This document shows, in pieces, positions 1-64,000 of a stretch of DNA of 64,000 bases. Below the pieces are notes generated by a model. That model was given only the letters and a program-made list of their open reading frames with translations, searched no databases and was not told the origin of the DNA. Every line of letters starts with the position of its first letter. Position 1 is the stretch's first letter. The stretch is taken from assembly GCA_958296125.1 (NCBI GenBank), contig OY282444.1:4311623-4375622 (forward strand). Direction: 5' to 3'. Made by a program: the position numbers and the translations under genes. The stretch is from an uncultured Poribacteria bacterium. GTDB lineage: Bacteria > Poribacteria > WGA-4E > PCPOR2b.

Positions 1-690
1 ATTGGTCTGTTTCGTGTGAAGCGAATTTCCGTTTCCGGCAACGAGCACTATACACAGAAGGAAGTGATTGCCGCTTTAGATTTAAGCCATCGACACAGTG
101 ATGTGCATACCATTTCAAGGGATGCAATTGAAGAACGTCTCAAACAAAAACTGAGTTACGTTAAACAAGCAAACATCTCAAAAAGCATTCTGAAACGCTC
201 GTTGACGCTCGAGATAACTGAAAGAGAACCTGTTGCATTGCTGAAATATCCTGAAAACAGTCGCATCCCCTTTGTGCTGGTTGATCTTGAGGGATATGTG
301 TTAGAATATATCGAGTCGCCACCAGCTTCCAGTTCAGTTGTTATGATTGTCAGTGCTGGACGGCGAGTCCCCAGCGTGGGAGATCGAGTGAATTCTGATA
401 GTGTTCAACTTGCCCTTAATGTGTTAAATTTGGCTCTGAGTCTAACACCGGAAATTGTCACCACGCTACAAACGATTGATGCGAATCAGCCGGATAAGAT
501 TACTCTCGAATTTAGTAGGATTCCTATAGTATGGCTTTCATCAGATTTTATTAAAAACGGAATTTATCATATTAGTCTATTTATGAAAAATCGAGCGATG
601 CTTATGAAGAAAGGGCAACCTACTTCAGATCCTCTTAGTGGCTATTTGGACGCGAGGTTCAAAGACGCTGTATATTGGGGAGGGCAATAA
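1..690 (+). CDS. ftsQ: Cell division protein FtsQ (5' end cut by window)
   Basis: Divisome protein of the inner membrane that links FtsK/FtsA to the FtsBL complex. The frame is open back to base 1, and the first visible residues (IGLFRVKRISVSGN) are the beginning of a POTRA domain, so the cytoplasmic tail and single membrane segment expected of FtsQ lie upstream of the window. A GTG at 16 is in frame but would give a protein without the anchor, so it is unlikely to be the start. The stop at 688-690 is followed by the ftsA start at 692, consistent with an operon. Identification rests on the POTRA start plus position directly before ftsA; FtsQ sequences diverge quickly, so similarity alone is weak. 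Confidence 0.88.
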   Translation: MGLFRVKRISVSGNEHYTQKEVIAALDLSHRHSDVHTISRDAIEERLKQKLSYVKQANISKSILKRSLTLEITEREPVALLKYPENSRIPFVLVDLEGYVLEYIESPPASSSVVMIVSAGRRVPSVGDRVNSDSVQLALNVLNLALSLTPEIVTTLQTIDANQPDKITLEFSRIPIVWLSSDFIKNGIYHISLFMKNRAMLMKKGQPTSDPLSGYLDARFKDAVYWGGQ

Positions 691-691
691 T

Positions 692-1933
692 ATGGCGGGA
701 GAAGATATCATTGTTGGCCTAGATATCGGCACCAGCAAAATTGCTGTAATTATCGGAAATACTTGGCAGGGCGATCCCGAAAAGATTGAGATTATAGGCG
801 TTGGCACTGCCCCTTCGGAAGGATTGCGGAAGGGGGTGGTTGTCGATATAGATCTCACGACAACGGCGATTCGTCATGCTGTTGAAACCGCTGAGCTCAT
901 GGCAGGCGTGCAGATTGGCTCTGTATATGCCGGAATCGCAGGCGGGCATATCACCGGACAAGCTTCTCACGGCCTCGTTGCGGTTTCAGGAGAAGGACAC
1001 GAGATTACGCAATCCGATGTAGAACGCGCAATCAACGCTGCACAGGCACTAAAGATTCCGGTTGAACGGGAGATACTTCATGTGATTCCACAAGGCTTTA
1101 TCGTTGACAATCAGGATGGCATTAAAGATCCGGTGGGTATGTCCGGAATTCGTCTTGAAGCTTATGTTCACATTGTGACCGGTGCGGTTGCATCCGCGCA
1201 AAACCTTGTCAAAAGTATTTATAATGCGGGGATTTCTGTTGAAGATATCATCTTAGAGCCGATCGCCTCCGCCAAATCGGTCTTAACGCCTGAAGAAAAA
1301 GGGGTGGGGGTCGCTCTCGCCGACATGGGGGGAGGCACCACAGATATTGTGGTTTACAAAGATGGGGCCCTCCATCATTCGGCGGTGCTTTCGCTTGGCG
1401 GCCAGCATATTACCAATGATATTGCACAACTGTTAAAAATGACACCACAGGAGGCAGACAAGCTGAAACTGCGCTACGGTTGTGCATCGGTTGACTTCGT
1501 GGAGCGGAATGAGGCCATTCCAATTTCGACGGTGGGTGGTGTCCACAAACCGCGTTTCATCACTCGACGCGATCTGGCAGAAATTATTCAATGTCGTATG
1601 GATGAATTCTTAAATCTAATTGGTCAGGAAATCTACAACTGTAACCTCACCATACCGGCTGGGATTGTGCTTACCGGTGGGACCGCGCTGCTTGATGGGC
1701 TGCTCGAATCGGCCGAACAGGCTTTTCCCTGTCCAGTGCGGATCGGGTATCCTTGTCCACTGAAAGGATTAACGGAGAAAATACATAGTCCAATCTATGC
1801 AACGGGGGTTGGGCTTGTCCTTGACGGTGCAATGGAACATTATCATGCGCCCAAAAGGACCTTCATCAAAGGGACAAACTTATTTGATCAAATCTTCAAA
1901 CGTATGAAGCATTGGTTTCAGGAATGGTTGTAA
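692..1933 (+). CDS. ftsA: Cell division protein FtsA
   Basis: Actin-like ATPase that tethers FtsZ filaments to the membrane and recruits later division proteins. The start chosen is ATG 692, after a GGGGAGG ribosome site at about 677-683; an in-frame ATG at 638 lies inside ftsQ and is rejected. The 413-residue product has the actin-fold phosphate loops IVGLDIGTSKIAVIIG near the N-terminus and ADMGGGTTDIVVY mid-protein, the adenosine motif GIVLTGGTALLDG, and an amphipathic C-terminal helix (LFDQIFKRMKHWFQEW) that fits the membrane-targeting sequence. It lies between ftsQ (1-base gap) and ftsZ. Confidence 0.97.
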   Translation: MAGEDIIVGLDIGTSKIAVIIGNTWQGDPEKIEIIGVGTAPSEGLRKGVVVDIDLTTTAIRHAVETAELMAGVQIGSVYAGIAGGHITGQASHGLVAVSGEGHEITQSDVERAINAAQALKIPVEREILHVIPQGFIVDNQDGIKDPVGMSGIRLEAYVHIVTGAVASAQNLVKSIYNAGISVEDIILEPIASAKSVLTPEEKGVGVALADMGGGTTDIVVYKDGALHHSAVLSLGGQHITNDIAQLLKMTPQEADKLKLRYGCASVDFVERNEAIPISTVGGVHKPRFITRRDLAEIIQCRMDEFLNLIGQEIYNCNLTIPAGIVLTGGTALLDGLLESAEQAFPCPVRIGYPCPLKGLTEKIHSPIYATGVGLVLDGAMEHYHAPKRTFIKGTNLFDQIFKRMKHWFQEWL

Positions 1934-1977
1934 GTCCACGGTCCGGTTGAGATTTTGTAGCGTCTGCAAAAAAAGTG

Positions 1978-2006
1978 TTGACTTTAATATAGCAATTCCC
2001 TATAAT
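1978..2006 (+). promoter_or_regulatory. Sigma70-type promoter of ftsZ
   Basis: TTGACT (1978-1983) and TATAAT (2001-2006) are separated by exactly 17 bases, a near-consensus housekeeping promoter in the 186-base gap between ftsA and ftsZ. Transcription would start near 2013, leaving a leader of about 105 bases that contains a small hairpin (GCGGC...GCCGC) and an AGGAG 14 bases before the ftsZ ATG. This suggests ftsZ can be transcribed independently of ftsQA. Confidence 0.8.
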
Positions 2007-2119
2007 CTAACAATAGAGTGTGGGGCCGGCGGTTTCGTGCATTGTTTGCGGCTTACGGATTTGCCGCTTTGCTACGGAGGAATTAGACTACTTCGTTAAC
2101 AGGAGTATAACCGAAAATC

Positions 2120-3376
2120 ATGAATGATAATGTGATCGAATTTGTTGAACAGGATGAATTTGCAAATGTCGCTCGTATTAAAGTCATTGGTGTTGGAGGG
2201 GGAGGAAGCAACGCTGTCAGGCGCATGATTGAGGCCGAGTTAGCGGGTGTGGAATTCTATGTGGTCAATACTGATGTTCAGGCGCTCAGAGCGTGTCATA
2301 ATGCCACCCGGGTGCAGATTGGCGAAAATACAACGGGGGGGCTCGGTGCCGGGGCGAACCCGGAGGCAGGCCGTAAAGCAGCGGAGGAGAGCAAGGAAAA
2401 CCTCCGAAGTATTGTCGAAGACGCGGACATGGTGTTCATTACGGCGGGCCTGGGAGGGGGCACCGGCACGGGCGCGGCACCGACGATTGCTAACCTTGCC
2501 AAGGAGACGGAGGCATTAACAATCGGGGTGGTTACCCGTCCATTTACGTTCGAGGGCCGGCAACGAGCCGTCCAAGCGGAAGCGGGCGTGAATGAGATGC
2601 GCGATAACACGGACTCTGTTATCGTTATTCCGAATCAGCGGCTCATTGAGGAGGCGGATCGGAATATGCCGGTAAAAATGGGGTTTCGGATGGGAGATCA
2701 GATTTTACTACACGCGGTCCAGAGCATTTCCGACCTCATCATGGTCCCTGGCGAAATTAATCTTGACTTCGCCGATGTCAGAACGATTATGTCTAACGCA
2801 GGGGGCGCATTGATGGGGATTGGTGCGGGAACAGGCGATAATCGGGCCCAAGGTGCAGCGAAGCGGGCAATCCTTTCGCCGCTATTGGAAGAAAACTCGA
2901 TTGAGGGAGCAACAGGGATTATCGTGAATATCACGGGCCCGAGCGACATGGCGATGCACGAATTGGAAGATGCGATGGAGGTTATCAGAGAGACTTCGGA
3001 TACGGAGCAGGTGATTTTTGGGCTTGCTTATGACGAGAGCTTGGAAGACGAACTGCGGGTGACTGTCATCGCAACAGGATTTGACCCACAAACCCGTGAC
3101 CGAAGGCAGCAAGCGGGACAAGGGGACGTTGTGAACCTTGAAGAATTCTTAGGGGGTAATTTTTCACGGGCTGGCCGGGGAACAGCGCGGCCCCCAGGAG
3201 ATACAAGGCAAACCAATTATAGTAGAGGACGTTCAGATTCATTTAGGCCGGGGGCACGGGTGCCACCGGATCAACCCCCGGGTAATGTCGTTAAACCTGA
3301 CATTGCGGCAGATGAGGAGGATCTATTAGATATCCCCGCGTTTCTGCGAGTCCGCAATATGAAGGACAAAAAATAA
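2120..3376 (+). CDS. ftsZ: Cell division protein FtsZ
   Basis: Tubulin-like GTPase that polymerises into the cytokinetic Z-ring. The 418-residue protein has the N-terminal glycine-rich motif GVGGGGSNAVRRM, the tubulin signature GGGTGTGAAP near residues 111-120 and the NLDFAD synergy-loop motif near 213-218 that completes the GTPase site across subunits. A linker rich in Arg, Gly and Pro (about 340-395) leads to the C-terminal peptide DIPAFLRVRNMKDKK, the usual binding site for FtsA and other partners. ATG 2120 follows AGGAG at some distance. It has its own promoter and ends the division cluster here. Confidence 0.98.
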   Translation: MNDNVIEFVEQDEFANVARIKVIGVGGGGSNAVRRMIEAELAGVEFYVVNTDVQALRACHNATRVQIGENTTGGLGAGANPEAGRKAAEESKENLRSIVEDADMVFITAGLGGGTGTGAAPTIANLAKETEALTIGVVTRPFTFEGRQRAVQAEAGVNEMRDNTDSVIVIPNQRLIEEADRNMPVKMGFRMGDQILLHAVQSISDLIMVPGEINLDFADVRTIMSNAGGALMGIGAGTGDNRAQGAAKRAILSPLLEENSIEGATGIIVNITGPSDMAMHELEDAMEVIRETSDTEQVIFGLAYDESLEDELRVTVIATGFDPQTRDRRQQAGQGDVVNLEEFLGGNFSRAGRGTARPPGDTRQTNYSRGRSDSFRPGARVPPDQPPGNVVKPDIAADEEDLLDIPAFLRVRNMKDKK

Positions 3377-3398
3377 GTTCACCTTCGCCAAAATTATT

Positions 3399-5129
3399 AT
3401 GCAACGAGTTTTACGCCAAACCTACCAAGAGCTCCTCAAAGCGGAGCACCGCCCCCACTTCAATTTTAGGAAAGAAAATCGCTTTGCGCTAATCTACCCG
3501 GGTGCCTATTCCCTTGGTATGTCGAGCCTTGGACTTCAGGTCATCTACACTCTCCTCAATCAGCGCGAGGATACCTCCTGCGAACGCACATTCCTTCCCG
3601 ACCCAGAGCTGGTGCGTCAACTCGACGACCGCCGAACCACGCTATTTTCCTTTGAAACACAAACCCCACTCAATCAGTTCGATCTACTTGGATTTTCCGT
3701 CTCATTTGAATCGGATTACGTCAACATTCCGACCATGCTAGAGATGGCGAGACTTGAGCCGCTGGCTGCTGATAGGTCGGATGCCGATCCACTCGTTATT
3801 GCGGGCGGTATCAATATCTCCTATAACCCCGAACCTATTGCCGATTTCATTGATGTTTTCGTTGTGGGTGAAGCAGAGGTGACCATCCATGGGCTGATGG
3901 ATATTTTTGGGGAGTGGAAGGCGGCAGGGGCATCTAAAGAAGATTTGCTATGGGAGCTCGCAGCGGTGCCCGGGCTGTATGTCCCGCGCTTTTATGAAGT
4001 CGATTATAGTGACGAAGGCAGCATTGAAGAGATGCGAGCAAAATCACCCGCCCCAACCCGCATCCGTTCTATGGCGATTCCGAGCCTTGATGACGCTGAA
4101 ACCTGCACGAAAATCTTTACACCGAACACGGAATTTTCTAACGCACACCTGATTGAGATTGTGCGTGGTTGCGGTCGGCAATGCCGTTTTTGCGTGGCTG
4201 ATTATGCTCGGCGATGGCCAAGACATCGGTCTGTGGAGAGCACGCTTCAACTCGCCGAACAGGCCCGGGGTATCACGGATCGGATCGGCCTAGTGGGAGC
4301 GTCAATCTCAGATCATCCGGATATTGATGAGATTGCAAGGGGCTTGGTGGAGAGAGGTTTTCGCATCTCGTGCGCTTCCTTGCGGGCAGAAACGGTCCGT
4401 CCCCCCTTGCTCGACGCACTGGCTGATAGCGAACAGGGCACGATCACGATTGCGCCGGAGGTTGCCACTGAAAATCTACAAAAGGTTGTCAACAAAGCTA
4501 TCCCGCGCGACCGTCTGTATCATGTCCTCGAAGAAGCTGTCAAACGGGACATCCTGAACCTGCGGCTTTACTTCCTGATTGGTGTGCCTTACGAAACCCC
4601 CGCCGATGTTGAAGCCATTGTTGACATGGCGAAGGAGATGCGATCTATTGTTCTACCTTACGCCAAGAAGTCTGGCAGAATGGCACGGATCGGTTTCACC
4701 ATTTCGCCGATGGTTCCCAAACCCCACACCCCCTTCCAGTGGGTCGCAATGGAAGATCCGAAGACCATCTCTCGCAAACTCACTTTTCTGAAAAAAGAGC
4801 TGGGGCGCATCGGTGGAATGAAATTCTCCTCGGCAAGTGCTCGACTCGCCTATCAAGAAGCGGTATTTGCCAGAGGGGATCGACGACTGAGTCGGGTGAT
4901 TTTAGACCTTGCCAGAGGGGTATCATGGAAAGCCGCTTTCCGTAAACATGGCTTGGACCCCGATTTTTATGCACTACGTCCGCGTTCTATCAGCGAGTTC
5001 AATCCGTGGGATTACCTTGACCTGAATGTCAAGCCAGAATTCCTGCGCCTCGAACACAATAAGCACAAAAAACGGTTCATGACAAGCTCATGCGATACCA
5101 CCGTTTGTAAGAAATGTGGCGCGTGCTAA
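3399..5129 (+). CDS. B12-binding-type radical SAM protein, TIGR03960-like
   Basis: 576-residue radical SAM enzyme. An N-terminal region of about 240 residues resembles the cobalamin-binding-like part of this family (YPGAYSLGMSSLGLQ and a GEAE motif). The iron-sulfur motif CGRQCRFC (Cys258, 262, 265) follows, and a terminal cluster CDTTVCKKCGAC may bind a second metal centre. Members are often fused to or followed by a DUF2344 protein tied to tRNA or cofactor modification; no such partner is next to this gene. It starts 22 bases after ftsZ without a recognisable ribosome site. The family is recognised; the reaction is not known. Confidence 0.8.
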   Translation: MQRVLRQTYQELLKAEHRPHFNFRKENRFALIYPGAYSLGMSSLGLQVIYTLLNQREDTSCERTFLPDPELVRQLDDRRTTLFSFETQTPLNQFDLLGFSVSFESDYVNIPTMLEMARLEPLAADRSDADPLVIAGGINISYNPEPIADFIDVFVVGEAEVTIHGLMDIFGEWKAAGASKEDLLWELAAVPGLYVPRFYEVDYSDEGSIEEMRAKSPAPTRIRSMAIPSLDDAETCTKIFTPNTEFSNAHLIEIVRGCGRQCRFCVADYARRWPRHRSVESTLQLAEQARGITDRIGLVGASISDHPDIDEIARGLVERGFRISCASLRAETVRPPLLDALADSEQGTITIAPEVATENLQKVVNKAIPRDRLYHVLEEAVKRDILNLRLYFLIGVPYETPADVEAIVDMAKEMRSIVLPYAKKSGRMARIGFTISPMVPKPHTPFQWVAMEDPKTISRKLTFLKKELGRIGGMKFSSASARLAYQEAVFARGDRRLSRVILDLARGVSWKAAFRKHGLDPDFYALRPRSISEFNPWDYLDLNVKPEFLRLEHNKHKKRFMTSSCDTTVCKKCGAC

Positions 5130-5150
5130 GTGCAGCACGAGAACACACCT

Positions 5151-5684
5151 TCATGATTCGTGATCAGCATATTTGCTCAACGACTTCCGCATTAACTGTC
5201 CCCGCGCGACGTAGCCTTCCCTTCCCCGCCGTATGCGCTCCAAATCTGCCGAGGTAACCTCACGTTTAACTTGTGCCGGGAGCCCCATTGCCAATGTGTC
5301 TGGCGGAATTTCTTGCCCCTCTCGCACCACTGCCCCTGCGGCAACGATTGCCCGCTCGCCGATCTTGGCACCAGTCAGGATTGTTGCTCCCATTGAAATC
5401 ATTGCACCGTCGCCAACTGTGCATCCGTGAACGATTGCGCCATGACCAATCGTGACATCGTCTCCAATCAAGCAGGGGAACCCCGGATCGAGATGCACAA
5501 TCGTGCCGTCCTGAATGTTCGTCCGCTCGCCAACTTCGATGTATTCCAGATCGCCTCGCAGGACGCAATTAAACCAGACGCTGGATTCTTCACCAATGGT
5601 AACGGCCCCGATAATCATCGCCCCGGGTGCAATGAAGGCGGATGGGTGGATTTTCGGTAATATATCCTTATAAGCTATCTGCAT
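5151..5684 (-). CDS. Gamma-carbonic-anhydrase-like hexapeptide-repeat protein
   Basis: 177-residue left-handed beta-helix protein of the YrdA/gamma-carbonic anhydrase type. ATG 5684 is chosen because GGAGGAAAC precedes it directly; the frame extends 33 codons further upstream without such a site. Hexapeptide repeats run through most of the protein (for example PSAFIAPGAMIIGAVTIG), and histidines in TIVHLDPG and TIGHGAIVHGC match the positions of the three zinc ligands in gamma carbonic anhydrases. It could hydrate CO2 or be a non-catalytic relative; the sequence does not decide. It converges on the radical SAM gene and diverges from the SDR gene. Confidence 0.88.
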   Translation of the reverse strand: MQIAYKDILPKIHPSAFIAPGAMIIGAVTIGEESSVWFNCVLRGDLEYIEVGERTNIQDGTIVHLDPGFPCLIGDDVTIGHGAIVHGCTVGDGAMISMGATILTGAKIGERAIVAAGAVVREGQEIPPDTLAMGLPAQVKREVTSADLERIRRGREGYVARGQLMRKSLSKYADHES

Positions 5685-5816
5685 GTTTCCTCCAGATTCG
5701 ATTGATGTGTGAATAAAATAACAGTTACCATCCTTCTTACAAATCGTGTTAATAGATATAAAGTTTATCATGTGTCGAGCCACCGGACAAGGAAATCTCC
5801 GAGGTCAGTTGACAAA

Positions 5817-5845
5817 TTGACAACGGAGACCCGTCGTGCTACAAT
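5817..5845 (+). promoter_or_regulatory. Sigma70-type promoter of the SDR gene
   Basis: A perfect TTGACA (5817-5822) and TACAAT (5840-5845) are 17 bases apart, 48 bases before the SDR start codon. The site lies in the divergent gap between the carbonic-anhydrase-like gene and the SDR gene. Confidence 0.78.
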
Positions 5846-5893
5846 TCCCAATGGACTATTTTTCATTCATACCCTACCAATCAGGAGAAAGAT

Positions 5894-6640
5894 ATGGAAT
5901 TAGTAAACAAAGTCGCCGTGATTACCGGAGGTTCAACGGGAATCGGTGCAGCGTCAGCAATTCTCTACGCCCGATCGGGTGCGAAGGTCGTCGTCGGCGA
6001 TATAAACGTCGAGGGTGGTGAGCAAACGGTGGCAGCTATTCAATCTGAAGGCGGTGTCGCCCAATTTGTCCGAACCGATGTCAACATAGAATCCGAAGTT
6101 GCGAATCTAATGAAAACGGCGGACGAAGCCTTTGGTCAGCTGAATGTGCTCGTAACCTCTGCGGGTATCTTGAGCGGTCCAAGCATTCGGGTGGATGAAT
6201 TCGACCCCGCGGTGTTTGAGTCGGTGATTGACACAAATCTCCGAGGAACATTTCTATCGGTTAAGCACGCGGTGCCGATTATGGAGCGGAGCGGCGGCGG
6301 CGTGATTTTGTGTATCGCTTCTGGTGCCGGGGTGCACGGCGGCAGCTCATCGGTGGCTTACGGTTCGAGCAAGGGGGGTGTCAATGGAATGGTATTGACT
6401 GTTACGCCACAGCTTGCGCCCCTCAATATCCGCGTTCACACCATCTGTCCCGGCAGCATTGCAACCCCGCTGAAACTCCGACAAATCGCTGAATCTGCTG
6501 AACGAACGGGCAACTCCCCGGAAACAGCCGTTGAAAACGCCCGCACATCTCTCGGTGAACCGAGGGGAGTTGCACGGGTGCTAACATTTCTTGCGTCTGA
6601 TGCTGCTGCGTATGTTCGGGGCACAATCTCGACGCGGTAA
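5894..6640 (+). CDS. Short-chain dehydrogenase/reductase (SDR)
   Basis: NAD(P)-dependent oxidoreductase of the classical SDR family, 248 residues. It shows the cofactor motif TGGSTGIG (11-18), the TSAG motif that stabilises the central sheet, a catalytic Ser in the CIASGAG strand and the YGSSK pair (Tyr156, Lys160). An acidic residue after the second strand (GDINVEGG) favours NAD over NADP. The C-terminus stops at VRGTISTR, without the V-D-G-G strand common in classical SDRs, so the last few residues are either lost or family-specific. ATG 5894 follows AGGAGAAAG. The substrate is unknown. Confidence 0.9.
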   Translation: MELVNKVAVITGGSTGIGAASAILYARSGAKVVVGDINVEGGEQTVAAIQSEGGVAQFVRTDVNIESEVANLMKTADEAFGQLNVLVTSAGILSGPSIRVDEFDPAVFESVIDTNLRGTFLSVKHAVPIMERSGGGVILCIASGAGVHGGSSSVAYGSSKGGVNGMVLTVTPQLAPLNIRVHTICPGSIATPLKLRQIAESAERTGNSPETAVENARTSLGEPRGVARVLTFLASDAAAYVRGTISTR

Positions 6641-6731
6641 ATAACCGTTTAATACCGTAACCAGAATGCCGATATCCGGGTATTGAGGTGTGACAAACCT
6701 TTAATTAACGCACTTCCCAAAGGGAGATGAA

Positions 6732-9566
6732 ATGACCTCACGCAAGAAACTTATCGAAGTTGACCTACCGCTAGACGACATCAACCGCGAATCTGCCCGC
6801 GAGAAGTCTATTCGGCACGGGCATCCGTCCACATTGCATATATGGTGGGCACGCCGCCCGTTAGCTGCGTGCCGCGCGGTCATCTTTGCTAGCATGGTGG
6901 ATGACCCCTCCGCCTGCCCCGATGAGTTCCCCACCCCGGCCGAGCAACGGGCCGAGCGAGAACGGCTCCACGCCATCATCCGACAGCTGGTCAAATGGGA
7001 GAGCACCGACGAGAGCCAATTTGGTGTGAAAACGCTCGTGGCAAACGCGCGCTACGAAATTGCCCGATCCGTGGCGCGTTCGCGGGGTGAAACGGCACCC
7101 ACTGACCCGACTGAAGTGTTGAACTACCTGCGTGAAAAGACGCTGCCGATATATGATCCCTTCGCCGGTGGCGGTTCTATCCCCCTTGAAGCGCAACGCC
7201 TCGGCCTGAAGGCGGTCGCCTCGGACTTGAACCCGATAGCGGTTCTCCTTAACAAGGCGTTGATCGAAATACCACCGAAGTTTTGTAACCTTCCGCCGGT
7301 CAATCCCGAAGCAGACCGCATCGGAATGACAGCTTGGCGCGGCGCGGCCGGGCTCGCGGACGACATCCGCTACTACGGCGCGTGGATGCGTGCAGAGGCG
7401 TTTGAGCGGATCGGGCATCTCTATCCGAAGGCACAACTGCCTGTCCGTTCCACCGTTCCGAGTGCAGGCGAGACCAGGGATGGCAGCAGTGCTACTGTGA
7501 TTGCATGGCTTTGGGCGCGGACGGTCCCCTGTCCTAACCCCGCTTGCGGCATCCAGATGCCCCTGCTAAAGACATTTCAAATCTCTAAAAAGAGCAACAA
7601 TCAACATTGGATTAAACCTGTCGTTGACTACGAGACGAGGCGCGTATCCTTTGTGGTGTCCCGCGAGCGTCCGTTCCGAGACCAGGGGGACAGGGTCCGT
7701 GCCGAGACCAGGGACGGCACGGTGGATCGCCACGGTGCCGTCTGTATTGCCTGCAACAACGCAGCTCCACTGTCTTATGTTCGTGAACAAGGGAGGGCTG
7801 GCAATATGGGGGAGCAGATGACTGCCATTGTCGCCGAGGGGGACCGCAGGCGGCTCTATGTGTCACCGACCGATGAGCATATCCAAGCCGCACTATCCGC
7901 CGAACCTGTTTGGAGACCGACAGGGAATTTGCCAAACCAAGCCTTGGGTTTTAGGGTTCAGAGATACGGGTTCACCCATTGGCATCAACTTTTCACCAAA
8001 CGTCAACTCACCGCATTGACAACGTTTAGCGACTTGCTAGCAGCGGTTCGGAGCCAAATCACACAGACTGGGGGAGATAATGACTACGCGGATGCCATCT
8101 GTACATATCTTGCCCTTGCTGTTGGCAGAACTACTACCAGTGGTTGTAGTTTGGCCTGGTGGTCTGGTGACTTTGTCGCCCAAGTTTTCACGCGCCAAGC
8201 AATTTCTATGATCTGGGATTTCGCGGAAGCGAATCTTTTTTCTACCTCAACCCAGAATTGGATGGGACAAATCGAGTGGATTGCTAAGGTTATCGAGCGA
8301 CTGCCCGTAGACACGAACAATGGCGCGGCACATCAGGCGGATGCCTCCACCACTATCCACGCTCAAGATGGCCCGGTCATCGTCACCGATCCGCCCTATT
8401 ACGACAACATCGGTTATGCCGACCTGTCCGATTTTTTCTACGTGTGGCTGCGTCCGTTACTCCGTGATATTTACCCGGATCTATTTGCTGGTATCCTGAC
8501 CCCCAAAGCGGAGGAGATAACAGCTATTGCATCCCGATTTGATGATCCCCGGCAAAGATTTGAGGGCTTGCTGAACAGGACCCTACAGTTGATACGGGAG
8601 CGATGTAGTCCGGAATTTCCGGCCTCCATCTTCTATGCTTACAAGCAGCAGGAAGAGGAGCGGGAAGGCAGGGCATCCACCGGCTGGGAGACGATGCTGA
8701 GTGCTATCGTGGCGGCAGGGTTCGAGATAGTTGGCACCTGGCCCATGCGGACTGAGCGTCCTAGACGGCCAAGGGCACTCGGATCTAACGCTTTGGCATC
8801 GTCTGTGGTATTGGTCTGTCGCCCGCGTTCCGAGGATGCCCCCATCGCAATGCGCCGCCAATTTTTCGATGCCCTTGAGAAGGAGCTGCCTGCGGCCCTT
8901 GACCAACTGACGCAAAGAGGGCACATCGCCCCCACCGATCTGGCGCAAGCCGCTATTGGACCGGGGATGCAGATTTACTCCCGTTACAGCCGCGTGGAGA
9001 CAATCAGTGGTGAGCCTGTCTCGGTGCGGGAGGCACTAACGGCGATTAACCGCGCCATCGCCGATTATGATGAGCGTCAAGAGGGCGATCTGGATTCGGA
9101 GAGCCGTTTCTGCCTCGATTGGCTCAAGCAGCACGGCTATGGAGAAGGGCTTTACGGGGACGCGGAAACATTGGCGCGCGCCAAGAATATCGCCATCGCC
9201 AAGTTGCGGGATGTTGACGGGCTGCTTGCCACCCAGGGCGGAAGAGTGAGACTGCTGCCGATCGATGCCTTTTCCAACACCGAACAATTGACCGATGACC
9301 CGACAGCGTGGGAGGGCTGTTTCCGCATGGCGTATCACCTCAACCGCGAGGATGGCGAGGGCATCGCAGGTGCAGCGGCTGTCGGCAGAGGGATGGGGAT
9401 TCATGTTGAGTCCGTTGAGCGGTTGGGGCGCATCCTCTATAACCACTACGACCGCCGGGGAGACTCCCAGGACGCTGTTATCTTCAATAACCTCGTTACG
9501 GAGTGGCAACGGATCCGTGAGAGAATGGGAGCTGATGAGCAACTCGAGATCCCTAGTGTGTCGTAG
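6732..9566 (+). CDS. DUF1156 / COG1743-type DNA adenine methyltransferase with Zn ribbon
   Basis: 944-residue putative adenine-specific DNA methylase. The N-terminal DUF1156 signature (IRHGHPSTLHIWWARRPLA) is followed by an AdoMet-binding motif YDPFAGGGSIPLEAQ near residue 140, a zinc-ribbon-like part (CPNPACG, then CIAC) and the catalytic motif DPPYYDNIGYADLSDFFY at about 553. ATG 6732 has a GGGAGATGA ribosome site. Such methylases usually sit beside a DUF499 ATPase and helicase in defence-like loci; here the neighbours are unrelated, so it is an orphan. Residues about 237-249 and 313-327 are encoded by copies of an 18-base repeat found elsewhere in the window and appear to be in-frame insertions. 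The gene is more GC- and Arg-rich than its neighbours. Confidence 0.85.
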   Translation: MTSRKKLIEVDLPLDDINRESAREKSIRHGHPSTLHIWWARRPLAACRAVIFASMVDDPSACPDEFPTPAEQRAERERLHAIIRQLVKWESTDESQFGVKTLVANARYEIARSVARSRGETAPTDPTEVLNYLREKTLPIYDPFAGGGSIPLEAQRLGLKAVASDLNPIAVLLNKALIEIPPKFCNLPPVNPEADRIGMTAWRGAAGLADDIRYYGAWMRAEAFERIGHLYPKAQLPVRSTVPSAGETRDGSSATVIAWLWARTVPCPNPACGIQMPLLKTFQISKKSNNQHWIKPVVDYETRRVSFVVSRERPFRDQGDRVRAETRDGTVDRHGAVCIACNNAAPLSYVREQGRAGNMGEQMTAIVAEGDRRRLYVSPTDEHIQAALSAEPVWRPTGNLPNQALGFRVQRYGFTHWHQLFTKRQLTALTTFSDLLAAVRSQITQTGGDNDYADAICTYLALAVGRTTTSGCSLAWWSGDFVAQVFTRQAISMIWDFAEANLFSTSTQNWMGQIEWIAKVIERLPVDTNNGAAHQADASTTIHAQDGPVIVTDPPYYDNIGYADLSDFFYVWLRPLLRDIYPDLFAGILTPKAEEITAIASRFDDPRQRFEGLLNRTLQLIRERCSPEFPASIFYAYKQQEEEREGRASTGWETMLSAIVAAGFEIVGTWPMRTERPRRPRALGSNALASSVVLVCRPRSEDAPIAMRRQFFDALEKELPAALDQLTQRGHIAPTDLAQAAIGPGMQIYSRYSRVETISGEPVSVREALTAINRAIADYDERQEGDLDSESRFCLDWLKQHGYGEGLYGDAETLARAKNIAIAKLRDVDGLLATQGGRVRLLPIDAFSNTEQLTDDPTAWEGCFRMAYHLNREDGEGIAGAAAVGRGMGIHVESVERLGRILYNHYDRRGDSQDAVIFNNLVTEWQRIRERMGADEQLEIPSVS
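7444..7480 (+). repeat. Compound copy of the 18-base repeat inside the methyltransferase gene
   Basis: TCCGTTCC is followed by CCGTTCCGAG, a short spacer and GAGACCAGGGA, giving what looks like two overlapping units. It is read in frame and encodes a Val/Ser/Thr/Gly-rich stretch just before the conserved ATVIAWLWART segment. Confidence 0.55.
7670..7687 (+). repeat. 18-base repeat unit, in-frame in the methyltransferase gene
   Basis: TCCGTTCCGAGACCAGGG. It encodes part of the RPFRDQG stretch and lies 8 bases before a second unit, within the poorly conserved segment upstream of the CIAC half of the zinc ribbon. Confidence 0.7.
7696..7713 (+). repeat. 18-base repeat unit, in-frame in the methyltransferase gene
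   Basis: TCCGTGCCGAGACCAGGG, identical to the previous unit except for G instead of T at position 6. It is read in a different phase and encodes VRAETR. The reading frame of the host gene is kept. Confidence 0.7.
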
Positions 9567-9580
9567 GTGGTAGAATATGA

Positions 9581-10375
9581 TTATGCGCCAGCGGGCCAAA
9601 CACCATTGGGAGCGAGAGCCAAAGCCTGCTCAAGATGCACCATCCGCCTCGGGCCTGCCGTTGCCACCATCTTGTCCCCATAAACCTTTCCCTCACCGAA
9701 ACGCGACACGAGGTCGAGCTCCTTGCGTAAGAAGTCTATCTCATCTGCCTTGTATCGATATCCACAGTTAATCGTGAACATGCGCCGTTGTGTCCCCCCG
9801 CCCCAAGAGCTGTGCTTCAAGCCTTGGTTGAACACGACCAGGTCCCCCGGCTGCGATTCGAGCGCGACCGCAGGGACCGAAGGCCCATCAAGCGCGTAGG
9901 TTTCTTGCAAACTGGAGATGTGCTGTTGTATCGTTTCGGCATATATCTCCCCATATCTGTGGCTGCCCGGGATGAAGCGCACTGCCCCGGTGTCAGCGGT
10001 CAGTGGGTCCAGATAAAGTGCCATCTTGTAGAAACGGATGGGGCGAGGCCAGCCGCCGTCGGAATGCCAACCGGTGTCCCCGCTGTAGAAATTGCCATCG
10101 CTGCCGAGATAGGTGTAATCTTCGCCCAGCAGACTGGCGAAAATGCCATCAATCCGGTCATCGTCGAGGAGTGAGCTGAGGTATTCACTTTGCCCGAGGA
10201 ACGGCACGAGGAATGTGCGTTGTGTTTCGGGGTGGTGTATGTTCAGATCGACCCAGACCTGTTCAAATGCCTCAATGATCTGATCGATGCTGTCATTGAG
10301 GAAGCCGGGGAGGTGGAGATAGCCGAATATGTCCATGAAATGGAGTTGTTCTGGTGTGAGTCGGAACTTCGGCAT
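9581..10375 (-). CDS. Phytanoyl-CoA dioxygenase (PhyH) family protein
   Basis: 264-residue Fe(II)/2-oxoglutarate dioxygenase of the PhyH family. ATG 10375 has an AAAGGAGG site; the longer frame upstream overlaps the next gene and is rejected. Metal ligands are visible as H104-S-D106 (in GWHSDGGWP) and a distal His in KHSSWGGG, with an Arg shortly after that would bind 2-oxoglutarate. GAVRFIPGSHRYG is the typical PhyH core strand. It is co-oriented with the next PhyH gene (44-base gap), suggesting co-transcription, and converges on the methyltransferase gene. The substrate cannot be predicted. Confidence 0.9.
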   Translation of the reverse strand: MPKFRLTPEQLHFMDIFGYLHLPGFLNDSIDQIIEAFEQVWVDLNIHHPETQRTFLVPFLGQSEYLSSLLDDDRIDGIFASLLGEDYTYLGSDGNFYSGDTGWHSDGGWPRPIRFYKMALYLDPLTADTGAVRFIPGSHRYGEIYAETIQQHISSLQETYALDGPSVPAVALESQPGDLVVFNQGLKHSSWGGGTQRRMFTINCGYRYKADEIDFLRKELDLVSRFGEGKVYGDKMVATAGPRRMVHLEQALALAPNGVWPAGA

Positions 10376-10418
10376 GGGATGCCTCCTTTGGGGTAGAATG
10401 TGAATGCTCGTTTGCCGA

Positions 10419-11621
10419 TTAAGCGTGATCCCAACTAGCGATAAAGTCTGCAACCTCGAAATCCGGGGGCATGTTGTCGGAATCGTATTGCGAAATGCTC
10501 CGTTGAAAACCGGGGTGGTCTTCCTGATTAGAGGTCTGTAGTTTTGCATCAAGTGTATCAAACTGCTTCCACAAAATTTCTGCCTGTTTAGCGGTGAAGT
10601 GGCTGCCGAGATAGGCGATGTCTCTGCCGTTGCCCCAGAGCGAGGCGGGTGGAGTCTCCGTATGTTTGAGTTGATACAACGCCCGACTCAATTTTGAGAG
10701 CATAACGACGCAAACCATTCGGTCTTGTGGTGACGGGTGCAGTTGGTCTAACCCCGTCTTAAAGGCATCAACAGCTCTGTTTCTAATCGCATGGAAGATT
10801 TTTGCAACTAAATCCAATTCTGCAAAGAAGAGCCGGTCCCACGCCTCAAATTGCGCCCTCGCGGTGTCCGAAAGATAGTGATAGAATCCCGGCTCCCAAT
10901 GTCGCCAGTGAACGTTGGGATAGGAGCGGAAGCGCAACGGACGGTAGCCGGGATGCAGCGTTCGCCGCATTTTGCTACTGTAATAACTTCCCCAGTGCAG
11001 CAATAGATGGGTGTAAACCACCCCATCGCCGGCATTAAGCTCAACAGGCATACCGCCGGGCAGCGGGCTCGACGCGTTCTCAACCAACTGCCGATTCTCT
11101 GCGTCGGTGTTGACTCGACGGTGACTGCGAGGGACGATCCAAAAGACACTATCGTCGTAGAGAGCGATATTCCATTGGAGATAACTGGGACCGTGATGCT
11201 GCATATTGGAAATCATACCGCGCAACGGGGCAGGTTCGCCCGGACCAATATCGCGGTGCCACTTTGCCGGACCGGACTCGCCGGCGTTCGCACTACAGAT
11301 GCAGGCCAGATTGTGTGGCACGACATCTTCTGTATCCATCAGTTGTCGGCCAACCCCCAAGGTGTTTTCGTGAAGCAAGAATTCGATGGCATCGGCAGAC
11401 TCGTTGTCGCAATCTGTGGAGAATTTCAATCGTGGTTGACCACTCGCCGCCCATGCGCCCCCCGGTGGTTGGTCGGGAGTGCGCTGCTGGGTAGAGAGCT
11501 CCTTTCTCCGATCGACCATGTGTTCGATACTGTTGCGCAGCGGTTGGAGCTGATCCGGAGGAACTACGTTGTGCAGGATGTTGTAGCCCTCGTCCATAAG
11601 CTGTTGACGGTTGACTTGCAT
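10419..11621 (-). CDS. Long PhyH-family dioxygenase with C-terminal extension
   Basis: 400-residue PhyH-type protein, about 130 residues longer than the others here. The N-terminal dioxygenase part carries H122-R-D124 (AKWHRDIGPG) and a distal HWGSYYSSKMRR motif holding the third metal ligand and the 2-oxoglutarate Arg. The C-terminal part has no recognised domain but shares the pattern LWKxFxxLDAKLQ...PGFQ...DFxVxxFIASW with the gene at 19746-20966, so the two are paralogues. ATG 11621 follows GATGAGGC. It probably forms an operon with the epimerase upstream and the short PhyH gene downstream. Confidence 0.9.
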   Translation of the reverse strand: MQVNRQQLMDEGYNILHNVVPPDQLQPLRNSIEHMVDRRKELSTQQRTPDQPPGGAWAASGQPRLKFSTDCDNESADAIEFLLHENTLGVGRQLMDTEDVVPHNLACICSANAGESGPAKWHRDIGPGEPAPLRGMISNMQHHGPSYLQWNIALYDDSVFWIVPRSHRRVNTDAENRQLVENASSPLPGGMPVELNAGDGVVYTHLLLHWGSYYSSKMRRTLHPGYRPLRFRSYPNVHWRHWEPGFYHYLSDTARAQFEAWDRLFFAELDLVAKIFHAIRNRAVDAFKTGLDQLHPSPQDRMVCVVMLSKLSRALYQLKHTETPPASLWGNGRDIAYLGSHFTAKQAEILWKQFDTLDAKLQTSNQEDHPGFQRSISQYDSDNMPPDFEVADFIASWDHA

Positions 11622-11699
11622 AATAGTGCCTCATCGGAAGCGTTGCGGGTGGTAAGCGAAGCTCACAGATTTCGGAGAAGATTATCCTCCGAGTCGTTT

Positions 11700-12458
11700 T
11701 TAACGGTGTTCTTCTGCCGCATCTTGTGGCTCAAACCCGACCACCTCACGGGCGTGTGAAAAGTCGCGATAACTCCATTTGTTATCCGACACTGCGAAGA
11801 AGATAGCGAACCGCACGCTGTCGGGTGCCTCGATGCACTTTTCGACCATCTGTGCGATGTCTCGATGGCTGCACCAGACGGAGAACATACGCGGCTGTGT
11901 TGGACGGTTCTCACGGGTGACTGCACCAATGCGTAGGCAGATCATTGAGATGTCGCAGGTGTCTGAATAATGTCTCGCTAACGCTTCGCCGAATACCTTG
12001 GTGCACCCATAGAGTCCACTGGGTCGGGTCAGGGATTGGTGGTCTAGCTTATCCCACGTTTCGGGGACCTCATCGTAACGGCCTTCAGTGAGCGCACCGT
12101 AAGGAAACTCCCGCTCACAGTTGCTGACGGTTGAGCCGCTGCTAGCGTAGATAACCCGCTTAACACCCGCCCGCCGTGCCGCTTCAAAAACATTGTAGGT
12201 TCCAACGATATTGGGACTCAAGAGCTCTTCCCACGTTGCGCCGCCTCGTGCATTTGCTGCGAGATGCACAACCACGTCGACTCCCTCAAAAGCGGGTTGT
12301 ATCGCATTGAGGTCAGCGATATCCGCTTGATGGCATTCGATTCCTGCGACCGGGCTGCGATTGAGTGCGCTCAAAGCGTAGGTTCCTTCCAAACGCTCTC
12401 GCACGATGCCGCCGATCAATCCGCTCATACCTGTGATGAGTAGTTTCTTTTCTGCCAT
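11700..12458 (-). CDS. NAD-dependent epimerase/dehydratase (extended SDR)
   Basis: 252-residue nucleotide-sugar-epimerase-like protein. ATG 12458 is preceded by AAGGAGACA; 13 codons upstream in the frame lack such a site. The N-terminus has the Rossmann motif TGMSGLIGG, the second strand carries HQADIAD, the sheet has VVHLAANARG, and the Tyr-x3-Lys pair is in GLYGCTK. Length is short for a sugar epimerase (about 310), which fits the smaller uronate-dehydrogenase-like branch; that assignment is inference. It is first in a minus-strand set of three genes with two PhyH proteins. Confidence 0.88.
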   Translation of the reverse strand: MAEKKLLITGMSGLIGGIVRERLEGTYALSALNRSPVAGIECHQADIADLNAIQPAFEGVDVVVHLAANARGGATWEELLSPNIVGTYNVFEAARRAGVKRVIYASSGSTVSNCEREFPYGALTEGRYDEVPETWDKLDHQSLTRPSGLYGCTKVFGEALARHYSDTCDISMICLRIGAVTRENRPTQPRMFSVWCSHRDIAQMVEKCIEAPDSVRFAIFFAVSDNKWSYRDFSHAREVVGFEPQDAAEEHR

Positions 12459-12551
12459 ATTTGTCTCCTTTTTACACATGATTTGCATATTATACATTAT
12501 ATGCCGTGCGTTAGCAAAAAATTCCTCCTTAGGGAAGTGGCTAAAATTGTC

Positions 12552-12580
12552 TTGACACGGCTTCTGTTTTCCTCTATACT
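12552..12580 (+). promoter_or_regulatory. Sigma70-type promoter upstream of the ThuA gene
   Basis: TTGACA (12552-12557) and TATACT (12575-12580) with a 17-base spacer, facing the ThuA-like gene and leaving a leader of about 77 bases. The divergent gap also serves the epimerase gene. Confidence 0.78.
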
Positions 12581-12663
12581 GACAGCAGGCTTAATATCAC
12601 TGCGCGTGACAAACGAGCGCGGAAGCGTAACAACAATTAGAAAGAATAGAGGAGGCATCCACA

Positions 12664-13308
12664 TTGAAAGTTTTAGTTCTATCGGGTCCAAATCATCGGT
12701 TTGCGGATAGCGCGTCCGTCATCCACGATTTCCTTGCGGCACGAGGCGATATGTCGGCGGAACTTACCGATGACAAAGGGGTTTTGGCATCATCTCAACT
12801 GAACGAATTTGATGTCTGTGTGTTCGGCACCGGGTTTACTCGCACCGTCAGTCAGCCTGACGGCACCCCCAAGCGGGAACCGGACCTCACGGCTGAGCAG
12901 GAAGATGGGCTCTTTCAATTCGTCAGCGGCGGAAAGGGACTGGTCGGCATTCACGGAACAGCGTGGTGGATTGGGGGTCGCGCCGTTGACCTCATCGGTG
13001 GACACGCCAACTGGCATCCACCGGGGGGGACTTTCACAGTGAATATCGACGACTCAGATCACCCGATTACACAGGGCGTTGAGGCGTTTGAGGTCGAGGA
13101 CGAAATCTATATGTCCGCTTATGACCCCTACATCCATATCCTCGCGTCGGCGGAGTGGTCGGAGAAACAACACCCAATGGCGTGGGTGAAATCCTATGGC
13201 GATGGACGGGTGTTTTACACATCACTGGGTCACGGGCCCGGCACATTTGAGCAACCTGCCATGCAGCAGCTGGTTGGGCAGGGGATTCAATGGGCGGCAA
13301 ATGGTTAA
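12664..13308 (+). CDS. ThuA domain-containing protein
   Basis: 214-residue protein of the ThuA family, a glutamine-amidotransferase-like fold linked to sugar utilisation. The start is TTG 12664 behind a strong AGAGGAGG site. Family features include the N-terminal strand KVLVLSGPNHRF, the segment GLVGIHGTAWWIGG and the late motifs HPITQGV and GDGRVFYTSLGHGPGTF. No classical nucleophilic Cys elbow is visible, as is usual in ThuA proteins, so catalysis is uncertain. The next gene on the strand is a PhyH dioxygenase, and Gfo/Idh/MocA and sialidase-like genes follow, which fits sugar catabolism. Confidence 0.9.
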   Translation: MKVLVLSGPNHRFADSASVIHDFLAARGDMSAELTDDKGVLASSQLNEFDVCVFGTGFTRTVSQPDGTPKREPDLTAEQEDGLFQFVSGGKGLVGIHGTAWWIGGRAVDLIGGHANWHPPGGTFTVNIDDSDHPITQGVEAFEVEDEIYMSAYDPYIHILASAEWSEKQHPMAWVKSYGDGRVFYTSLGHGPGTFEQPAMQQLVGQGIQWAANG

Positions 13309-13321
13309 TTGCCGATCAGGG

Positions 13322-13354
13322 TTGAGCAGGGTTCTTTGGATGTATTCTGCTCAA
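13322..13354. promoter_or_regulatory. Perfect 8-base inverted repeat between thuA-like and PhyH genes
   Basis: TTGAGCAG (13322-13329) and CTGCTCAA (13347-13354) flank 17 bases. No T-run follows, so it is not a classical terminator; it may be an operator or RNA stem. Function unknown. Confidence 0.35.
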
Positions 13355-13403
13355 TTCTGCGAATCTTTTAATCCTGATAACAGACAAGGGAGACTGGTGG
13401 ACG

Positions 13404-14195
13404 ATGACCGAAGACGAAAGGTATCTATTTGATCTGACAGGTTATCTTGTGATTAAAGATGTGCTCACCGCTGAAGAGGTTGAGCGTTGTAACGCAGCAG
13501 TTGACCACCATATTGACGAACTCAGGGAGATGGACAGGTCGCTGGCGGGCGGTTCAAAAACGTTGTCAGGCACGTCCCGCCGGCGGGATTTGGGCGGGAT
13601 GCTGGCGTGGGAACACCCGTGGTGCGAACCGTTTCGGCAGTTCCTTGTTCACCCCCGAATTAAGCCTTACCTCGACGGGATATTGGGGGAAGGCTATCGG
13701 CTTGACCACGGACCGGGGATGATTGCGATGGAACCAGGCGCGGAAGGCGGCACGTTGCACGGCGGCGGTATTGAGCGCCCGAACTTTTCCGAAGCCTACT
13801 TCTTCAAAGATGGACGTATCTATACCGGACTCACAGTCGTCGAATATATGCTTGCGGACGAGGGCCCTGGAGATGGCGGGTTAGCGGTCATTCCGGGCAG
13901 TCATAAGGCAAACCTTCCCTGCCCTCAAAGTATGAAATTGTGGGAGAAATATCAGGAGCATGTGGTCGAAGTCCATGCGGAAACGGGCGATGCGATTATC
14001 TTCAGTGAAACCTTGACCCATGGGACTTTGCCGTGGAAAGCTGAGCATCAGCGGCGGGCAGTGCTTTATAAATTCAGCCCCGGATTTCAGGCATACAGCG
14101 CAGGAGCGCATCAAATTTCCTATCCCGATTATATTGAAGATATGACACCGGAGCAGCGTGCAGTCATGGAGGCACCTCACATCCGGCGGCGGTAG
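13404..14195 (+). CDS. PhyH-family protein lacking the HxD carboxylate
   Basis: 263-residue PhyH-like protein; ATG 13404 follows AAGGGAGACTGG. The PhyH core is clear (GLAVIPGSHKANLP; distal His206 in TLTHGTLPW followed by QRRAVLYKF). At the first ligand position the sequence is LHGGG (His119-Gly120-Gly121) instead of His-x-Asp. As I recall the family, the LHGGG signature is shared by a PhyH subgroup in planctomycete-like genomes. The missing carboxylate resembles the His-x-Gly/Ala of 2-oxoglutarate halogenases, but a nearby Glu (IERP) could substitute. It follows the ThuA gene with a 95-base gap. Confidence 0.88.
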   Translation: MTEDERYLFDLTGYLVIKDVLTAEEVERCNAAVDHHIDELREMDRSLAGGSKTLSGTSRRRDLGGMLAWEHPWCEPFRQFLVHPRIKPYLDGILGEGYRLDHGPGMIAMEPGAEGGTLHGGGIERPNFSEAYFFKDGRIYTGLTVVEYMLADEGPGDGGLAVIPGSHKANLPCPQSMKLWEKYQEHVVEVHAETGDAIIFSETLTHGTLPWKAEHQRRAVLYKFSPGFQAYSAGAHQISYPDYIEDMTPEQRAVMEAPHIRRR

Positions 14196-14283
14196 AAATG
14201 TCAGAATTGGCATTGTATCTCACAGATGACCCCGGTTGGTTTTTTGGACGAATGAAAGAAACTAAAAACAATCCCAATGCTTG

Positions 14284-14321
14284 CCTGGTCTGTCCGTGCC
14301 GAGACCAGGCGGAACGGACAG
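14284..14321. repeat. Palindromic copy of the 18-base repeat upstream of tnpB
   Basis: The unit TCCGTGCCGAGACCAGG (14293-14309) lies inside two overlapping inverted repeats: CCTGGTC (14284-14290) with GACCAGG (14303-14309), and CTGTCCGTGCCG (14290-14301) with CGGAACGGACAG (14310-14321, one mismatch). The second arm is a reverse-complement half unit, so this is the most complete palindromic form in the window. Confidence 0.65.
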
Positions 14322-14358
14322 CGTTGGGGCTAACCCTGTAATTTTACTTTTCAAAAGC

Positions 14359-15594
14359 ATGTCTAACGCATATCGCACGTATATCATAAGCACGTCGCCG
14401 AAAACACCCGAGTTAGATGCCATCAATCAATTAGGGGGTCGCATCTATTCCAAGACGATATCTGTCATCCGTAAAGTGCATGATAGGAAAGACTTCTGGC
14501 TTTCGGTCGGCAGCACCAAAAAGTATCTACGATGTTTAGAATATCCATGTCATTCGCATAGCGTCCAAGCGATTATTGATGATTATTATGGTGCGCTCAA
14601 GTCTTACTTTCAACGAATGCGGAAAGACCCTAAAGCGAGACCTCCTTATCGGACATCTAAATACCACACTTTCACATGGCGAGCGTCTGGTATTACCGTG
14701 TCTGGCAACAGACTAAGACTTTCAATGGGCAAAGGTAGAGAGCCCGTCTATATCAAAGTATCACGCAAGTTTCGTAAGGTCCCCGTTGAGGTCTCGATGG
14801 TCTACAACCGTATCAGTCAGATTTTTGAGTTTCACGCAACTTACCAGACACAGCCGACGCAACATAAGCCCAAGCAACGCAAAACAGTTGCTGTAGACCA
14901 AGGCGAGATTCACCCCATCGTGGCCTTCGACAGTGAGTCTGCTACGATTTACAATGGGCGTTCTATCCGTGCAATCAAACAATATCGCAATAAGTTTGTA
15001 GCACGGATTAATCAGAAACTTTCAAGATGTAAGCGATACAGTCAACGCTGGAAGTTTCTAAAATCGGCTAAGAATCGTGTCTTAAAGAAGTTAGCCAACC
15101 AGATTCGGGATGCAGAACACAAAATCACGTCCCGCTTTGTCTCCGCTTGTCGAGTCTTCAAAGCGCAGACGATTGTTTTAGGAGATTTAACCGATATCCG
15201 ACAAAGAATCAACTATAGTAAGAAGTCCAATCAGAAATTGCACCAATGGTCTTTTGGTAAAATCGCCGCTATGATAACCTACAAAGCCAAGGCTGTCGGT
15301 ATCATTGTGGACAAAGAATCAGAGCGATATACCAGCCAAACCTGCCCGTCCTGCCGCAACCGTAAGAAACCTACGGGTCGTGTCTATTCATGCCCCAAAT
15401 GTGGATGGGAAGGCCATCGAGACGTTGTCGGTGCAAGTAATATCTGGACAAAGTATCAGGGTTGGATGTTCAACCCTGTAGTGGGCGGTGTGGCATCGCC
15501 CGTAGGTGTGAGATTTAATGCACATCTATGTCGCTTAGACGCGTGGTCGCCCTTTCGGGGACTCATATCTAAGAAGCCTGTCAACAACAGGTAA
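14359..15594 (+). CDS. tnpB: TnpB (IS200/IS605 OrfB) RNA-guided nuclease with altered RuvC-II
   Basis: 411-residue TnpB protein, the transposon-encoded nuclease ancestral to Cas12. ATG 14359 is preferred over a frame extension that runs into the upstream palindrome. RuvC-I Asp180 is in VAVDQGEIHP and RuvC-III Asp355 in HRDVVGASN; a zinc finger lies between them (CPSC...CPKC). RuvC-II reads IVLGDLTDIR, with Gly275 where canonical TnpB has Glu; Glu322 just before RYTSQTC may replace it, as in TnpB groups with a rearranged catalytic site. No TnpA transposase is present, so this is a TnpB-only element. Sequences past the stop form the right end and probable omega-RNA. Confidence 0.92.
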   Translation: MSNAYRTYIISTSPKTPELDAINQLGGRIYSKTISVIRKVHDRKDFWLSVGSTKKYLRCLEYPCHSHSVQAIIDDYYGALKSYFQRMRKDPKARPPYRTSKYHTFTWRASGITVSGNRLRLSMGKGREPVYIKVSRKFRKVPVEVSMVYNRISQIFEFHATYQTQPTQHKPKQRKTVAVDQGEIHPIVAFDSESATIYNGRSIRAIKQYRNKFVARINQKLSRCKRYSQRWKFLKSAKNRVLKKLANQIRDAEHKITSRFVSACRVFKAQTIVLGDLTDIRQRINYSKKSNQKLHQWSFGKIAAMITYKAKAVGIIVDKESERYTSQTCPSCRNRKKPTGRVYSCPKCGWEGHRDVVGASNIWTKYQGWMFNPVVGGVASPVGVRFNAHLCRLDAWSPFRGLISKKPVNNR

Positions 15595-15625
15595 GAAGCC
15601 CAAGCATTTATGCTTGGGAGTATGT
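15483..15625 (+). ncRNA. Probable omega-RNA (reRNA) overlapping the tnpB 3' end
   Basis: Four hairpins follow one another: GGGCG...CGCCC (15483-15501), GTCGCCC TTTC GGGGAC (15546-15562), CCTGT CAACA ACAGG (15577-15591) and CCCAAGC ATTTAT GCTTGGG (15599-15618). They end in GGGAGTATGTCA at the transposon right end. Overlap of tnpB with a structured RNA running to the right end is the known arrangement for omega-RNAs; the guide would be the bases after about 15625. Structure and boundaries are inferred by eye. Confidence 0.55.
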
Positions 15626-15627
15626 CA
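15616..15627 (+). repeat. IS200/IS605-type right-end motif
   Basis: GGGAGTATGTCA directly after a 7-base-stem hairpin marks the right end of the tnpB element. The same 12 bases recur at 42580, and in reverse complement at 54198 and 63939. Confidence 0.7.
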
Positions 15628-15724
15628 CCACACGGCGTTCGTCAATCAGTTATCGAAACCCTGAAAGCAGGCAGGATGGAAACAGATCCCATCCATCAAA
15701 CCGTAGAAAGGAGCTTGGAAACCC

Positions 15725-17050
15725 ATGAGCAACGTTCCCATGACACGCCCCGAAGAGGCATTGGCGATTCATGAAACGAGATATTTCCACTCGTCTACCT
15801 TTACAGAACTTGAGGATGGATGCATACTACACGCTGCTGGAACGCAGTTCAACACCTCCGATGATGGCGGGATCACATGGTCTGAGTCGTTCTCACGCAC
15901 TGACACGGCGGGAGATCCGGTGGGCGGCGGTGGAACATCGCTCGTGCAGTTGTCCGGTGACGGCATCGGCTTGGCAGCCATGCACAGACCCTCTGACGGT
16001 TCTTCCGAGAGCGTTCGGCGGGACACGCATTTGGTTTTCTGGCGGTCAATGGACGGTGGAGAGACTTGGGAGCCGCCAGTCCGCATAACGCCGCCGGGGA
16101 TCGCCACCTATGCCTATCAAGATGTCCTGCTCCGCACCTCCTCTGGGCGCATTATCCTGCCGGTGTATATCGCGCTGGGGCAGTCCACGGGCCCGAATGA
16201 CATCAAACCGCCTGCGTCTGGAAAATTGGTGAATAATCAGTGGGTGTCTACCGCTGCCCACTTTTTTGACCCCCGTTTCTCTGCGTCCTACGTCTGTTAT
16301 TCGGACGACGATGGACGGACGTGGCAGCGCAATCGGGATGGGGAACTGATTATCCTGATGGACTGGAACGCATCGTTCAGCTATACCAACGAGCCGACAG
16401 TGACGGAAGTGGAGCCGGGACGGCTGCTGATGTTCATGCGTAATGGATTGGGTCGCGTTTTTCAGGCGTGGTCAGAGGACGACGGGGAGACATGGACGCG
16501 CCCCCAACCGACCTCCTTGGCTTCATCGACAGCGCCCGCACAGATTCGGACCCTGCCCAACGGACACCTCCTAGCGGTCTGGAATCAGGAGGGTGAGGCC
16601 GAAATTAAACGGGGTTACAATCGGACGCGAATCTCCGCTGCAATTAGCCGTAATGGCGGCAGCGTGTGGGAGTTCTTCCAAAATGTGGAATCGATCCATG
16701 AGGAAACACGGGTTGAGCCGGGCCCGATTCGTCCAGTCCGGCCGGCAGAATACCACTTTGATCCGGGGCTACCGGCTCCAGAGCGGGAGCGAGAACATCT
16801 ATTGCCCTTCGATGTTCACGGACGTTGGTCGTATCCATCGGTGTTGGTGATGAAAGACCGCGTCCTCATTGCTCACACCTATTCGGTCTACGAGGAGCAC
16901 CCCACCCGCGCTGAGTTAATTCTAAGCAGCCGAAGGGAGGGCGGCTTCAATCAGAAGCTAAAGGTGCTGCCCCTGACGTGGTTCTACGGTGGGAAGGAGC
17001 CTGCGGACAACCCGGTGCTGGCGCGATTGCACGAGCCGGCGAAGCCGTGA
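15725..17050 (+). CDS. Sialidase-like (BNR/Asp-box) protein
   Basis: 441-residue six-bladed-propeller protein of the sialidase superfamily. Five Asp-box motifs (S-x-D-x-G-x-T-W type) are visible: SDDGGITW, SMDGGETW, SDDDGRTW, SEDDGETW and a weaker SRNGGSVW. No secretion signal is evident at the N-terminus (MSNVPMTRPEEALA), so a cytoplasmic role is possible. ATG 15725 has an AAAGGAG site. The Arg triad of true sialidases cannot be assigned safely, so the substrate is left open. It is followed on the same strand by a Gfo/Idh/MocA oxidoreductase. A decayed sialidase-like C-terminus lies at 21832-22050. Confidence 0.85.
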   Translation: MSNVPMTRPEEALAIHETRYFHSSTFTELEDGCILHAAGTQFNTSDDGGITWSESFSRTDTAGDPVGGGGTSLVQLSGDGIGLAAMHRPSDGSSESVRRDTHLVFWRSMDGGETWEPPVRITPPGIATYAYQDVLLRTSSGRIILPVYIALGQSTGPNDIKPPASGKLVNNQWVSTAAHFFDPRFSASYVCYSDDDGRTWQRNRDGELIILMDWNASFSYTNEPTVTEVEPGRLLMFMRNGLGRVFQAWSEDDGETWTRPQPTSLASSTAPAQIRTLPNGHLLAVWNQEGEAEIKRGYNRTRISAAISRNGGSVWEFFQNVESIHEETRVEPGPIRPVRPAEYHFDPGLPAPEREREHLLPFDVHGRWSYPSVLVMKDRVLIAHTYSVYEEHPTRAELILSSRREGGFNQKLKVLPLTWFYGGKEPADNPVLARLHEPAKP

Positions 17051-17115
17051 TGCTTGAAACGTGAAGCGCGAAGAGGTGAACTATTAGCAGTTTAGTGCTG
17101 TAGAGGAGATTATTG

Positions 17116-18117
17116 ATGTTAAAATTTGCTTATTTGGGTGCATGGCACAGCCACGCCAGCATGCACACCCGCGAGTCAACGGAGCGTCCTGAAGAATTTC
17201 AACCCATCGGATTTTACGATCCGGATCCAGAGGTCGTTGCGCGAAGAGAACAGGAGTGGTCCGAATCCTTTCCCGATCTCACCGTTTTTCCATCCGTCGA
17301 AGCGGTGTTGGACAGCGATGCTCAAGCGGTCATCGTCGAAGGGCATGTCTACCAGAATCTGGACTACGCGGAGCAGGCCCTTGAAGCGGGTAAACATGTG
17401 TTGCTCGAAAAACCGGCGGGCATCAATCTGGAACAGTTGAAGCGTATCCACAAACTCTCGGAGCACAAGGGACTGAGCCTTCAGATGGCGTATATGTGGC
17501 GTTACAATCCCGCGATTCACGAAATGCTGCGGCTCGCTAAATCGGGGGCGTTGGGCGATATTTTCTACTATCGCGGACACATTCCTAAGCCGATATCGTG
17601 GCATCCACAGTTGGTGCAGGAGTTCAAGGTGTATCACGGCGGGATTTACTTCGAGATGGCGGGGCATCTGATTGACCTGATGGTTATCCTGATGGGAGAA
17701 CCGAAACGGGTGCAGCCCTGCTTGGGACGGCACTACGCCAACCGATCTGAGGTGGATAATGCGGTGGTGGTCCATGAGTTTGGAGATGGGTTCGGGACGG
17801 TGGACACCGCCGGTATGCACATTGAGAGCGGCAAAACCCGTCGTATCGAAGTTTACGGCACGAAGGGAACTGCCATCCATACCCCAATTGGTTCGGATAA
17901 CCTTAGCCTGAGTTTGGAAACGGCTGTTGAAGGCTACGCAGCGGGTTCGCAGGAAGTGACTATTACTCGGTCGTCAACCTCTTCATCGCTGCTGCGAGAA
18001 CTCACTGCCTGCATTCGAGGGGAAAAACAGCCGGATTACACACCGGCGCATGACATGGCTGTGCAGCGGACACTGTTTGCCGGTTGCGGCGTAACGGATG
18101 GGGTCGCCCTTCGATAA
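17116..18117 (+). CDS. Gfo/Idh/MocA family oxidoreductase
   Basis: 333-residue NAD(P)-dependent sugar or cyclitol dehydrogenase-like protein. ATG 17116 lies 7 bases after GAGGAG; the TTG at 17113 is less likely. The N-terminal Rossmann part starts at FAYLGAWHSHASMHTRES, an unusual nucleotide loop rich in His. The central motif EKPAGINLEQL holds the family's active-site Lys, and HLIDLMVILMGEP in the C-terminal half gives the catalytic His region. Neighbours (sialidase-like upstream, HAD dehalogenase downstream) suggest a catabolic operon. Confidence 0.92.
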   Translation: MLKFAYLGAWHSHASMHTRESTERPEEFQPIGFYDPDPEVVARREQEWSESFPDLTVFPSVEAVLDSDAQAVIVEGHVYQNLDYAEQALEAGKHVLLEKPAGINLEQLKRIHKLSEHKGLSLQMAYMWRYNPAIHEMLRLAKSGALGDIFYYRGHIPKPISWHPQLVQEFKVYHGGIYFEMAGHLIDLMVILMGEPKRVQPCLGRHYANRSEVDNAVVVHEFGDGFGTVDTAGMHIESGKTRRIEVYGTKGTAIHTPIGSDNLSLSLETAVEGYAAGSQEVTITRSSTSSSLLRELTACIRGEKQPDYTPAHDMAVQRTLFAGCGVTDGVALR

Positions 18118-18180
18118 GCGTGGATTTTCGGCAAACCGCCGCCCCAATCGAACAAACCTCGTTTGTCTGGAAAAAATTCT

Positions 18181-18912
18181 ATGAAAGCTAGCGAAAAAAC
18201 AGATGCCCTTGAGATTAAGGCACTGACATTTGATGTATTCGGCACGGTTGTAGACTGGCGCGGTAGCATTATCCGTGAAGGTGAAGCGTTTGGAGCGGCT
18301 CGCGGACTCGATGTGGATTGGGCGAGGTTTGCGGACCAATGGCGGGGCGGATACGGTCCCTCGATGAATCGCGTCCGTAAAGGTGAATTGCCATGGCTGA
18401 ACATAGATACCCTGCACCGTATGATTTTGGACGACCTACTTGACGAGTTCAAAATTACGGAGTTGAGCGAAGCGGAGAAAGACCACCTCAATCGCGTCTG
18501 GCATCGCCTCACCCCATGGCCCGATGCCACCAGCGGACTTCAGCGATTGCGTGAACGATTCATTGTTGCACCCCTTTCCAACGGCAACATCGCTTTGCTC
18601 ACCAATATGGCGAAACACGCCGGGCTGCCGTGGGACTGCATTCTGTCCTCAGAGTTGGCGAAACATTACAAACCGGATCCAGAGGTTTATCAAACCGCCG
18701 CCGACTTGCTGGGCCTTCCGCCGATCCAAGTGATGATGGTCGCCGCGCACCCCGGCGATTTGCTGGCTGCATCGGCTGTTGGATTTAAGACCGGATTTGT
18801 GCCTCGACCCGAGGAGTATGGGGATCAGCGCAATCGAGATTTAGAACCCGATGCCTTTTTTGATGTGGTGGCGAACGACTTTAATAATCTGGCAAGTCAG
18901 CTAGGAGCGTAG
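18181..18912 (+). CDS. HAD-type haloacid dehalogenase
   Basis: About 243 residues, type II 2-haloacid dehalogenase-like member of the HAD superfamily. Motif I is TFDVFGTVVDW, with the nucleophilic Asp in DVFGT; motif II is the Ser in PLSNGN; motif III is the Lys in KHYKPDPEVY; motif IV includes MMVAAHPGDL, where HPGDL fits the haloacid dehalogenase branch. ATG 18181 is chosen although no ribosome site is visible; a TTG at 18163 is the alternative. It ends 7 bases before the DUF429 gene, so the two are probably co-transcribed. Many HAD proteins of this type hydrolyse phosphate esters rather than halides. Confidence 0.88.
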   Translation: MKASEKTDALEIKALTFDVFGTVVDWRGSIIREGEAFGAARGLDVDWARFADQWRGGYGPSMNRVRKGELPWLNIDTLHRMILDDLLDEFKITELSEAEKDHLNRVWHRLTPWPDATSGLQRLRERFIVAPLSNGNIALLTNMAKHAGLPWDCILSSELAKHYKPDPEVYQTAADLLGLPPIQVMMVAAHPGDLLAASAVGFKTGFVPRPEEYGDQRNRDLEPDAFFDVVANDFNNLASQLGA

Positions 18913-18919
18913 GATTAAG

Positions 18920-19672
18920 ATGTTCGTTGGTGTAGATGGTTGCAGGGCGGGTTGGCTCGCCATTGGGCTGGAGACGGAGACTAACTGGCAGGTTAATATC
19001 TTTCCGGATGTGGCTAGTCTTTGGAATTATCATCGGCGGGGGTCCTTGATATTGATTGACATTCCTATCGGTTTGAAAGCGGAGGGTAGGGCTGAGCGTC
19101 GTTGTGACCCGGAAGCCCGGAAGTTGTTGGGACCTAGGCGTTCGAGCGTGTTTCCTGCACCGTGCCGTCAAGCAATCTATGCACTGTCATATCAGGATGC
19201 TTGTGATGTCAATCAACGGTTGACAGGCAAACGGTTGTCCGTTGAAAACTGGAATATTATCCCCAAGATTCGTGAGGTTGATTGCCTCCTTTCGGACGAC
19301 ACCTCCGCGACAGGTCGTATCAGAGAAATCCATCCGGAACTCTGCTTTTGGGGATTGGCGGGTCGTCCGATGCAACACGCCAAAAAGCGAAGTGAGGGAT
19401 TTTCGGAGCGAATGGAGCTCCTCCAGTCAATTTATCCGCAGACTGCCGATATTATCAGCCATATACTATCCACCTATAGGCGCGCAGATGTCGCAAGGGA
19501 CGACATCCTTGATGCACTGTCCGCCGCAGTGACCGGGATGATGGGGGGACGAAAGCTCGCGTCAATTCCGCAAGAACCTGAGTTTGATGAACGAGGCTTG
19601 CGGATGGAGATGGTATATTGCCCGCACACCGTGGGTGAAATCTCTATGGGACTTACGCAGCAGAACGTTTGA
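18920..19672 (+). CDS. DUF429 domain-containing protein
   Basis: 250 residues. The N-terminus FVGVDGCRAGWLAIGL and the segment LILIDIPIGL, followed by a basic ERRCDPEARKLLG stretch and SSVFPAPCRQAI, are the signatures of DUF429, a predicted RNase-H-fold family with unknown biological role. Conserved Asp residues in GVDGCR and IDIPIG and a late DDILDAL could form the metal site. ATG 18920 follows AGGA, 7 bases after the HAD gene. A link to nucleic acid or nucleotide metabolism is inference from the fold only. Confidence 0.88.
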   Translation: MFVGVDGCRAGWLAIGLETETNWQVNIFPDVASLWNYHRRGSLILIDIPIGLKAEGRAERRCDPEARKLLGPRRSSVFPAPCRQAIYALSYQDACDVNQRLTGKRLSVENWNIIPKIREVDCLLSDDTSATGRIREIHPELCFWGLAGRPMQHAKKRSEGFSERMELLQSIYPQTADIISHILSTYRRADVARDDILDALSAAVTGMMGGRKLASIPQEPEFDERGLRMEMVYCPHTVGEISMGLTQQNV

Positions 19673-19745
19673 TGCCTTGTAGCTCGGCAATTCAGCATAA
19701 AAGAATAATGCATGAGTGCATAGGTTTTTGACAGGAGACACAGAA

Positions 19746-20966
19746 ATGCAATTCAATCGAGACCAATTCATGGAAGAGGGGTATTTGGTCCTGCGCGAGG
19801 TCATCCCGCCAGCTGAGTTGGAAGATTTGCGCGCCGGTTATGAGCGAATGGTCGATAGACAGCGAGATATCTGGGCACGCGAACGCAATCCAGACGACCC
19901 GCCGGGCGGTGTATGGGAGACAGGGGCACAACCGCGATTGGCACTACATCGGCAGCCCCTGTTAGACCTGATCGATGGACAGACCGCGAACACAGCGGAA
20001 ATCTGGCTTCACGAAAACACGCAGGGTGTCAGCACTCAGTTGATGGGAGAGCCGGATGCAGCCGTTACTGAAATGATGCTGATGTGCAGCCCGGTGCGCG
20101 ACCGGGGGCCAGCTGTCTGGCACCGCGATATCCATCCCATTGATACCGCCCCGCTACAGGCATACATAGATGACATCATGGAGAATGGGCCGAGGTATGT
20201 TCAGTGGAACATCTCCCTCTACGATGACGATGTGCTGTGGGTCGTGCCCGGCAGCCACGTGCGTATCAACACCGAAGAGGAGAACCGTCAGTTGCTGGCG
20301 GATCCGCGGGTCCCTTTGCCCGGCGGTGTCCAAACGCATCTCAATGCCGGCGATGGCGTGGTCTACATCACCCCCATCCTCCATTGGGGCAGCAACTACA
20401 GTGCAAAGCTGCGGCGCACCATTCACGGCGGTTTCTGTAACTTCACGAAATATGAAGCCCTCAGCTACACGAAGCACCTATCCGTCGCAGCTCAGGCGAC
20501 ACTAAAACGCTGGAACAAACGGAGTGAGCGGATGCAGGTTCACACCGAATCCGCACTTCGGGCTGCGATTGAAAAAAACAGTTCTGCCTACCACGCTGCG
20601 CTGGAGGAGATACACCCGGGCAAGGGCGAAAAGGGCAAAATACTGACGACTATCTTTTTGTGCAAGACGGCTTTCTTTATTAATCTCCGAAAGAATCCGG
20701 ACCTTGAGGACGGACCTGAAGACCTTCGCAGGCGGGGGACGAGTTCACACCCGACCACGCTGAATTGGGGGCCCGAATTCGCAGATCGTTTCACGCCGGA
20801 GGAGGCGAAGGCTTTATGGAAACGGTTTAAGCCGCTTGATGCCAAACTTCAGAGGGACGAGGAGCATTTTTTCCCCGGCTTCCAGTCGGGCCCGATGCGC
20901 TACTGCTTTAATGAAACACCTGCCGATTTCGGTGTCGAGGAATTCATCGCGAGTTGGAGGAGTTGA
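19746..20966 (+). CDS. Long PhyH-family dioxygenase, paralogue of 10419-11621
   Basis: 406-residue PhyH protein; ATG 19746 follows CAGGAGACA, and an in-frame ATG 30 bases earlier lacks a site. It has H126-R-D128 (AVWHRDIHPID), the strand VLWVVPGSHVRIN and the distal HWGSNYSAKLRR with the third metal ligand. The N-terminus (MQFNRDQFMEEGYLVLREVIPP) aligns with that of the 400-residue paralogue, and both share a roughly 150-residue C-terminal region ending in DFGVEEFIASW. That region has no recognised domain. Downstream, 84 bases away, lies another PhyH gene of the short type. Confidence 0.9.
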   Translation: MQFNRDQFMEEGYLVLREVIPPAELEDLRAGYERMVDRQRDIWARERNPDDPPGGVWETGAQPRLALHRQPLLDLIDGQTANTAEIWLHENTQGVSTQLMGEPDAAVTEMMLMCSPVRDRGPAVWHRDIHPIDTAPLQAYIDDIMENGPRYVQWNISLYDDDVLWVVPGSHVRINTEEENRQLLADPRVPLPGGVQTHLNAGDGVVYITPILHWGSNYSAKLRRTIHGGFCNFTKYEALSYTKHLSVAAQATLKRWNKRSERMQVHTESALRAAIEKNSSAYHAALEEIHPGKGEKGKILTTIFLCKTAFFINLRKNPDLEDGPEDLRRRGTSSHPTTLNWGPEFADRFTPEEAKALWKRFKPLDAKLQRDEEHFFPGFQSGPMRYCFNETPADFGVEEFIASWRS

Positions 20967-21050
20967 CACCTATCCGAAGACGTAATACCTTTGGGCGGTT
21001 AATGGCGTTGTTGTGTCCCTAAAAAGCTTTAGAGAAAGGATTTGCCCATT

Positions 21051-21824
21051 ATGCTTGATATCGAAATCCTCGATCCCACAGAAGTAGAGAGAGCAGCAGC
21101 CATCTTCCACCGAGATGGGTTCGTCCCGATCAAAGATGCGCTCAATCCCGAACAGCTTGCGTATGCCCAATCGGGGGCAGCCCGCGTGATCGCTCAGCAG
21201 ATGAGGGACATTCCACTTGAAGAGGCAAACCGAGGGTATGCCCGCTACTCCTTCGGGCCACAGCTTCATCACCCGGAGTGGGTTCAACTTATTGATCTGC
21301 CGACGATTCTGCCGATAGTGGAGGCAATTTGGGGGAGCTCCGATTACATCTGTTCCGGCGGTGGGGGCGATTACTCAACTCCCGGTGCGAAGCAGCAACC
21401 CCTGCACGCCGATATCAGGGATGTTTTCAAAGATCCCCTAGGACAGGTGACAATCCACGACGTGCCGACACCGTATATTGTTGTAAATTTCCTGATGATC
21501 GAATTCAAAGAAATCAACGGTGCTATCCGATTTGTGCCGGGGACCCATCGAACGCGTCAGCCGATCCCGACGATGGGGGAGGAGCCTGAGCGCATGAAGC
21601 ATTCGATTATTTGTGCCCCGCCCGGGACGGCACTCATCCGGGATGTGCGCTGCTGGCACGGCGGCACCGCTAATCATTCCGATGAAATCCGACCGATGAC
21701 TAGCGTTGGATATTTCGCACCCTGGTTTCGATCGCACCATCTGGAGCCCACCCTCCCGCGTGTGCTTTATGAAACGCTGTCCCCGCGTGGCAAGGAGCTG
21801 GCTCGCTTTATCGTTCAGCCGTGA
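21051..21824 (+). CDS. Phytanoyl-CoA dioxygenase (PhyH) family protein
   Basis: 257 residues. ATG 21051 is 10 bases after AAAGGA; a TTG at 21042 is too close to the site. Ligands H119-A-D121 (QPLHADIRD) and a distal His in CWHGGTANHS are present, with an Arg in the following strand. GAIRFVPGTHRTRQ is the PhyH core. Tandem with the long PhyH gene upstream suggests co-expression. The N-terminus begins directly with the helix that packs on the double-stranded beta-helix, so no targeting signal is present. Confidence 0.9.
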   Translation: MLDIEILDPTEVERAAAIFHRDGFVPIKDALNPEQLAYAQSGAARVIAQQMRDIPLEEANRGYARYSFGPQLHHPEWVQLIDLPTILPIVEAIWGSSDYICSGGGGDYSTPGAKQQPLHADIRDVFKDPLGQVTIHDVPTPYIVVNFLMIEFKEINGAIRFVPGTHRTRQPIPTMGEEPERMKHSIICAPPGTALIRDVRCWHGGTANHSDEIRPMTSVGYFAPWFRSHHLEPTLPRVLYETLSPRGKELARFIVQP

Positions 21825-21831
21825 TTGACTG

Positions 21832-22050
21832 GTGTTATTGATTCCAATTCTGTTTTATCCTCGGCTGATTATTTGTGACGACCTGGGTGACAATGACTTG
21901 GGCTATCCTTCCACCGTTAAACTGGATGGCCAACTCGTAACGGCATATTATAGCGCACCACGACGGTGGGATGCGCCAGATTTTCGGGGTGAGGGCACGT
22001 TCGCTCGTGCGTTGCTCTACAGTGAAAAAGCGTTGTTGGCGGCCCTTTGA
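21832..22050 (+). pseudogene. Relic of a sialidase-like protein (C-terminal end)
   Basis: An open frame of about 70 codons reads DDLGDNDLGYPSTVKL, then LVTAYYS and FARALLYSEKALLAAL before a stop. The NDLGYPSxVxLxDGxxVTAYY pattern is typical of the last blade of bacterial sialidase-like proteins, and here one residue of the usual DDG is missing. Nothing upstream encodes the rest of a propeller; the frame begins just after the PhyH stop. I read it as the remains of a deleted gene rather than a small functional protein. It is not a fragment of 15725-17050, whose C-terminus differs. Confidence 0.6.
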
Positions 22051-22089
22051 CACATCTGGCTTTTCAAACAGACTCCAAAGAGGTGCAAG

Positions 22090-24141
22090 ATGAAAGATGC
22101 AGATAAAACAAAGGCGGAACTGATTGATGAGTTGGTGGAGATGCGTCAGCGGGCTGCTGAATTAGAACGGGCGGAGACGCGGTATAAGGGCACTTTGGAG
22201 CACTTGGAACAGTCGGGGAAGACCTATTATGATCTCTACGATAACGCTCCGGATATGTTTGTCTTCGTAGATGCCAAGACAGCTAATATTATTCGATGCA
22301 ACCAGACAGTGGTCCAGTGTTTGGGCTACACTAAAGAGGAGATTATCGGTCGTTCTATTTTCGAGAGGTATCATCCAGATTGTATAGAGGACGCAAACGC
22401 GGTCTTCCAGTCCTTTGTGGAAACCGGCGAAGTCCACGATGCTGAACTTGCGTTGAAGCGGAAAGATGGAAGCAAAATCGATGTGAGTTTGAACGTTTCA
22501 TCGGTTCGCGATGAAGCGGGAAATGTCCTTTACGGCAGGTTGGTGTGGCGTGACATCACCCGACATAAGCAGGCGGCACTGGCACTCCGGCGGAGCGAAA
22601 CGCGATACCGCACCCTTTTTGGCGAATCTAGGGATGCCGTTTATATGAACACCCGTGACGGCAAAATCCTTGATGTCAATCAGGCGAGCTTGGATCTGCT
22701 TGGCTATACCCGTAGCGAGTTAATCGGGATGAATGTTCGGAAGTTGTATGTCCATCCCGAAGATCGGAGCGTGTTTCAGCGGGAGATTGAACGAAAGGGA
22801 TCGGTGAGAGACTATGAGTTGAAATTCCGGAGGAAGGATGGGACGCAGATGAACTGTTTGCTCACTTCAACGGTGCGGCGCGCGGCTGACGGAACGGTAT
22901 TAGGATACCAAGGCATTATCCGCGACATCACCGAGCAGATGAAGGCGGAAAAAGCACTCTACGAAAGCGAGCAGCGATTTCGCCAACTAGCGGAAAATCT
23001 GCGCGAGGTTTTCTGGTTGAGTTCGCTTGACGGGAGGCAAATCTATTTCATCAGTCCTGCGTATGAGGATATTTGGGGACGCAGCCGGGAGAGCCTGATA
23101 GCACAGCCGGGGTCTTGGTTAGATGCTGTTCACCCGGAGGACCGGGAGGAGGTCATCACCAATTTCGAGAAGCAGAGCCGGGGGGAGTTTGTCGAGTATG
23201 AGTATCGGATCGTGCGCCCTAATGGGGAAATTCGCTGGATCGAAGCTCACGTCTTTCCGGTCCGAAACGAAGAGGGAGAGATCTACCGTTGTGCAGGGAG
23301 TGCACAGGAAATCACCAAACGCAAACAGGCGGAGGAGTTAGCGGAGTTGCAGCAGCAGCAATTGATTCAAGTGGACAAAATGGCATCGCTTGGCATTTTG
23401 GTCTCCGGGGTAGCGCATGAAATCAATAACCCGAATAACTTTATCATGCTCAACGGAGAAATTCTCTCTATGGTTTGGCAGAATGTTATGCCAATCCTTC
23501 AGAAATACTACCAAGAGAATGGTGATTTTCTGTTGGCGGGCATGCCTTACACCCGGGCACACGAGAAAATCGGTCAATTGATTTCGGGGATATCAGAGGG
23601 TGCCGCGCGCATTGGGAAAATTGTCGAGGCACTGGGCGGCTTTGCGCGTCAAGATGCAGGCGATTTGAATCAGCCGGTTGATGCCAACGCAGTCGTCGAA
23701 TCCGCAATGGTTATCGTGAACAATCTGATTAAGCAATCGACCCATCATCCTTCTGTGGAATTGGGAGAAAACCTGCCCACCATTCGAGGAAACCCGCAGC
23801 AGCTTGAACAAGTTGTTATCAATCTAATCACCAATTCGTGCCAATCCCTCCGATCCCCCCAAAAGTGCTTGTTTGTCTCAACATCGTATAACGAAAAGTC
23901 GGACCTGATTGCTATCAGGGTGCGAGATGAGGGAGAAGGGATTCCTCCTGAAAATTTGAATCATATCATCGAACCCTTTTTCACCACCAAGCGGGACACC
24001 GGCGGCACGGGTTTAGGTCTGTCGGTTTCTTATAATATCGTGAAGAACCATGGGGGCCATCTACATTTCACTTCAAGATTTGGCAAAGGCACGACCGCCA
24101 CTGTCATGCTGCCCGTTTCTCGTCGGCTCATACTAGATTAG
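22090..24141 (+). CDS. PAS-domain sensor histidine kinase
   Basis: 683-residue sensor kinase without membrane segments. A short N-terminal coiled coil (about 5-45) precedes three PAS domains (about 45-165, 170-285 and 295-415), each ending in a PAC-like stretch such as GRLVWRDITRHKQ. The phosphorylation helix has His443 in GVAHEINNPNN, the form common in NtrB-like kinases, and the ATPase domain has N, G1 and G2 boxes (NLITNSCQSL, DEGEGIPPENL, GGTGLGLS). It probably phosphorylates the regulator encoded 81 bases downstream. The signal, cytoplasmic by topology, is unknown. Confidence 0.93.
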   Translation: MKDADKTKAELIDELVEMRQRAAELERAETRYKGTLEHLEQSGKTYYDLYDNAPDMFVFVDAKTANIIRCNQTVVQCLGYTKEEIIGRSIFERYHPDCIEDANAVFQSFVETGEVHDAELALKRKDGSKIDVSLNVSSVRDEAGNVLYGRLVWRDITRHKQAALALRRSETRYRTLFGESRDAVYMNTRDGKILDVNQASLDLLGYTRSELIGMNVRKLYVHPEDRSVFQREIERKGSVRDYELKFRRKDGTQMNCLLTSTVRRAADGTVLGYQGIIRDITEQMKAEKALYESEQRFRQLAENLREVFWLSSLDGRQIYFISPAYEDIWGRSRESLIAQPGSWLDAVHPEDREEVITNFEKQSRGEFVEYEYRIVRPNGEIRWIEAHVFPVRNEEGEIYRCAGSAQEITKRKQAEELAELQQQQLIQVDKMASLGILVSGVAHEINNPNNFIMLNGEILSMVWQNVMPILQKYYQENGDFLLAGMPYTRAHEKIGQLISGISEGAARIGKIVEALGGFARQDAGDLNQPVDANAVVESAMVIVNNLIKQSTHHPSVELGENLPTIRGNPQQLEQVVINLITNSCQSLRSPQKCLFVSTSYNEKSDLIAIRVRDEGEGIPPENLNHIIEPFFTTKRDTGGTGLGLSVSYNIVKNHGGHLHFTSRFGKGTTATVMLPVSRRLILD

Positions 24142-24222
24142 GGCAGAATAACGGTTTAAGTTTTCCGCTTAGGAAATAGCAGCAATAGGATTTTTTGTGA
24201 ATTTGGAAGCGGAGGTGAATCC

Positions 24223-25659
24223 ATGAATCTAACCACTTTTCCTGCTCTCCCTGTTTTACTCGTGGATGACGAAGCACAGTTCCTCTTCAGTGCCAGTTTA
24301 AGCCTGAATTCGGAAGGCATTGATAATGTTATACAATGCCAAGATAGCCGTGATGTAATGTCGATCCTTTCTGAGAGGAGTTTTTCCGTTGTTGTGTTGG
24401 ATATGCTGATGCCCCACCTATCGGGTTGGGATCTACTCCCGATGGTTGTAAGAGATTTCCCTGACCTCCCGGTAATCATCATCACGGCAGTCAATGCAGT
24501 CAAAACAGCCGTTGACTGTATGAAGGAAGGGACTTTCGACTATTTGGTAAAACCTGTAGATAAAGTGCGTTTGGTAACGACAGTCCGGCGGGCGATAGAG
24601 GTTAGGGAGTTACGCGATGAGAACACCCGACTCAAGGACTACCTGCTTTCCGACAAGCTGGAGCAGCCTGATGTGTTTTCCGAAATTATCACCCAAAATC
24701 CTGTCATGCGCTCTATTTTCCAATATATTGAGGCGATTGCTGAAAATACGCTGCCGGTGCTGATTACTGGGGAAACCGGTGTGGGGAAGGAATTAGTCGC
24801 CAAAGCCCTCCACCGACTTAGTGGGCGGACGGGTGAATTGGTTACAGTCAATGTGGCGGGCCTGGATGACCACTTGTTTGCAGATACCCTCTTCGGACAT
24901 AAAAAAGGTGCTTTTACTGGGGCAGATGCAGCGCGTAACGGATTAGTTGAACAGGCATCCGGGGGTGCCCTGTTTCTGGATGAAATAGGAGACCTCAGCA
25001 TAGAATCGCAGGTCAAACTGCTGCGCCTTTTGCAGGAAGGAAAGTATTATCCGTTGGGCGAGGATGTGCCGAAATTGACCGATGCTAGAATTATCGTCGC
25101 AACGAACCGGGACATTGATGCCTTAATGAAAGCGGAAACCTTTCGCAGAGACCTATACTATCGACTCCAAACGCATCATATTCACCTGCCGCCGCTTCGG
25201 GCCCGACGGGAGGACTTCCCCTTACTAGTCGAACACTTCCTCGATAAAGCGGCAAGGCAACTCGCTAAGAATAAACCGATGGTCCCTGCAGAATTCTTTA
25301 CGCTGCTTGGGGTTTATCACTTCCCCGGAAATATCAGAGAGCTTGAGAGCATGATTTTTGATGCTGTCAGTCGCCATAAGGGGGGGGTGCTTTCTATGGA
25401 ATCGTTCAAAGCGAAAATTGGGCACCAACCCCTCGCGAGTCAAGGGGCCGGAGCGGAAAATGGTCGAAACAAACCGCTTCCATTCACAGATTTACTGCCA
25501 ACTTTAGATCAATTGCCCGCCTTGAAAGATGCTGAACAGCTGCTGATTATGGAAGCCCTCAAGCGTTCCGACGGCAACCAGACCATTGCCGCCCAGCTTT
25601 TGGGGATGTCAAGACAGGCCCTGCACAATCGTTTGAGTCGTGCCCGCAGGTTAGGGTAA
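24223..25659 (+). CDS. Sigma54-dependent NtrC-type response regulator
   Basis: 478-residue enhancer-binding protein. The receiver domain (about 5-125) has the phosphoacceptor Asp60 (VVVLDMLMP) and the conserved Lys in YLVKPVDK. The AAA+ domain (about 155-390) has Walker A GETGVGKE (183-190), the sigma54-contact loop GAFTGA (229-234), Walker B in GALFLDEIGD and an R-finger region. A Fis-type helix-turn-helix closes the protein (QTIAAQLLGMSRQALHNRL). The intact GAFTGA loop means it should activate sigma54 promoters. Its neighbours suggest control of the polysaccharide export genes, although no sigma54 promoter was found before them. Confidence 0.95.
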   Translation: MNLTTFPALPVLLVDDEAQFLFSASLSLNSEGIDNVIQCQDSRDVMSILSERSFSVVVLDMLMPHLSGWDLLPMVVRDFPDLPVIIITAVNAVKTAVDCMKEGTFDYLVKPVDKVRLVTTVRRAIEVRELRDENTRLKDYLLSDKLEQPDVFSEIITQNPVMRSIFQYIEAIAENTLPVLITGETGVGKELVAKALHRLSGRTGELVTVNVAGLDDHLFADTLFGHKKGAFTGADAARNGLVEQASGGALFLDEIGDLSIESQVKLLRLLQEGKYYPLGEDVPKLTDARIIVATNRDIDALMKAETFRRDLYYRLQTHHIHLPPLRARREDFPLLVEHFLDKAARQLAKNKPMVPAEFFTLLGVYHFPGNIRELESMIFDAVSRHKGGVLSMESFKAKIGHQPLASQGAGAENGRNKPLPFTDLLPTLDQLPALKDAEQLLIMEALKRSDGNQTIAAQLLGMSRQALHNRLSRARRLG

Positions 25660-25920
25660 AATAACAGTAACGGAGTCAACCGATAATAAATTTTAGCCGA
25701 ACTACTGCCCCCTCCTCCCACCGACATTCTCCATGGCTTTCTCGCTTCGCTAGCGGCCTGATTGCAAATCACTGCCTTTTTTGCTTGTCCTTTCAAGTTA
25801 CCTATGTTAAAATTCCGTTCAAACTGATGTTTTGGAAAGTGTATGAGGCCTACACACCTCCTGAAGATTTTGCACGACTATCCGTTAATTTTTGCACCCA
25901 CATCTTCCCTTCTAACAGGT

Positions 25921-27108
25921 ATGACACCAATCAAAGCGGGAAATGGTTTCTCACGGACTTTGAGGCCATTCCGATTGCTCCTTTGCTTATTTATTATTGT
26001 CCTTCGGACCGCTCCTGCCAACTCCTTAACGCCTCCCAAACCTTACGCCCTTCAAATCGGTGATCACATTGATGTCACCGTTGAAGGCTATCCGGAATAT
26101 AGCAAACAGATTGTTGTTCGGCTTGATGGATTTATCTCTTATCCGCTCATTGGGGAGATAAAAGCCGAAGGGTTGATTGTGCCGCAAATTGAAGGGGAGA
26201 TTCGCAAAGGGCTAGCAGATCGATTAGATAACCCGCGTGTTTTTGTGACTTTAACCCAGAGCCGTCAACGCTCTATCTATGTGTGGGGGGCTGTGAAACA
26301 GGCGAATCGGTATTTTTTTGAAAGCGAACAGATCTATCTATTGCAGGGGTTAGCCATGGCGGGCGGCCCTGACTATGAGCGAGCCAAGTTGACAGAGGTC
26401 CAGATTTGGCGCGATGGGAAAACTTATCAGATTATAGATCTCACGCGCTTGATAAGAGATGGCGATCAGTCCGATATGCCGCTGCAATCTGACGATGTGG
26501 TCTATGTGCCGACTTTGCTACAGCAGCGTCCAATCATGGTTACAGGGGCTGTCCTTCAACAGGGAGTATATGAGATTGAGAGCCCAAAGATTGATGCGTT
26601 GCAAGCCCTGATGATGGCGGGGGGTTCCATACAAGACATCGCAGATCTCACCAGAGCGCAGATTATCAGGAGCACAGGCGAGCGGGTTTCAATTAATCTC
26701 AACGATGCGTCGGCTGAGCTCCTAACAGCAGATATAGCCACCCTTGGGCCGGGGGATATACTGCATATCCCCAATGCCTATGAGGAGGAAAAGGTCAGCA
26801 TCATAGGGGCTGTAATTCGTCCAGGGCAGTATCCGATTAAAAAACCGATTGACCTGATTGAAGCCCTGGCACTGGCGGGGGGGTGGGATCAAGAAATAGC
26901 AAATCTGAAAGAGGTTCTAATTATTAGATTTGATGGCACCAAGACGACCGTCAATCTACTTGAGTTATTGGAAACTGAGTTGAGTCCGCTTGGGATATTG
27001 CTGTATCCTGGAGATCGGTTGCAAGTTCCCGAACGGTTCAAGATTAACTGGCAGGCTGTATTGGCAGTGATTTCGGCGGGCACATTAATTTATCGTATAA
27101 TTTGGTAG
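25921..27108 (+). CDS. Wza/GumB-type polysaccharide export protein with SLBB repeats
   Basis: About 395 residues from ATG 25921; a longer start at 25843 is possible, and neither has a strong ribosome site. The shorter form begins with a basic region and hydrophobic core (RLLLCLFIIVL) typical of a signal peptide. The Poly_export domain follows (YALQIGDHIDVTVEGYPEYS, with VRLDGFISYPLIGEI), then three SLBB-like blocks, each with a GAV...ALxxAGG pattern (YVWGAVKQANRY, MVTGAVLQQGVY, SIIGAVIRPGQY). A C-terminal hydrophobic segment fits the outer-membrane helix of Wza-type channels. It probably works with the Wzc-like kinase that follows. Confidence 0.88.
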   Translation: MTPIKAGNGFSRTLRPFRLLLCLFIIVLRTAPANSLTPPKPYALQIGDHIDVTVEGYPEYSKQIVVRLDGFISYPLIGEIKAEGLIVPQIEGEIRKGLADRLDNPRVFVTLTQSRQRSIYVWGAVKQANRYFFESEQIYLLQGLAMAGGPDYERAKLTEVQIWRDGKTYQIIDLTRLIRDGDQSDMPLQSDDVVYVPTLLQQRPIMVTGAVLQQGVYEIESPKIDALQALMMAGGSIQDIADLTRAQIIRSTGERVSINLNDASAELLTADIATLGPGDILHIPNAYEEEKVSIIGAVIRPGQYPIKKPIDLIEALALAGGWDQEIANLKEVLIIRFDGTKTTVNLLELLETELSPLGILLYPGDRLQVPERFKINWQAVLAVISAGTLIYRIIW

Positions 27109-27186
27109 CCTCAATTGCCGATAGGTAGCAACTTGGGTTAGTTGCAGTTAAGAGCAGTTAAGATATGAGGCAGTGGTCAAGATATT

Positions 27187-29619
27187 ATGCAAACAACGCC
27201 CTCTCAAACAGGTGGGATTAGCATCGAAAATTACTTAGGGATTGTGCATCGGAGTCAATGGCTGATTGTCACGCTACTGATTGTCGCATTGTTGGTCGCA
27301 CTCCTCGGCAACGATATTTTGCCGCCTTACTACGAGGCGACCGCAAAGATTTGGGTGCAAGCAAGTAGTCAGCAGGGAATGCCCGCTATGGGTAATTTAC
27401 TGATGCCCGGCTTGGGACTTACCACCGAGTTGCAGACCTACGGCGAAATTATCCAAACCCGAACGATTGTTGCAGCCGCGATTGAGGAATTAAGGCAGGA
27501 GGGGCGATTTGAGCCCTTACCCGTTCATCGCGGCAAATCGGTTGTATGGTTAGCCAATCGGCTGGGAAGACCCCTCACCGATAAAACCGAACAGGGTGAT
27601 TTAACGCTCGAAGCATGGCAAAAAGAAACGGTTAAAGACGTTCTCGAAGATTTACTAAGGGTCAATCCATCTCGGGATGCGGATATTATTACAATTAGTG
27701 TGAGGCAGCGGACCCCTGAACGTGCCCAAGAACTCGCGAACAAAATTGCGAGCGTCTTTCTGGAATTTATCAAGGAAGATATGAGTGGGCAGATGAAGAT
27801 GACTGAAACATTTACCGGCCAGCAACGAGATCTTGTCAAAAAGGACTTGGAAAACATTGAAGAACAGTTTCGAGATTTCCAAATATCGAAGCAAACGGTC
27901 AATTTAGAGGCGGAAGCGGAAATGCTTATCCAGAACCTCGGACAGCTAGATCTTCAAAAAATACAGTTGACGCAGCGACTGGAAGGGGCTAGAGGCCGGC
28001 TTGATAGCTTGACTGAGAAACTGAGCAGGGTGAGTGACACCGTTATTTCTGCTGAAACCTTAACGGATAATCCAAATGTTATGCAACTTGAGCAGGACCG
28101 ACATAACTATCAGATCCAGCTTGCCGAGTTAAGAGATAAATACCCGAAAGGGGACCACCCGAACATTAAAAGGCTTACGGCACGCATCCAAGAGACAGAA
28201 AAAGAGATAGCCAACGAAGATCGAAAGAAAATCACTAGCCAAACGACAAGCCTAAACTTGATACACCAAGCATTAGAGCAGCAGACCATTGAAGCCCTGG
28301 CTGAGATTCGGCAGCTTGAACATCAACTGCAAGTCCTGAATCAGCAGATTGATAACTATGATGCGTTGATGAAGAGATTACCCGACAAACAGTTGGAACT
28401 AGCTCGCCTCAAACGGGCACTCCTGCTGCATCAGGAGATATTTTCGACCTTAGAAACCACAAAGCAGCAGGCAAGCATTGCCAGTGCGTCAGAACTTGGG
28501 AGTGTGAAGATTTTAGAAAGTGCGGATATACCGGATAAACCGGTCAGTCCAAGAACCGTATTGAATCTCGCACTTAGCATTCTGATTGGTTTAGCGTTTG
28601 GGGTTGGACTTGCATTCTTCAAGGATTATTTTGACAATACCTATCCCACGCTTGAAGAGGCGAAACGTCAGTTGGAATACTTGCCGGCGGCACCGAGTTT
28701 CTTGGGAATGGTTCCAGCTATTGAGGAAAACGCAGATTACCGCATCCCGTTAATTGCCCACGATGCCCGCAAATCCGGTGCTGCGGAAGCGTTCCGCATC
28801 CTCCGGACGAAGTTGCAGTTTCTGAATCCCGAAGTTCGTCTGAAAACGATTCTGGTTACCAGTTCAACCCCCAGTGAAGGAAAAAGCACGGTCGCCTCTA
28901 ATCTAGCGGTAACTTTAGCTCAGTCGAACAAACAGGTTTTGTTGATTGATGCTGATATGCGCAAGCCGGTGCAACATAAGACGTTTATACTGACAAGACC
29001 TGTTCACCTGCAAGGGCAACTCCCCTCCCAATCCGCTGAAGGTTCGGATGCCGCCGGCCCCCTTGCGGAGCCAGAGCCGAGAAAAGAACCGGGATTAAGT
29101 GAATTGCTAATCAGGATAAATGAAGCTGAGCCGCGCGAAGCCCTTTCTTCCGTGCTCAAAGCGACAGAAATTGACAATCTGCATCTGATTTCGAGCGGGA
29201 CAATTCCACCGAATCCCGCCGAGCTCCTGAACTCTGAAATTGTGCCCAAGATGATAAGCCTTGTCGAGCAAGAATACGACTACATCGTTTTCGACTCTCC
29301 ACCCGTCCAGGCTGTGGCGGATCCGATCATCCTTTCTACAATGGTTGATACCGTCATCTTTGTCTTTGATATCTCGAAAACGAGGAAGGATATAATTCTC
29401 GGTGGAATTGAAAATCTTGTTGAAGCGGCTCCCCACAAGATTGGGGCATTGTGTAATTTGACAGAATCAAAGCATAACGGCTATAGCAGGTACGGTTATT
29501 ACGGGAGTTATCGATATGGCGACTCCTATTACTCTGATGACGACGATGATGGAGATACCGGAAAACAGAAGGGGCGACGGAGAAAAGGGAGAAAGGAAAA
29601 GAAGAGATCCGTTGTGTGA
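27187..29619 (+). CDS. Wzc/GumC-type chain-length determinant with tyrosine kinase domain
   Basis: 810-residue inner-membrane polysaccharide co-polymerase fused to a BY-kinase. A Wzz domain with TM1 (about 20-40), a long periplasmic coiled coil (about 210-430) and TM2 (LALSILIGLAFGVGLAFF) lead to the kinase: Walker A SSTPSEGKST (about 558-567), Walker A' LLIDADMRKP and Walker B YIVFDSPP. About 33 residues rich in Pro, Ser and Glu are inserted after the A' motif, where homologues usually go straight to PGLSELL. The tail has a Tyr cluster (SRYGYYGSYRYGDSYY) for autophosphorylation, an acidic run and a Lys/Arg-rich end. The ribosome site is weak. Confidence 0.93.
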   Translation: MQTTPSQTGGISIENYLGIVHRSQWLIVTLLIVALLVALLGNDILPPYYEATAKIWVQASSQQGMPAMGNLLMPGLGLTTELQTYGEIIQTRTIVAAAIEELRQEGRFEPLPVHRGKSVVWLANRLGRPLTDKTEQGDLTLEAWQKETVKDVLEDLLRVNPSRDADIITISVRQRTPERAQELANKIASVFLEFIKEDMSGQMKMTETFTGQQRDLVKKDLENIEEQFRDFQISKQTVNLEAEAEMLIQNLGQLDLQKIQLTQRLEGARGRLDSLTEKLSRVSDTVISAETLTDNPNVMQLEQDRHNYQIQLAELRDKYPKGDHPNIKRLTARIQETEKEIANEDRKKITSQTTSLNLIHQALEQQTIEALAEIRQLEHQLQVLNQQIDNYDALMKRLPDKQLELARLKRALLLHQEIFSTLETTKQQASIASASELGSVKILESADIPDKPVSPRTVLNLALSILIGLAFGVGLAFFKDYFDNTYPTLEEAKRQLEYLPAAPSFLGMVPAIEENADYRIPLIAHDARKSGAAEAFRILRTKLQFLNPEVRLKTILVTSSTPSEGKSTVASNLAVTLAQSNKQVLLIDADMRKPVQHKTFILTRPVHLQGQLPSQSAEGSDAAGPLAEPEPRKEPGLSELLIRINEAEPREALSSVLKATEIDNLHLISSGTIPPNPAELLNSEIVPKMISLVEQEYDYIVFDSPPVQAVADPIILSTMVDTVIFVFDISKTRKDIILGGIENLVEAAPHKIGALCNLTESKHNGYSRYGYYGSYRYGDSYYSDDDDDGDTGKQKGRRRKGRKEKKRSVV

Positions 29620-29639
29620 AAAGTCCGTTGTGTGAAAAG
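29608..29639 (+). repeat. 16-base tandem duplication at the kinase gene end
   Basis: TCCGTTGTGTGAAAAG occurs twice in direct succession (29608-29623 and 29624-29639). The stop codon lies in the first copy, so the duplication does not alter the protein. Confidence 0.8.
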
Positions 29640-29664
29640 TCGGTTCAGGTATCCTGCTGCACGG

Positions 29665-30510
29665 TCACTGTTGTTTGCCCAAACTCGCTGGTGGATTCGC
29701 TTTACCAATCACGCCGACAAGTACAATCATCGTGAGTAGATAGGGAAGGCTGTTCAGTAACTGAGGGGGAAGATGCCAGCGATTGGCTAGTTCCAAAGCA
29801 CTTGCGAAGCCGAACAGCAGACAAGCAGCACCGGATCCGAGGGGGTTCCATTTGCCAAAAATGACCGCTGCCAAGGCGACGTATCCACGCCCGGCGGTCA
29901 TTCCCTTTGTGAAATAGTGCGCTTCGGATGCCAAAAGACACCCGCCGGTTGAAGCGAGGATGCCGCTGATCATCACGCCGAGATATTGTTGCCTTGACCG
30001 ACTGAGCCCAAGGGCATCTAACGCTTCGGCGGATTCACCCGCTGCACATAAGCGGAGCCCCCACACGGTTCTGAACAGGACAATCTGACTGATGATCACA
30101 AGGATAAGTGTCAGGTATACAATGAACGAATACGATCCGATCAGTGGCAAATCCCAATGGCTCAAGCCCTCCACCCGCCGAGAGGTTGCGCTGCGTCCGA
30201 GAAACTCTGTAACGCCAATTGCCAGCAGGTTGATTGACACCCCGCTGACAATTTGGTTTGCCCGAAAGGTGATAGACGCTAGCGCATGGAGCAGCCCCAA
30301 CCCGCCTCCGAGACCGATACCGATGAGTAATCCGACCGATGGGTAGGCGAAGGCATCTGTCCCAATCACATAGCCGAATGCGCCCATAAGCATCATGCCT
30401 TCGAGTCCAATGTTGACCACGCCAGCCCGCTCCGAGTAGACACCGCCGAGTGCTGCTAACGCCAACGGTGCTGACATACGGACTGTCGTCGGGATGAGCT
30501 CGAGAAGCAT
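29665..30510 (-). CDS. ABC transporter permease, nucleoside/BMP-type
   Basis: 281-residue membrane protein with about eight hydrophobic segments, of the branched-chain/ribose permease superfamily (NupQ/YufQ-like). The motif YSERAGVVNIGLEGMMLMGA near the N-terminus and GRGYVALAAVIFGKWNP near the C-terminus are hallmarks of permeases that work with Bmp lipoproteins in nucleoside uptake. Such systems need a second permease, an ATPase and a binding protein; none is next to this gene, so partners must lie elsewhere or the system is broken. The next gene upstream on the same strand is a dehydrogenase 74 bases away. The ribosome site (GGGGAC) is poor. Confidence 0.88.
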   Translation of the reverse strand: MLLELIPTTVRMSAPLALAALGGVYSERAGVVNIGLEGMMLMGAFGYVIGTDAFAYPSVGLLIGIGLGGGLGLLHALASITFRANQIVSGVSINLLAIGVTEFLGRSATSRRVEGLSHWDLPLIGSYSFIVYLTLILVIISQIVLFRTVWGLRLCAAGESAEALDALGLSRSRQQYLGVMISGILASTGGCLLASEAHYFTKGMTAGRGYVALAAVIFGKWNPLGSGAACLLFGFASALELANRWHLPPQLLNSLPYLLTMIVLVGVIGKANPPASLGKQQ

Positions 30511-30583
30511 TATTGGAGTCCCCTTTCGGACTTAACAGGGTTTTGAGTGCCACCCCGCTTTTCACGCCTCATGTTTTAACGAT

Positions 30584-31621
30584 TTACTGGCATAGATGCA
30601 CTTTGATTGCGCCGGAACGCTTATCAGCGGAAACCTTAAAGGCTTCACCAACCTCCGTTAGTGGGAAGCGATGGGTCACCAGTTTTGTCGCATCAACTTT
30701 ACCTGATGCGATGAGCTCGATGGCCGCATCAAAATCGGTATCCATACCGGTGTAGCCGTAACAGTTAGAACCAGTGACAATCGCCTCCGACCCGACGATG
30801 CGCCCCAAATTCACCTTAAGCGGCTCGTAGTATCCTGCGACAAGGACGACAACCCCATGACTTCTGACCATAGCCATCGCACTATCGAAGTTGTGGCCAC
30901 CGCCGACGGTTTCAATCACAGCGTCCATCCCAAGCCCGCTAGTGATGTCCTTTACAGCCTCTTCGGGGTCTGTCTCGCCAATGTGAACCACATGGTCAGC
31001 CCCTAACTCCTTTGCCAGTTGGGCTTGCTGATCATACTTGACGGTGATTAAAGTTTCCTTGACACCTGCCGCTATCGCCGCTGCCAAGGCGAATTGTCCG
31101 ATGGTTCCGCCGCCAATAATTGCCACTCGGTCCTGATAGGTCGCACGCGCCTGTCCTACCGCGCGGTAGGAAACTGCCAGCGGCTCCACCAAAGCCCCTT
31201 CCTCGAAACTCATGCTCTCCGGCAGCTTGAAAAGCCCTGAAACGTGGGCAGTGGTGTACTCCGAAAAGCCACCATGTGTATTGTGTGAAACCCATTTCCG
31301 TTCCAGACAGTGGTTATAGTGGCCCTTCTGACAGTAGACGCAATCCCCACAGTGTGAGAAACATTCAATGGTGACCTTATCGCCCGGTTGGAGTGTCGTT
31401 ACACCTTCCCCAAGTTCAACAACAACCCCGCAGGTTTCGTGCCCCGCGGCGAGGGTATCGGATTGACCCCAATGGCCAAAATAGCTATGGAGATCGCTGC
31501 CACAGATGCCTGTGCACTTGGTGTCAAGAGTAACATACCCCGGTGCAGGTGATTTTTTTTCGACCGCTTGGATACCTATCTGTTCGATGCCAGTATAAAT
31601 TGCCGCCTTCATCGTATTCAT
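30584..31621 (-). CDS. Zinc-dependent medium-chain alcohol/polyol dehydrogenase
   Basis: 345-residue MDR-superfamily enzyme resembling sorbitol, threonine and butanediol dehydrogenases. Catalytic zinc ligands are in TGICGSDLH and AAGHETCGVVVELG; the structural zinc site is CGDCVYCQKGHYNHC (four Cys in order). The Rossmann motif is IIGGGTIGQFALA. ATG 31621 follows GAGGGAGAAA. The exact polyol or alcohol cannot be assigned. It may be co-transcribed with the permease gene downstream, suggesting uptake and oxidation of a sugar-like compound; that link is inference. Confidence 0.92.
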   Translation of the reverse strand: MNTMKAAIYTGIEQIGIQAVEKKSPAPGYVTLDTKCTGICGSDLHSYFGHWGQSDTLAAGHETCGVVVELGEGVTTLQPGDKVTIECFSHCGDCVYCQKGHYNHCLERKWVSHNTHGGFSEYTTAHVSGLFKLPESMSFEEGALVEPLAVSYRAVGQARATYQDRVAIIGGGTIGQFALAAAIAAGVKETLITVKYDQQAQLAKELGADHVVHIGETDPEEAVKDITSGLGMDAVIETVGGGHNFDSAMAMVRSHGVVVLVAGYYEPLKVNLGRIVGSEAIVTGSNCYGYTGMDTDFDAAIELIASGKVDATKLVTHRFPLTEVGEAFKVSADKRSGAIKVHLCQ

Positions 31622-31893
31622 AGCAGTTTCTCCCTCTATGTCGTGTAAGGACAGTTGAAATCTTGAACGCTAGTTTAGAAGTTCAGAAAATACAGGAAAA
31701 CGATTTGCTTGTCAAGTCAAAAATTGGACTTGGGGACGTTTGAGAACGGGTCAGACTAACGCTTAGTGGAAAATGGCTCTTGAATCTTTCCAGAGTGGGC
31801 GCGAAGATATGGAGCTAATTCCTAAGCCGTGAATCACCATATAAGTTGAGATAAACCTTGACAAAGGCGTGCATGAGATGTTACTATTTTGGC

Positions 31894-32493
31894 ATGAAAA
31901 TTTATATGAATCCCAAAACCGCTGCGAAGGTGCTTGGCTGCCATGTCGATTCCCTTCGCAGACTTGCCAATGCGGGCAAGATTGGATATATCAAAACCCC
32001 TGGAGGTCAACGGCGTTATGACGTGCAAGGATACATTGATAGCCAAACCGAGTCCCTGACTCCATCGTCCGTGACGAGCCCCCGTGCCGACCTGTCCCCG
32101 ATTGGATCGGGACAGGCAGATATTACTACCGTTTGCTACTGTCGAGTGAGTGGGAAGGGACAAACTGACGATTCCCGTTCCGAGGACCGGCTTGAGTCCC
32201 AAGTTGCATATATGCGTAGCAAATTCCCAACGGCGGAAATCATCAGAGACTCTGGAAGTGACATCAATTTCAAACGCGAAGGGTCCGTTCCGAGACAAGG
32301 ACTTCACCCCCTACTGGAACGCATTATACGAGGCGATAAACTTCGCATTATTGTTGCCCATCGGGACAGAATCGCCCAGTTCGGCGGAGAGGTTATACAA
32401 TTCTGGGTCGAACAAAACGGTGGGGAGGTCGTGGTTCTCGACTCGACAGTTCATAGCCCCGAAGCGGAGCTGGCTGCCGACTCCGTTCCGTAA
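31894..32493 (+). CDS. tnpA: IS607-family serine recombinase TnpA, copy 1, with repeat insertions
   Basis: About 199 residues: an N-terminal MerR-like helix-turn-helix (NPKTAAKVLGCHVDSLRRLANAGKI, split here at 20 by function only) and a resolvase catalytic domain with the nucleophilic Ser in CYCRVSGKGQ. ATG 31894 matches the start of copy 2. Compared with copy 2 it has three in-frame insertions of 42, 18 and 18 bases and a different, shorter C-terminus (ADSVP) where a TCCGTTCCG half unit runs into the stop. In the helix-E motif both copies have Gln where resolvases normally have Arg (DRIAQFG), and the insertions fall within the catalytic domain, so activity is doubtful. Confidence 0.85.
   Translation: MKIYMNPKTAAKVLGCHVDSLRRLANAGKIGYIKTPGGQRRYDVQGYIDSQTESLTPSSVTSPRADLSPIGSGQADITTVCYCRVSGKGQTDDSRSEDRLESQVAYMRSKFPTAEIIRDSGSDINFKREGSVPRQGLHPLLERIIRGDKLRIIVAHRDRIAQFGGEVIQFWVEQNGGEVVVLDSTVHSPEAELAADSVP
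32068..32109 (+). repeat. 42-base in-frame insertion in tnpA copy 1
   Basis: Absent from tnpA copy 2, which reads directly from CCATCG into GGACAG. The insert begins TCCGTGACGAG, includes CCCGTGCCGACC, and its end forms a hairpin CCTGTCCC...GGGACAGG with the flank. It adds 14 codons without shifting the frame. Confidence 0.75.
32173..32190 (+). repeat. 18-base in-frame insertion in tnpA copy 1
   Basis: TCCCGTTCCGAGGACCGG, a diverged copy of the 18-base unit. It adds six codons between GQTD and LESQ compared with copy 2, where Ala links the two. Confidence 0.75.
32284..32301 (+). repeat. 18-base in-frame insertion in tnpA copy 1
   Basis: TCCGTTCCGAGACAAGGA lies exactly between GGG and CTT, which are adjacent in copy 2. 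It adds six codons. This is the cleanest example of a unit inserted as a discrete 18-base block. Confidence 0.85.
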
Positions 32494-32565
32494 ACCCTTG
32501 ATAAAGCTGCCTGAATCTAAAACAAATTTTACAAACTTTAGTAGCATATAGAAGGAGAGGATGTT

Positions 32566-33477
32566 ATGCGTCGTTTTACCCGAACTCCCTGTTATAGCGG
32601 ACCAGATGATCCCGAAATTGGTCAGGTCCGGGGTGTCCTTGAACTGGGGGAAACCGTTATCATTGAAACTGTGGGCGGAGCAGACAACGATTTTGAAGCC
32701 GCCGGCGAAACCAAGGCAGGGATGATAACTTCCGGCCAGAGCCATCGCCGCTATTCGCGTCCCGGCGGGCCCTTCGAGATTAAGGGCGTTGAGCCGGACG
32801 ACTGGGTAGCCATCGAGATTATTGACGTTGAGGTGGGCCCCTACGGTTTCTACCGTAATGGAGGCCCCAATTGGGGTAATTGGCGCTGTGTCGCCCCGGT
32901 GCGCGACGGGCTCATCCACTTTCCGCCCGACTTCGTTGTTCCGGTGAGACCCATGATTGGGGTGGTCCAGCTTGAATCGTGGGCTCCCAATCAAATAGAC
33001 CACGGCGGCAATATGGATTTCAATGCCATCCAGCCGGGCAGCACGGTGCACATCCGCGCCCAGAAGCCCGGCGGTTTTCTCTCCCTCGGCGATGTCCATG
33101 CCCGGATGGGAGATGGAGAGTTGACCGGTGCCGGTGTCGAAATTGACTCAGCGGTCACCCTCAAGGTAGACCGATCAACCGGGTTTCCCAACAGCAGTCC
33201 CGTGGTAGAAACCACCCGCGTGGTGGAAAGTGCCGAGGAGTATCTTACCAGCGCGAAGGGAGAGAGTTGGGCGGAGGTGCTCAGATCTGCGTGGACCGAG
33301 ATGGTGGCACTGATTGTTGATCGTTACGACACGAGTGTAGAATACGCGAATATGATTGTCGGCACGATCGCGGATGCGCGTCCCGGATTTGCCACCGGCT
33401 ACATGGGCGGCTACCTGACCTGCCAGTTAGCTGTAACCAAAGAATTGCGCCGCACCGGGAAACCCTACCAGCCATAG
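32566..33477 (+). CDS. Acetamidase/formamidase family protein
   Basis: 303-residue amidase of the FmdA/AmdA family, a mainly beta enzyme that hydrolyses short amides to ammonia and the acid. Family features include an early HRR-containing strand (SGQSHRRYSRPGGPF), the central NMDFNAIQPGSTVHIRAQKPGG and the metal-site segment LSLGDVHARMGDGELTG. The canonical central-loop glycine/histidine pattern before NMD is present (IDHGGNMD). ATG 32566 follows AGAAGGAGAGG. It stands alone between the IS607 copy and the Ldh2 gene. The natural amide substrate is unknown. Confidence 0.9.
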   Translation: MRRFTRTPCYSGPDDPEIGQVRGVLELGETVIIETVGGADNDFEAAGETKAGMITSGQSHRRYSRPGGPFEIKGVEPDDWVAIEIIDVEVGPYGFYRNGGPNWGNWRCVAPVRDGLIHFPPDFVVPVRPMIGVVQLESWAPNQIDHGGNMDFNAIQPGSTVHIRAQKPGGFLSLGDVHARMGDGELTGAGVEIDSAVTLKVDRSTGFPNSSPVVETTRVVESAEEYLTSAKGESWAEVLRSAWTEMVALIVDRYDTSVEYANMIVGTIADARPGFATGYMGGYLTCQLAVTKELRRTGKPYQP

Positions 33478-33499
33478 GTTGGCAAGAGAGACGGAAACA

Positions 33500-33577
33500 G
33501 GGCTCCACACTATCGAACCAGTCGGCGTGTTCGCCAGTGAACACCAGCGGCGGACGAATCTTGAGAACATTGTTAGC
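33500..33577 (-). pseudogene. Relic of a class III aminotransferase C-terminus
   Basis: The minus strand encodes NNVLKIRPPLVFTGEHADWF, which matches the conserved last segment of class III (PLP-dependent) aminotransferases (NVLKIRPPLVFT). No other part of the enzyme is present: upstream the frame meets the Ldh2 promoter, and downstream the acetamidase stop. It is a decayed fragment. Confidence 0.6.
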
Positions 33578-33587
33578 ATTTTGGGTG

Positions 33588-33616
33588 TTGACAGGCACTT
33601 GATTCTTGTGTATGAT
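33588..33616 (+). promoter_or_regulatory. Sigma70-type promoter of the Ldh2-family gene
   Basis: TTGACA (33588-33593) and TATGAT (33611-33616) with a 17-base spacer, about 62 bases before the start codon. It overlaps the edge of the aminotransferase relic. Confidence 0.75.
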
Positions 33617-33677
33617 ATTTATGTAGGACTAACGCAGTTCATTCTCACGGCGCGATAACGGAGAAGGAGTCAGAATT

Positions 33678-34754
33678 ATGGCAGAAATGCACTGTTTCAA
33701 CTCAAGCCATCTACATACAATGATGCGGCAACTGCTTATGGCGGCGGATACACCGCATCACATCGCTGAGGATGTCACAGAAATCTTGGTCAACGCCAAC
33801 CTCGCCGGGCACGACTCGCACGGTGTGCTCCGCCTCCCTGGCTATTTAGACAGTATCTCAAATGGTGGAATCCAGCCTGCCGCTGAACCGGAGGTGTCCA
33901 ATGAAACCGCGAATACTTTCCGTATTGACGGGAGGAGCGGTTTTGGGCACTACACCGCTCGACGAGCGATGGAACGGGCAGTTGAGAAGGCAAAGGATGC
34001 GGATAACTGCGCTGTGAGTTTTGTCAACACTGGGCATATCGGACGACTCGGTGAGTATGCGGAAGCAGCGGCGCGGGCGGGGTGTATCGGCATCATTACT
34101 TATGGTGGTGGTTCGAGGGGCAGAGGCGGGACGGTGCCTTTCGGGGGTGCACATGGGGCATTGGGCACCAATCCGATCGCGGTCGGTGTGCCAACTGGGG
34201 ATGATAGCCCTTTCATCATCGATTTTGCTACGAGTATGATCGCCGGCGGCAAAATCTCGGTTGCTCAAAGCTTGGGGGTTGACCTGCCCGAGGGGTGTAT
34301 TGTGGATAAGCACGGCACCCCTAGCGTCAAGACAGCGGATTTTAGCGATGGCGGATTTCTGTTAGCCTTCGGCGGGCATAAGGGATATGCCTTCTCCCTC
34401 CTCACATGCCTGTTGGCGGGGCTGTCTGGCACCTTTGATAGTGAGCAGGCTTCCATGGGGAGCAGCACGTTAATGCAGGTCATCAACATCAACGCATTTA
34501 CGCCGCTGGCGCAATATCAGCGGGGTGTCCGTGCATTTCTCGACGGCATTAAGTCCCTACCGCCTGCACCCGGCTTTGACGAAGTGCTAGTTCCGGGTGA
34601 TTTTGAATACCGTTCCCGATCTCAGCGGCTCACTAACGGTATTAATGTTCCCGATACCATCTATCGTCAACTTCAGGAGTGGGCGGAGAAATTGAACGTC
34701 TCCCTGAGTGAGGATCTGGTCGAAGCTGCCGATGTGGAACGATACCAAATATGA
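33678..34754 (+). CDS. Ldh2-family (malate/L-lactate/ureidoglycolate) dehydrogenase
   Basis: 358-residue NAD(P)-dependent 2-hydroxyacid dehydrogenase of the Ldh_2 family, which has its own fold. Visible family motifs are NLAGHDSHGVLRLPGYL with the catalytic His, VSFVNTGHIGRLGEYAEAAA, the nucleotide-binding TYGGGSRGRGGTVPFGG and LGTNPIAVGVPTGD, and GGFLLAFGGHKGYAFSLL. ATG 33678 follows GGAGAAGGAG. Members act on malate, sulfolactate, delta-1-piperideine-2-carboxylate or ureidoglycolate, and the sequence alone does not choose among them. Confidence 0.92.
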   Translation: MAEMHCFNSSHLHTMMRQLLMAADTPHHIAEDVTEILVNANLAGHDSHGVLRLPGYLDSISNGGIQPAAEPEVSNETANTFRIDGRSGFGHYTARRAMERAVEKAKDADNCAVSFVNTGHIGRLGEYAEAAARAGCIGIITYGGGSRGRGGTVPFGGAHGALGTNPIAVGVPTGDDSPFIIDFATSMIAGGKISVAQSLGVDLPEGCIVDKHGTPSVKTADFSDGGFLLAFGGHKGYAFSLLTCLLAGLSGTFDSEQASMGSSTLMQVININAFTPLAQYQRGVRAFLDGIKSLPPAPGFDEVLVPGDFEYRSRSQRLTNGINVPDTIYRQLQEWAEKLNVSLSEDLVEAADVERYQI

Positions 34755-34896
34755 GAGTTGAAGTCGGTGATTCAATAGGCTTTAACCTTCGGCTTGGCTT
34801 GATAATCTCAGTCGTTGGTGCGCCTTCAGTGACATTTGGGCGCAACCATGCTCAGTGAGTCGCGCTTGTTGCACAAATGGAGTAAGGAGGTTAATC

Positions 34897-35721
34897 ATGG
34901 ATACGGCATGTTTGGAACACTGCTTGACAGAGGCAGAGCGTAACCAGTTTGAGCGAGATGGATTCGTTGTAGTCGATAATGCCCTGCCCGCTTCAATGGT
35001 CGAGGGCCTTATCGAAGCGGTAGACAGCGTAAAGCCCGGCGTGGACTTCATAGGGAAAGCCGATCGATTCTTGGAACTGGTTGATTGGCACCGAACCTTG
35101 CCCAAAGTATGGGGCATCCTCGGTTGGAACATCCATCTGTATCACACGCATATCACGGTCACGCCGCCGGTGCCGTTAGAAGATAGACCAACGAAGAAGC
35201 GGCTGCACTGGCATCAAGACAGCGGGCGCGTGAGTTTGGATATTGAAACGATACCCGCACCCCGCATCTCCGTCAAGGTGGGTTATTTCTTGACCGATGT
35301 TTCCGAGGGAGGGCGCGGGAACTTTAGCGTCTTACCCGGCAGCCATTTGACAGATGAGGTTGAATACCCCGCCGACGGTGTGTCAAATCCGCCGGATGCG
35401 CTTGAAGTTCGCGTTCCTGCGGGCACTGCGGTCATCTTCGATCGTCGAATTTGGCACGCGGGTGGGTGGAATTTCTCAGATATTACGCGAAAGGTCCTGT
35501 TTGTTGGCTACAGTCTCCGATGGTTCCATCCAAGAGATGAGATGAGTGTCTCTCATTACATAGATCGATGTGATCCGATTCAGCGACAGTTGCTCGGATC
35601 GAAAACTGGCAACTTAGGTCTAACGACTCCGAAGAACGAAGATGTTCCGCTCCGTGAGTGGATCCGGGAGCATTTGGGTGAGGAGGCAGTTGCCGATCGT
35701 TCTGTCCGAAACCTCACGTAA
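34897..35721 (+). CDS. Phytanoyl-CoA dioxygenase (PhyH) family protein
   Basis: 274 residues from ATG 34897, which has a near-perfect TAAGGAGG site; an upstream in-frame ATG does not. The metal ligands are H106-Q-D108 (HWHQDSGR) and His in IWHAGGWN, with an Arg in TRKVLFVGYS. The core strand is GNFSVLPGSHLT. The C-terminus includes LLGSKTGNLG and is longer than in the short PhyH proteins of the 9-22 kb region, so it belongs to another subgroup. A VOC-family gene follows 68 bases downstream on the same strand. Confidence 0.9.
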   Translation: MDTACLEHCLTEAERNQFERDGFVVVDNALPASMVEGLIEAVDSVKPGVDFIGKADRFLELVDWHRTLPKVWGILGWNIHLYHTHITVTPPVPLEDRPTKKRLHWHQDSGRVSLDIETIPAPRISVKVGYFLTDVSEGGRGNFSVLPGSHLTDEVEYPADGVSNPPDALEVRVPAGTAVIFDRRIWHAGGWNFSDITRKVLFVGYSLRWFHPRDEMSVSHYIDRCDPIQRQLLGSKTGNLGLTTPKNEDVPLREWIREHLGEEAVADRSVRNLT

Positions 35722-35789
35722 CCGTTCCCTGTGAACTGAATTGGTCCCCTCCCTGACGAGTTCAGTGCAGCAGGGAAAGGAAAACCGTT

Positions 35790-36218
35790 ATGGCTGATAC
35801 CACAATCGTTTTTGAGCACATCCACATTATTAGTGAGGACCCGCAGTCGGCTGCTGCTTGGTATGCAGACATGCTAGGCGGCGAAATCACCGACTCGTAT
35901 GAGCTCCGGGGTGCCCCTCAAATTGCTGTTGCTTTCGAGGGGGCGACCATCCTTATCCGGGGGCGGCGACCGGGCGAGGAGCCGGTCAGAAAAAACAGTA
36001 TACAATCTTTCAAGGATTTTGCGAGTCACGATGAGTGGGGCACGGATCACTTCGCCTTCCGCGTAAATGGAGACCTCACTGAATTCTGCAACAATCTCAA
36101 GAAAAAAGGAGCTACCTTCTCTATCGAGCCCCATGATTCAATCGGCAGCACTTGGGGAGCTAGCCTTGCCTATCTTAATGGCCCTGACGGTGTGAGTATA
36201 GAGCTGCTTCAAGCGTAG
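35790..36218 (+). CDS. VOC-family (glyoxalase/bleomycin-resistance-like) protein
   Basis: 142-residue protein made of two beta-alpha-beta-beta-beta modules. Likely metal ligands are His in FEHIHII, His in TDHFAFRV and Glu in the final VSIELLQ strand. PDGVSIEL is the family's usual ending. Such proteins include glyoxalases, dioxygenases and epimerases; nothing here decides between them. The ATG has an AAAGGAAA site. A strong terminator lies about 90 bases downstream, ending the PhyH-VOC unit. Confidence 0.87.
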   Translation: MADTTIVFEHIHIISEDPQSAAAWYADMLGGEITDSYELRGAPQIAVAFEGATILIRGRRPGEEPVRKNSIQSFKDFASHDEWGTDHFAFRVNGDLTEFCNNLKKKGATFSIEPHDSIGSTWGASLAYLNGPDGVSIELLQA

Positions 36219-36310
36219 ATATGATGCGAATTAAGTGCTAGCGGTAAAAATTGGCGGTAATGTGCCGGATTAATGTAAAATCGGACTTATCTTAATCCTT
36301 TGACTGACAG

Positions 36311-36346
36311 CCCATCATCGAACCGCTTTCGATGATGGGTTTTTTA
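36311..36346 (+). terminator. Rho-independent terminator after the VOC gene
   Basis: CCCATCATCGAA (36311-36322) pairs perfectly with TTCGATGATGGG (36328-36339) around a 5-base loop, followed by TTTTTTATTT. It separates the PhyH-VOC unit from leuS. Confidence 0.9.
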
Positions 36347-36372
36347 TTTGTCATATCATAGGAGAGACAGCG

Positions 36373-36401
36373 TTGCATTTTATCAATCAGTTCAGTATAA
36401 T
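36373..36401 (+). promoter_or_regulatory. Sigma70-type promoter of leuS
   Basis: TTGCAT (36373-36378) and a perfect TATAAT (36396-36401) with 17 bases between, leaving a leader of about 108 bases. No T-box or other leader structure was recognised in that leader. Confidence 0.7.
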
Positions 36402-36516
36402 TTGACGAAGCGAATTTGAGCCGAAACAGAACCGTGTAAAAACGTAGGAACCCAAGAAGATTCATGCAATCCTAGCTGACCCATATTTTAAATGAGACAA
36501 CTTGAGGAGATTTGAG

Positions 36517-39069
36517 ATGCTAAAACATACGTATGACCCTGCAACCATTGAGCCGAAGTGGCAAAACATTTGGGAGGAACGTAAGACGTTTCGGACACCG
36601 GACGATCCGAAGGCGTGGGAGGGAAAGCCGAAGTATTATATCCTCGATATGTTCGCGTATCCGTCCGGCGCGGGACTACATGTTGGTCACGCTACAGGCT
36701 ACACGGCGACCGATGTCATCGCTCGCATGCGGCGGATGCAGGATTATAACGTCCTGCACCCAATGGGGTGGGATGCGTTTGGACTTCCAGCCGAACGCGC
36801 CGCTGTGCGCGAGAATGTCCATCCCGCCGTAATCACCAAACGAAATATTGATGCATATCGACAACAACTCGACCGACTGAGTCTGTCGTATGATTGGGAG
36901 CGCGAAATTAACACATCGGCACCAGATTACTACAAGTGGACGCAATGGATTTTTCTTAAACTCTACGAAAAGGGGTTAGCCTATCTCGAAGATGTCCCGG
37001 TCAACTGGTGCCCGCAGCTTGGGACGGTTCTCGCTAACGAGGAGGTCAAGGACGGAAAGTATGTCGAAACGGGCGATCCTGTTGAACGGCAACTAATGAA
37101 GCAGTGGATGCTGAAGATTACGGCTTATGCCGAGCGGCTTATTGAGGACCTCAATGAAATAGATTGGCCAGAAAACATCAAGGAGATGCAGCGTAACTGG
37201 ATTGGTAAGTCGGAAGGGGTTGATGTGGTTTTCACCGTCAAAGGCGCGGCGCTTTCGTTCACTGTCTTCACAACACGCCCCGATACGCTGTTTGGAGCAA
37301 CCTACTGTGTCTTCGCGCCCGAACACCCACTCGTTGAACAGATCACGACCGATGGGCAGCAGGCAGCTGTGCAAGCGTATGTCGCGGAAGCAAAGAATAC
37401 GTCTGACCTGCAGCGAACCGCCCTCGCCAAAGAAAAGACAGGGGTTTTCACAGGTGCGTATGCAGTCAATCCGGTCAATAATCAGGCGATTCCTATCTGG
37501 ATTGCCGACTACGTGCTGATGTCCTACGGCACGGGTGCGATTATGGCTGTTCCCGGCCATGATGAGCGCGATCACGAATTTGCACGAGAATTCCACCTCC
37601 CTATCGTCGAAGTCATCAGCGGCGGCGAAAAATCAATTGAGGAAGCGGCATTCGTCGGTGAGGGTGTCAATGTAAACAGCGGTTTTCTTAACGGACTTGA
37701 TACGGAAGCGGCAACGCAGAAAATGACCAGTTGGCTTGAAAAAGAAGGGAAAGGGGAGCGGCAGGTGCAGTATCGACTGCGCGATTGGATCTTCTCTCGA
37801 CAGCGTTACTGGGGTGAGCCCTTCCCGATTGTCCACCTCGAAGATGGAACAATCACTACCATTCCTGAAACGCAACTTTCTGTTGAGCTGCCGCAACTCA
37901 CCGAGTACAAGCCAGCACCGGATGGCAAACCGCCGCTCGCCCGTGCTGATGACGATTGGCTGATGGTCGAGCTGCCGGATGGTCGCAAAGGCGTGCGCGA
38001 GACAAATACCATGCCGCAGTGGGCGGGTTCATGCTGGTATTACCTTCGTTTTATTGATCCACGCAACGACAAACAGGCATGGTCATCGGAGGCAGAGGCA
38101 TATTGGATGCCGGTCGATCTCTATGTCGGCGGTGCAGAACATGCTGTCCTACACCTGCTCTACTCGCGTTTCTGGCACAAGGTGTTGTATGATTGCGGTA
38201 TTGTGTCAACAAAGGAGCCGTTCCAGAAGCTCTTCAATCAGGGGATGATTCAAGATTACTCCTACCAAGATGAAAAGGGGAAATACTATCCCCGGGAAGA
38301 AGTGGAGGAGAAAGACGGAAAATGGTTCGTTAAGTCGTCTTCGGCACCCGTCAATCGTCACCTTGAAAAGATGAGTAAATCCAAGATGAATGTTGTGAAC
38401 CTTGACGACATGGTAAACAATTACGGTGCAGACACAACACGCCTCTACGAGCTTTTCATTGGTCCGCTGAGTGACAGCACGCCTTGGCAAACGGCCGGCG
38501 TAGAGGGCGTTTATCGGTTTCTGCAGCGGGTGTGGCGGCTGGCGATTGACGAGGAGACAGGCGAGCCGAGCAGTCACCTGACCGATGCACCTGTTGATAG
38601 CGATCTGGAATTGTGGAAGGCAATAAACCAGACTATCAAGGATGTCACCGAGGATACGGAATCAATCGACAAAATGAACACCGCTATCAGTCACATGATG
38701 GTATTCGTCAATGCGGCGACACAGGCGACAACGGTGCCAAAGGAAACGATGAAGACGTTCTTACGACTGCTTGCTCCCTACGCGCCACACATCGCCGAAG
38801 AGATTTGGGAACGGTTCGGGGAAACCGAATTAATCGCTCATGCACCTTGGCCCACCTACGATCCAGAAGTTCTCAAGAGCGAGGAGGTTACCATCGTCGT
38901 CCAAGTCAACGGAAAATTACGCAGCCGAATCCAACTTCCTGTGGATGCAAGTAATGAGGAGGTTGAGGAAGCCGCCTTTGCAGATGAACGCATCCAAAAG
39001 CATATTGAAGGCAAAACGGTGAGGCGGTTCATCGTTGTGCCCAACCGACTGGCGAATATTGTGGTCTGA
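36517..39069 (+). CDS. leuS: Leucyl-tRNA synthetase
   Basis: 850-residue class Ia synthetase charging tRNA-Leu, close to the usual bacterial length. ATG 36517 is chosen because GAGGAGA lies just before it; the TTG at 36502 overlaps that site. The HIGH motif is HVGH (55-58) and KMSKS is at 618-622. The CP1 editing domain contains [12 protein letters not shown] and the downstream [12 protein letters not shown] with the editing Asp region. The C-terminal part ([15 protein letters not shown]) is the tRNA-binding domain of bacterial LeuRS. Transcribed from its own promoter; a hairpin follows the stop. Confidence 0.98.
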
Positions 39070-39075
39070 GTTGAG

Positions 39076-39101
39076 CCAACGCTTTGAAGTTTCAGCGTTG
39101 G
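39076..39101 (+). terminator. Terminator-like hairpin after leuS
   Basis: CCAACGCT (39076-39083) pairs perfectly with AGCGTTGG (39094-39101). Only a short, mixed T-containing tail (TTCTGG) follows, so termination may be weak. Confidence 0.4.
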
Positions 39102-39153
39102 TTCTGGAACGTTATCTCGGCAAACGAAGCGGAAAAGAGGATTGAGGCATACT

Positions 39154-39954
39154 ATGCTCACAGAACAACAGATTAATCACTTCAACACCTTCGGATTTCT
39201 AATTTTCCGGCAGTTATTCAGCCCGGAGGAACTGACAACCATCAACGCGGAGTTTGAACACGCTTTGACTTCCGCCTACCGCCACGCTCCATTTGATGGC
39301 ACATATAGACATTGGGTGCGGACGATGGGGCCTGAGACCCCGTTCTTTGCCGGGTTGCTTGAAGATTCGCGCTTCTGCGAGCCGACAGAGCAACTGTATG
39401 GTGAGGATGCCCTTGGCATCGTTTCTGACGCGAATCGTTACGTTGGTCACACGCGCTGGCATCCCGACCACCGTGTGGATCCGACCGAGGATTGCTACGG
39501 TGTCAAGTTCGCTTACTACCTTGAACCGGTCGGGGCGGAAACCGGTGCATTGCGCCTGATACCGGGATCGCACAAAAACCCGCTACACAGTTCGCTGCGG
39601 AACAATCTAGACAGCTACCAGCTTGAGATTTGCGATGTTCCGGCTTACGTTTGTGAATCGGAGCCGGGCGATGTGGTTGCCTTTGACGTGCGTTGTTGGC
39701 ATGCGAGTTGGGGCGGCGCAGTTGACCGCCGGATGTGTACAGTGGTTTACTATAAGAATCCTGAAGGGCCTGAGGAAGAGGCGGCAACCCGCAAGCGAGC
39801 CACCAACAGTGTGAAAGAACCGAATAATTCTGGACTCCCGCTTTCGACCCACCGCGACATCATGAGCTACTGGACTGCCAATCATGAAGGTAGCGAAAAA
39901 CGTCAACGCTGGATAGATCGGGAGCGGGAGCTCGGCTTTCTCGGTTATCTCTAG
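39154..39954 (+). CDS. Phytanoyl-CoA dioxygenase (PhyH) family protein
   Basis: 266 residues from ATG 39154, with AGAGGATTGAGG upstream. Ligands are H103-P-D105 (RWHPDHRV) and the distal His in CWHASWGGAVDRR, the following Arg fitting 2-oxoglutarate binding. GALRLIPGSHKNP is the core strand, as in the gene at 9581-10375, which also shares the WxSWGGG-type distal motif; the two are probably close relatives. It lies alone between leuS and an ABC exporter, so no operon context helps. Confidence 0.9.
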   Translation: MLTEQQINHFNTFGFLIFRQLFSPEELTTINAEFEHALTSAYRHAPFDGTYRHWVRTMGPETPFFAGLLEDSRFCEPTEQLYGEDALGIVSDANRYVGHTRWHPDHRVDPTEDCYGVKFAYYLEPVGAETGALRLIPGSHKNPLHSSLRNNLDSYQLEICDVPAYVCESEPGDVVAFDVRCWHASWGGAVDRRMCTVVYYKNPEGPEEEAATRKRATNSVKEPNNSGLPLSTHRDIMSYWTANHEGSEKRQRWIDRERELGFLGYL

Positions 39955-40174
39955 GTGTGAAGGTTTGGCTGCGATCTTTGATAGTAACCTCCCGCATGTT
40001 ACGGTATTGGAGAGGCAGAACAAGAAGAAATGAATGGTTGCTCTCCCTTCCATTCCTCTTTTCAACTTCCCTGTTTCATTAGGAAAAGCAAAAGCACTCT
40101 GTCACCTGTCAACCTGTGTTTATCGATAATGTTTTAGGCGCACGTTTCACGCTTAGGGGAGATTGTATACCATA

Positions 40175-42415
40175 ATGAAACCGTTTCTCGAAACGCTGCC
40201 CCCTGAGGTAGATACCAAGCTCCAAAATATAAAACCTCCGGAAGAACAACCGCGTATTCAAGTGGCTACCGATCTGATCGACGACGGTTCTTTTGGGGAA
40301 CAGTGGCTGGTGGTCACTGACGAACGTCTGCTCGTCATTCCGTCAGAGGGTGTCGATGGCGTTGTGGAGGTGCCGCTCAAAGTCATCACAGACACGAAGA
40401 TAGAGGAATTTGTGGGTGCCGGTCGTCTGGAGGTTGAACACAGCGGGGGCGAACCGACCTACCTATACTACTCCAATTCGTTGAGTCCCAAGTTTACTGA
40501 GGTCGCCGAAGGGATTAAGCAACTCACCAAGGGCGAAGCACTTACGCTGCCGACAGAGATTGAGCGTTCACGGTGTGACACATGCGGCCGGCTGCTACCA
40601 GAGAAGGACGGGGTTTGCCCGGCTTGCGTGAAAAAATGGCATACACTGAAGCGGATTATTAGCTACCTGAGCCCCTACCGGGGTCAGGTTACCCTCCTCA
40701 TGACCTTTGCGGTGGCAAGTCCCTTGATTAACCTCATTCCCCCGCTTATTGTTCGATACATCATTGACGATGTTCTCACAGTCCGAGCAAGCTTTGGGCT
40801 GCTGATATGGCCGGCAATGGGCCTTTTAGGTATCCTCTTCTCGACCTTCCTGTTTGAGATCATTGGGGGTTTCATGAGAGCCGAGATTTCAAGCCGAACC
40901 AGTAAGGATATCCGCACACAGCTCTTCCAGCATGTGCAGTATATGCCGTTGCGATTCTACGGCAAGCGGCAGATAGGCAGCTTAATAGCCAGATTCACCA
41001 ACGATGCAGATCGACTGGAGATGTTCCTGCTTTTCGGCATTCCCTTCATGCTGAGCAACACCCTGATGTTGATAGGCACGCTTGGACTGTTGCTCTACCT
41101 GAGTTGGAAATTGACCCTCTATGCGCTGCTCCCGGTCCCGCTCATTGTGCTGGGCAGCTTGTTGATTTGGGGACGGATGCGGCGTATCTGGATCCGCTGG
41201 CACGCCAAATGGGCACAGCTCTCCTCGCATCTCAACGAGTCTATCTCCGGCCTCCGCATCGTGAAAGCTTTCGCGCAAGAAGATCGGGAGGCGGTGCGTT
41301 TCAATGTGCGGAACGAGGAACTGTGGTCGGTGAGTGTTACCGGTGAACGAAATTGGTTCATTTTTTTTGCTGTGATGAATTTTCTTATCAGTTTTGGAAT
41401 GTTCTTCATCTGGTATTTTGGTGGAAGGCAGATTTTGCGCGACGAGCTAACATTCGGGGTCCTTATGGCGTTTATTCGCTACCTCTGGCAACTCTATCGC
41501 CCGTTGCAGTTCTTCAGTCAGATTAATAACTTTATAACCCGTGCATTCGCCGGTGCCGAGCGGATTTTCGAGATTATCGACACACGCTCTGAGTCGTTTG
41601 ACGATCCGGAGGCGATTCCCATCCCCCAAGTAGAAGGACGGGTCGCTTTTAAGGATGTCACATTCGGCTATGATCCGGGCAAACCGGTCCTTAGCGAAAT
41701 TAACTTTGATGTGAAACCGGGCGAGATGATCGGCTTAGTGGGTAAATCTGGGGTGGGCAAAAGCACCATGATTAACCTAATTTGTCGATTCTACGATGTG
41801 AATCGCGGCAGGGTAGATATTGATGGCATGGATATTCGGAAGATTCGGCTGGAAGATCTACGTCGCCATATTGGGGTGGTCCATCAAGACCTCTTCCTCT
41901 TCGATGGCACAATCGCTGAAAACATCGGTTACGGCAAGCCAGAGGCGACCTTAGATGAGGTCGTCAGCGCGGCAATCACAGCAGAAGCGCATGAATTCAT
42001 CGCCGCTAAGCAGGACGGGTATGACACGAAGGTGGGCGAGCGCGGAAACCAACTCTCCGGCGGCGAAAAACAGCGCATTGCCATCGCACGAGCGATTCTG
42101 CACGACCCCAAGATCCTAATCCTTGACGAGGCGACCTCCTCCCTTGATAGTGCCACGGAGAAAAAGATTCAGTCAGCCATCGCCCGGCTAGTCAAGGGTC
42201 GGACAACTTTTGCGATTGCACATCGGCTCTCCACCCTGCACAACGCCAATCGGCTAATTGTATTGGATGACGGTAAGGTTGCGGAGGTAGGGACGCACGA
42301 AGAACTGATGGCTCGGAAGGGGATTTTTTATAACCTTGTCCATACGCAGCAACAAACATCGGCGATCATAGCAGTCGGTGGTGGGAAGGATGACCCATCT
42401 CAAGGTAAGAGGTAG
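40175..42415 (+). CDS. MsbA-like ABC exporter with N-terminal PH-like region and zinc ribbon
   Basis: 746-residue half-transporter from ATG 40175. The first 130 residues resemble a PH-like (bPH) beta domain (EQWLVVTDERLLVIPSEG), followed by a zinc ribbon CDTCG...CPAC near 134-154, before an exporter transmembrane domain with six segments. The ATPase domain has Walker A GLVGKSGVGKST, signature LSGGEKQ, Walker B ILILDEATSS and H-loop AIAHRLST. It should work as a homodimer exporting a lipid or hydrophobic compound. The N-terminal addition is absent from classical MsbA and faces the cytoplasm; its role is unknown. Confidence 0.9.
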   Translation: MKPFLETLPPEVDTKLQNIKPPEEQPRIQVATDLIDDGSFGEQWLVVTDERLLVIPSEGVDGVVEVPLKVITDTKIEEFVGAGRLEVEHSGGEPTYLYYSNSLSPKFTEVAEGIKQLTKGEALTLPTEIERSRCDTCGRLLPEKDGVCPACVKKWHTLKRIISYLSPYRGQVTLLMTFAVASPLINLIPPLIVRYIIDDVLTVRASFGLLIWPAMGLLGILFSTFLFEIIGGFMRAEISSRTSKDIRTQLFQHVQYMPLRFYGKRQIGSLIARFTNDADRLEMFLLFGIPFMLSNTLMLIGTLGLLLYLSWKLTLYALLPVPLIVLGSLLIWGRMRRIWIRWHAKWAQLSSHLNESISGLRIVKAFAQEDREAVRFNVRNEELWSVSVTGERNWFIFFAVMNFLISFGMFFIWYFGGRQILRDELTFGVLMAFIRYLWQLYRPLQFFSQINNFITRAFAGAERIFEIIDTRSESFDDPEAIPIPQVEGRVAFKDVTFGYDPGKPVLSEINFDVKPGEMIGLVGKSGVGKSTMINLICRFYDVNRGRVDIDGMDIRKIRLEDLRRHIGVVHQDLFLFDGTIAENIGYGKPEATLDEVVSAAITAEAHEFIAAKQDGYDTKVGERGNQLSGGEKQRIAIARAILHDPKILILDEATSSLDSATEKKIQSAIARLVKGRTTFAIAHRLSTLHNANRLIVLDDGKVAEVGTHEELMARKGIFYNLVHTQQQTSAIIAVGGGKDDPSQGKR

Positions 42416-42460
42416 CACCGAATTATCGGTCTTGGCTCATGTCAAAAGAAAGTGCAAAAC

Positions 42461-42484
42461 GCGTGAAACGTGATGCGTGAAATG
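42461..42484 (+). repeat. GTGAAACGTGA-type small repeat
   Basis: GCGTGAAACGTGATGCGTGA is internally repetitive (GCGTGAAA twice). Related strings occur at 17051-17072 and, reversed, at 40138-40157, each just outside a gene. Confidence 0.4.
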
Positions 42485-42492
42485 CCGTTCCG

Positions 42493-42552
42493 CGCCCGGA
42501 CTCCCGTTCGCGGGGCTCGGTGCAGTCGGGCTAGGAAGCCCGACCAACGGGG
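42493..42552. repeat. GC-rich nested hairpins after the ABC exporter
   Basis: GTCGGGCT (42525-42532) pairs perfectly with AGCCCGAC (42537-42544) around AGGA, and outer arms CCCGTT (from 42503) and AACGGG (from 42547) can pair. It looks like a dispersed intergenic repeat; no T-run follows. Confidence 0.5.
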
Positions 42553-42576
42553 CTCATATCGGGGAGGGCAGGCATG

Positions 42577-42591
42577 TTTGGGAGTATGTCA
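42577..42591 (+). repeat. Stray IS200/IS605 right-end motif
   Basis: TTTGGGAGTATGTCA matches the right end of the tnpB element at 15616. The hairpin normally preceding it is missing, so this is a partial relic just outside the TIGR01777 gene stop. Confidence 0.55.
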
Positions 42592-42602
42592 AAGATTGGG
42601 AG

Positions 42603-43502
42603 TTAGTCTAGGACGTGCTGCAATGCGCTTTCAAGTTCAGGATATTGAAATACATAGCCGGTTTCCAAGAGGCGGGTAGGCTCTACACGGGTGCTTGAAA
42701 GAAAGAGTGTATCAGTCATCTCCCTACCAAAGATGATGCGAAGCCCGAAACTCGGCAAGGGAAATAGAGTCGGACGCTTCAAAACACGCCCCAACGTTTT
42801 CGTAAATTCACGGTTGGTGACCGGGTGGGGAGCGACATTGTTCACCGGACCCCGCAAGCTATCCGTAATTAGTGTGTGATGGATGGCACCGACCGCATCA
42901 TCCAACGCTATCCAGCTCATATATTGCCGCCCGTTGCCCAATATCCCTCCGACTCCCATCTTAAAGGGAGGCAGCATCTTTTCCAATGGTCCGCCTGCCA
43001 GACTCAGGACGACACCCGTTCGGAGATTCACAACGCGAATTTCCGTTTTGGCTACGAATTCGGTTGCAATTTCCCACTCTACGCACACCTCCGCCAAGAA
43101 GCCGAATCCCGATGGGCTACCCTCATTCATGGTCTCTGCGCCACGGTCCCCGTAGTAGCCGATAGCCGATGCACATATCAGGACTTTCGGGGGGGCTGCG
43201 AGATTGGCGAGGCATTCGCAGAGTAACCGGGTGCCTTTGACTCGGCTGTCAAAAATTCGCGCTTTTTTGTCGCGAGTCCATCTGCCTGAACCGATGTTCT
43301 CCCCGGCGAGATGGACCACAGCATCCAACCCTTCGAGACCGGCAGCATCAATACGCCCTGACTCCGGGTCCCAGTGGACTGCCGAGTCATCTGATCTCGG
43401 TCCGGATCTGACCAACCGGGTGACATCATGGCCCGCATCGGTGAGTAGAGAAATCAGTGCCGATCCAATGAGACCCGTTGAGCCGCTGATGAGAACTTTC
43501 AT
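42603..43502 (-). CDS. TIGR01777-family epimerase (SulA/YfcH-like)
   Basis: 299-residue extended-SDR-like protein. The Rossmann motif is SGSTGLIGSAL, followed by VVHLAGENIGSGRWTRDKK, a strong signature of the TIGR01777 family, CASAIGYYGDRGAE with the active-site Tyr, and SWIALDDAVGAIHH. The C-terminal DUF1731 part (PLPSFGLRIIFGREM) is present. ATG 43502 follows AAGGAAG. The family is widespread and its reaction is undefined, with some members affecting cell division or sugar nucleotides. No functional neighbour helps here. Confidence 0.92.
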   Translation of the reverse strand: MKVLISGSTGLIGSALISLLTDAGHDVTRLVRSGPRSDDSAVHWDPESGRIDAAGLEGLDAVVHLAGENIGSGRWTRDKKARIFDSRVKGTRLLCECLANLAAPPKVLICASAIGYYGDRGAETMNEGSPSGFGFLAEVCVEWEIATEFVAKTEIRVVNLRTGVVLSLAGGPLEKMLPPFKMGVGGILGNGRQYMSWIALDDAVGAIHHTLITDSLRGPVNNVAPHPVTNREFTKTLGRVLKRPTLFPLPSFGLRIIFGREMTDTLFLSSTRVEPTRLLETGYVFQYPELESALQHVLD

Positions 43503-43841
43503 AGGTATACTTCCTTCCTTTTACGGACAGTAGGAGCAACCGTTGTGATTGCCTTTCGTGCGGCAAAGCTTCGCGCACAGCGGGATCGAGTTGCCACGCA
43601 TTTCGCACGTCTGCCACCGATGGCTCCCCGGTAAACTCCCCCGACCACTTCGACCAACCGAATCCAGTTCGGGGTCGGGGTCAATTTTGAAGCGTTGCGG
43701 TGATAGGCCTATGGTCTGTGTCAGTTGAGGTTGATTGTTTGGTCCTTCATGGGGATTATGGCATGGAATCGTAAATTTGTCAAGTTTTCGTAATCTTTGC
43801 TTGACTTTCAGTGAGAGGCATTTTTCGCTCCTTTCATGGAC
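43503..43841. other. Gene-poor stretch with a possible coding relic
   Basis: 339 bases between two minus-strand genes. The minus strand from about 43660 down to 43540 is open and reads GFGWSKWSGEFTGEPSV and VRNAWQLDPAVREALP, which has protein-like composition but no start codon or known family. It may be the end of a lost gene. No promoter, terminator or repeat was recognised. Confidence 0.25.
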
Positions 43842-44738
43842 CTAGCCACGATCCGGCACACGCCATTGGGCATGCCAGCGGGAATCCCGCGACGGTCCTT
43901 CATCCTCGCTCCAGCGGCTTTGCATACTTTCAAACCTTTTCAGTTGTGGGCGAACATCGCGTTCCCATATTTCTTCAATCTGATCGAAGGTGAGCGACTG
44001 ACTCTCCGGCATCAATTCAGCGTAGGTGTCGAGCAGTTCTTTCGCTTTGGCCCCAAGCCACCGGACTTCATCGTCGACCATTCGCTCACCAACTTGGCGA
44101 TCTGATTCGTATGCGGTTGCCCCCATAGCGAAGTGGGGGCCTGATGCATCCGGTGCTGGCAGGCGTGAGACATCAACGCAATCCGGCTCCAATGCCCAAA
44201 GCAGCGAGGTCTCAACCTTACCGGCATGGTCGCCTCCGCTTTTGCCATCGCTGTCGAAGCCGGGTTGATTCGCCTCAAAATCCGGCAGACCGTATAGCTG
44301 CATGCCAAAATGTGGTTGGAGGATTTCAAGCAAAGTTTTAAGATCTTTCCAGTTGGGACCGTAATGCCCCGTCAAAAGGATGGCGGCATGAAAGCCTAGG
44401 GCATCGGCTGCCCGGACGTGGTAGCAGATATTCTTGAAATGCATCCACGCAGGCATCGCGGTCAACCATGGACGCTCCTCCCCGACGGTTCGATGTGCCC
44501 AAACTGCGTAACCGCCGTGTTCGTGGATATGCCAGTAATCGGGCGGAGCAACAATACCGCCATACTCACGGGCTGTTCGGCACGCGATCGCATGTGCTTT
44601 CAAAGCGTCGAGTCCAACCGCGTTGTGGGGACCGTGGGGTTCGCATAGACCGTAGCAAAAATAGACGACGGGACATTCCAAGAACGCGGCTTCCAGTTCA
44701 TCGGGAAGCATCCGTTCCCAGCGCACCTCTCTTCTCAT
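43842..44738 (-). CDS. Creatininase family protein
   Basis: 298-residue metal-dependent amidohydrolase-like protein. ATG 44738 follows AAAGGAAATC; an in-frame ATG 21 bases earlier has none. The N-terminal metal site appears as CEPHGPHNAVGLDALKA, where Glu and His of E-x-H-G-x-H and the later Asp are the usual ligands. ILLTGHYGPNWK corresponds to the family's GNGGN region, here with H-Y-G-P-N, and the late ALEPDCVDVSRL segment is typical. Relatives include creatininase, formamide hydrolases and the mycofactocin peptidase MftE; the substrate here is open. Confidence 0.88.
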   Translation of the reverse strand: MRREVRWERMLPDELEAAFLECPVVYFCYGLCEPHGPHNAVGLDALKAHAIACRTAREYGGIVAPPDYWHIHEHGGYAVWAHRTVGEERPWLTAMPAWMHFKNICYHVRAADALGFHAAILLTGHYGPNWKDLKTLLEILQPHFGMQLYGLPDFEANQPGFDSDGKSGGDHAGKVETSLLWALEPDCVDVSRLPAPDASGPHFAMGATAYESDRQVGERMVDDEVRWLGAKAKELLDTYAELMPESQSLTFDQIEEIWERDVRPQLKRFESMQSRWSEDEGPSRDSRWHAQWRVPDRG

Positions 44739-45140
44739 CGTGATTTCCTTTTGTCTCATATACTGGTGTGAATACCATTCTCTGTGGCACTTACGATATA
44801 AAGTTGTATCATTGTTACCACACTTTTCAGATTTAATTTCCGTTCACTACATTCAGTTTAGACAGTTTTGTAAGGATTCTGCCCTACTGCGACAGAACCG
44901 AATTATGGCATCTTAATTGCTCATCTCAAGGAAATTGTTGCCGAGCAAAATTTTATGATAACTTGGCGCATCTGTCAATCACAATCTATAGCAGGCTAGG
45001 GTCATTTAATCCCCCACAGTCCGTGCCGAGAGACCAGGGTCGGTGTTTCCCCCCGCTTGCGGGGGGATTAAGGGGGGTAAGGGGGGCTGCAGGGGTCAAT
45101 AGCAGGCAGGTCCCGGACCTAACAGATTTTGATTTTTCGC
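44739..45140. other. Intergenic region with inverted repeats
   Basis: About 400 bases without a gene. It holds one 18-base-type repeat at 45019-45040 and competing GC-rich hairpins at 45006-45071, described separately. The AT-rich part 44760-44960 shows no convincing promoter for the creatininase gene beyond its ribosome site. The downstream promoter at 45141 belongs to the lipoprotein gene. Confidence 0.5.
45006..45071. repeat. Nested inverted repeats around a copy of the 18-base unit
   Basis: TTAATCCCCC (45006-45015) is the exact reverse complement of GGGGGATTAA (45062-45071). Inside lies CCCCCCGC TT GCGGGGGG (45049-45066), an 8-base perfect stem that competes with the outer one. The enclosed GTCCGTGCCGAGAGACCAGG (45019-45038) is the 18-base unit with an extra AG. 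Confidence 0.7.
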
Positions 45141-45169
45141 TTGGCATCCGGTGGGTCCTATGATATACT
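45141..45169 (+). promoter_or_regulatory. Sigma70-type promoter of the lipoprotein/OMP operon
   Basis: TTGGCA (45141-45146) and TATACT (45164-45169) with a 17-base spacer, 53 bases before the lipoprotein start codon. Confidence 0.72.
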
Positions 45170-45222
45170 CAACACATCTTGCCGAGTCATTCTACATACA
45201 ATTTACGAAAGGAAGGATAACC

Positions 45223-45864
45223 ATGAACAGACTCGTTCTCTCTGTCACACTTCTGCTGGTAGGCATTACCTTCGCAGGGTGTTACACGCAAATTGGTTAC
45301 TATGAGCCACGTTCTCCAACCCGACAAACCTTCTCTCATCACCAGGATGAGCGCCAGCACCGAGATGAGGGCGAAACGATGGAATCCGAACAGGACGTGC
45401 AAGCAGAGGTTGAAGCAGAAAGCGCACCGCCCGAAGCGGAAGATGAGGGATACTACGGCCGTCGCAGATCCACCCACAGTGATTCTGACCTGTATTATCG
45501 GCCTTACGACTACGACTACTATCCCACCTCTCCATACTATGGCGGCTATCATCCCCTTTATCCCTATTATGGATATTCCTACTATCCATATCATTCACGT
45601 CATGGATATTACTCTGGTTATGGGTATCATGGATATCGTCATCATGGATATCGTCATCATCGGTATCGCTATTCAAAGCGGCTCTCCAAGATTGGCGATG
45701 TGCATTTTGGTAGGCAACGCTCGCAAAGCTATCGGGGGGTCAGATCCGGTCACCCATCTTCAAGGCGGCCAAGTCGGTCATTGATGAAGCGCGAAGAGAG
45801 TAAGGCTCCCGCTCGTAGTGCGTCTGGGTCACGGTTCGAGCGATCCCGGAGATCCGGAAGGAGG
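45223..45864 (+). CDS. Tyr/His/Gly-rich low-complexity lipoprotein
   Basis: About 214 residues from ATG 45223, with AAAGGAAGGA upstream. A signal peptide with lipobox (LVGITFAGC) predicts lipidation at Cys20. After an acidic, Glu-rich segment comes a stretch of about 70 residues composed mostly of Tyr, Gly, His, Pro and Arg, including an exact duplication of five codons (45631-45660, GYRHH), then a very basic Ser/Arg tail. No family is recognised. The next gene, an outer-membrane beta-barrel protein, starts 7-10 bases later with a strong ribosome site, so the two are co-expressed. A structural or surface role is inference. Confidence 0.75.
45631..45660 (+). repeat. 15-base tandem repeat in the lipoprotein gene
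   Basis: GGATATCGTCATCAT occurs twice in succession (45631-45645, 45646-45660), and a diverged third copy follows. It encodes the GYRHH repeats. Confidence 0.9.
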
Positions 45865-45874
45865 TAACAATCCA

Positions 45875-47164
45875 ATGAGAAGATTGATGAGAATCACCAT
45901 TGCTTTAGCGATGATGTTCACCGGCTTTGTGTTTGGAAGCAGAGTCGGAGTTGCACAGGTGGAGGAAATTGCCATTGGTCATACTTTTGGTCTCGGCGCA
46001 CGGACGATGGGGATGGGTGGGGCATTTCTCGCTGTTGCAGATGATTTCACGACGCTTTACTGGAATCCGGCGGGCCTTGCTCAGATTAGAAAGTTTGAGT
46101 TGTTTGGCAGCCTGTCACACAGCAAGCAGGACGTAGAAACAGAGCTCACCGGCGACCGTGCCGCGGCAGCTGAAAGATCGCAGACCCGTCCTAATTCGAT
46201 TGGCCTCGTTTATCCTTTATCCGCAACTCGTGGCGGATTTGCGCTCGCGCTCGGATATAATCGTCCCCAGAATTTTGATTCAGAAATTATCGTTAAGGGA
46301 CTAGATACGTCTTCCGGCTTATTGTTTAGCGGACTTGAGGTAGATGAAACGACCTCCAACAGCGGGGGTATCGGTATCTGGAGCTTTGGGGCGGGTGTCT
46401 TTATATCAGATAGTATCTTGCTTGGTGGCTCCATAGACTTTTGGCACGGCTCAAGTTTCAACGAGTTAAATAGCATGGCAGCGGACATTAATAACGTTGA
46501 CGAAGAGATAGAGCGTTTCACTTTTCACGACACTGTGGACCGAGAATATACAGGACTCAGTGGTAGGGTAGGCATGCTTGCTTTTGCCGGGGAAAATGTA
46601 ACACTCGGTGGGACTGTCACACTGCCAGTCGGCCTTGAAGTCGACGCGAGATGGGAACAACAAACGGTAGTGAACCTCGACAATGCTGAGGAGATTGTGG
46701 AGGGCGATAGCGGGTCAATCCTGTTTGATATTGAACGCCCGTTTGAGTTTGGCGGCGGCGTTGCTATCAAGCTCTTAGAAAAGCGGCTGACGCTTGCCGG
46801 TGATGCTCAATTTACAGATTGGACCCAGACGGAATATGACCCGCAACCAGCGGACGATATTCCACAAAACAATTTCGATCGGTATTATGACAGCACGATA
46901 CAGATTCGCGTCGGTGCAGAGTATCGTATACCGGGAATCGAAACCAGTGTGCGCGTCGGCTACTTCCGTGACCCAATTCCGTTCCAAGATAAAGAGATAG
47001 AGAATGATCGGGACTTTTTGACAGTTGGGGTAGGCAAGGTCTTCGACCAGATTATCAAATTCGATATTGCTTACATGCGAGGTTCATGGAAGCAATCAAG
47101 CAGTTCGCTGACAGAAAGTCAAACAGCCAACCGAGTGTTTGTGTCTGCGGGATATCGATATTGA
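45875..47164 (+). CDS. PorV/FadL-like outer-membrane beta-barrel protein
   Basis: 429-residue secreted protein from ATG 45875, preceded by GGAAGGAGGTAA. A signal peptide (RITIALAMMFTGFVFGSRVGVAQ) is followed by GARTMGMGGAFLAVADDFTTLYWNPAGLAQI, the hallmark of the PorV/UPF0164/FadL-like group of barrels. Repeated amphipathic strands with aromatic girdles run to the end, which closes with an aromatic-ended strand (VFVSAGYRY) as expected for assembly by BamA. It follows the lipoprotein gene in one operon and presumably sits in the outer membrane, implying a diderm cell. Transport substrate unknown. Confidence 0.88.
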   Translation: MRRLMRITIALAMMFTGFVFGSRVGVAQVEEIAIGHTFGLGARTMGMGGAFLAVADDFTTLYWNPAGLAQIRKFELFGSLSHSKQDVETELTGDRAAAAERSQTRPNSIGLVYPLSATRGGFALALGYNRPQNFDSEIIVKGLDTSSGLLFSGLEVDETTSNSGGIGIWSFGAGVFISDSILLGGSIDFWHGSSFNELNSMAADINNVDEEIERFTFHDTVDREYTGLSGRVGMLAFAGENVTLGGTVTLPVGLEVDARWEQQTVVNLDNAEEIVEGDSGSILFDIERPFEFGGGVAIKLLEKRLTLAGDAQFTDWTQTEYDPQPADDIPQNNFDRYYDSTIQIRVGAEYRIPGIETSVRVGYFRDPIPFQDKEIENDRDFLTVGVGKVFDQIIKFDIAYMRGSWKQSSSSLTESQTANRVFVSAGYRY

Positions 47165-47225
47165 GAGCCGCTATGTCAAGGAATAATTAAAACCACTAAA
47201 TCAAGATCTTGAGCCAAATATAAGA

Positions 47226-47260
47226 AAAGGCGTTGATTGAAAACCAACGCCTTTCTTTAT
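47226..47260. terminator. Bidirectional terminator between OMP gene and rplQ
   Basis: AAAGGCGTTG (47226-47235) pairs perfectly with CAACGCCTTT (47245-47254). CTTTAT follows on the plus strand and CTTAT on the minus strand, serving the convergent OMP gene and the ribosomal operon. Confidence 0.8.
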
Positions 47261-47279
47261 GCTTTCATGGACATCTACA

Positions 47280-47633
47280 CTATTCTACCAACTGGATATA
47301 CGCCATCTGAGCGGCATCGCTACGTCTCAACTCACCCTTGATGATACGGGTGTATCCACCATTACGGTCTTGATAACGGGGCCCGAGGTCATCGAACAAT
47401 TTTCGCAAAATGTCGTGGTCGTGGATGACCTTGGCGGCTTGACGGCGCGCATGTAAATCCCCTCGTTTGGCGAGCGTAATCAGTTTTTCAGCAACTCGCC
47501 TGAGCTCTTTACACTTTGGCAGGGTTGTACGAATTTGCTCGTGCTCAAATAGTGCGGTGGCTTGATTACTAAACAGTGCCTTACGGTGTCCGCTTGTTCT
47601 CCCGAGCTTCCTTCCCATTTTCCGGTGACGCAT
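47280..47633 (-). CDS. rplQ: 50S ribosomal protein L17
   Basis: 117 residues with the L17 start [20 protein letters not shown], followed by [19 protein letters not shown]17 binds 23S rRNA near the tunnel exit. It is the last gene of the alpha operon, 31 bases after rpoA, and is followed by a terminator. Length is typical of the short bacterial form. Confidence 0.97.
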
Positions 47634-47664
47634 GATTTTTCATCCTCATTGTATTTTAGGCAAC

Positions 47665-48678
47665 TCAATTATCGTTATCGTTGTCAGGGGGGCTATCGTT
47701 ATCGTTGCCAAGGGTCATCCCTAAAGAAAGTCCCATATCCGAAAGAATGTCCTTAATCTCGGTCAGGGATTTTCTGCCGAAATTACGAAATTTCAACATG
47801 TCTGGTTCAGTCTTGACCACGAGGTCTCGGATGGTTGTAATCTTCGCAGCTTCCAGACAATTGGCAGATCGCACCGAAAGTTCGAGTTCTGCAACAGGCT
47901 TCGATAGCCACTTCTCACGCTGGAGTTCTTCCTCATCGACTTCCTCAACTGGTTCCACGTAGGTTTCATCAAAATCGCTAAATAGCCTGAGTTGATCTAA
48001 CAGAATATCCGAGGCCTGGGTAATTGCTTCTTTCGCCGTGACGCTTGCATCTGTCCATACTTCTAGGATAAGCCGGTCATAGTTCGTCATGTGTCCGACC
48101 CGTGTTTCTTCAACAACGAAATTGACTTTTCTGACCGGTGAAAACTTGGAATCGACCGAGATAACGCCAATCGGTTGATCGGGAAGATGTTCTTCCCCGA
48201 ACTCATATCCCCTGCCTCGACAGACTTTTATTTTTATATTCAAACCATCGCACTTATCAAGGGTGGCAATATGTTGGTCTGGGTTGATGATGTCAACCTG
48301 ACCGTTCGGTTGAATGTCAGCTGCGGTAACGTTACCAGAACCCTCTACGGATAAAACCAAGGTGACAATCTCATCGGTGTGAACGCGGAATCGAATCTCT
48401 TTGAGGTTAAGGAGCACTTGGGTGACATCCTCTTTCATCCCGTCAAGCGTTGAAAACTCATGCTTCACTCCATCCATTGCGACGGAAATAACAGCGGCAC
48501 CTTGAATTGAAGAAAGCAGGATGCGTCGGAGCGAGTTACCAATAGTCATCCCAAATCCTCGCTCAAGCGGTTCAGCGATAAATTTCCCATAATTAGGCTG
48601 CAAGTTATCAAAGTCCGCAACGAGGCGTTTTGGCTTGGTGATTTCCCGCTTCGGTGTGGTGATTTCCCTCCCTGTCAT
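47665..48678 (-). CDS. rpoA: DNA-directed RNA polymerase subunit alpha
   Basis: 337-residue alpha subunit. The N-terminal assembly domain has [21 protein letters not shown], and the C-terminal DNA-binding domain contains [20 protein letters not shown] with its helix-hairpin-helix and the [11 protein letters not shown] loop used for UP elements and activators. The protein ends in an Asp/Asn-rich tail encoded by a short tandem repeat (DNDNDN). ATG 48678 has GTAGGAGG upstream. Position between rpsD and rplQ is canonical. Confidence 0.98.
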
Positions 48679-48706
48679 CTATCTCATCCTCCTACAAGTG
48701 GCTGCA

Positions 48707-49333
48707 TTATTTGGAGTAAAGTTCAACGATTAACTGAGTTTGGAGGTCTGTGGCTAGTTGCTCGACGTTTGGAAACGTCTTAACAACTCCCTCTTGTTTA
48801 TCGATATCCAACTCAAGCCAATCTGGGGTGCCCCGGTGTTGAGAGCGTTCTAATGCTTCTTGAATAACTGCCACGTTGCGACTTTTCTCTCGCGTTTGAA
48901 TGACATCACCAGGTTGTATCAGGTAAGAAGGAATATTGACTCTTTTTCCGTTCACAAGAAAATGATTATGTGTCACGAGCTGTCGAGCCTGCAAGCGCGA
49001 ATTGGCAAACCCGAAACGGTAAACCACGTTGTCCAACCGACTCTCCAATAATGTTAGCAAATTCTCTCTTACAACGCCTTTCTGATGTGCGGCTTTTGTA
49101 TAGTAATTTTTAAATGGCTTTTCCAACACGCTATAGATGCGCTTCGATTTCTGTTTGGTGCGTAATTGGTGGCCATAATCTTTGACTTTGGGTAGTTTCT
49201 GGCCATGTTGGCCGGGCGGATAGCTGCGACGCTCAAATGAACACTTCGGGGAATCGCAGCGTTGTCCCTTCAAAAAGAGTTTTTCACCTTCTCTTCGGCA
49301 TAGCTTACATACAGAACCTAAATATTTGCTCAT
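48707..49333 (-). CDS. rpsD: 30S ribosomal protein S4
   Basis: 208 residues from ATG 49333, the start that matches S4 proteins ([16 protein letters not shown]); a TTG 54 bases upstream would add an unusual extension. Neither has a clear ribosome site. The N-terminal zinc-binding form is present (CKLC, then CDSPKC). An S4 RNA-binding domain ([22 protein letters not shown]) follows. S4 nucleates assembly of the 16S 5' domain and usually represses the alpha operon by translational feedback; no target structure was examined. Confidence 0.96.
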
Positions 49334-49390
49334 GCTTTTCTGGTTAAATTTAGACCACTTCCCCTTTCTTAAAATCTCAATTTTCAAATA

Positions 49391-49783
49391 TCAGACACGC
49401 CGCCGCTTGGGCGGGCGACACCCATTATGAGGAATTGGGGTTACATCTTTCATTGAGGTAATTTCTAGCCCAGCTGCTGAGAGGGACCGAATGGCGGACT
49501 CTCTGCCGGACCCCGGTCCTTTAATCCTAACCTCAATCCGTTTCATACCATGCTCCATCGCCTTCCGGGCGCAAGTTTCCGCTGTCTGTTGAGCCGCAAA
49601 TGGCGTGGATTTCCGAGAGCCTCGAAAGTTCGTCCCTGCGCTTGCCCACGCAACCGTATTCCCGTTGAGATCGGTAATAGTTATGATGGTATTATTAAAA
49701 GTTGCTTGGATATGAGCAATGCCTTCAGAGACATTCTTTCTTTCTCGCCTCCTTGGACGGTTAGCGGAACTTGAATCTTGCAA
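49391..49783 (-). CDS. rpsK: 30S ribosomal protein S11
   Basis: About 130 residues. The start chosen is TTG 49783 because AAAGGAG lies 7 bases before it and the product length matches S11; a GTG at 49813 in the same frame has no site. Typical sequence: [28 protein letters not shown]-like helix ([15 protein letters not shown]) and the C-terminal [14 protein letters not shown]11 forms part of the platform near the mRNA exit. It follows rpsM by 38 bases. Confidence 0.95.
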
Positions 49784-49821
49784 AACGAATCTCCTTTCTG
49801 AAGCTTCATTCACAAATGGTA

Positions 49822-50217
49822 TTAACCCCCTTTGCGCGCTGCTTCTTTTGCCTTTCTTCCGACCGAGATGGTTTTTGCTTTCCCTTTGCGCGTTCGTGCA
49901 TTAGTGCTCGTACGCTGTCCCCGGGCCGGTAATTGTCGACGGTGGCGTAATCCACGATAACTATTGATGTCCATCAACCGTTTGATATTCAACTCGACTT
50001 CGCGTCGTAAGTCTCCTTCGACCTTGTAATCTTGGTTAATCGTTTCTCTTAACCGGCTGATTTCAGACTCATCGAGATCTTGGGAGTTTTTGGCGGGGTC
50101 AATTTGTAAATCCTTGACCATCTTTGAAGCGGTATGGTGCCCAATCCCATAAATATAGGTCAGGGCAACGTCGACTCTTTTCGTTCGGGGTAAATCAACA
50201 CCAGCAATTCTTGCCAT
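49822..50217 (-). CDS. rpsM: 30S ribosomal protein S13
   Basis: 131 residues, beginning [20 protein letters not shown] with the helix-hairpin-helix [13 protein letters not shown], then [19 protein letters not shown] and a basic tail ending in KEAARKGG. S13 contacts 16S rRNA at the head and bridges to the 50S subunit. The ATG has a strong TAAGGAGGAAAA site. It follows rpmJ by 32 bases in the alpha operon. Confidence 0.97.
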
Positions 50218-50249
50218 GCTTTTTCCTCCTTACGCACTAGGTAAAGTGC

Positions 50250-50366
50250 TTAACCTTGTCTTTGCTTATGCTTTGGATCTGCAGAGCAGATAACACGGAC
50301 AACCCCTTTTCTTTTGATAATTTTACACTGATTACACATTTTCTTTACTGAGGCACGAACTTTCAT
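50250..50366 (-). CDS. rpmJ: 50S ribosomal protein L36
   Basis: A 38-residue protein read from ATG 50366 to a TAA at 50250: [21 protein letters not shown], followed by [17 protein letters not shown] (given as two parts). The zinc ligands are C-x2-C (CNQC), a Cys in VICS and the His in PKHKQ, the complete zinc-binding form. AAAGG precedes the start. infA, its usual upstream neighbour, is absent; instead a decayed IS607 element lies upstream, separating this gene from secY. Confidence 0.95.
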
Positions 50367-50529
50367 GATTGCTGTACCTTTCAACCTGAACCCCCTCATA
50401 CAAAAACGTATAAAGCGTTCGGTTTGCATTGAGCTGTGTTTAGCTCGATGGAGATAACCTCAAACCCCTGTCCATCCTTGTGCCCTCCGATGCCGTGATG
50501 ACTTTAGCACCCTCTAACTTCTCAATCAC

Positions 50530-50690
50530 TTCACCCGTCCACGATTCGGCACGGACGTTTATACATCTCTTGGCTTTCAAAGGTGGGGAGGAGAATGATA
50601 TCGTAGTGGGTCACAAGGAAATGGGCAACCCTCTTATGGAGTTCATCCACAAGGTTGCGGATTTTAACTCGTATCTTGTTTGCCGCTTTC
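50530..50690 (-). pseudogene. Fragment of an IS607-type tnpB
   Basis: Directly behind the tnpA stop the minus strand reads IRNLVDELHKRVAHFLVTHY and IILLPTFESQEM, the middle part of IS607/IS605 OrfB (TnpB) proteins just before the RuvC-II region. The frame stops at 50530 after KRPCRIVDG. The join occurs at CGTCCGTGCCGAATCG (50541-50556 reversed), a partial copy of the 18-base repeat. All catalytic parts are missing, so it is non-functional. Confidence 0.75.
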
Positions 50691-51209
50691 CGCAAGGTTC
50701 GCCGCAGTCAGTTCCGCTTCGGGGCTATGAACGGTTGGGTCGAGAACCACGACCTCTCCACCGTTTTGTTCGACCCAGAATTGTATAACCTCCCCGCCGA
50801 ACTGGGCGATTCTGTCCCGATGGGCAACAATAATGCGGAGTTTATCGCCTCGCATAATGCGCTCCAGTAGGGGTTGAAGCCCTTTGCTTTTGAAATTGAT
50901 GCCGCTTCCAGAGTCTTTGATGATTTCCGCCGTTGGGAATTTGCTACGCATGTATGAGACTTGGGACTCAAGAGCGTCGGTTTGTCCTTTTCCACTAACT
51001 TGACAGTAGCAAACGGTGGTAACATCTGTCTGTCCCGATGGGATCAGGGACTCGGCTTGGCTATCAATGTATCCTTGCACGTCATAACGCCGTTGCCCCC
51101 CCGGGGTTTTGATATGTCCAATCTTGCCCGCATTGGCAAGTCTGCGAAGGGATTCAACATGGCAGCCAAGCACCTTCGCGGCGGCTTTGGGATTCATATA
51201 GGTTTTCAT
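50664..51209 (-). CDS. tnpA: IS607-family serine recombinase TnpA, copy 2
   Basis: 181 residues: helix-turn-helix (NPKAAAKVLGCHVESLRR) and resolvase domain, without the repeat insertions of copy 1. The catalytic motif reads CYCQVSGKGQ: the nucleophilic Ser is kept, but the conserved Arg two residues before it is Gln (Arg in copy 1). The later DRIAQFG also has Gln for the usual Arg. Both changes affect residues that activate the scissile phosphate in serine recombinases, so the enzyme is probably inactive. The frame is otherwise intact, and a tnpB fragment follows. Confidence 0.85.
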   Translation of the reverse strand: MKTYMNPKAAAKVLGCHVESLRRLANAGKIGHIKTPGGQRRYDVQGYIDSQAESLIPSGQTDVTTVCYCQVSGKGQTDALESQVSYMRSKFPTAEIIKDSGSGINFKSKGLQPLLERIMRGDKLRIIVAHRDRIAQFGGEVIQFWVEQNGGEVVVLDPTVHSPEAELTAANLAESGKQDTS

Positions 51210-51318
51210 GCCGTGATTGTAACATATCTTGTGGGATTTGTCGAGCGTTATCCCTGTTTATTTGGATATTCACTGCTTAGGAATTATTTCCTTCACTGGG
51301 GAATGAATCCTATTCAGT

Positions 51319-52665
51319 TTACCTTGAGCGACGTCCTCTCACCCGTCTGTCCTTCAGGAACCCTTCGTAGTGTCGCATCGTCAAATAGGACTCAATTTGT
51401 GACACCGTATCTAATACCACTCCCACAACAATTAAGACTGATGCACCGCTGATTAATGCTCCAGTGCCTAGCCACCCTTGCAGGAGTAAAGGGAAAACCG
51501 CGATTGCAGCTAGAAATACCGCACCGGGTAACGTAATTTTGGTTAGGGTATCATTAATATAGTCTGCGGTCTTCTTACCCGGACGAATGCCCGGAATAAA
51601 TCCACCATACTTCCTCAAGTCAGCCGCCATTTGCACCGGATTAATCTGAACGGCCGTGTAGAAGTATGTGAAGCCGATAATGAGAAGGGCGTAAATCAGC
51701 CAATATAGGGGACTGCTTGCGCTGAAAACGGCTATGAGCCCCCCAATCCATGCCCATGAGGGAAATTGACTTTGTAAAAGCCCTAAAACCGTTGAAGGGA
51801 ACTGCATCAGGGTAACGGCAAAGATAATCGGAATCATACCGGCTGCATTGACACGCAGCGGGATATGTGTGGCTTGTCCACCCATCACCTTACGCCCTAC
51901 AACTCGCCGTGCATATTGGACAGGAATTTTGCGAACACAAAAGGTAATGTATATGGTTCCCATAATCGCCACAACCCCCAAGGCGAGGAAGATGAACAGT
52001 TTCGGAAGGTCAATTTGACGATTCAGTAGTTGGTTGAATATTGTTTGGATTCCCCCCGGCATACCTGAGAGGATGCCAACCGTAATAATTAGGGAAATGC
52101 CTTGCCCAATCCCTCGTTCTGTGATTTGTTCGCCGAGCCACATGACGAAAGATGTTCCAGCCATCAGGGTAATCATCGTTAGCAAAGTCCACCAGATACC
52201 TGGATTCGTCACGATTTCAATGTTTTCGCTTCTAATGATGCTTCCGGGTCTTTGCAACAGAAGGCTAATCATGATGCCTTGGATGGCACTCAGAATAACA
52301 GTGGCATAGCGTGTATATTGGGTAATCTTTTTCCGTCCGTCCGGTTCTTTGGACAACTTTTCAAGGTAGGGGATAACGACGGTCAGGAGCTGCATGACGA
52401 TCGACGCACTGATATAGGGTTGGATGCCGAGTGCGAAGATTGTCATCTGCTTGAATGCACCGCCTGAGAAGAGGTCCACGAAGTCAAGCACACTTCCACC
52501 GGTCCGACCTCTTAACCCCTCAAAAAACTTCTCTAATTCGATATCGTTGATGCCGGGGAGGGTGATATGCGCCCCTAAGCGATAAACAATTAACAGCAGT
52601 GCCGTAAAGATAATCCGTTGACGCAGTTCTGGAATTTTGAAAGCGTTTTGGAATGCCTTAATCAC
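51319..52665 (-). CDS. secY: Preprotein translocase subunit SecY
   Basis: 448-residue channel protein of the Sec translocon with about ten membrane helices. It shows the N-terminal RQRIIFTALLLIVYRLGAHI, the plug-containing DLFSGGAFKQMTIFALGIQP and the cytoplasmic loop region RRVVGRKVMGGQATHIPLRV, where SecA and the ribosome bind. The start is GTG 52665 directly after the rplO stop, with TTGAGGTGA as ribosome site inside rplO. It is the last gene of the spc block here; downstream lies the IS607 element rather than adk. Confidence 0.98.
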   Translation of the reverse strand: MIKAFQNAFKIPELRQRIIFTALLLIVYRLGAHITLPGINDIELEKFFEGLRGRTGGSVLDFVDLFSGGAFKQMTIFALGIQPYISASIVMQLLTVVIPYLEKLSKEPDGRKKITQYTRYATVILSAIQGIMISLLLQRPGSIIRSENIEIVTNPGIWWTLLTMITLMAGTSFVMWLGEQITERGIGQGISLIITVGILSGMPGGIQTIFNQLLNRQIDLPKLFIFLALGVVAIMGTIYITFCVRKIPVQYARRVVGRKVMGGQATHIPLRVNAAGMIPIIFAVTLMQFPSTVLGLLQSQFPSWAWIGGLIAVFSASSPLYWLIYALLIIGFTYFYTAVQINPVQMAADLRKYGGFIPGIRPGKKTADYINDTLTKITLPGAVFLAAIAVFPLLLQGWLGTGALISGASVLIVVGVVLDTVSQIESYLTMRHYEGFLKDRRVRGRRSR

Positions 52666-53112
52666 TTAAATCACCTCAATACTACCGCCGGTTGATTCTA
52701 TCTTTTCAACGGCAGACTTTGAGAATCGGTGTCCCTGGACCGTTAATTGCTTTTCGAGATTACCCTCTCCAAGAATTTTAATCTTCCCATTTTTCTTTTT
52801 TGTAATTCCAGCTTCCAGCAAAATCTCAGGGGTAATCGTTGTCCCAGTGTCAAAATGATTGAGTGTCTGGATATTTACAACCTCATACTCAATCCGTTTA
52901 TGTGCAATCCTCCTTGGACCGCGCTTGGGCAAGCGTCTCACTAATGGCATCTGGCCCCCTTCAAACCAAGCAGGAATGGACGCGCCAGATCGGGATTTCT
53001 GCCCCTTGTGACCGCGGCCACAGGTTTTACCCCAACCTGAGCTTTCGCCCCGTCCAACTCGTTTCCGAATGCGCGTTGAGTTTTTTGCAGGCTTGAGTTC
53101 GTTTAGTTTCAT
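52666..53112 (-). CDS. rplO: 50S ribosomal protein L15
   Basis: 148 residues from ATG 53112 (an ATG two codons upstream is possible), with GGAG in suitable range. Typical L15: MKLNELKPAKNSTRIRKRVG, then the glycine-rich GKTCGRGHKGQKSRSG and PLVRRLPKRG. L15 is a late-assembling 50S protein. It overlaps the SecY start region. The 119 bases upstream to rpsE contain no rpmD (L30) gene, which normally lies here. Confidence 0.96.
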   Translation of the reverse strand: MKLNELKPAKNSTRIRKRVGRGESSGWGKTCGRGHKGQKSRSGASIPAWFEGGQMPLVRRLPKRGPRRIAHKRIEYEVVNIQTLNHFDTGTTITPEILLEAGITKKKNGKIKILGEGNLEKQLTVQGHRFSKSAVEKIESTGGSIEVI

Positions 53113-53231
53113 GAGCATTTACTCCATTTTATGGATTGGTCATTACGCTGAAAAGACCTCGTTTTTCGTCGGGGATGAACGTTCCGAACGAATTTAGGAA
53201 CACACCCAATCGGGATGCTGAGAGAAGAACG

Positions 53232-53735
53232 TTAGTTGAGTAGCTCCTCAACGGTTTTTCCGCGAAGCCGAGCCACGTCGTTGATGTCCTTTAGCTCTCT
53301 GAGTGCTTGCATGGTGGCTTCTGCGGTATTTTTTACGTTTCGAGAGCCGAGCCGTTTGGTCAATACATCTCGCACCCCGGCAAATTCCAAAATGACTCTC
53401 GTTCCAGGGCCGGCAATAATCCCTGTGCCGGGGCTAGCTGGCTTGAGTAGAACCTTTGCCCCCCCATATTTCCCGATAATCTCATGAGGAATCGTATTTC
53501 CTGATAAAGGCACACGAATCAGATTTTTTCTCGCATCAGCAATACTTTTACCTATCGCTGATGGGATTTCATTTGCACTCCCGAAGCCAAGTCCGACCAC
53601 CCCTGATTGGTCTCCAACGACGGAAAGCGCATTAAAGCTGGGGGTGCGTCCGCCTTTACGAACACGCATGACACGGTTAATATCAATTGGGCGTTCCTCA
53701 AATTCAAATTCATCCGGGTTTATTCTTTCCCTCAA
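53232..53735 (-). CDS. rpsE: 30S ribosomal protein S5
   Basis: 167 residues from TTG 53735, with AAGGAGAATCAC upstream. The N-terminal S5 domain has INRVMRVRKGGRTPSFNALS, and the loop GLGFGSANEIPSAIGKSIADA follows. S5 lies at the mRNA entry channel and influences fidelity. The C-terminal GVRDVLTKRLGSRNVKNTAEAT is typical. Order rplR-rpsE-rplO with rpmD missing. Confidence 0.97.
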   Translation of the reverse strand: MRERINPDEFEFEERPIDINRVMRVRKGGRTPSFNALSVVGDQSGVVGLGFGSANEIPSAIGKSIADARKNLIRVPLSGNTIPHEIIGKYGGAKVLLKPASPGTGIIAGPGTRVILEFAGVRDVLTKRLGSRNVKNTAEATMQALRELKDINDVARLRGKTVEELLN

Positions 53736-53807
53736 AAGTGATTCTCCTTCATTATCAAATGTAAATTCCTCTTCCGAACACGCTTAGGGTATACGCTTTT
53801 ACAATTT

Positions 53808-54176
53808 TCAGAATCGGAGGCCTTCTTCTCTGGCAGCCTCTGCAAGGGCTTTAATCCTTCCATGATAGAGGTTTCCACCACGGTCAAAGACGACCGATTC
53901 AATTTGCTGCGCCTTTGCCCGGCGAGCGATTAATGTGCCCACTTGCTGAGCTGCACTGACATTCCCTTGTGTTGACAGGCTATCTTTCAACTCTGGCGAT
54001 AGCGTTGATGCTGCAATAAGCGTGTTGCGGGCTTCATCATCAATAATTTGCGCGTAAATGTGCTTCAAACTTCTAAAAACCGAAAGCCTCGGTCTTTGCC
54101 TAGTGCCGATTATTTTTTTTCGCACTCGCTTCTGTCGCTTATGCCTCGCAATATATTTTTCCTTTGACCGATCCAA
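53808..54176 (-). CDS. rplR: 50S ribosomal protein L18
   Basis: 122 residues from TTG 54176, chosen because GGAGGGAGAATCG precedes it and the length fits L18; the frame extends upstream into an insertion relic. Features: [32 protein letters not shown] and the C-terminal [23 protein letters not shown]18 binds 5S rRNA. The spacer to rplF holds a small IS200/IS605-type element that ends 22 bases before this start. Confidence 0.95.
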
Positions 54177-54197
54177 CGATTCTCCCTCCAATAGTAT

Positions 54198-54343
54198 TGA
54201 CATACTCCCACACCCTAAAGGAAGGGTGGGGCTTAGATCGGAAGATTACGATAAAAAAGGATCGACAAATCCGGCTACGATAATTTTGGCTGACCGACTT
54301 GTAAATCCTTTAGTCTACAAAAATATGCCCATTAAATCGCTGC
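54198..54343 (-). mobile_element. Non-autonomous IS200/IS605-type element between rplF and rplR
   Basis: About 150 bases of non-coding sequence in a spacer that is normally a few bases long. Its right end, read on the minus strand, is a hairpin CACCCT...AGGGTG (54211-54228) followed by GGGAGTATGTCA (54198-54209 reversed), the same end as the tnpB element. An imperfect palindrome TTGTA...TACAA lies at 54299-54320 near the other end. No protein remnant was seen. The element must be transcribed with the operon. Confidence 0.65.
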
Positions 54344-54344
54344 C

Positions 54345-54911
54345 CTACACTCCAGTTTTACCTTCCTTCATACGGACGCGCTCACCTTCGTAACGGAGGC
54401 CTTTGGAAGGTTCGTAGACTTCGGGTTTCTTGATCTGACGGATTAAAGCAGTAACCTGGCCGACAAGTGCCTTGTCAATACCGCTCACCGTTATTGGTGT
54501 GTGCGGCTGCCCTCCTATCGTCTCGGAATCTCCAACACTCAGGGTGATACCTTCAGGCGGCACATACGTGACAGGATGAGAATATCCGACGTTTAAGACC
54601 AGGCGTTTCTGGCGGTCTATTTCCGCACGATAGCCGACACCAACGAGGATGAGTTTTTTTTCAAAACCTTCGGTCACACCCATTATCATATTGGCAATGA
54701 GGCTTCGGGTTAGTCCGTGCAACGCTCTGTGTGACTTCTGATTCGTCAATCTCTCAATCGCGATCAATCCGTCCGTTAAGTTGACCGTTATGCCTTCGGG
54801 GATTGTCCAGTTGAGACGGCCTTGGGGCCCTTCAACAGTGATGTCTTTTTGGTCCAAAACTATCTTAACTTTTGAATCCATCCGAATCGGCATTTGTCCT
54901 ATTCGTGACAT
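54345..54911 (-). CDS. rplF: 50S ribosomal protein L6
   Basis: 188 residues from ATG 54911 (MSRIGQMPIRMDSKVKI), 9 bases after GGAG; two in-frame upstream ATG/TTG codons are less suitable. The L6 fold repeats twice, and the C-terminal signature PEVYEPSKGLRYEGERVRMKEGKTG is partly visible as KPEVYEPSKGLRYEGE. L6 lies near the factor-binding site. The stop directly abuts the inserted element. Confidence 0.97.
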   Translation of the reverse strand: MSRIGQMPIRMDSKVKIVLDQKDITVEGPQGRLNWTIPEGITVNLTDGLIAIERLTNQKSHRALHGLTRSLIANMIMGVTEGFEKKLILVGVGYRAEIDRQKRLVLNVGYSHPVTYVPPEGITLSVGDSETIGGQPHTPITVSGIDKALVGQVTALIRQIKKPEVYEPSKGLRYEGERVRMKEGKTGV

Positions 54912-54940
54912 TGTGCTCATCTCCGAATTCAAACTGAAAA

Positions 54941-55339
54941 TTACCAGATATAACAGAGGACCTCACCACCAATACCAGATTTCCTGCATTCGGAGGCGGT
55001 TTTAATACCTTGGGAGGTCGATAATATAGAAATTCCTAAATTTCCATACACATTGGGCAGCTGGTCTGCTTTCACATACACGCGCCGTCCCGGTTTACTA
55101 ATCCTCTTGAGTCCCGTAATAACCTTTTCTTTGCCTTCGCCATACTTCAAATAAATGCGCAAGATACCTTGTTTATTGTCATCAATCCAACGATAGTTGC
55201 GGATATACCCTTCCTCATGTAGGGTGCGGGTAATCTCCATTTTGAGTTTTGATGCGGGTATTTCAACGCGCTCATGTCCAACCATATTCGCGTTGCGAAC
55301 ACGGGTCAGCATATCCGCAACCGGATCTGTCATTGACAT
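54941..55339 (-). CDS. rpsH: 30S ribosomal protein S8
   Basis: 132 residues, starting [18 protein letters not shown] after AAGGAGGAAAC. The C-terminal motif [19 protein letters not shown] and the end GGEVLCYIW are standard. S8 is a primary 16S binder and in many bacteria the autogenous repressor of the spc genes. Order rpsN-rpsH-rplF is canonical. Confidence 0.97.
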
Positions 55340-55375
55340 AAGTTTCCTCCTTTACTAGTGCCGACAAATCGAGCA

Positions 55376-55561
55376 CTACCAACTTGCCTTTGTGACTCCC
55401 GGAATTTTACCCGATCTTGCAAAGAGGCGAAAGCAGATTCGGCAAAGATCAAACTTTCGCAGATAACCGCGGGCGCGCCCACAGTTACGACAACGATTAT
55501 ATTTTCGAGTCCGAAACTTCGGGGTTCTTTTCTGTTTGGCAATGAGAGCTTTTGTTGCCAA
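55376..55561 (-). CDS. rpsN: 30S ribosomal protein S14, zinc-binding type Z
   Basis: 61 residues from TTG 55561, preceded by AAAGGAGCC; the frame upstream has no site. Two CxxC motifs (NRCRNCGR and DLCRICFR) make it the short zinc form. The start [15 protein letters not shown] and end [11 protein letters not shown] are diagnostic. S14 lies in the 30S head. It follows rplE. Confidence 0.96.
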
Positions 55562-55622
55562 ATAAAGGCTCCTTTCCTTCACTGCTATCAAAGGGCAGTG
55601 CACATAGGCTGCGATTCTCTAA

Positions 55623-56165
55623 TTACGATTCTCTGAACGGCATTCCCATCAGGTGTAATAACTCGTGTCCTTCTTCATCAGTTGGGGCTGTTGTTCCAAT
55701 GGTGATATTTAATCCGCGCACTTCGCTTATGGTGTCGTAATCAATCTCTGGAAAAATGACCTGTTCTTGGAGACCCAAGGAGTAGTTACCCCGTCCATCG
55801 AAGGAATCCGGGGAGAGACCGCGAAAATCACGAATCTGGGGAAGGACAACGTTGACAAGTTTATTAAAAAATTCATACATCCCATCCCGCCGCAGGGTTG
55901 CTTTACAGCCGATAGCCATACCTGTGCGGACCTTGAAGGCTGCTACAGATTTCTTAGCGCGGGTAATAACTGCGCGCTGGCCCCCTATCTGTGTCAGCTC
56001 TTCGACAGCATTATCCAAAAGTTTTGAATCTTGTATAGCGGCACCAACACCTATATTTAGGGTTATCTTGTCCAGTTTTGGCACCTGCATAACATTTGGA
56101 TAGTTGAAGCGGTGTTGCAACGCGGGGAAGATTTCTTCTTGATAAAAAACTCTAAATGCACTCAT
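55623..56165 (-). CDS. rplE: 50S ribosomal protein L5
   Basis: 180 residues. [47 protein letters not shown] and the late [19 protein letters not shown] are all L5 landmarks. L5 binds 5S rRNA in the central protuberance. ATG 56165 has only a weak AAGG site. Between rplX and rpsN as usual. Confidence 0.97.
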
Positions 56166-56217
56166 TAATCTTTGCCTTATAGATTACGGCACTCCGTTGA
56201 GACAGGGATCGTGCCAA

Positions 56218-56568
56218 CTAGTTGCGTTCGGCATCCTCACCACATTTCTTGCATACGCGCACACGGTATCTTTTCATCCGCCCTCCAATGTCCTTCTCAA
56301 GAGTGCGCCGCCTTGTTCGAGTGGGTTTGTCACATTTTGGACAAATCAGCTTTAAGTTAGCAATGTTAATTGTCCCTTCTCTTTCGACAATACCCCCCTG
56401 CGGGGCTTGAGGGCTCGGACGCGTATGCCTTTTAATCATGTGAATGCCTTCAACAATGGCACGACGTTTATGCGGAAGAACCTCTAGAATAACACCTGTT
56501 TTGTCTCTATCCTTCCCGCTCAATACTAACACATGGTCGTTCTTCTTTATGTGAAATCTGATCTGCAA
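56218..56568 (-). CDS. rplX: 50S ribosomal protein L24
   Basis: 116 residues from TTG 56568 with AGGAGGTAG upstream. A KOW motif (VLVLSGKDRDKTGVILEV) is followed by HTRPSPQAPQGGIVEREGTI. The C-terminus carries CPKC and CKKC pairs, a zinc-binding form of L24. L24 starts 50S assembly. It lies between rplN and rplE. Confidence 0.96.
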   Translation of the reverse strand: MQIRFHIKKNDHVLVLSGKDRDKTGVILEVLPHKRRAIVEGIHMIKRHTRPSPQAPQGGIVEREGTINIANLKLICPKCDKPTRTRRRTLEKDIGGRMKRYRVRVCKKCGEDAERN

Positions 56569-56590
56569 CGGTGCTACCTCCTGGGAGAAT

Positions 56591-56959
56591 CTAAATGACC
56601 TCTGGGGCTAAAGAGACAATTCGTGCAAATGCTTTCTCTCTGAGTTCACGAGCAACGGGCCCAAAAATGCGTGTTCCACGAGGTTGGTCCTGAGCATCAA
56701 TTAGAACGGCAGCATTCTTGTCGAATTTGATATAAGAACCGTCAAGTCTGCGATGTTCCTTGGTGGCACGAACCACGACCGCTCGAACGACATCTCCCTT
56801 TTTAACTTGGCTATTGGGATTGGCTTCTTTCACACTTGCCACAATTACATCGCCGACTCGTGCATAACGCCTTCGACTACCGCCGAGCACGCGGATACAC
56901 ATAAGCTGCTTTGCTCCTGTATTATCCGCACAATTCAACATAGTGTATGCTTGAACCAT
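56591..56959 (-). CDS. rplN: 50S ribosomal protein L14
   Basis: 122 residues from ATG 56959 ([20 protein letters not shown]), preceded by AAGGAAGGTAA; the frame runs 47 codons further upstream across the rpsQ end but has no reason to be used. [21 protein letters not shown] and the end [12 protein letters not shown] are typical. L14 contacts 16S rRNA at an intersubunit bridge. Confidence 0.97.
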
Positions 56960-56996
56960 TGCTATTACCTTCCTTGGTTTAACCCCGTCCTCCACT

Positions 56997-57272
56997 TCAC
57001 GCATTAATTGGTTCTCTCTTAGAAACAACCTGATGCACTTTCCAACGTTTGCGACGACTGATTGGTCGAACTTCAGCGACTTGGACCAGATCGCCAACAC
57101 GACACATATTCTGTTCGTCGTGCGCTAGAAGCTTCGTGGTCCTTCTCACAATTTTCTTATAAAGGGGATGCTGATAAGCACGAACAATTTCAACAGCAAC
57201 CGTCTTATCCATCTGATCACTTGTTACAGTCCCCGTTCTGAGCTTACGATTCCCTCGCCTATGCTTATCCAC
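56997..57272 (-). CDS. rpsQ: 30S ribosomal protein S17
   Basis: 91 residues from GTG 57272, after CGAGGAAAA. The OB-fold shows [37 protein letters not shown] and [20 protein letters not shown]17 is a primary binder of the 16S 5' domain. It lies between rpmC and rplN. Confidence 0.96.
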
Positions 57273-57304
57273 GCTTTTCCTCGTTTTTCCTCTCGTAACT
57301 AAAG

Positions 57305-57511
57305 TTATGGTGATTCTTCGATCCCGAGTTCACGTAGACGAAGAATTGTATGAATACGGGCGATATCCTTCTGGCCTTTTTTTAATTGCGATGTATCTTC
57401 AAGTTGCCCCAGTATTCTTCGGAATTTGACGTTAAACGCAGTGTCCTTAAAATCTCGAAGTTCGTTTTCTAACTCCTCAGATGGCTTACTCCGCAATTCA
57501 TCAGCAGTCAT
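57305..57511 (-). CDS. rpmC: 50S ribosomal protein L29
   Basis: 68 residues from ATG 57511 (MTADELRSKPSEELENELRD), with AGGAGA upstream at a long spacing. The second helix holds FNVKFRRILGQLEDTSQLKK and the end IARIHTILRLRELG. L29 borders the tunnel exit, where trigger factor and SRP dock. It begins 8 bases after the rplP stop. Confidence 0.95.
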   Translation of the reverse strand: MTADELRSKPSEELENELRDFKDTAFNVKFRRILGQLEDTSQLKKGQKDIARIHTILRLRELGIEESP

Positions 57512-57518
57512 TGCTTGA

Positions 57519-57932
57519 TTATTCTCCTGTTCGACTGACAAACTTTGTTTGAATTGGCAATTTATGGGCTGCTCTGGCCATGGCTTCCTTTGCTTCTGCT
57601 TCTGGAACACCACTCAACTCATATAAAATGCGTCCCGGTTTAACAACCGCAACCCAAAACTCTGGGGCACCCTTGCCGCTCCCCATTCTGGTTTCAGCAG
57701 GTTTCTTTGTTACGGGCTTATGCGGAAAGATTTTAATCCAAACCTTACCGCCGCGGCGCACGTGGCGTGTGATTGCAATCCGCGCGGATTCAATTTGGCG
57801 GCTCGTAATCCAACCCGGCTCCATTGCTTTCAAACCATACTCGCCAAAATCTATTCGTGAACCTCGGTAAGGTTTGCCACGGCGCTTACCGCGCTGCACT
57901 TTACGGTGCATGACCCGTTTGGGCATCAACAT
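57519..57932 (-). CDS. rplP: 50S ribosomal protein L16
   Basis: 137 residues from ATG 57932, 8 bases after [26 protein letters not shown] begins the protein; [15 protein letters not shown]-like sequence is present as [20 protein letters not shown], and [20 protein letters not shown] is the strongest L16 signature. L16 helps place the tRNA acceptor arm in the A site. Confidence 0.97.
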
Positions 57933-57971
57933 TTTGTATACTCCTTCTGATTCATGCTCATGAACAAGAGT

Positions 57972-58841
57972 CTACGATTCTGTCCGCTTACGGTTGCTTC
58001 TGCGCGATCCGCGTCGTCTCTCCTGATCCCTTCTGCGTCTGGGTCTGCTATCAGAGCGGGCCGCTGAACGTTCGTCCTCTCGGCCGTCTGAACGTCTAGC
58101 GGACGAAAAACGTGACGAACGTCCTTGAGAGGACTCAGTTGGCATCTGCGTAGCACGGCTAGAAGGGGAAGCAATTTCTGGAAGTTCAGGTCTGCCAATA
58201 ATCTCTCCCTTAAAAATCCATGTCTTAACGCCAATCTTACCGTAGGTGGTATCGGCTTCAGAGAAGCCATAATCGATATTTGCTCTGAGGGTATGCAGCG
58301 GCACCCTACCTTCAATATTCGATTCGGAGCGTGCCATTTCGGTGCCCCCAAGCCGACCACCGATACTGATTTTAACTCCCTGGGCACCGGCTTTCATTGA
58401 AGCCAGAATACTTTTCTTCATCGCCTGCCTAAAATTGGATCGACGTACAATTTGCAGTGCAACCGCTTCAGCGACAAGCTGAGCATCTAGTTCAGGACGT
58501 TTGATTTCAGCTACATTAATCCGAACCGTCCTTTCAGCACTTGAACCTGAATCGGTCTGCAAGATACGCTCTAAATCCGCTTGTAACTTTTCCGCTTCAA
58601 CGCCACGCCGTCCAATGACAATACCGGGACGTGCCGTGTGTATATGAATATTACACCGATCCCCAACCCGTTCGATTCTGATACGGGAAATACCGGCACG
58701 CGACAATCTTTCTTTAATGAAGGACTGGATTTTCAAATCCTCATGAAGCCATTGGGCATACTCTTTTTCGTTGTACCATTTTGAGTCCCAATCTTCAATG
58801 ATTCCTAGGCGTAGTCCACGCGGATGCGTTTTCTGTCCCAC
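57972..58841 (-). CDS. rpsC: 30S ribosomal protein S3 with basic C-terminal extension
   Basis: 289 residues from GTG 58841, preceded by AGGAGGTC. The KH domain contains [20 protein letters not shown], and the C-terminal S3 domain [20 protein letters not shown] and [20 protein letters not shown]. After residue about 218 comes a roughly 70-residue tail of Ser, Arg, Asp and Glu, which E. coli S3 (233 residues) lacks. S3 has mRNA helicase and entry-channel functions; the tail, probably disordered, would lie on the solvent side. Confidence 0.97.
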
Positions 58842-58936
58842 TTAGACCTCCTCATCAAAATTTAGTCGGGCAACGGTTGCCGAGCGAGGGAGGTAAAGGA
58901 ACATATATCAGTCTGTTCAGAAGACGGGTAGGATTT

Positions 58937-59302
58937 TCAATATCCATCTTCGTTTCCTTCCTCATCTAACACGACTGTAATATGACACCTGCGATGTAAA
59001 ATCCTGTTTGCCATACCTCGTGCCCGTGGGCGAAACCATCTTCGAGTAATGCCATCGTTGACGACAATCTGTTTGACAACTAGATTGCTTTCATCAATAG
59101 TGGCACCCTGCTGTTGTGCGTTATGTCGTGCATTCGCCGTAGCCGATTGAATCAGTTTGCGAATTACTGGAGAGGCTGCTTTATGTGTAAATGTTAGTTG
59201 GTTGATTGCTACTTCGACATACTGATCTTTCACCAAATCAGCAACCAGCCGCGCTTTGCGCGGCGCAATCGGCACGTTTCGGATACTTGCTCGAGCCTCC
59301 AT
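58937..59302 (-). CDS. rplV: 50S ribosomal protein L22
   Basis: 121 residues starting MEARASIRNVPIAPRKARLV after AGGAG. The beta-hairpin that lines the exit tunnel is in DGITRRWFRPRARGMANRIL, and macrolide-relevant residues would lie there. A 95-base gap separates it from rpsC. Confidence 0.97.
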   Translation of the reverse strand: MEARASIRNVPIAPRKARLVADLVKDQYVEVAINQLTFTHKAASPVIRKLIQSATANARHNAQQQGATIDESNLVVKQIVVNDGITRRWFRPRARGMANRILHRRCHITVVLDEEGNEDGY

Positions 59303-59427
59303 GTTAAAAATCTCCTAAATTAGCTTGAGCATTTATACTCACTTCTACTACTCACTTTCGCTTGTAATCTCGATTGCTCAAAATGGGTTATACAAGAATC
59401 GAGCTTATTTTAGCAACTGAGTACACT

Positions 59428-59694
59428 TTATCTTCCACCACTCGCATGCGATCTGAATGTGCGAGTGGGAGAAAATTCACCGAGTTTATGTCCCACCATG
59501 TTTTCTGTAATATAAACAGGAAAAAATTTCTTGCCATTATGAATGGCGAGGGTATGACCAATGAGGTCTGGTGTCACCATAGATCTGCGTGACCATGTGC
59601 GAATCACACGTTTCGTCCCAGCCCGATTCATCACTTCGATTTTTTTGAGAAGTTTTGGGTCTATGTAAGGCCCTTTTTTCACAGAGCGGGGCAT
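59428..59694 (-). CDS. rpsS: 30S ribosomal protein S19
   Basis: 88 residues, [20 protein letters not shown], then [20 protein letters not shown] and [17 protein letters not shown]. The strong CAGGAGGTAC site precedes the ATG. S19 works with S13 in the 30S head. A 125-base spacer of unknown content separates it from rplV. Confidence 0.97.
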
Positions 59695-59752
59695 GATGTA
59701 CCTCCTGAAGATGGTATAAAAAACACAAAAACTTTATGTCAGTTGAGATAGA

Positions 59753-60577
59753 TTATTTCCGACGACTGACAATATATCGACCCGATCGTTTTTTAGGATT
59801 TCGGGTTTTATATCCTTTCGTTGGGACTCCCCAAGGAGTTACGGGATGTCTCCCGCCAGCACTTTTCCCTTCGCCCCCTCCATGCGGGTGATCATGTGGA
59901 TTCATTGCCACACCGCGCACTTTGGGCCGATGGCCTTTCCATCGGTTCCGCCCTGCTTTCCCAATGGATAGGTTCGCATGGTCAACATTACCCACCTGTC
60001 CAATCGTCGCCATACATTCCACCGGAAGTAAACGCACCTCGCCAGAAGGCATTTGAATCCGCGCAGACTTTCCTTCGCGGTCTACTAATTGTGCCACAGC
60101 CCCAGCGCTTCTGACCAGTTGGCCCCCTTTACCCGGCTGCATCTCTATGTTATGTATCGAGGTGCCGAGAGGAATCTTTTCAAGCGGCAAAGCATTGCCA
60201 ACTTTGATAGGTGCCTCAGGGCCAGCGTTTAATACATCACCAACTTGCACTCCCAGAGGCGCAATGATATAACGTTTTTCCCCATCGGCGTAATGAAGGA
60301 GGGCAATACGGGCAGATCTACTAGGGTCATACTCGATGGAGGCGACCTTGGCAGGGATACCAAATTTATCACGCTTAAATTCAATCGCTCGATACCGTCG
60401 TTTATGGCCGCCGCCACGCCTGCGGACAGTCATACGTCCCAGCGCATTCCGCCCTCCCTGTTTCTTTAATCCCTTAGTTAGCGATTTCTCGGATGTTTGC
60501 CGAGTCAACTCTTCAAAAGCATCCCCTGTTATAAATCGGCGACTGGGTGTGACGGGTGAATATGTTTTAACTGCCAC
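59753..60577 (-). CDS. rplB: 50S ribosomal protein L2
   Basis: 274 residues. [20 protein letters not shown] opens the protein; [20 protein letters not shown] and the C-terminal [19 protein letters not shown], with the His important for peptidyl transferase activity, are diagnostic. L2 is a core 23S binder. Position rplW-rplB-rpsS is canonical. Confidence 0.98.
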
Positions 60578-60624
60578 GCTAAATCCCTCCTAGTAAACCT
60601 TCAAACGGATACCACTAGATACTT

Positions 60625-60924
60625 TTAGATACTTTCAAAAGCCTCGATGGTCGTTCCTTCAGTAACAGTAATGATAACCTTTTTCCAGTGGGGTCGTCGC
60701 CCCTGTCGATACCGCCAAAATTGTCCCTTGGTCTTCCCGCGAACCTGTATGGTATTAATCTTCAAAATCTTATCCTTGAGATCGAATAGCTCTTCAGCGG
60801 CTTTACGGATGTCTGCTTTATTGGCTTTTACATCAACAACAAAGGCGTATTTGTTCGATTCTCTGAGGATTGTGCTCTTTTCTGTGATTAACGGTTGCTT
60901 GATAATCCGATATGGGTCTTTCAT
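60625..60924 (-). CDS. rplW: 50S ribosomal protein L23
   Basis: 99 residues: DPYRIIKQPLITEKSTILRE, then YAFVVDVKANKADIRKAAEE and a basic loop KGQFWRYRQGRRPHWKKVII. L23 is the main docking site for trigger factor and SRP at the tunnel exit. It follows rplD closely. Confidence 0.97.
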   Translation of the reverse strand: MKDPYRIIKQPLITEKSTILRESNKYAFVVDVKANKADIRKAAEELFDLKDKILKINTIQVRGKTKGQFWRYRQGRRPHWKKVIITVTEGTTIEAFESI

Positions 60925-60957
60925 CTATGTTTCCTCGACTGATGAATCATCTAGGGC

Positions 60958-61581
60958 CTAAACGAATTTTGCTTCTAGCTTTTCCGCTGCACTTTCGGTG
61001 AAGACAATCTTATCATGCCAAAGCACGTCGTAAACGTTAAGGGTATTCCAAACACAGCTATTGACGTTGGGGATATTCCGCACAGATAGATGGATGTTCG
61101 ATTCAGGCTGACCCAGGACAAAGAGAACTTTATCCGCAAGCCCTAAATTCTCCAAAACTTGAACCATATCCTTTGTTTTCGGGGAATCTAGCGTAAAGTC
61201 CTCAATCAGAATACAACCGTCACTTTGAAATTTGCCTGCTAAGGCGGAATGTAACCCAAGGTGACGCACCTTCTTCGGGGTGCGTTGGCGATAGCTGCGC
61301 GGCTTTGGACCGAATGCAACGCCGCCATGCACCCGTATTGGAGATCGGCCATCCCCGGCTCGGGCGCGTCCAGTTCCTTTCTGGCGATATAGCTTTTTGC
61401 CACTCCCTCGGACTTCTGACCGTGTTTTGGTGGAAGCCGTTCCTTGACGCTGGTTCGCGAGGTGGGCAACAACGCACTGATGTATAACTGCCTCATTAAT
61501 AGCTGCATTCACGAACGCGTCAGATAATTCTCTTTGTCTCAGCGTATCTCCAGAACGATGGTATACATCTAAAGCTGCCAT
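60958..61581 (-). CDS. rplD: 50S ribosomal protein L4
   Basis: 207 residues. The tunnel loop is clear: [20 protein letters not shown] followed by [20 protein letters not shown], and [21 protein letters not shown]4 lines the exit tunnel constriction and in many bacteria regulates the S10 operon. Lies between rplC and rplW. Confidence 0.97.
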
Positions 61582-61611
61582 GCGCGATAATCCTCAAAAG
61601 GGGTGTATTTA

Positions 61612-62250
61612 TTATTCACCCTTTACTGCTTTCTTGATAATAAGTAGCCCATTGGGTGGACCAGGAACAGCACCTTTAACGAGTAATAGATTCCTTTCAG
61701 CATCTGCTTGGATGACTTGCAGATTCTGGGTAGTTACCTGCTTCCCTCCATATCGCCCGGGCATCTTTTTGCCCTTGAAAACACGCGAGGGCCAGGCACT
61801 ATGACCAATGGAGCCCGCTCGTCGATGGTTTTTCTCACTACCGTGGGTTTGCTTCATACCAGAAAACCCCCACCGCTTCACCACACCCGTGAAGCCACGT
61901 CCTTTCGATGTCCCCGTTACATCAATGAGATCTCCGGGGGAGAAAATACCCACGTCAATGCTTGAGCCCACGTCCAAATCTTCTATACTATCAACACGCA
62001 TCTCTCGCAAAAAGCGAGGTGGTTTGTTGACATTTGCTTTTTGGAAATGTCCACTCTCAGGGCGATTGACCTTGTTTTGGCGGCGGGAGCCGAAGCCTAA
62101 TTGGATGGCATTGTAGCCCTCACGGTCTTGCGTTTTAATCTGTATGATCGGGCAGGGCCCCGCTTCGACGACCGTGACTGGAATCGCAGCCCCGGATTCG
62201 TCAAAGATTTGTGTCATGCCAATCTTCTTTCCTAATATTCCACTACTCAT
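61612..62250 (-). CDS. rplC: 50S ribosomal protein L3
   Basis: 212 residues from ATG 62250 (MSSGILGKKIGMTQIFDESG) after GGAGAGGC; a TTG five codons upstream overlaps that site. VDVTGTSKGRGFTGVVKRW-type motif is present as LIDVTGTSKGRGFTGVVKRW, followed by HGSEKNHRRAGSIGHSAWPS and GRYGGKQVTTQNL. L3 reaches the peptidyl transferase centre. Confidence 0.97.
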   Translation of the reverse strand: MSSGILGKKIGMTQIFDESGAAIPVTVVEAGPCPIIQIKTQDREGYNAIQLGFGSRRQNKVNRPESGHFQKANVNKPPRFLREMRVDSIEDLDVGSSIDVGIFSPGDLIDVTGTSKGRGFTGVVKRWGFSGMKQTHGSEKNHRRAGSIGHSAWPSRVFKGKKMPGRYGGKQVTTQNLQVIQADAERNLLLVKGAVPGPPNGLLIIKKAVKGE

Positions 62251-62294
62251 CTTGCCTCTCCGCAACGGGGATATTCAGGTTAAACGACGTGTAT

Positions 62295-62606
62295 CTATAG
62301 AAGCGTAATTTTTACATCAACGCCGGCTGGCAAATCTAAGCGCATTAGCGCATTGACTGTCTTGGGGGTCGTCTGTAAAATATCCAATAACCGTTTGTGA
62401 ATTCGCATTGCAAACTGCTCACGGGATTTTTTATCTTTGAATGTCGATCGCTGCACAGTATAAATATGCTGCTTGATCGGCAGCGGAATCGGACCCGAGA
62501 CTAATGCGCCGGTCCGCTTAGCAGTTTCTGCGATTTGAGCTGCAGAATGATCTAACAAACGGTAATCAAATGACTTCAAACGAATCCTTATCCGCTGATT
62601 ATCCAT
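62295..62606 (-). CDS. rpsJ: 30S ribosomal protein S10 (NusE)
   Basis: 103 residues from ATG 62606, with GGAG 5 bases before. [40 protein letters not shown] and HKRLLDI follow. S10 also acts as NusE in antitermination. It opens the S10 block, about 98 bases after tuf. Confidence 0.97.
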
Positions 62607-62704
62607 CAATACTCCAACCGTTCAAGCGTTCATTGGCTCATTAATGAACCAATAAACAAATTGTTTTCATGTTATCAACAGTTGCAAACTAGCACCATTG
62701 GTTA

Positions 62705-63904
62705 TTACTCAATCACCTCTGAAACAACGCCGGCACCGACGGTGTGTCCACCTTCACGAATGGCAAACCTCAGTTCCTCTTCCAAAGCAATGGGTTTAGT
62801 GAGCTCAACAGTAATACGGATATTATCTCCGGGCATGACCATTTCAACACCATCAGGAAGATTCATCACGCCTGTCACATCTGTTGTGCGGAAGTAGAAC
62901 TGTGGACGATAGCCACTGAAAAATGGTGTCCAGCGTCCCCCTTCATCTTTGTTCAGGATATAGATTTCAGCCCCAAACTTTGTGTGCGGGGTAATACTCC
63001 CCGGCGCGGCGAGCACTTGCCCGCGCTCAACATCCTCACGTTCAATACCACGGAGTAGAACACCAGCATTATCGCCCGCGAGGCCTTCGTCAAGCTGCTT
63101 ATGGAACATCTCGACACCGGTCGCAACTGTGCTGCGAGTCGGCGAGAGCCCAACAATCTCGACGGTGTCGCCAACATGGACAATACCGCGTTCGATACGA
63201 CCCGTCACAACCGTCCCCCGCCCCGTGATTGAAAAGATATCTTCCACAGGCATTAGGTAGGGCCTATCAACGTCTCGGACCGGTTCGGGAATCCACTCGT
63301 CACACGCCTGCATGAGCTCTAAAATTGACTGACATTCCTCGGCATTCGGATCCCCGTCGCTTTCCATAGCTTGGAGGGCGGACCCAGTAATAACTGGGAT
63401 GTCATCACCGGGGAACTCATATTCAGTGAGCAGTTCTCGGACTTCGAGTTCTACCAATTCTAGGAGCTCTTCATCGTCAACCATGTCCGCCTTATTCAGG
63501 TAGACAACGAGACTCGGCACGTTCACCTGTCGTGCCAAAAGGACATGCTCACGGGTTTGGGGCATGGGCCCATCAGCAGCGGAGACAACAAGGATTGCGC
63601 CATCCATCTGCGCCGCACCGGTAATCATGTTTTTGATATAGTCAGCGTGCCCAGGGCAGTCTACGTGAGCGTAGTGTCGATTCTCCGTCTCATACTCAAC
63701 ATGCGCGGTGTTAATAGTAATCCCGCGCTCCTTTTCTTCGGGCGCTGCATCAATCTCGTCGTAAGTTTTTACATACTGGCCCCCCGATAGATTTGACAAC
63801 ACCATGGTAATTGCAGCCGTTAATGTCGTTTTACCGTGATCAACGTGTCCAATTGTACCGATATTGACGTGCGGCTTAGTCCTTTCAAATTTTTGCTTTG
63901 CCAT
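62705..63904 (-). CDS. tuf: Elongation factor Tu
   Basis: 399-residue GTPase delivering aminoacyl-tRNA. G1 is GHVDHGKT, G2 lies in the switch I segment [17 protein letters not shown]3 is DCPGH, G4 NKAD and G5 GSALQ. Domain 2 starts at [19 protein letters not shown], and domain 3 ends with GRTVGAG-type sequence [18 protein letters not shown] 63904 has GTGAGGAGA. It precedes rpsJ as in the str-S10 junction; fusA would lie beyond the window. An insertion relic sits just upstream. Confidence 0.98.
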
Positions 63905-63938
63905 GTATAAATCTCCTCACATTCTAATAGCTTAAATT

Positions 63939-63964
63939 TGACATACTCCCAAGGCTGAAGCAGT
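63939..63964 (-). mobile_element. IS200/IS605 right-end relic upstream of tuf
   Basis: On the minus strand GGGAGTATGTCA (63950-63939) preceded by CTTCAGCCTT matches the transposon right end seen at 15616. It lies 35 bases before the tuf start codon, so the element reaches into the tuf leader. The remainder continues out of the window. Confidence 0.55.
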
Positions 63965-64000
63965 GTCTATTCACCTAACCCCTAATACCCCCTCGCGCGA

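What the first reader, a model, noticed from the sequence alone, without database searches (positions are those of the whole stretch)
13404..14195. PhyH protein with LHGGG instead of the His-x-Asp metal motif
His119 is followed by Gly-Gly where the iron-binding Asp should be; the distal His206 and following Arg residues are kept. In 2-oxoglutarate halogenases the same loss leaves room for chloride. Alternatively the protein uses another carboxylate, or binds ligand without catalysis. A HAD-type dehalogenase is encoded 4 kb downstream, so halogen chemistry is an interesting but unproven idea.
Basis: partly seen in the sequence, partly recalled or inferred. Interest (0 to 1): 0.55.

Follow-up and report, generated by a model that had tools for sequence, protein, structure and literature searches.

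The report
Iron enzyme with relocated acid ligand
This gene, from what is probably a sponge-associated bacterium, encodes an iron oxygenase that lacks the usual aspartate next to its first metal-binding histidine; comparison with hundreds of relatives suggests that a glutamate elsewhere in the active site has taken over that job, so it is more likely an oxygenase related to the antibiotic enzyme HygX than a halogenase.

Summary
In detail: the 263-aa PhyH protein (13404-14195) reads L118-H119-G-G-G, with H206 and R217/R218 kept. HGGG and E124-R125 are fixed in 45 of 45 distinct orthologues. The halogenase reading is not supported.

In a tree of 337 distinct PhyH domains, 135 form one clade (support 97). 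In it His119, His206 and Arg217 are invariant, position H+2 is almost anything (G65 S47 A6 D6 P4 N3 Q2 T1 H1), and Glu sits four residues before the distal His (E202 here) in 129 of 135. In the 202 outside, H+2 is Asp in 200 and H-4 is acidic in 4. A separate subfamily (L239) shows the same double change, 6 of 6, against 28 of 28 HxD relatives. The closest solved structure is HygX (Foldseek E 7.9e-18, Z 24.7), crystallised with Fe, and with Ni and 2OG; it shares H-G-G, E, H and R.

Best reading: a working Fe/2OG oxygenase whose carboxylate ligand moved to E202, perhaps acting on a sugar-like substrate (a Gfo/Idh/MocA gene follows in 14 of 24 orthologue loci). E202-metal contact is inferred: no coordinates were available.

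The parts
13404..14195 (+). PhyH-domain protein P0001, 263 aa, predicted Fe/2OG oxygenase of the HygX-like clade
13755..13769 (+). L118-H119-G120-G121-G122: proximal metal His, with Gly where HxD has Asp
   Evidence: H119 invariant in 135 of 135 clade members
13773..13775 (+). E124 of the IERP stretch: fixed in the HGGG subfamily only, unlikely third ligand
   Evidence: 45 of 45 orthologues, 35 of 135 in the clade, loop 121-130 mean pLDDT 60
14007..14009 (+). E202, four residues before the distal His: proposed relocated carboxylate ligand
   Evidence: Glu in 129 of 135 clade members, acid at this position in 4 of 202 outside
14019..14021 (+). H206, distal metal His
   Evidence: 135 of 135 in the clade
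14052..14057 (+). R217 and R218; R217 at distal His +11 is the expected 2OG-binding Arg (recalled for PHYH)
   Evidence: R217 in 135 of 135; also R in 197 of 202 outside
12664..13308 (+). ThuA-like gene just upstream, conserved in the same-genus loci
   Evidence: Pfam ThuA 137.5 bits
15725..17050 (+). BNR/sialidase-like gene; directly downstream of P0001 in same-genus relatives
   Evidence: gap 41-66 bp in 8 of 8 same-genus-type loci
17113..18117 (+). Gfo/Idh/MocA oxidoreductase
   Evidence: Gfo/Idh/MocA gene downstream of the orthologue in 14 of 24 named loci

Best explanation
P0001 is a working Fe(II)/2-oxoglutarate oxygenase of the PhyH fold in which the facial triad has been rearranged. 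H119 and H206 hold the iron as usual, but the carboxylate at H+2 is gone and its role is taken by E202, in the short turn just before the distal His. R217 holds 2OG. The chemistry is then the ordinary cycle (ferryl, hydrogen abstraction, hydroxylation or ring closure), perhaps on a sugar-like or cyclitol-like substrate, as in its closest structural relative HygX. Shown here: the motif, its conservation, the nearly mutually exclusive distribution of the two acids, a second apparently independent double change, fold similarity with HygX, and recurrent Gfo/Idh/MocA neighbours. Inferred: direct E202-iron contact, activity, and substrate class (the substrate class alone about 0.4).
For: Own genome: of 155 countable PhyH ORFs (157 less 2 without an aligned His), 129 have an acid at H+2 only, 21 at H-4 only, 3 both, 2 neither. 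Wider set of 337: 197, 126, 9, 5. Clade of 135 against 202 outside, support 97. L239: same double change in 6 of 6 distinct orthologues, 28 of 28 other matching ORFs HxD without acid at H-4. HygX is the best match by sequence and by fold, has the same H-G-G, Glu at -4, His, Arg, and was crystallised with Fe, and with Ni and 2OG. In the model E202 sits in the turn between strand 197-201 and strand 206-209, which begins with H206. E202 is in all 126 distinct full-length matches at E 1e-60 (47 in the HGG..E group, 79 below 57% identity).
Against: No coordinates could be read, so no distance from E202 to the metal was measured. The tree-aware paired test is underpowered and not significant (median p 0.5, 1). 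The Fisher value of 1e-20 ignores relatedness. One subgroup (6 of 135) keeps both Glu at -4 and Asp at +2 (L004 type and L011), so E202 may have another role there. E124 is also fixed in the HGGG subfamily. 4 of 135 clade members have no acid at H-4. Swapped-ligand P4H variants (the His and Asp exchanged between positions) were inactive.
Confidence: 0.7

Rival explanations
1. Two-His dyad completed by water, as in human AspH: E202 is a conserved second-sphere residue that hydrogen-bonds the water or positions H206, and the enzyme still hydroxylates.
For: AspH has an HXG...H motif, binds metal with two His plus water and is a hydroxylase (PMC12816917, passages). Members with both D at +2 and E at -4 exist, so E202 need not be a ligand in each.
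Against: The near exclusive distribution of the two acids in 337 domains and the parallel L239 case are better explained by replacement than by an extra second-sphere residue.
Confidence: 0.16
2. Halogenase: chloride takes the vacant third site next to H119.
For: HxG is the motif recalled for WelO5 and BesD; SyrB2 has Ala there (PMC2767507, passages). SyrB2 and CytC3 are weak sequence relatives (E 1.2e-4 and 2.1e-3). A HAD type II gene lies 4 kb downstream.
Against: SyrB2 has Ser at the E202 position. H+2 in the clade includes Ser 47, Asp 6, Pro 4, Asn 3, Gln 2, His 1, which does not look like a kept halide pocket. The HAD gene is near only 3 of 24 orthologues. P4H D414A/G did not become a halogenase. 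The best fold match is HygX, an orthosomycin oxygenase.
Confidence: 0.05
3. E124 of the IER[P] stretch supplies the third ligand in this subfamily.
For: E124-R125 are identical in 45 of 45 orthologues.
Against: Only 35 of 135 clade members have Glu there and 56 have Pro, while E202 is kept; the loop is poorly defined in the model (mean pLDDT 60).
Confidence: 0.05
4. Non-catalytic PhyH protein that only binds a ligand.
For: The canonical carboxylate is lost; in P4H its loss (D414A, D414G) abolished activity.
Against: Both His and R217 are invariant in 135 of 135 and T208 in 45 of 45 orthologues. The nearest structure, HygX, was solved with Fe, and with Ni and 2OG.
Confidence: 0.04

Closest known systems
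HygX (hygromycin B biosynthesis, Streptomyces hygroscopicus; PDB 4xc9, 4xca, 4xcb, 4zpi)
   Same: Fold (Foldseek E 7.9e-18; Z 24.7, rmsd 2.6, 217 aligned), H102-G-G, Glu four residues before the distal His, Arg at +11, GSHKAN motif. I recall from the 2015 abstract that HygX shows a variation in metal coordination; the paper is not held.
   Different: 23-25% identity; a longer stretch after the proximal His in HygX (alignment); different organism and gene context; substrate of P0001 unknown.
Canonical PhyH oxygenases (human PHYH 2a1x, EctD, SptF, DhiD)
   Same: Fold and Pfam family; distal His and Arg; weaker sequence matches.
   Different: In the alignments PHYH, EctD and DhiD have Pro, Ser and Gly at the position of E202; they carry the acid at H+2 (recalled for the solved enzymes; measured here on 202 related ORFs).
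SyrB2 / CytC3 halogenases
   Same: Fold family, no acid at H+2 (SyrB2: passages); weak sequence match.
   Different: Ser, not Glu, before the distal His in SyrB2.
Human AspH
   Same: HXG...H motif in a hydroxylase (passages).
   Different: Two His plus water; no sequence or fold comparison with AspH was made here.

Membership tests
PhyH family (PF05721) | Pfam model score over cut-off | tested here: met
   55.5 bits against 22, residues 9-219
Canonical HxD...H facial triad | Asp or Glu at proximal His +2 | tested here: not met
   Gly121 in 45 of 45 orthologues
HygX-like oxygenases | Nearest fold and sequence match, H-x-G, Glu at -4, distal His, Arg at +11 | tested here: met
HygX-like oxygenases | Glu at -4 coordinates the metal | not testable with these tools
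   no coordinates available; HygX paper not held
HygX-like oxygenases | Forms an orthoester on an aminoglycoside | not testable with these tools
   needs assay; only sugar-type neighbours seen
Fe/2OG halogenases (SyrB2 type) | No acid at H+2 | tested here: met
Fe/2OG halogenases (SyrB2 type) | No competing acid at distal His -4 (my criterion, from SyrB2 alone) | tested here: not met
   E202; SyrB2 has Ser
Fe/2OG halogenases (SyrB2 type) | Halide bound to iron, halogenated product | not testable with these tools
   needs structure or assay
AspH-type two-His oxygenases | Only two protein ligands plus water | tested here: inconclusive
   The distribution of E202 argues against it, but coordination was not seen; AspH was not in the fold rows shown

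The most novel reading that the evidence does not exclude
A large branch of the PhyH superfamily, several genes per genome in Poribacteria and with relatives in records labelled Latescibacteria, Gemmatimonadetes, Chloroflexi and Armatimonadetes, has moved the iron's carboxylate ligand from proximal His +2 to the turn before the distal His. The move happened at least twice independently (the HygX-like clade and L239), and the freed H+2 position then diversified, which may open the site to bulky sugar substrates or to new rebound chemistry in some members.
Probability: 0.5. Interest if true: 0.6.

Novelty: new member of a known kind. Interest (0 to 1): 0.47.

Why it matters
HxG...H is often read as a halogenase signature in genome mining. 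Here is a large family in which that reading is probably wrong: checking distal His -4 for Glu separates it from SyrB2 in one step. If E202 is the ligand, the facial triad is not tied to one place in the barrel and has been rearranged by evolution more than once. That can be tested directly in existing HygX crystal structures and by swapping acids between the two positions.

Tried and rejected
Halogenase and IERP-Glu readings: considered and judged unlikely, as above. Viral contigs: 49 stretches matched a pattern, 0 encoded a relative. Rfam scan of 12000-19000: no match. The pattern search CAYGGNGGN in the genome gave 698 forward and 669 reverse hits, like its reversed control (653 and 672), so it says nothing. 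A first alignment was wrong because loci on the minus strand had not been reversed; it was redone and not used. The tree-aware independent-pairs test was not significant; only 4 supported pairs exist. In the own-genome tree L187 fell outside the clade, in the wider tree inside it, so it is not counted as an independent change. The C-terminal profile search of the PDB gave only weak hits (E above 1) and is used only for the SyrB2 alignment. Context beyond the genus differs: of 24 named orthologue loci, 7 with enough sequence have no Gfo/Idh/MocA match downstream on the same strand and 3 more end within 1.2 kb. AspH was not among the fold rows shown. Literature: a search for PhyH with HXG and metal ligand found 0 papers holding 4 of 5 terms; the HygX paper is not held, and brought up only papers that mention or cite it.

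In one search the names of fused two-domain ORFs collide, so 134 instead of 135 clade rows were counted there and a few rows show the other domain; the counts quoted for the clade come.

Full report
What is there. The ORF at 13404-14195 encodes a 263-aa PhyH-domain protein. The window lies in a 5.16 Mb single-contig genome. The genome has 151 matches to the PhyH model by the tool's count; a single-cell study of Poribacteria reports a remarkably high occurrence of such genes (PMC3909097, passages). The protein reads LHGGG at residues 118-122. H119, G120-G122, E124 and R125 are fixed in 45 of 45 distinct orthologues of at least 65% identity.

The missing acid is not simply lost. I took PhyH ORFs from the own genome (146 loci chosen from the matches) and aligned them with an iterated profile. 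Of 157 distinct ORFs with both positions aligned, 2 had no His at one of them and were dropped. Of 155, 129 carry an acid at proximal His +2 and none at distal His -4, 21 the reverse, 3 both, 2 neither. Adding ORFs from the relatives' loci held at that point and from the window gave 347 distinct domains; 7 partial and 3 without an aligned His were dropped; of 337 the counts are 197, 126, 9 and 5.

On a tree built without the trait columns, 135 domains including P0001 form one clade with support 97 (quick search, single-matrix model). In this clade H119, H206 and R217 are invariant, H+2 is G65 S47 A6 D6 P4 N3 Q2 T1 H1, and H-4 is E129 D2 S2 G1 A1. Outside, H+2 is D in 200 of 202 and H-4 is acidic in 4 of 202. 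Four columns are acidic in at least 94% of the clade: D10, D34, D152 and E202. D34 and D152 are common outside as well; D10 is largely clade-specific but lies in the N-terminal helix; E202 is the clade-specific one next to a metal ligand. E124 of the IERP stretch is present in 35 of 135.

A second, apparently independent case. L239 (own genome 2391335-2392147) lies outside the clade. Its six distinct orthologue sequences all read HGG with PETLWH or PESLWH. All 28 other distinct ORFs that match it at 1e-20 read HxD, and none has an acid at H-4. So the same double change seems to have occurred at least twice. The formal paired test cannot reach significance with so few changes.

Structure. AlphaFold2 on an alignment of 58 sequences (P0001 and 57 from named contigs) gave pLDDT 89.6, pTM 0.89. 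H119 ends strand 116-119. E202 follows strand 197-201, and H206 starts strand 206-209, so E202 sits in the turn before the distal His. The loop 121-130 has mean pLDDT 60. Foldseek and VIA-align both rank HygX first (E 7.9e-18; Z 24.7, rmsd 2.6, 217 aligned; the next family, SptF, has Z 22.0). HygX entries include Fe-bound and Ni/2OG/hygromycin-bound forms. HygX carries H-G-G, NEALMH with Glu at -4, and Arg at +11. I recall from the abstract of its 2015 paper that HygX shows a variation in metal coordination; the paper is not held, and I do not claim to have seen which residue is meant.

Function. In the 8 loci of same-genus type (L021-L025, L050-L052) ThuA precedes and BNR follows the orthologue, 8 of 8; the same genome may appear in both collections. 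Of 24 named orthologue loci, 3 have the window-type Gfo/Idh/MocA gene after BNR and 11 a different Gfo/Idh/MocA gene (Pfam-checked in 3 of them; the rest by similarity to it) 17-272 bp downstream, so 14 of 24; 7 have none downstream on the same strand and 3 end too soon. Together with HygX's aminoglycoside this points to a sugar-like substrate; it is only a lean.

Halogenation. SyrB2 aligns over the distal-His segment and has Ser where P0001 has E202 (a weak match with E 1.4). The variability of H+2 in the clade, the failed conversion of P4H by D414A and D414G (PMC2767507, abstract and passages) and the HXG...H hydroxylase AspH (PMC12816917, passages) all warn against reading HxG as halogenase. 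The HAD gene is near 3 of 24 orthologues only.

Verdict. A HygX-like oxygenase, probably active, with a probably relocated carboxylate ligand. The decisive measurement, the distance from E202 to the metal in HygX, needs coordinates that I could not read. For the protein itself I file it as a new member of a known kind; the claim of a family-wide and repeated ligand move is the novel case.

Noticed in passing
window 14281-15594 (+): TnpB/IS605-type ORF lies between P0001 and the BNR gene; in 8 of 8 same-genus-type loci that gap is only 41-66 bp without it, so it looks like a recent insertion splitting a gene row.
   Followed up: partly
L239 (own genome 2391335-2392147): Second PhyH subfamily with HGG at the proximal His and Glu at distal His -4, among HxD relatives.
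   Followed up: yes
L012/L019 (own genome 513041-517396): 523-aa ORF with two PhyH-like matches; one has HANG with ASAQTH (no acid at either position), the other lacks an aligned His pair in the profile alignment. Relatives in L061 and L065.
   Followed up: partly
L250 (own genome 2485434-2487179): PhyH ORF with HSH in place of HxD and no acid at H-4; possibly a three-His site or a misaligned motif.
   Followed up: no
L004, L109, L113, L114, L116: Members of the same clade that carry both Asp at H+2 (HGDG) and Glu at H-4.
   Followed up: no
L028 and L031 (second ORF), L155: HQD-type PhyH ORFs outside the clade with an acid at H-4 as well.
   Followed up: no
whole genome G000: 151 PhyH matches in 5.16 Mb by the tool's count.
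   Followed up: partly
window 13773-13778: E124-R125 after LHGGG are invariant in the HGGG subfamily (45 of 45) but not in the wider clade; perhaps a substrate or lid residue pair.
   Followed up: partly
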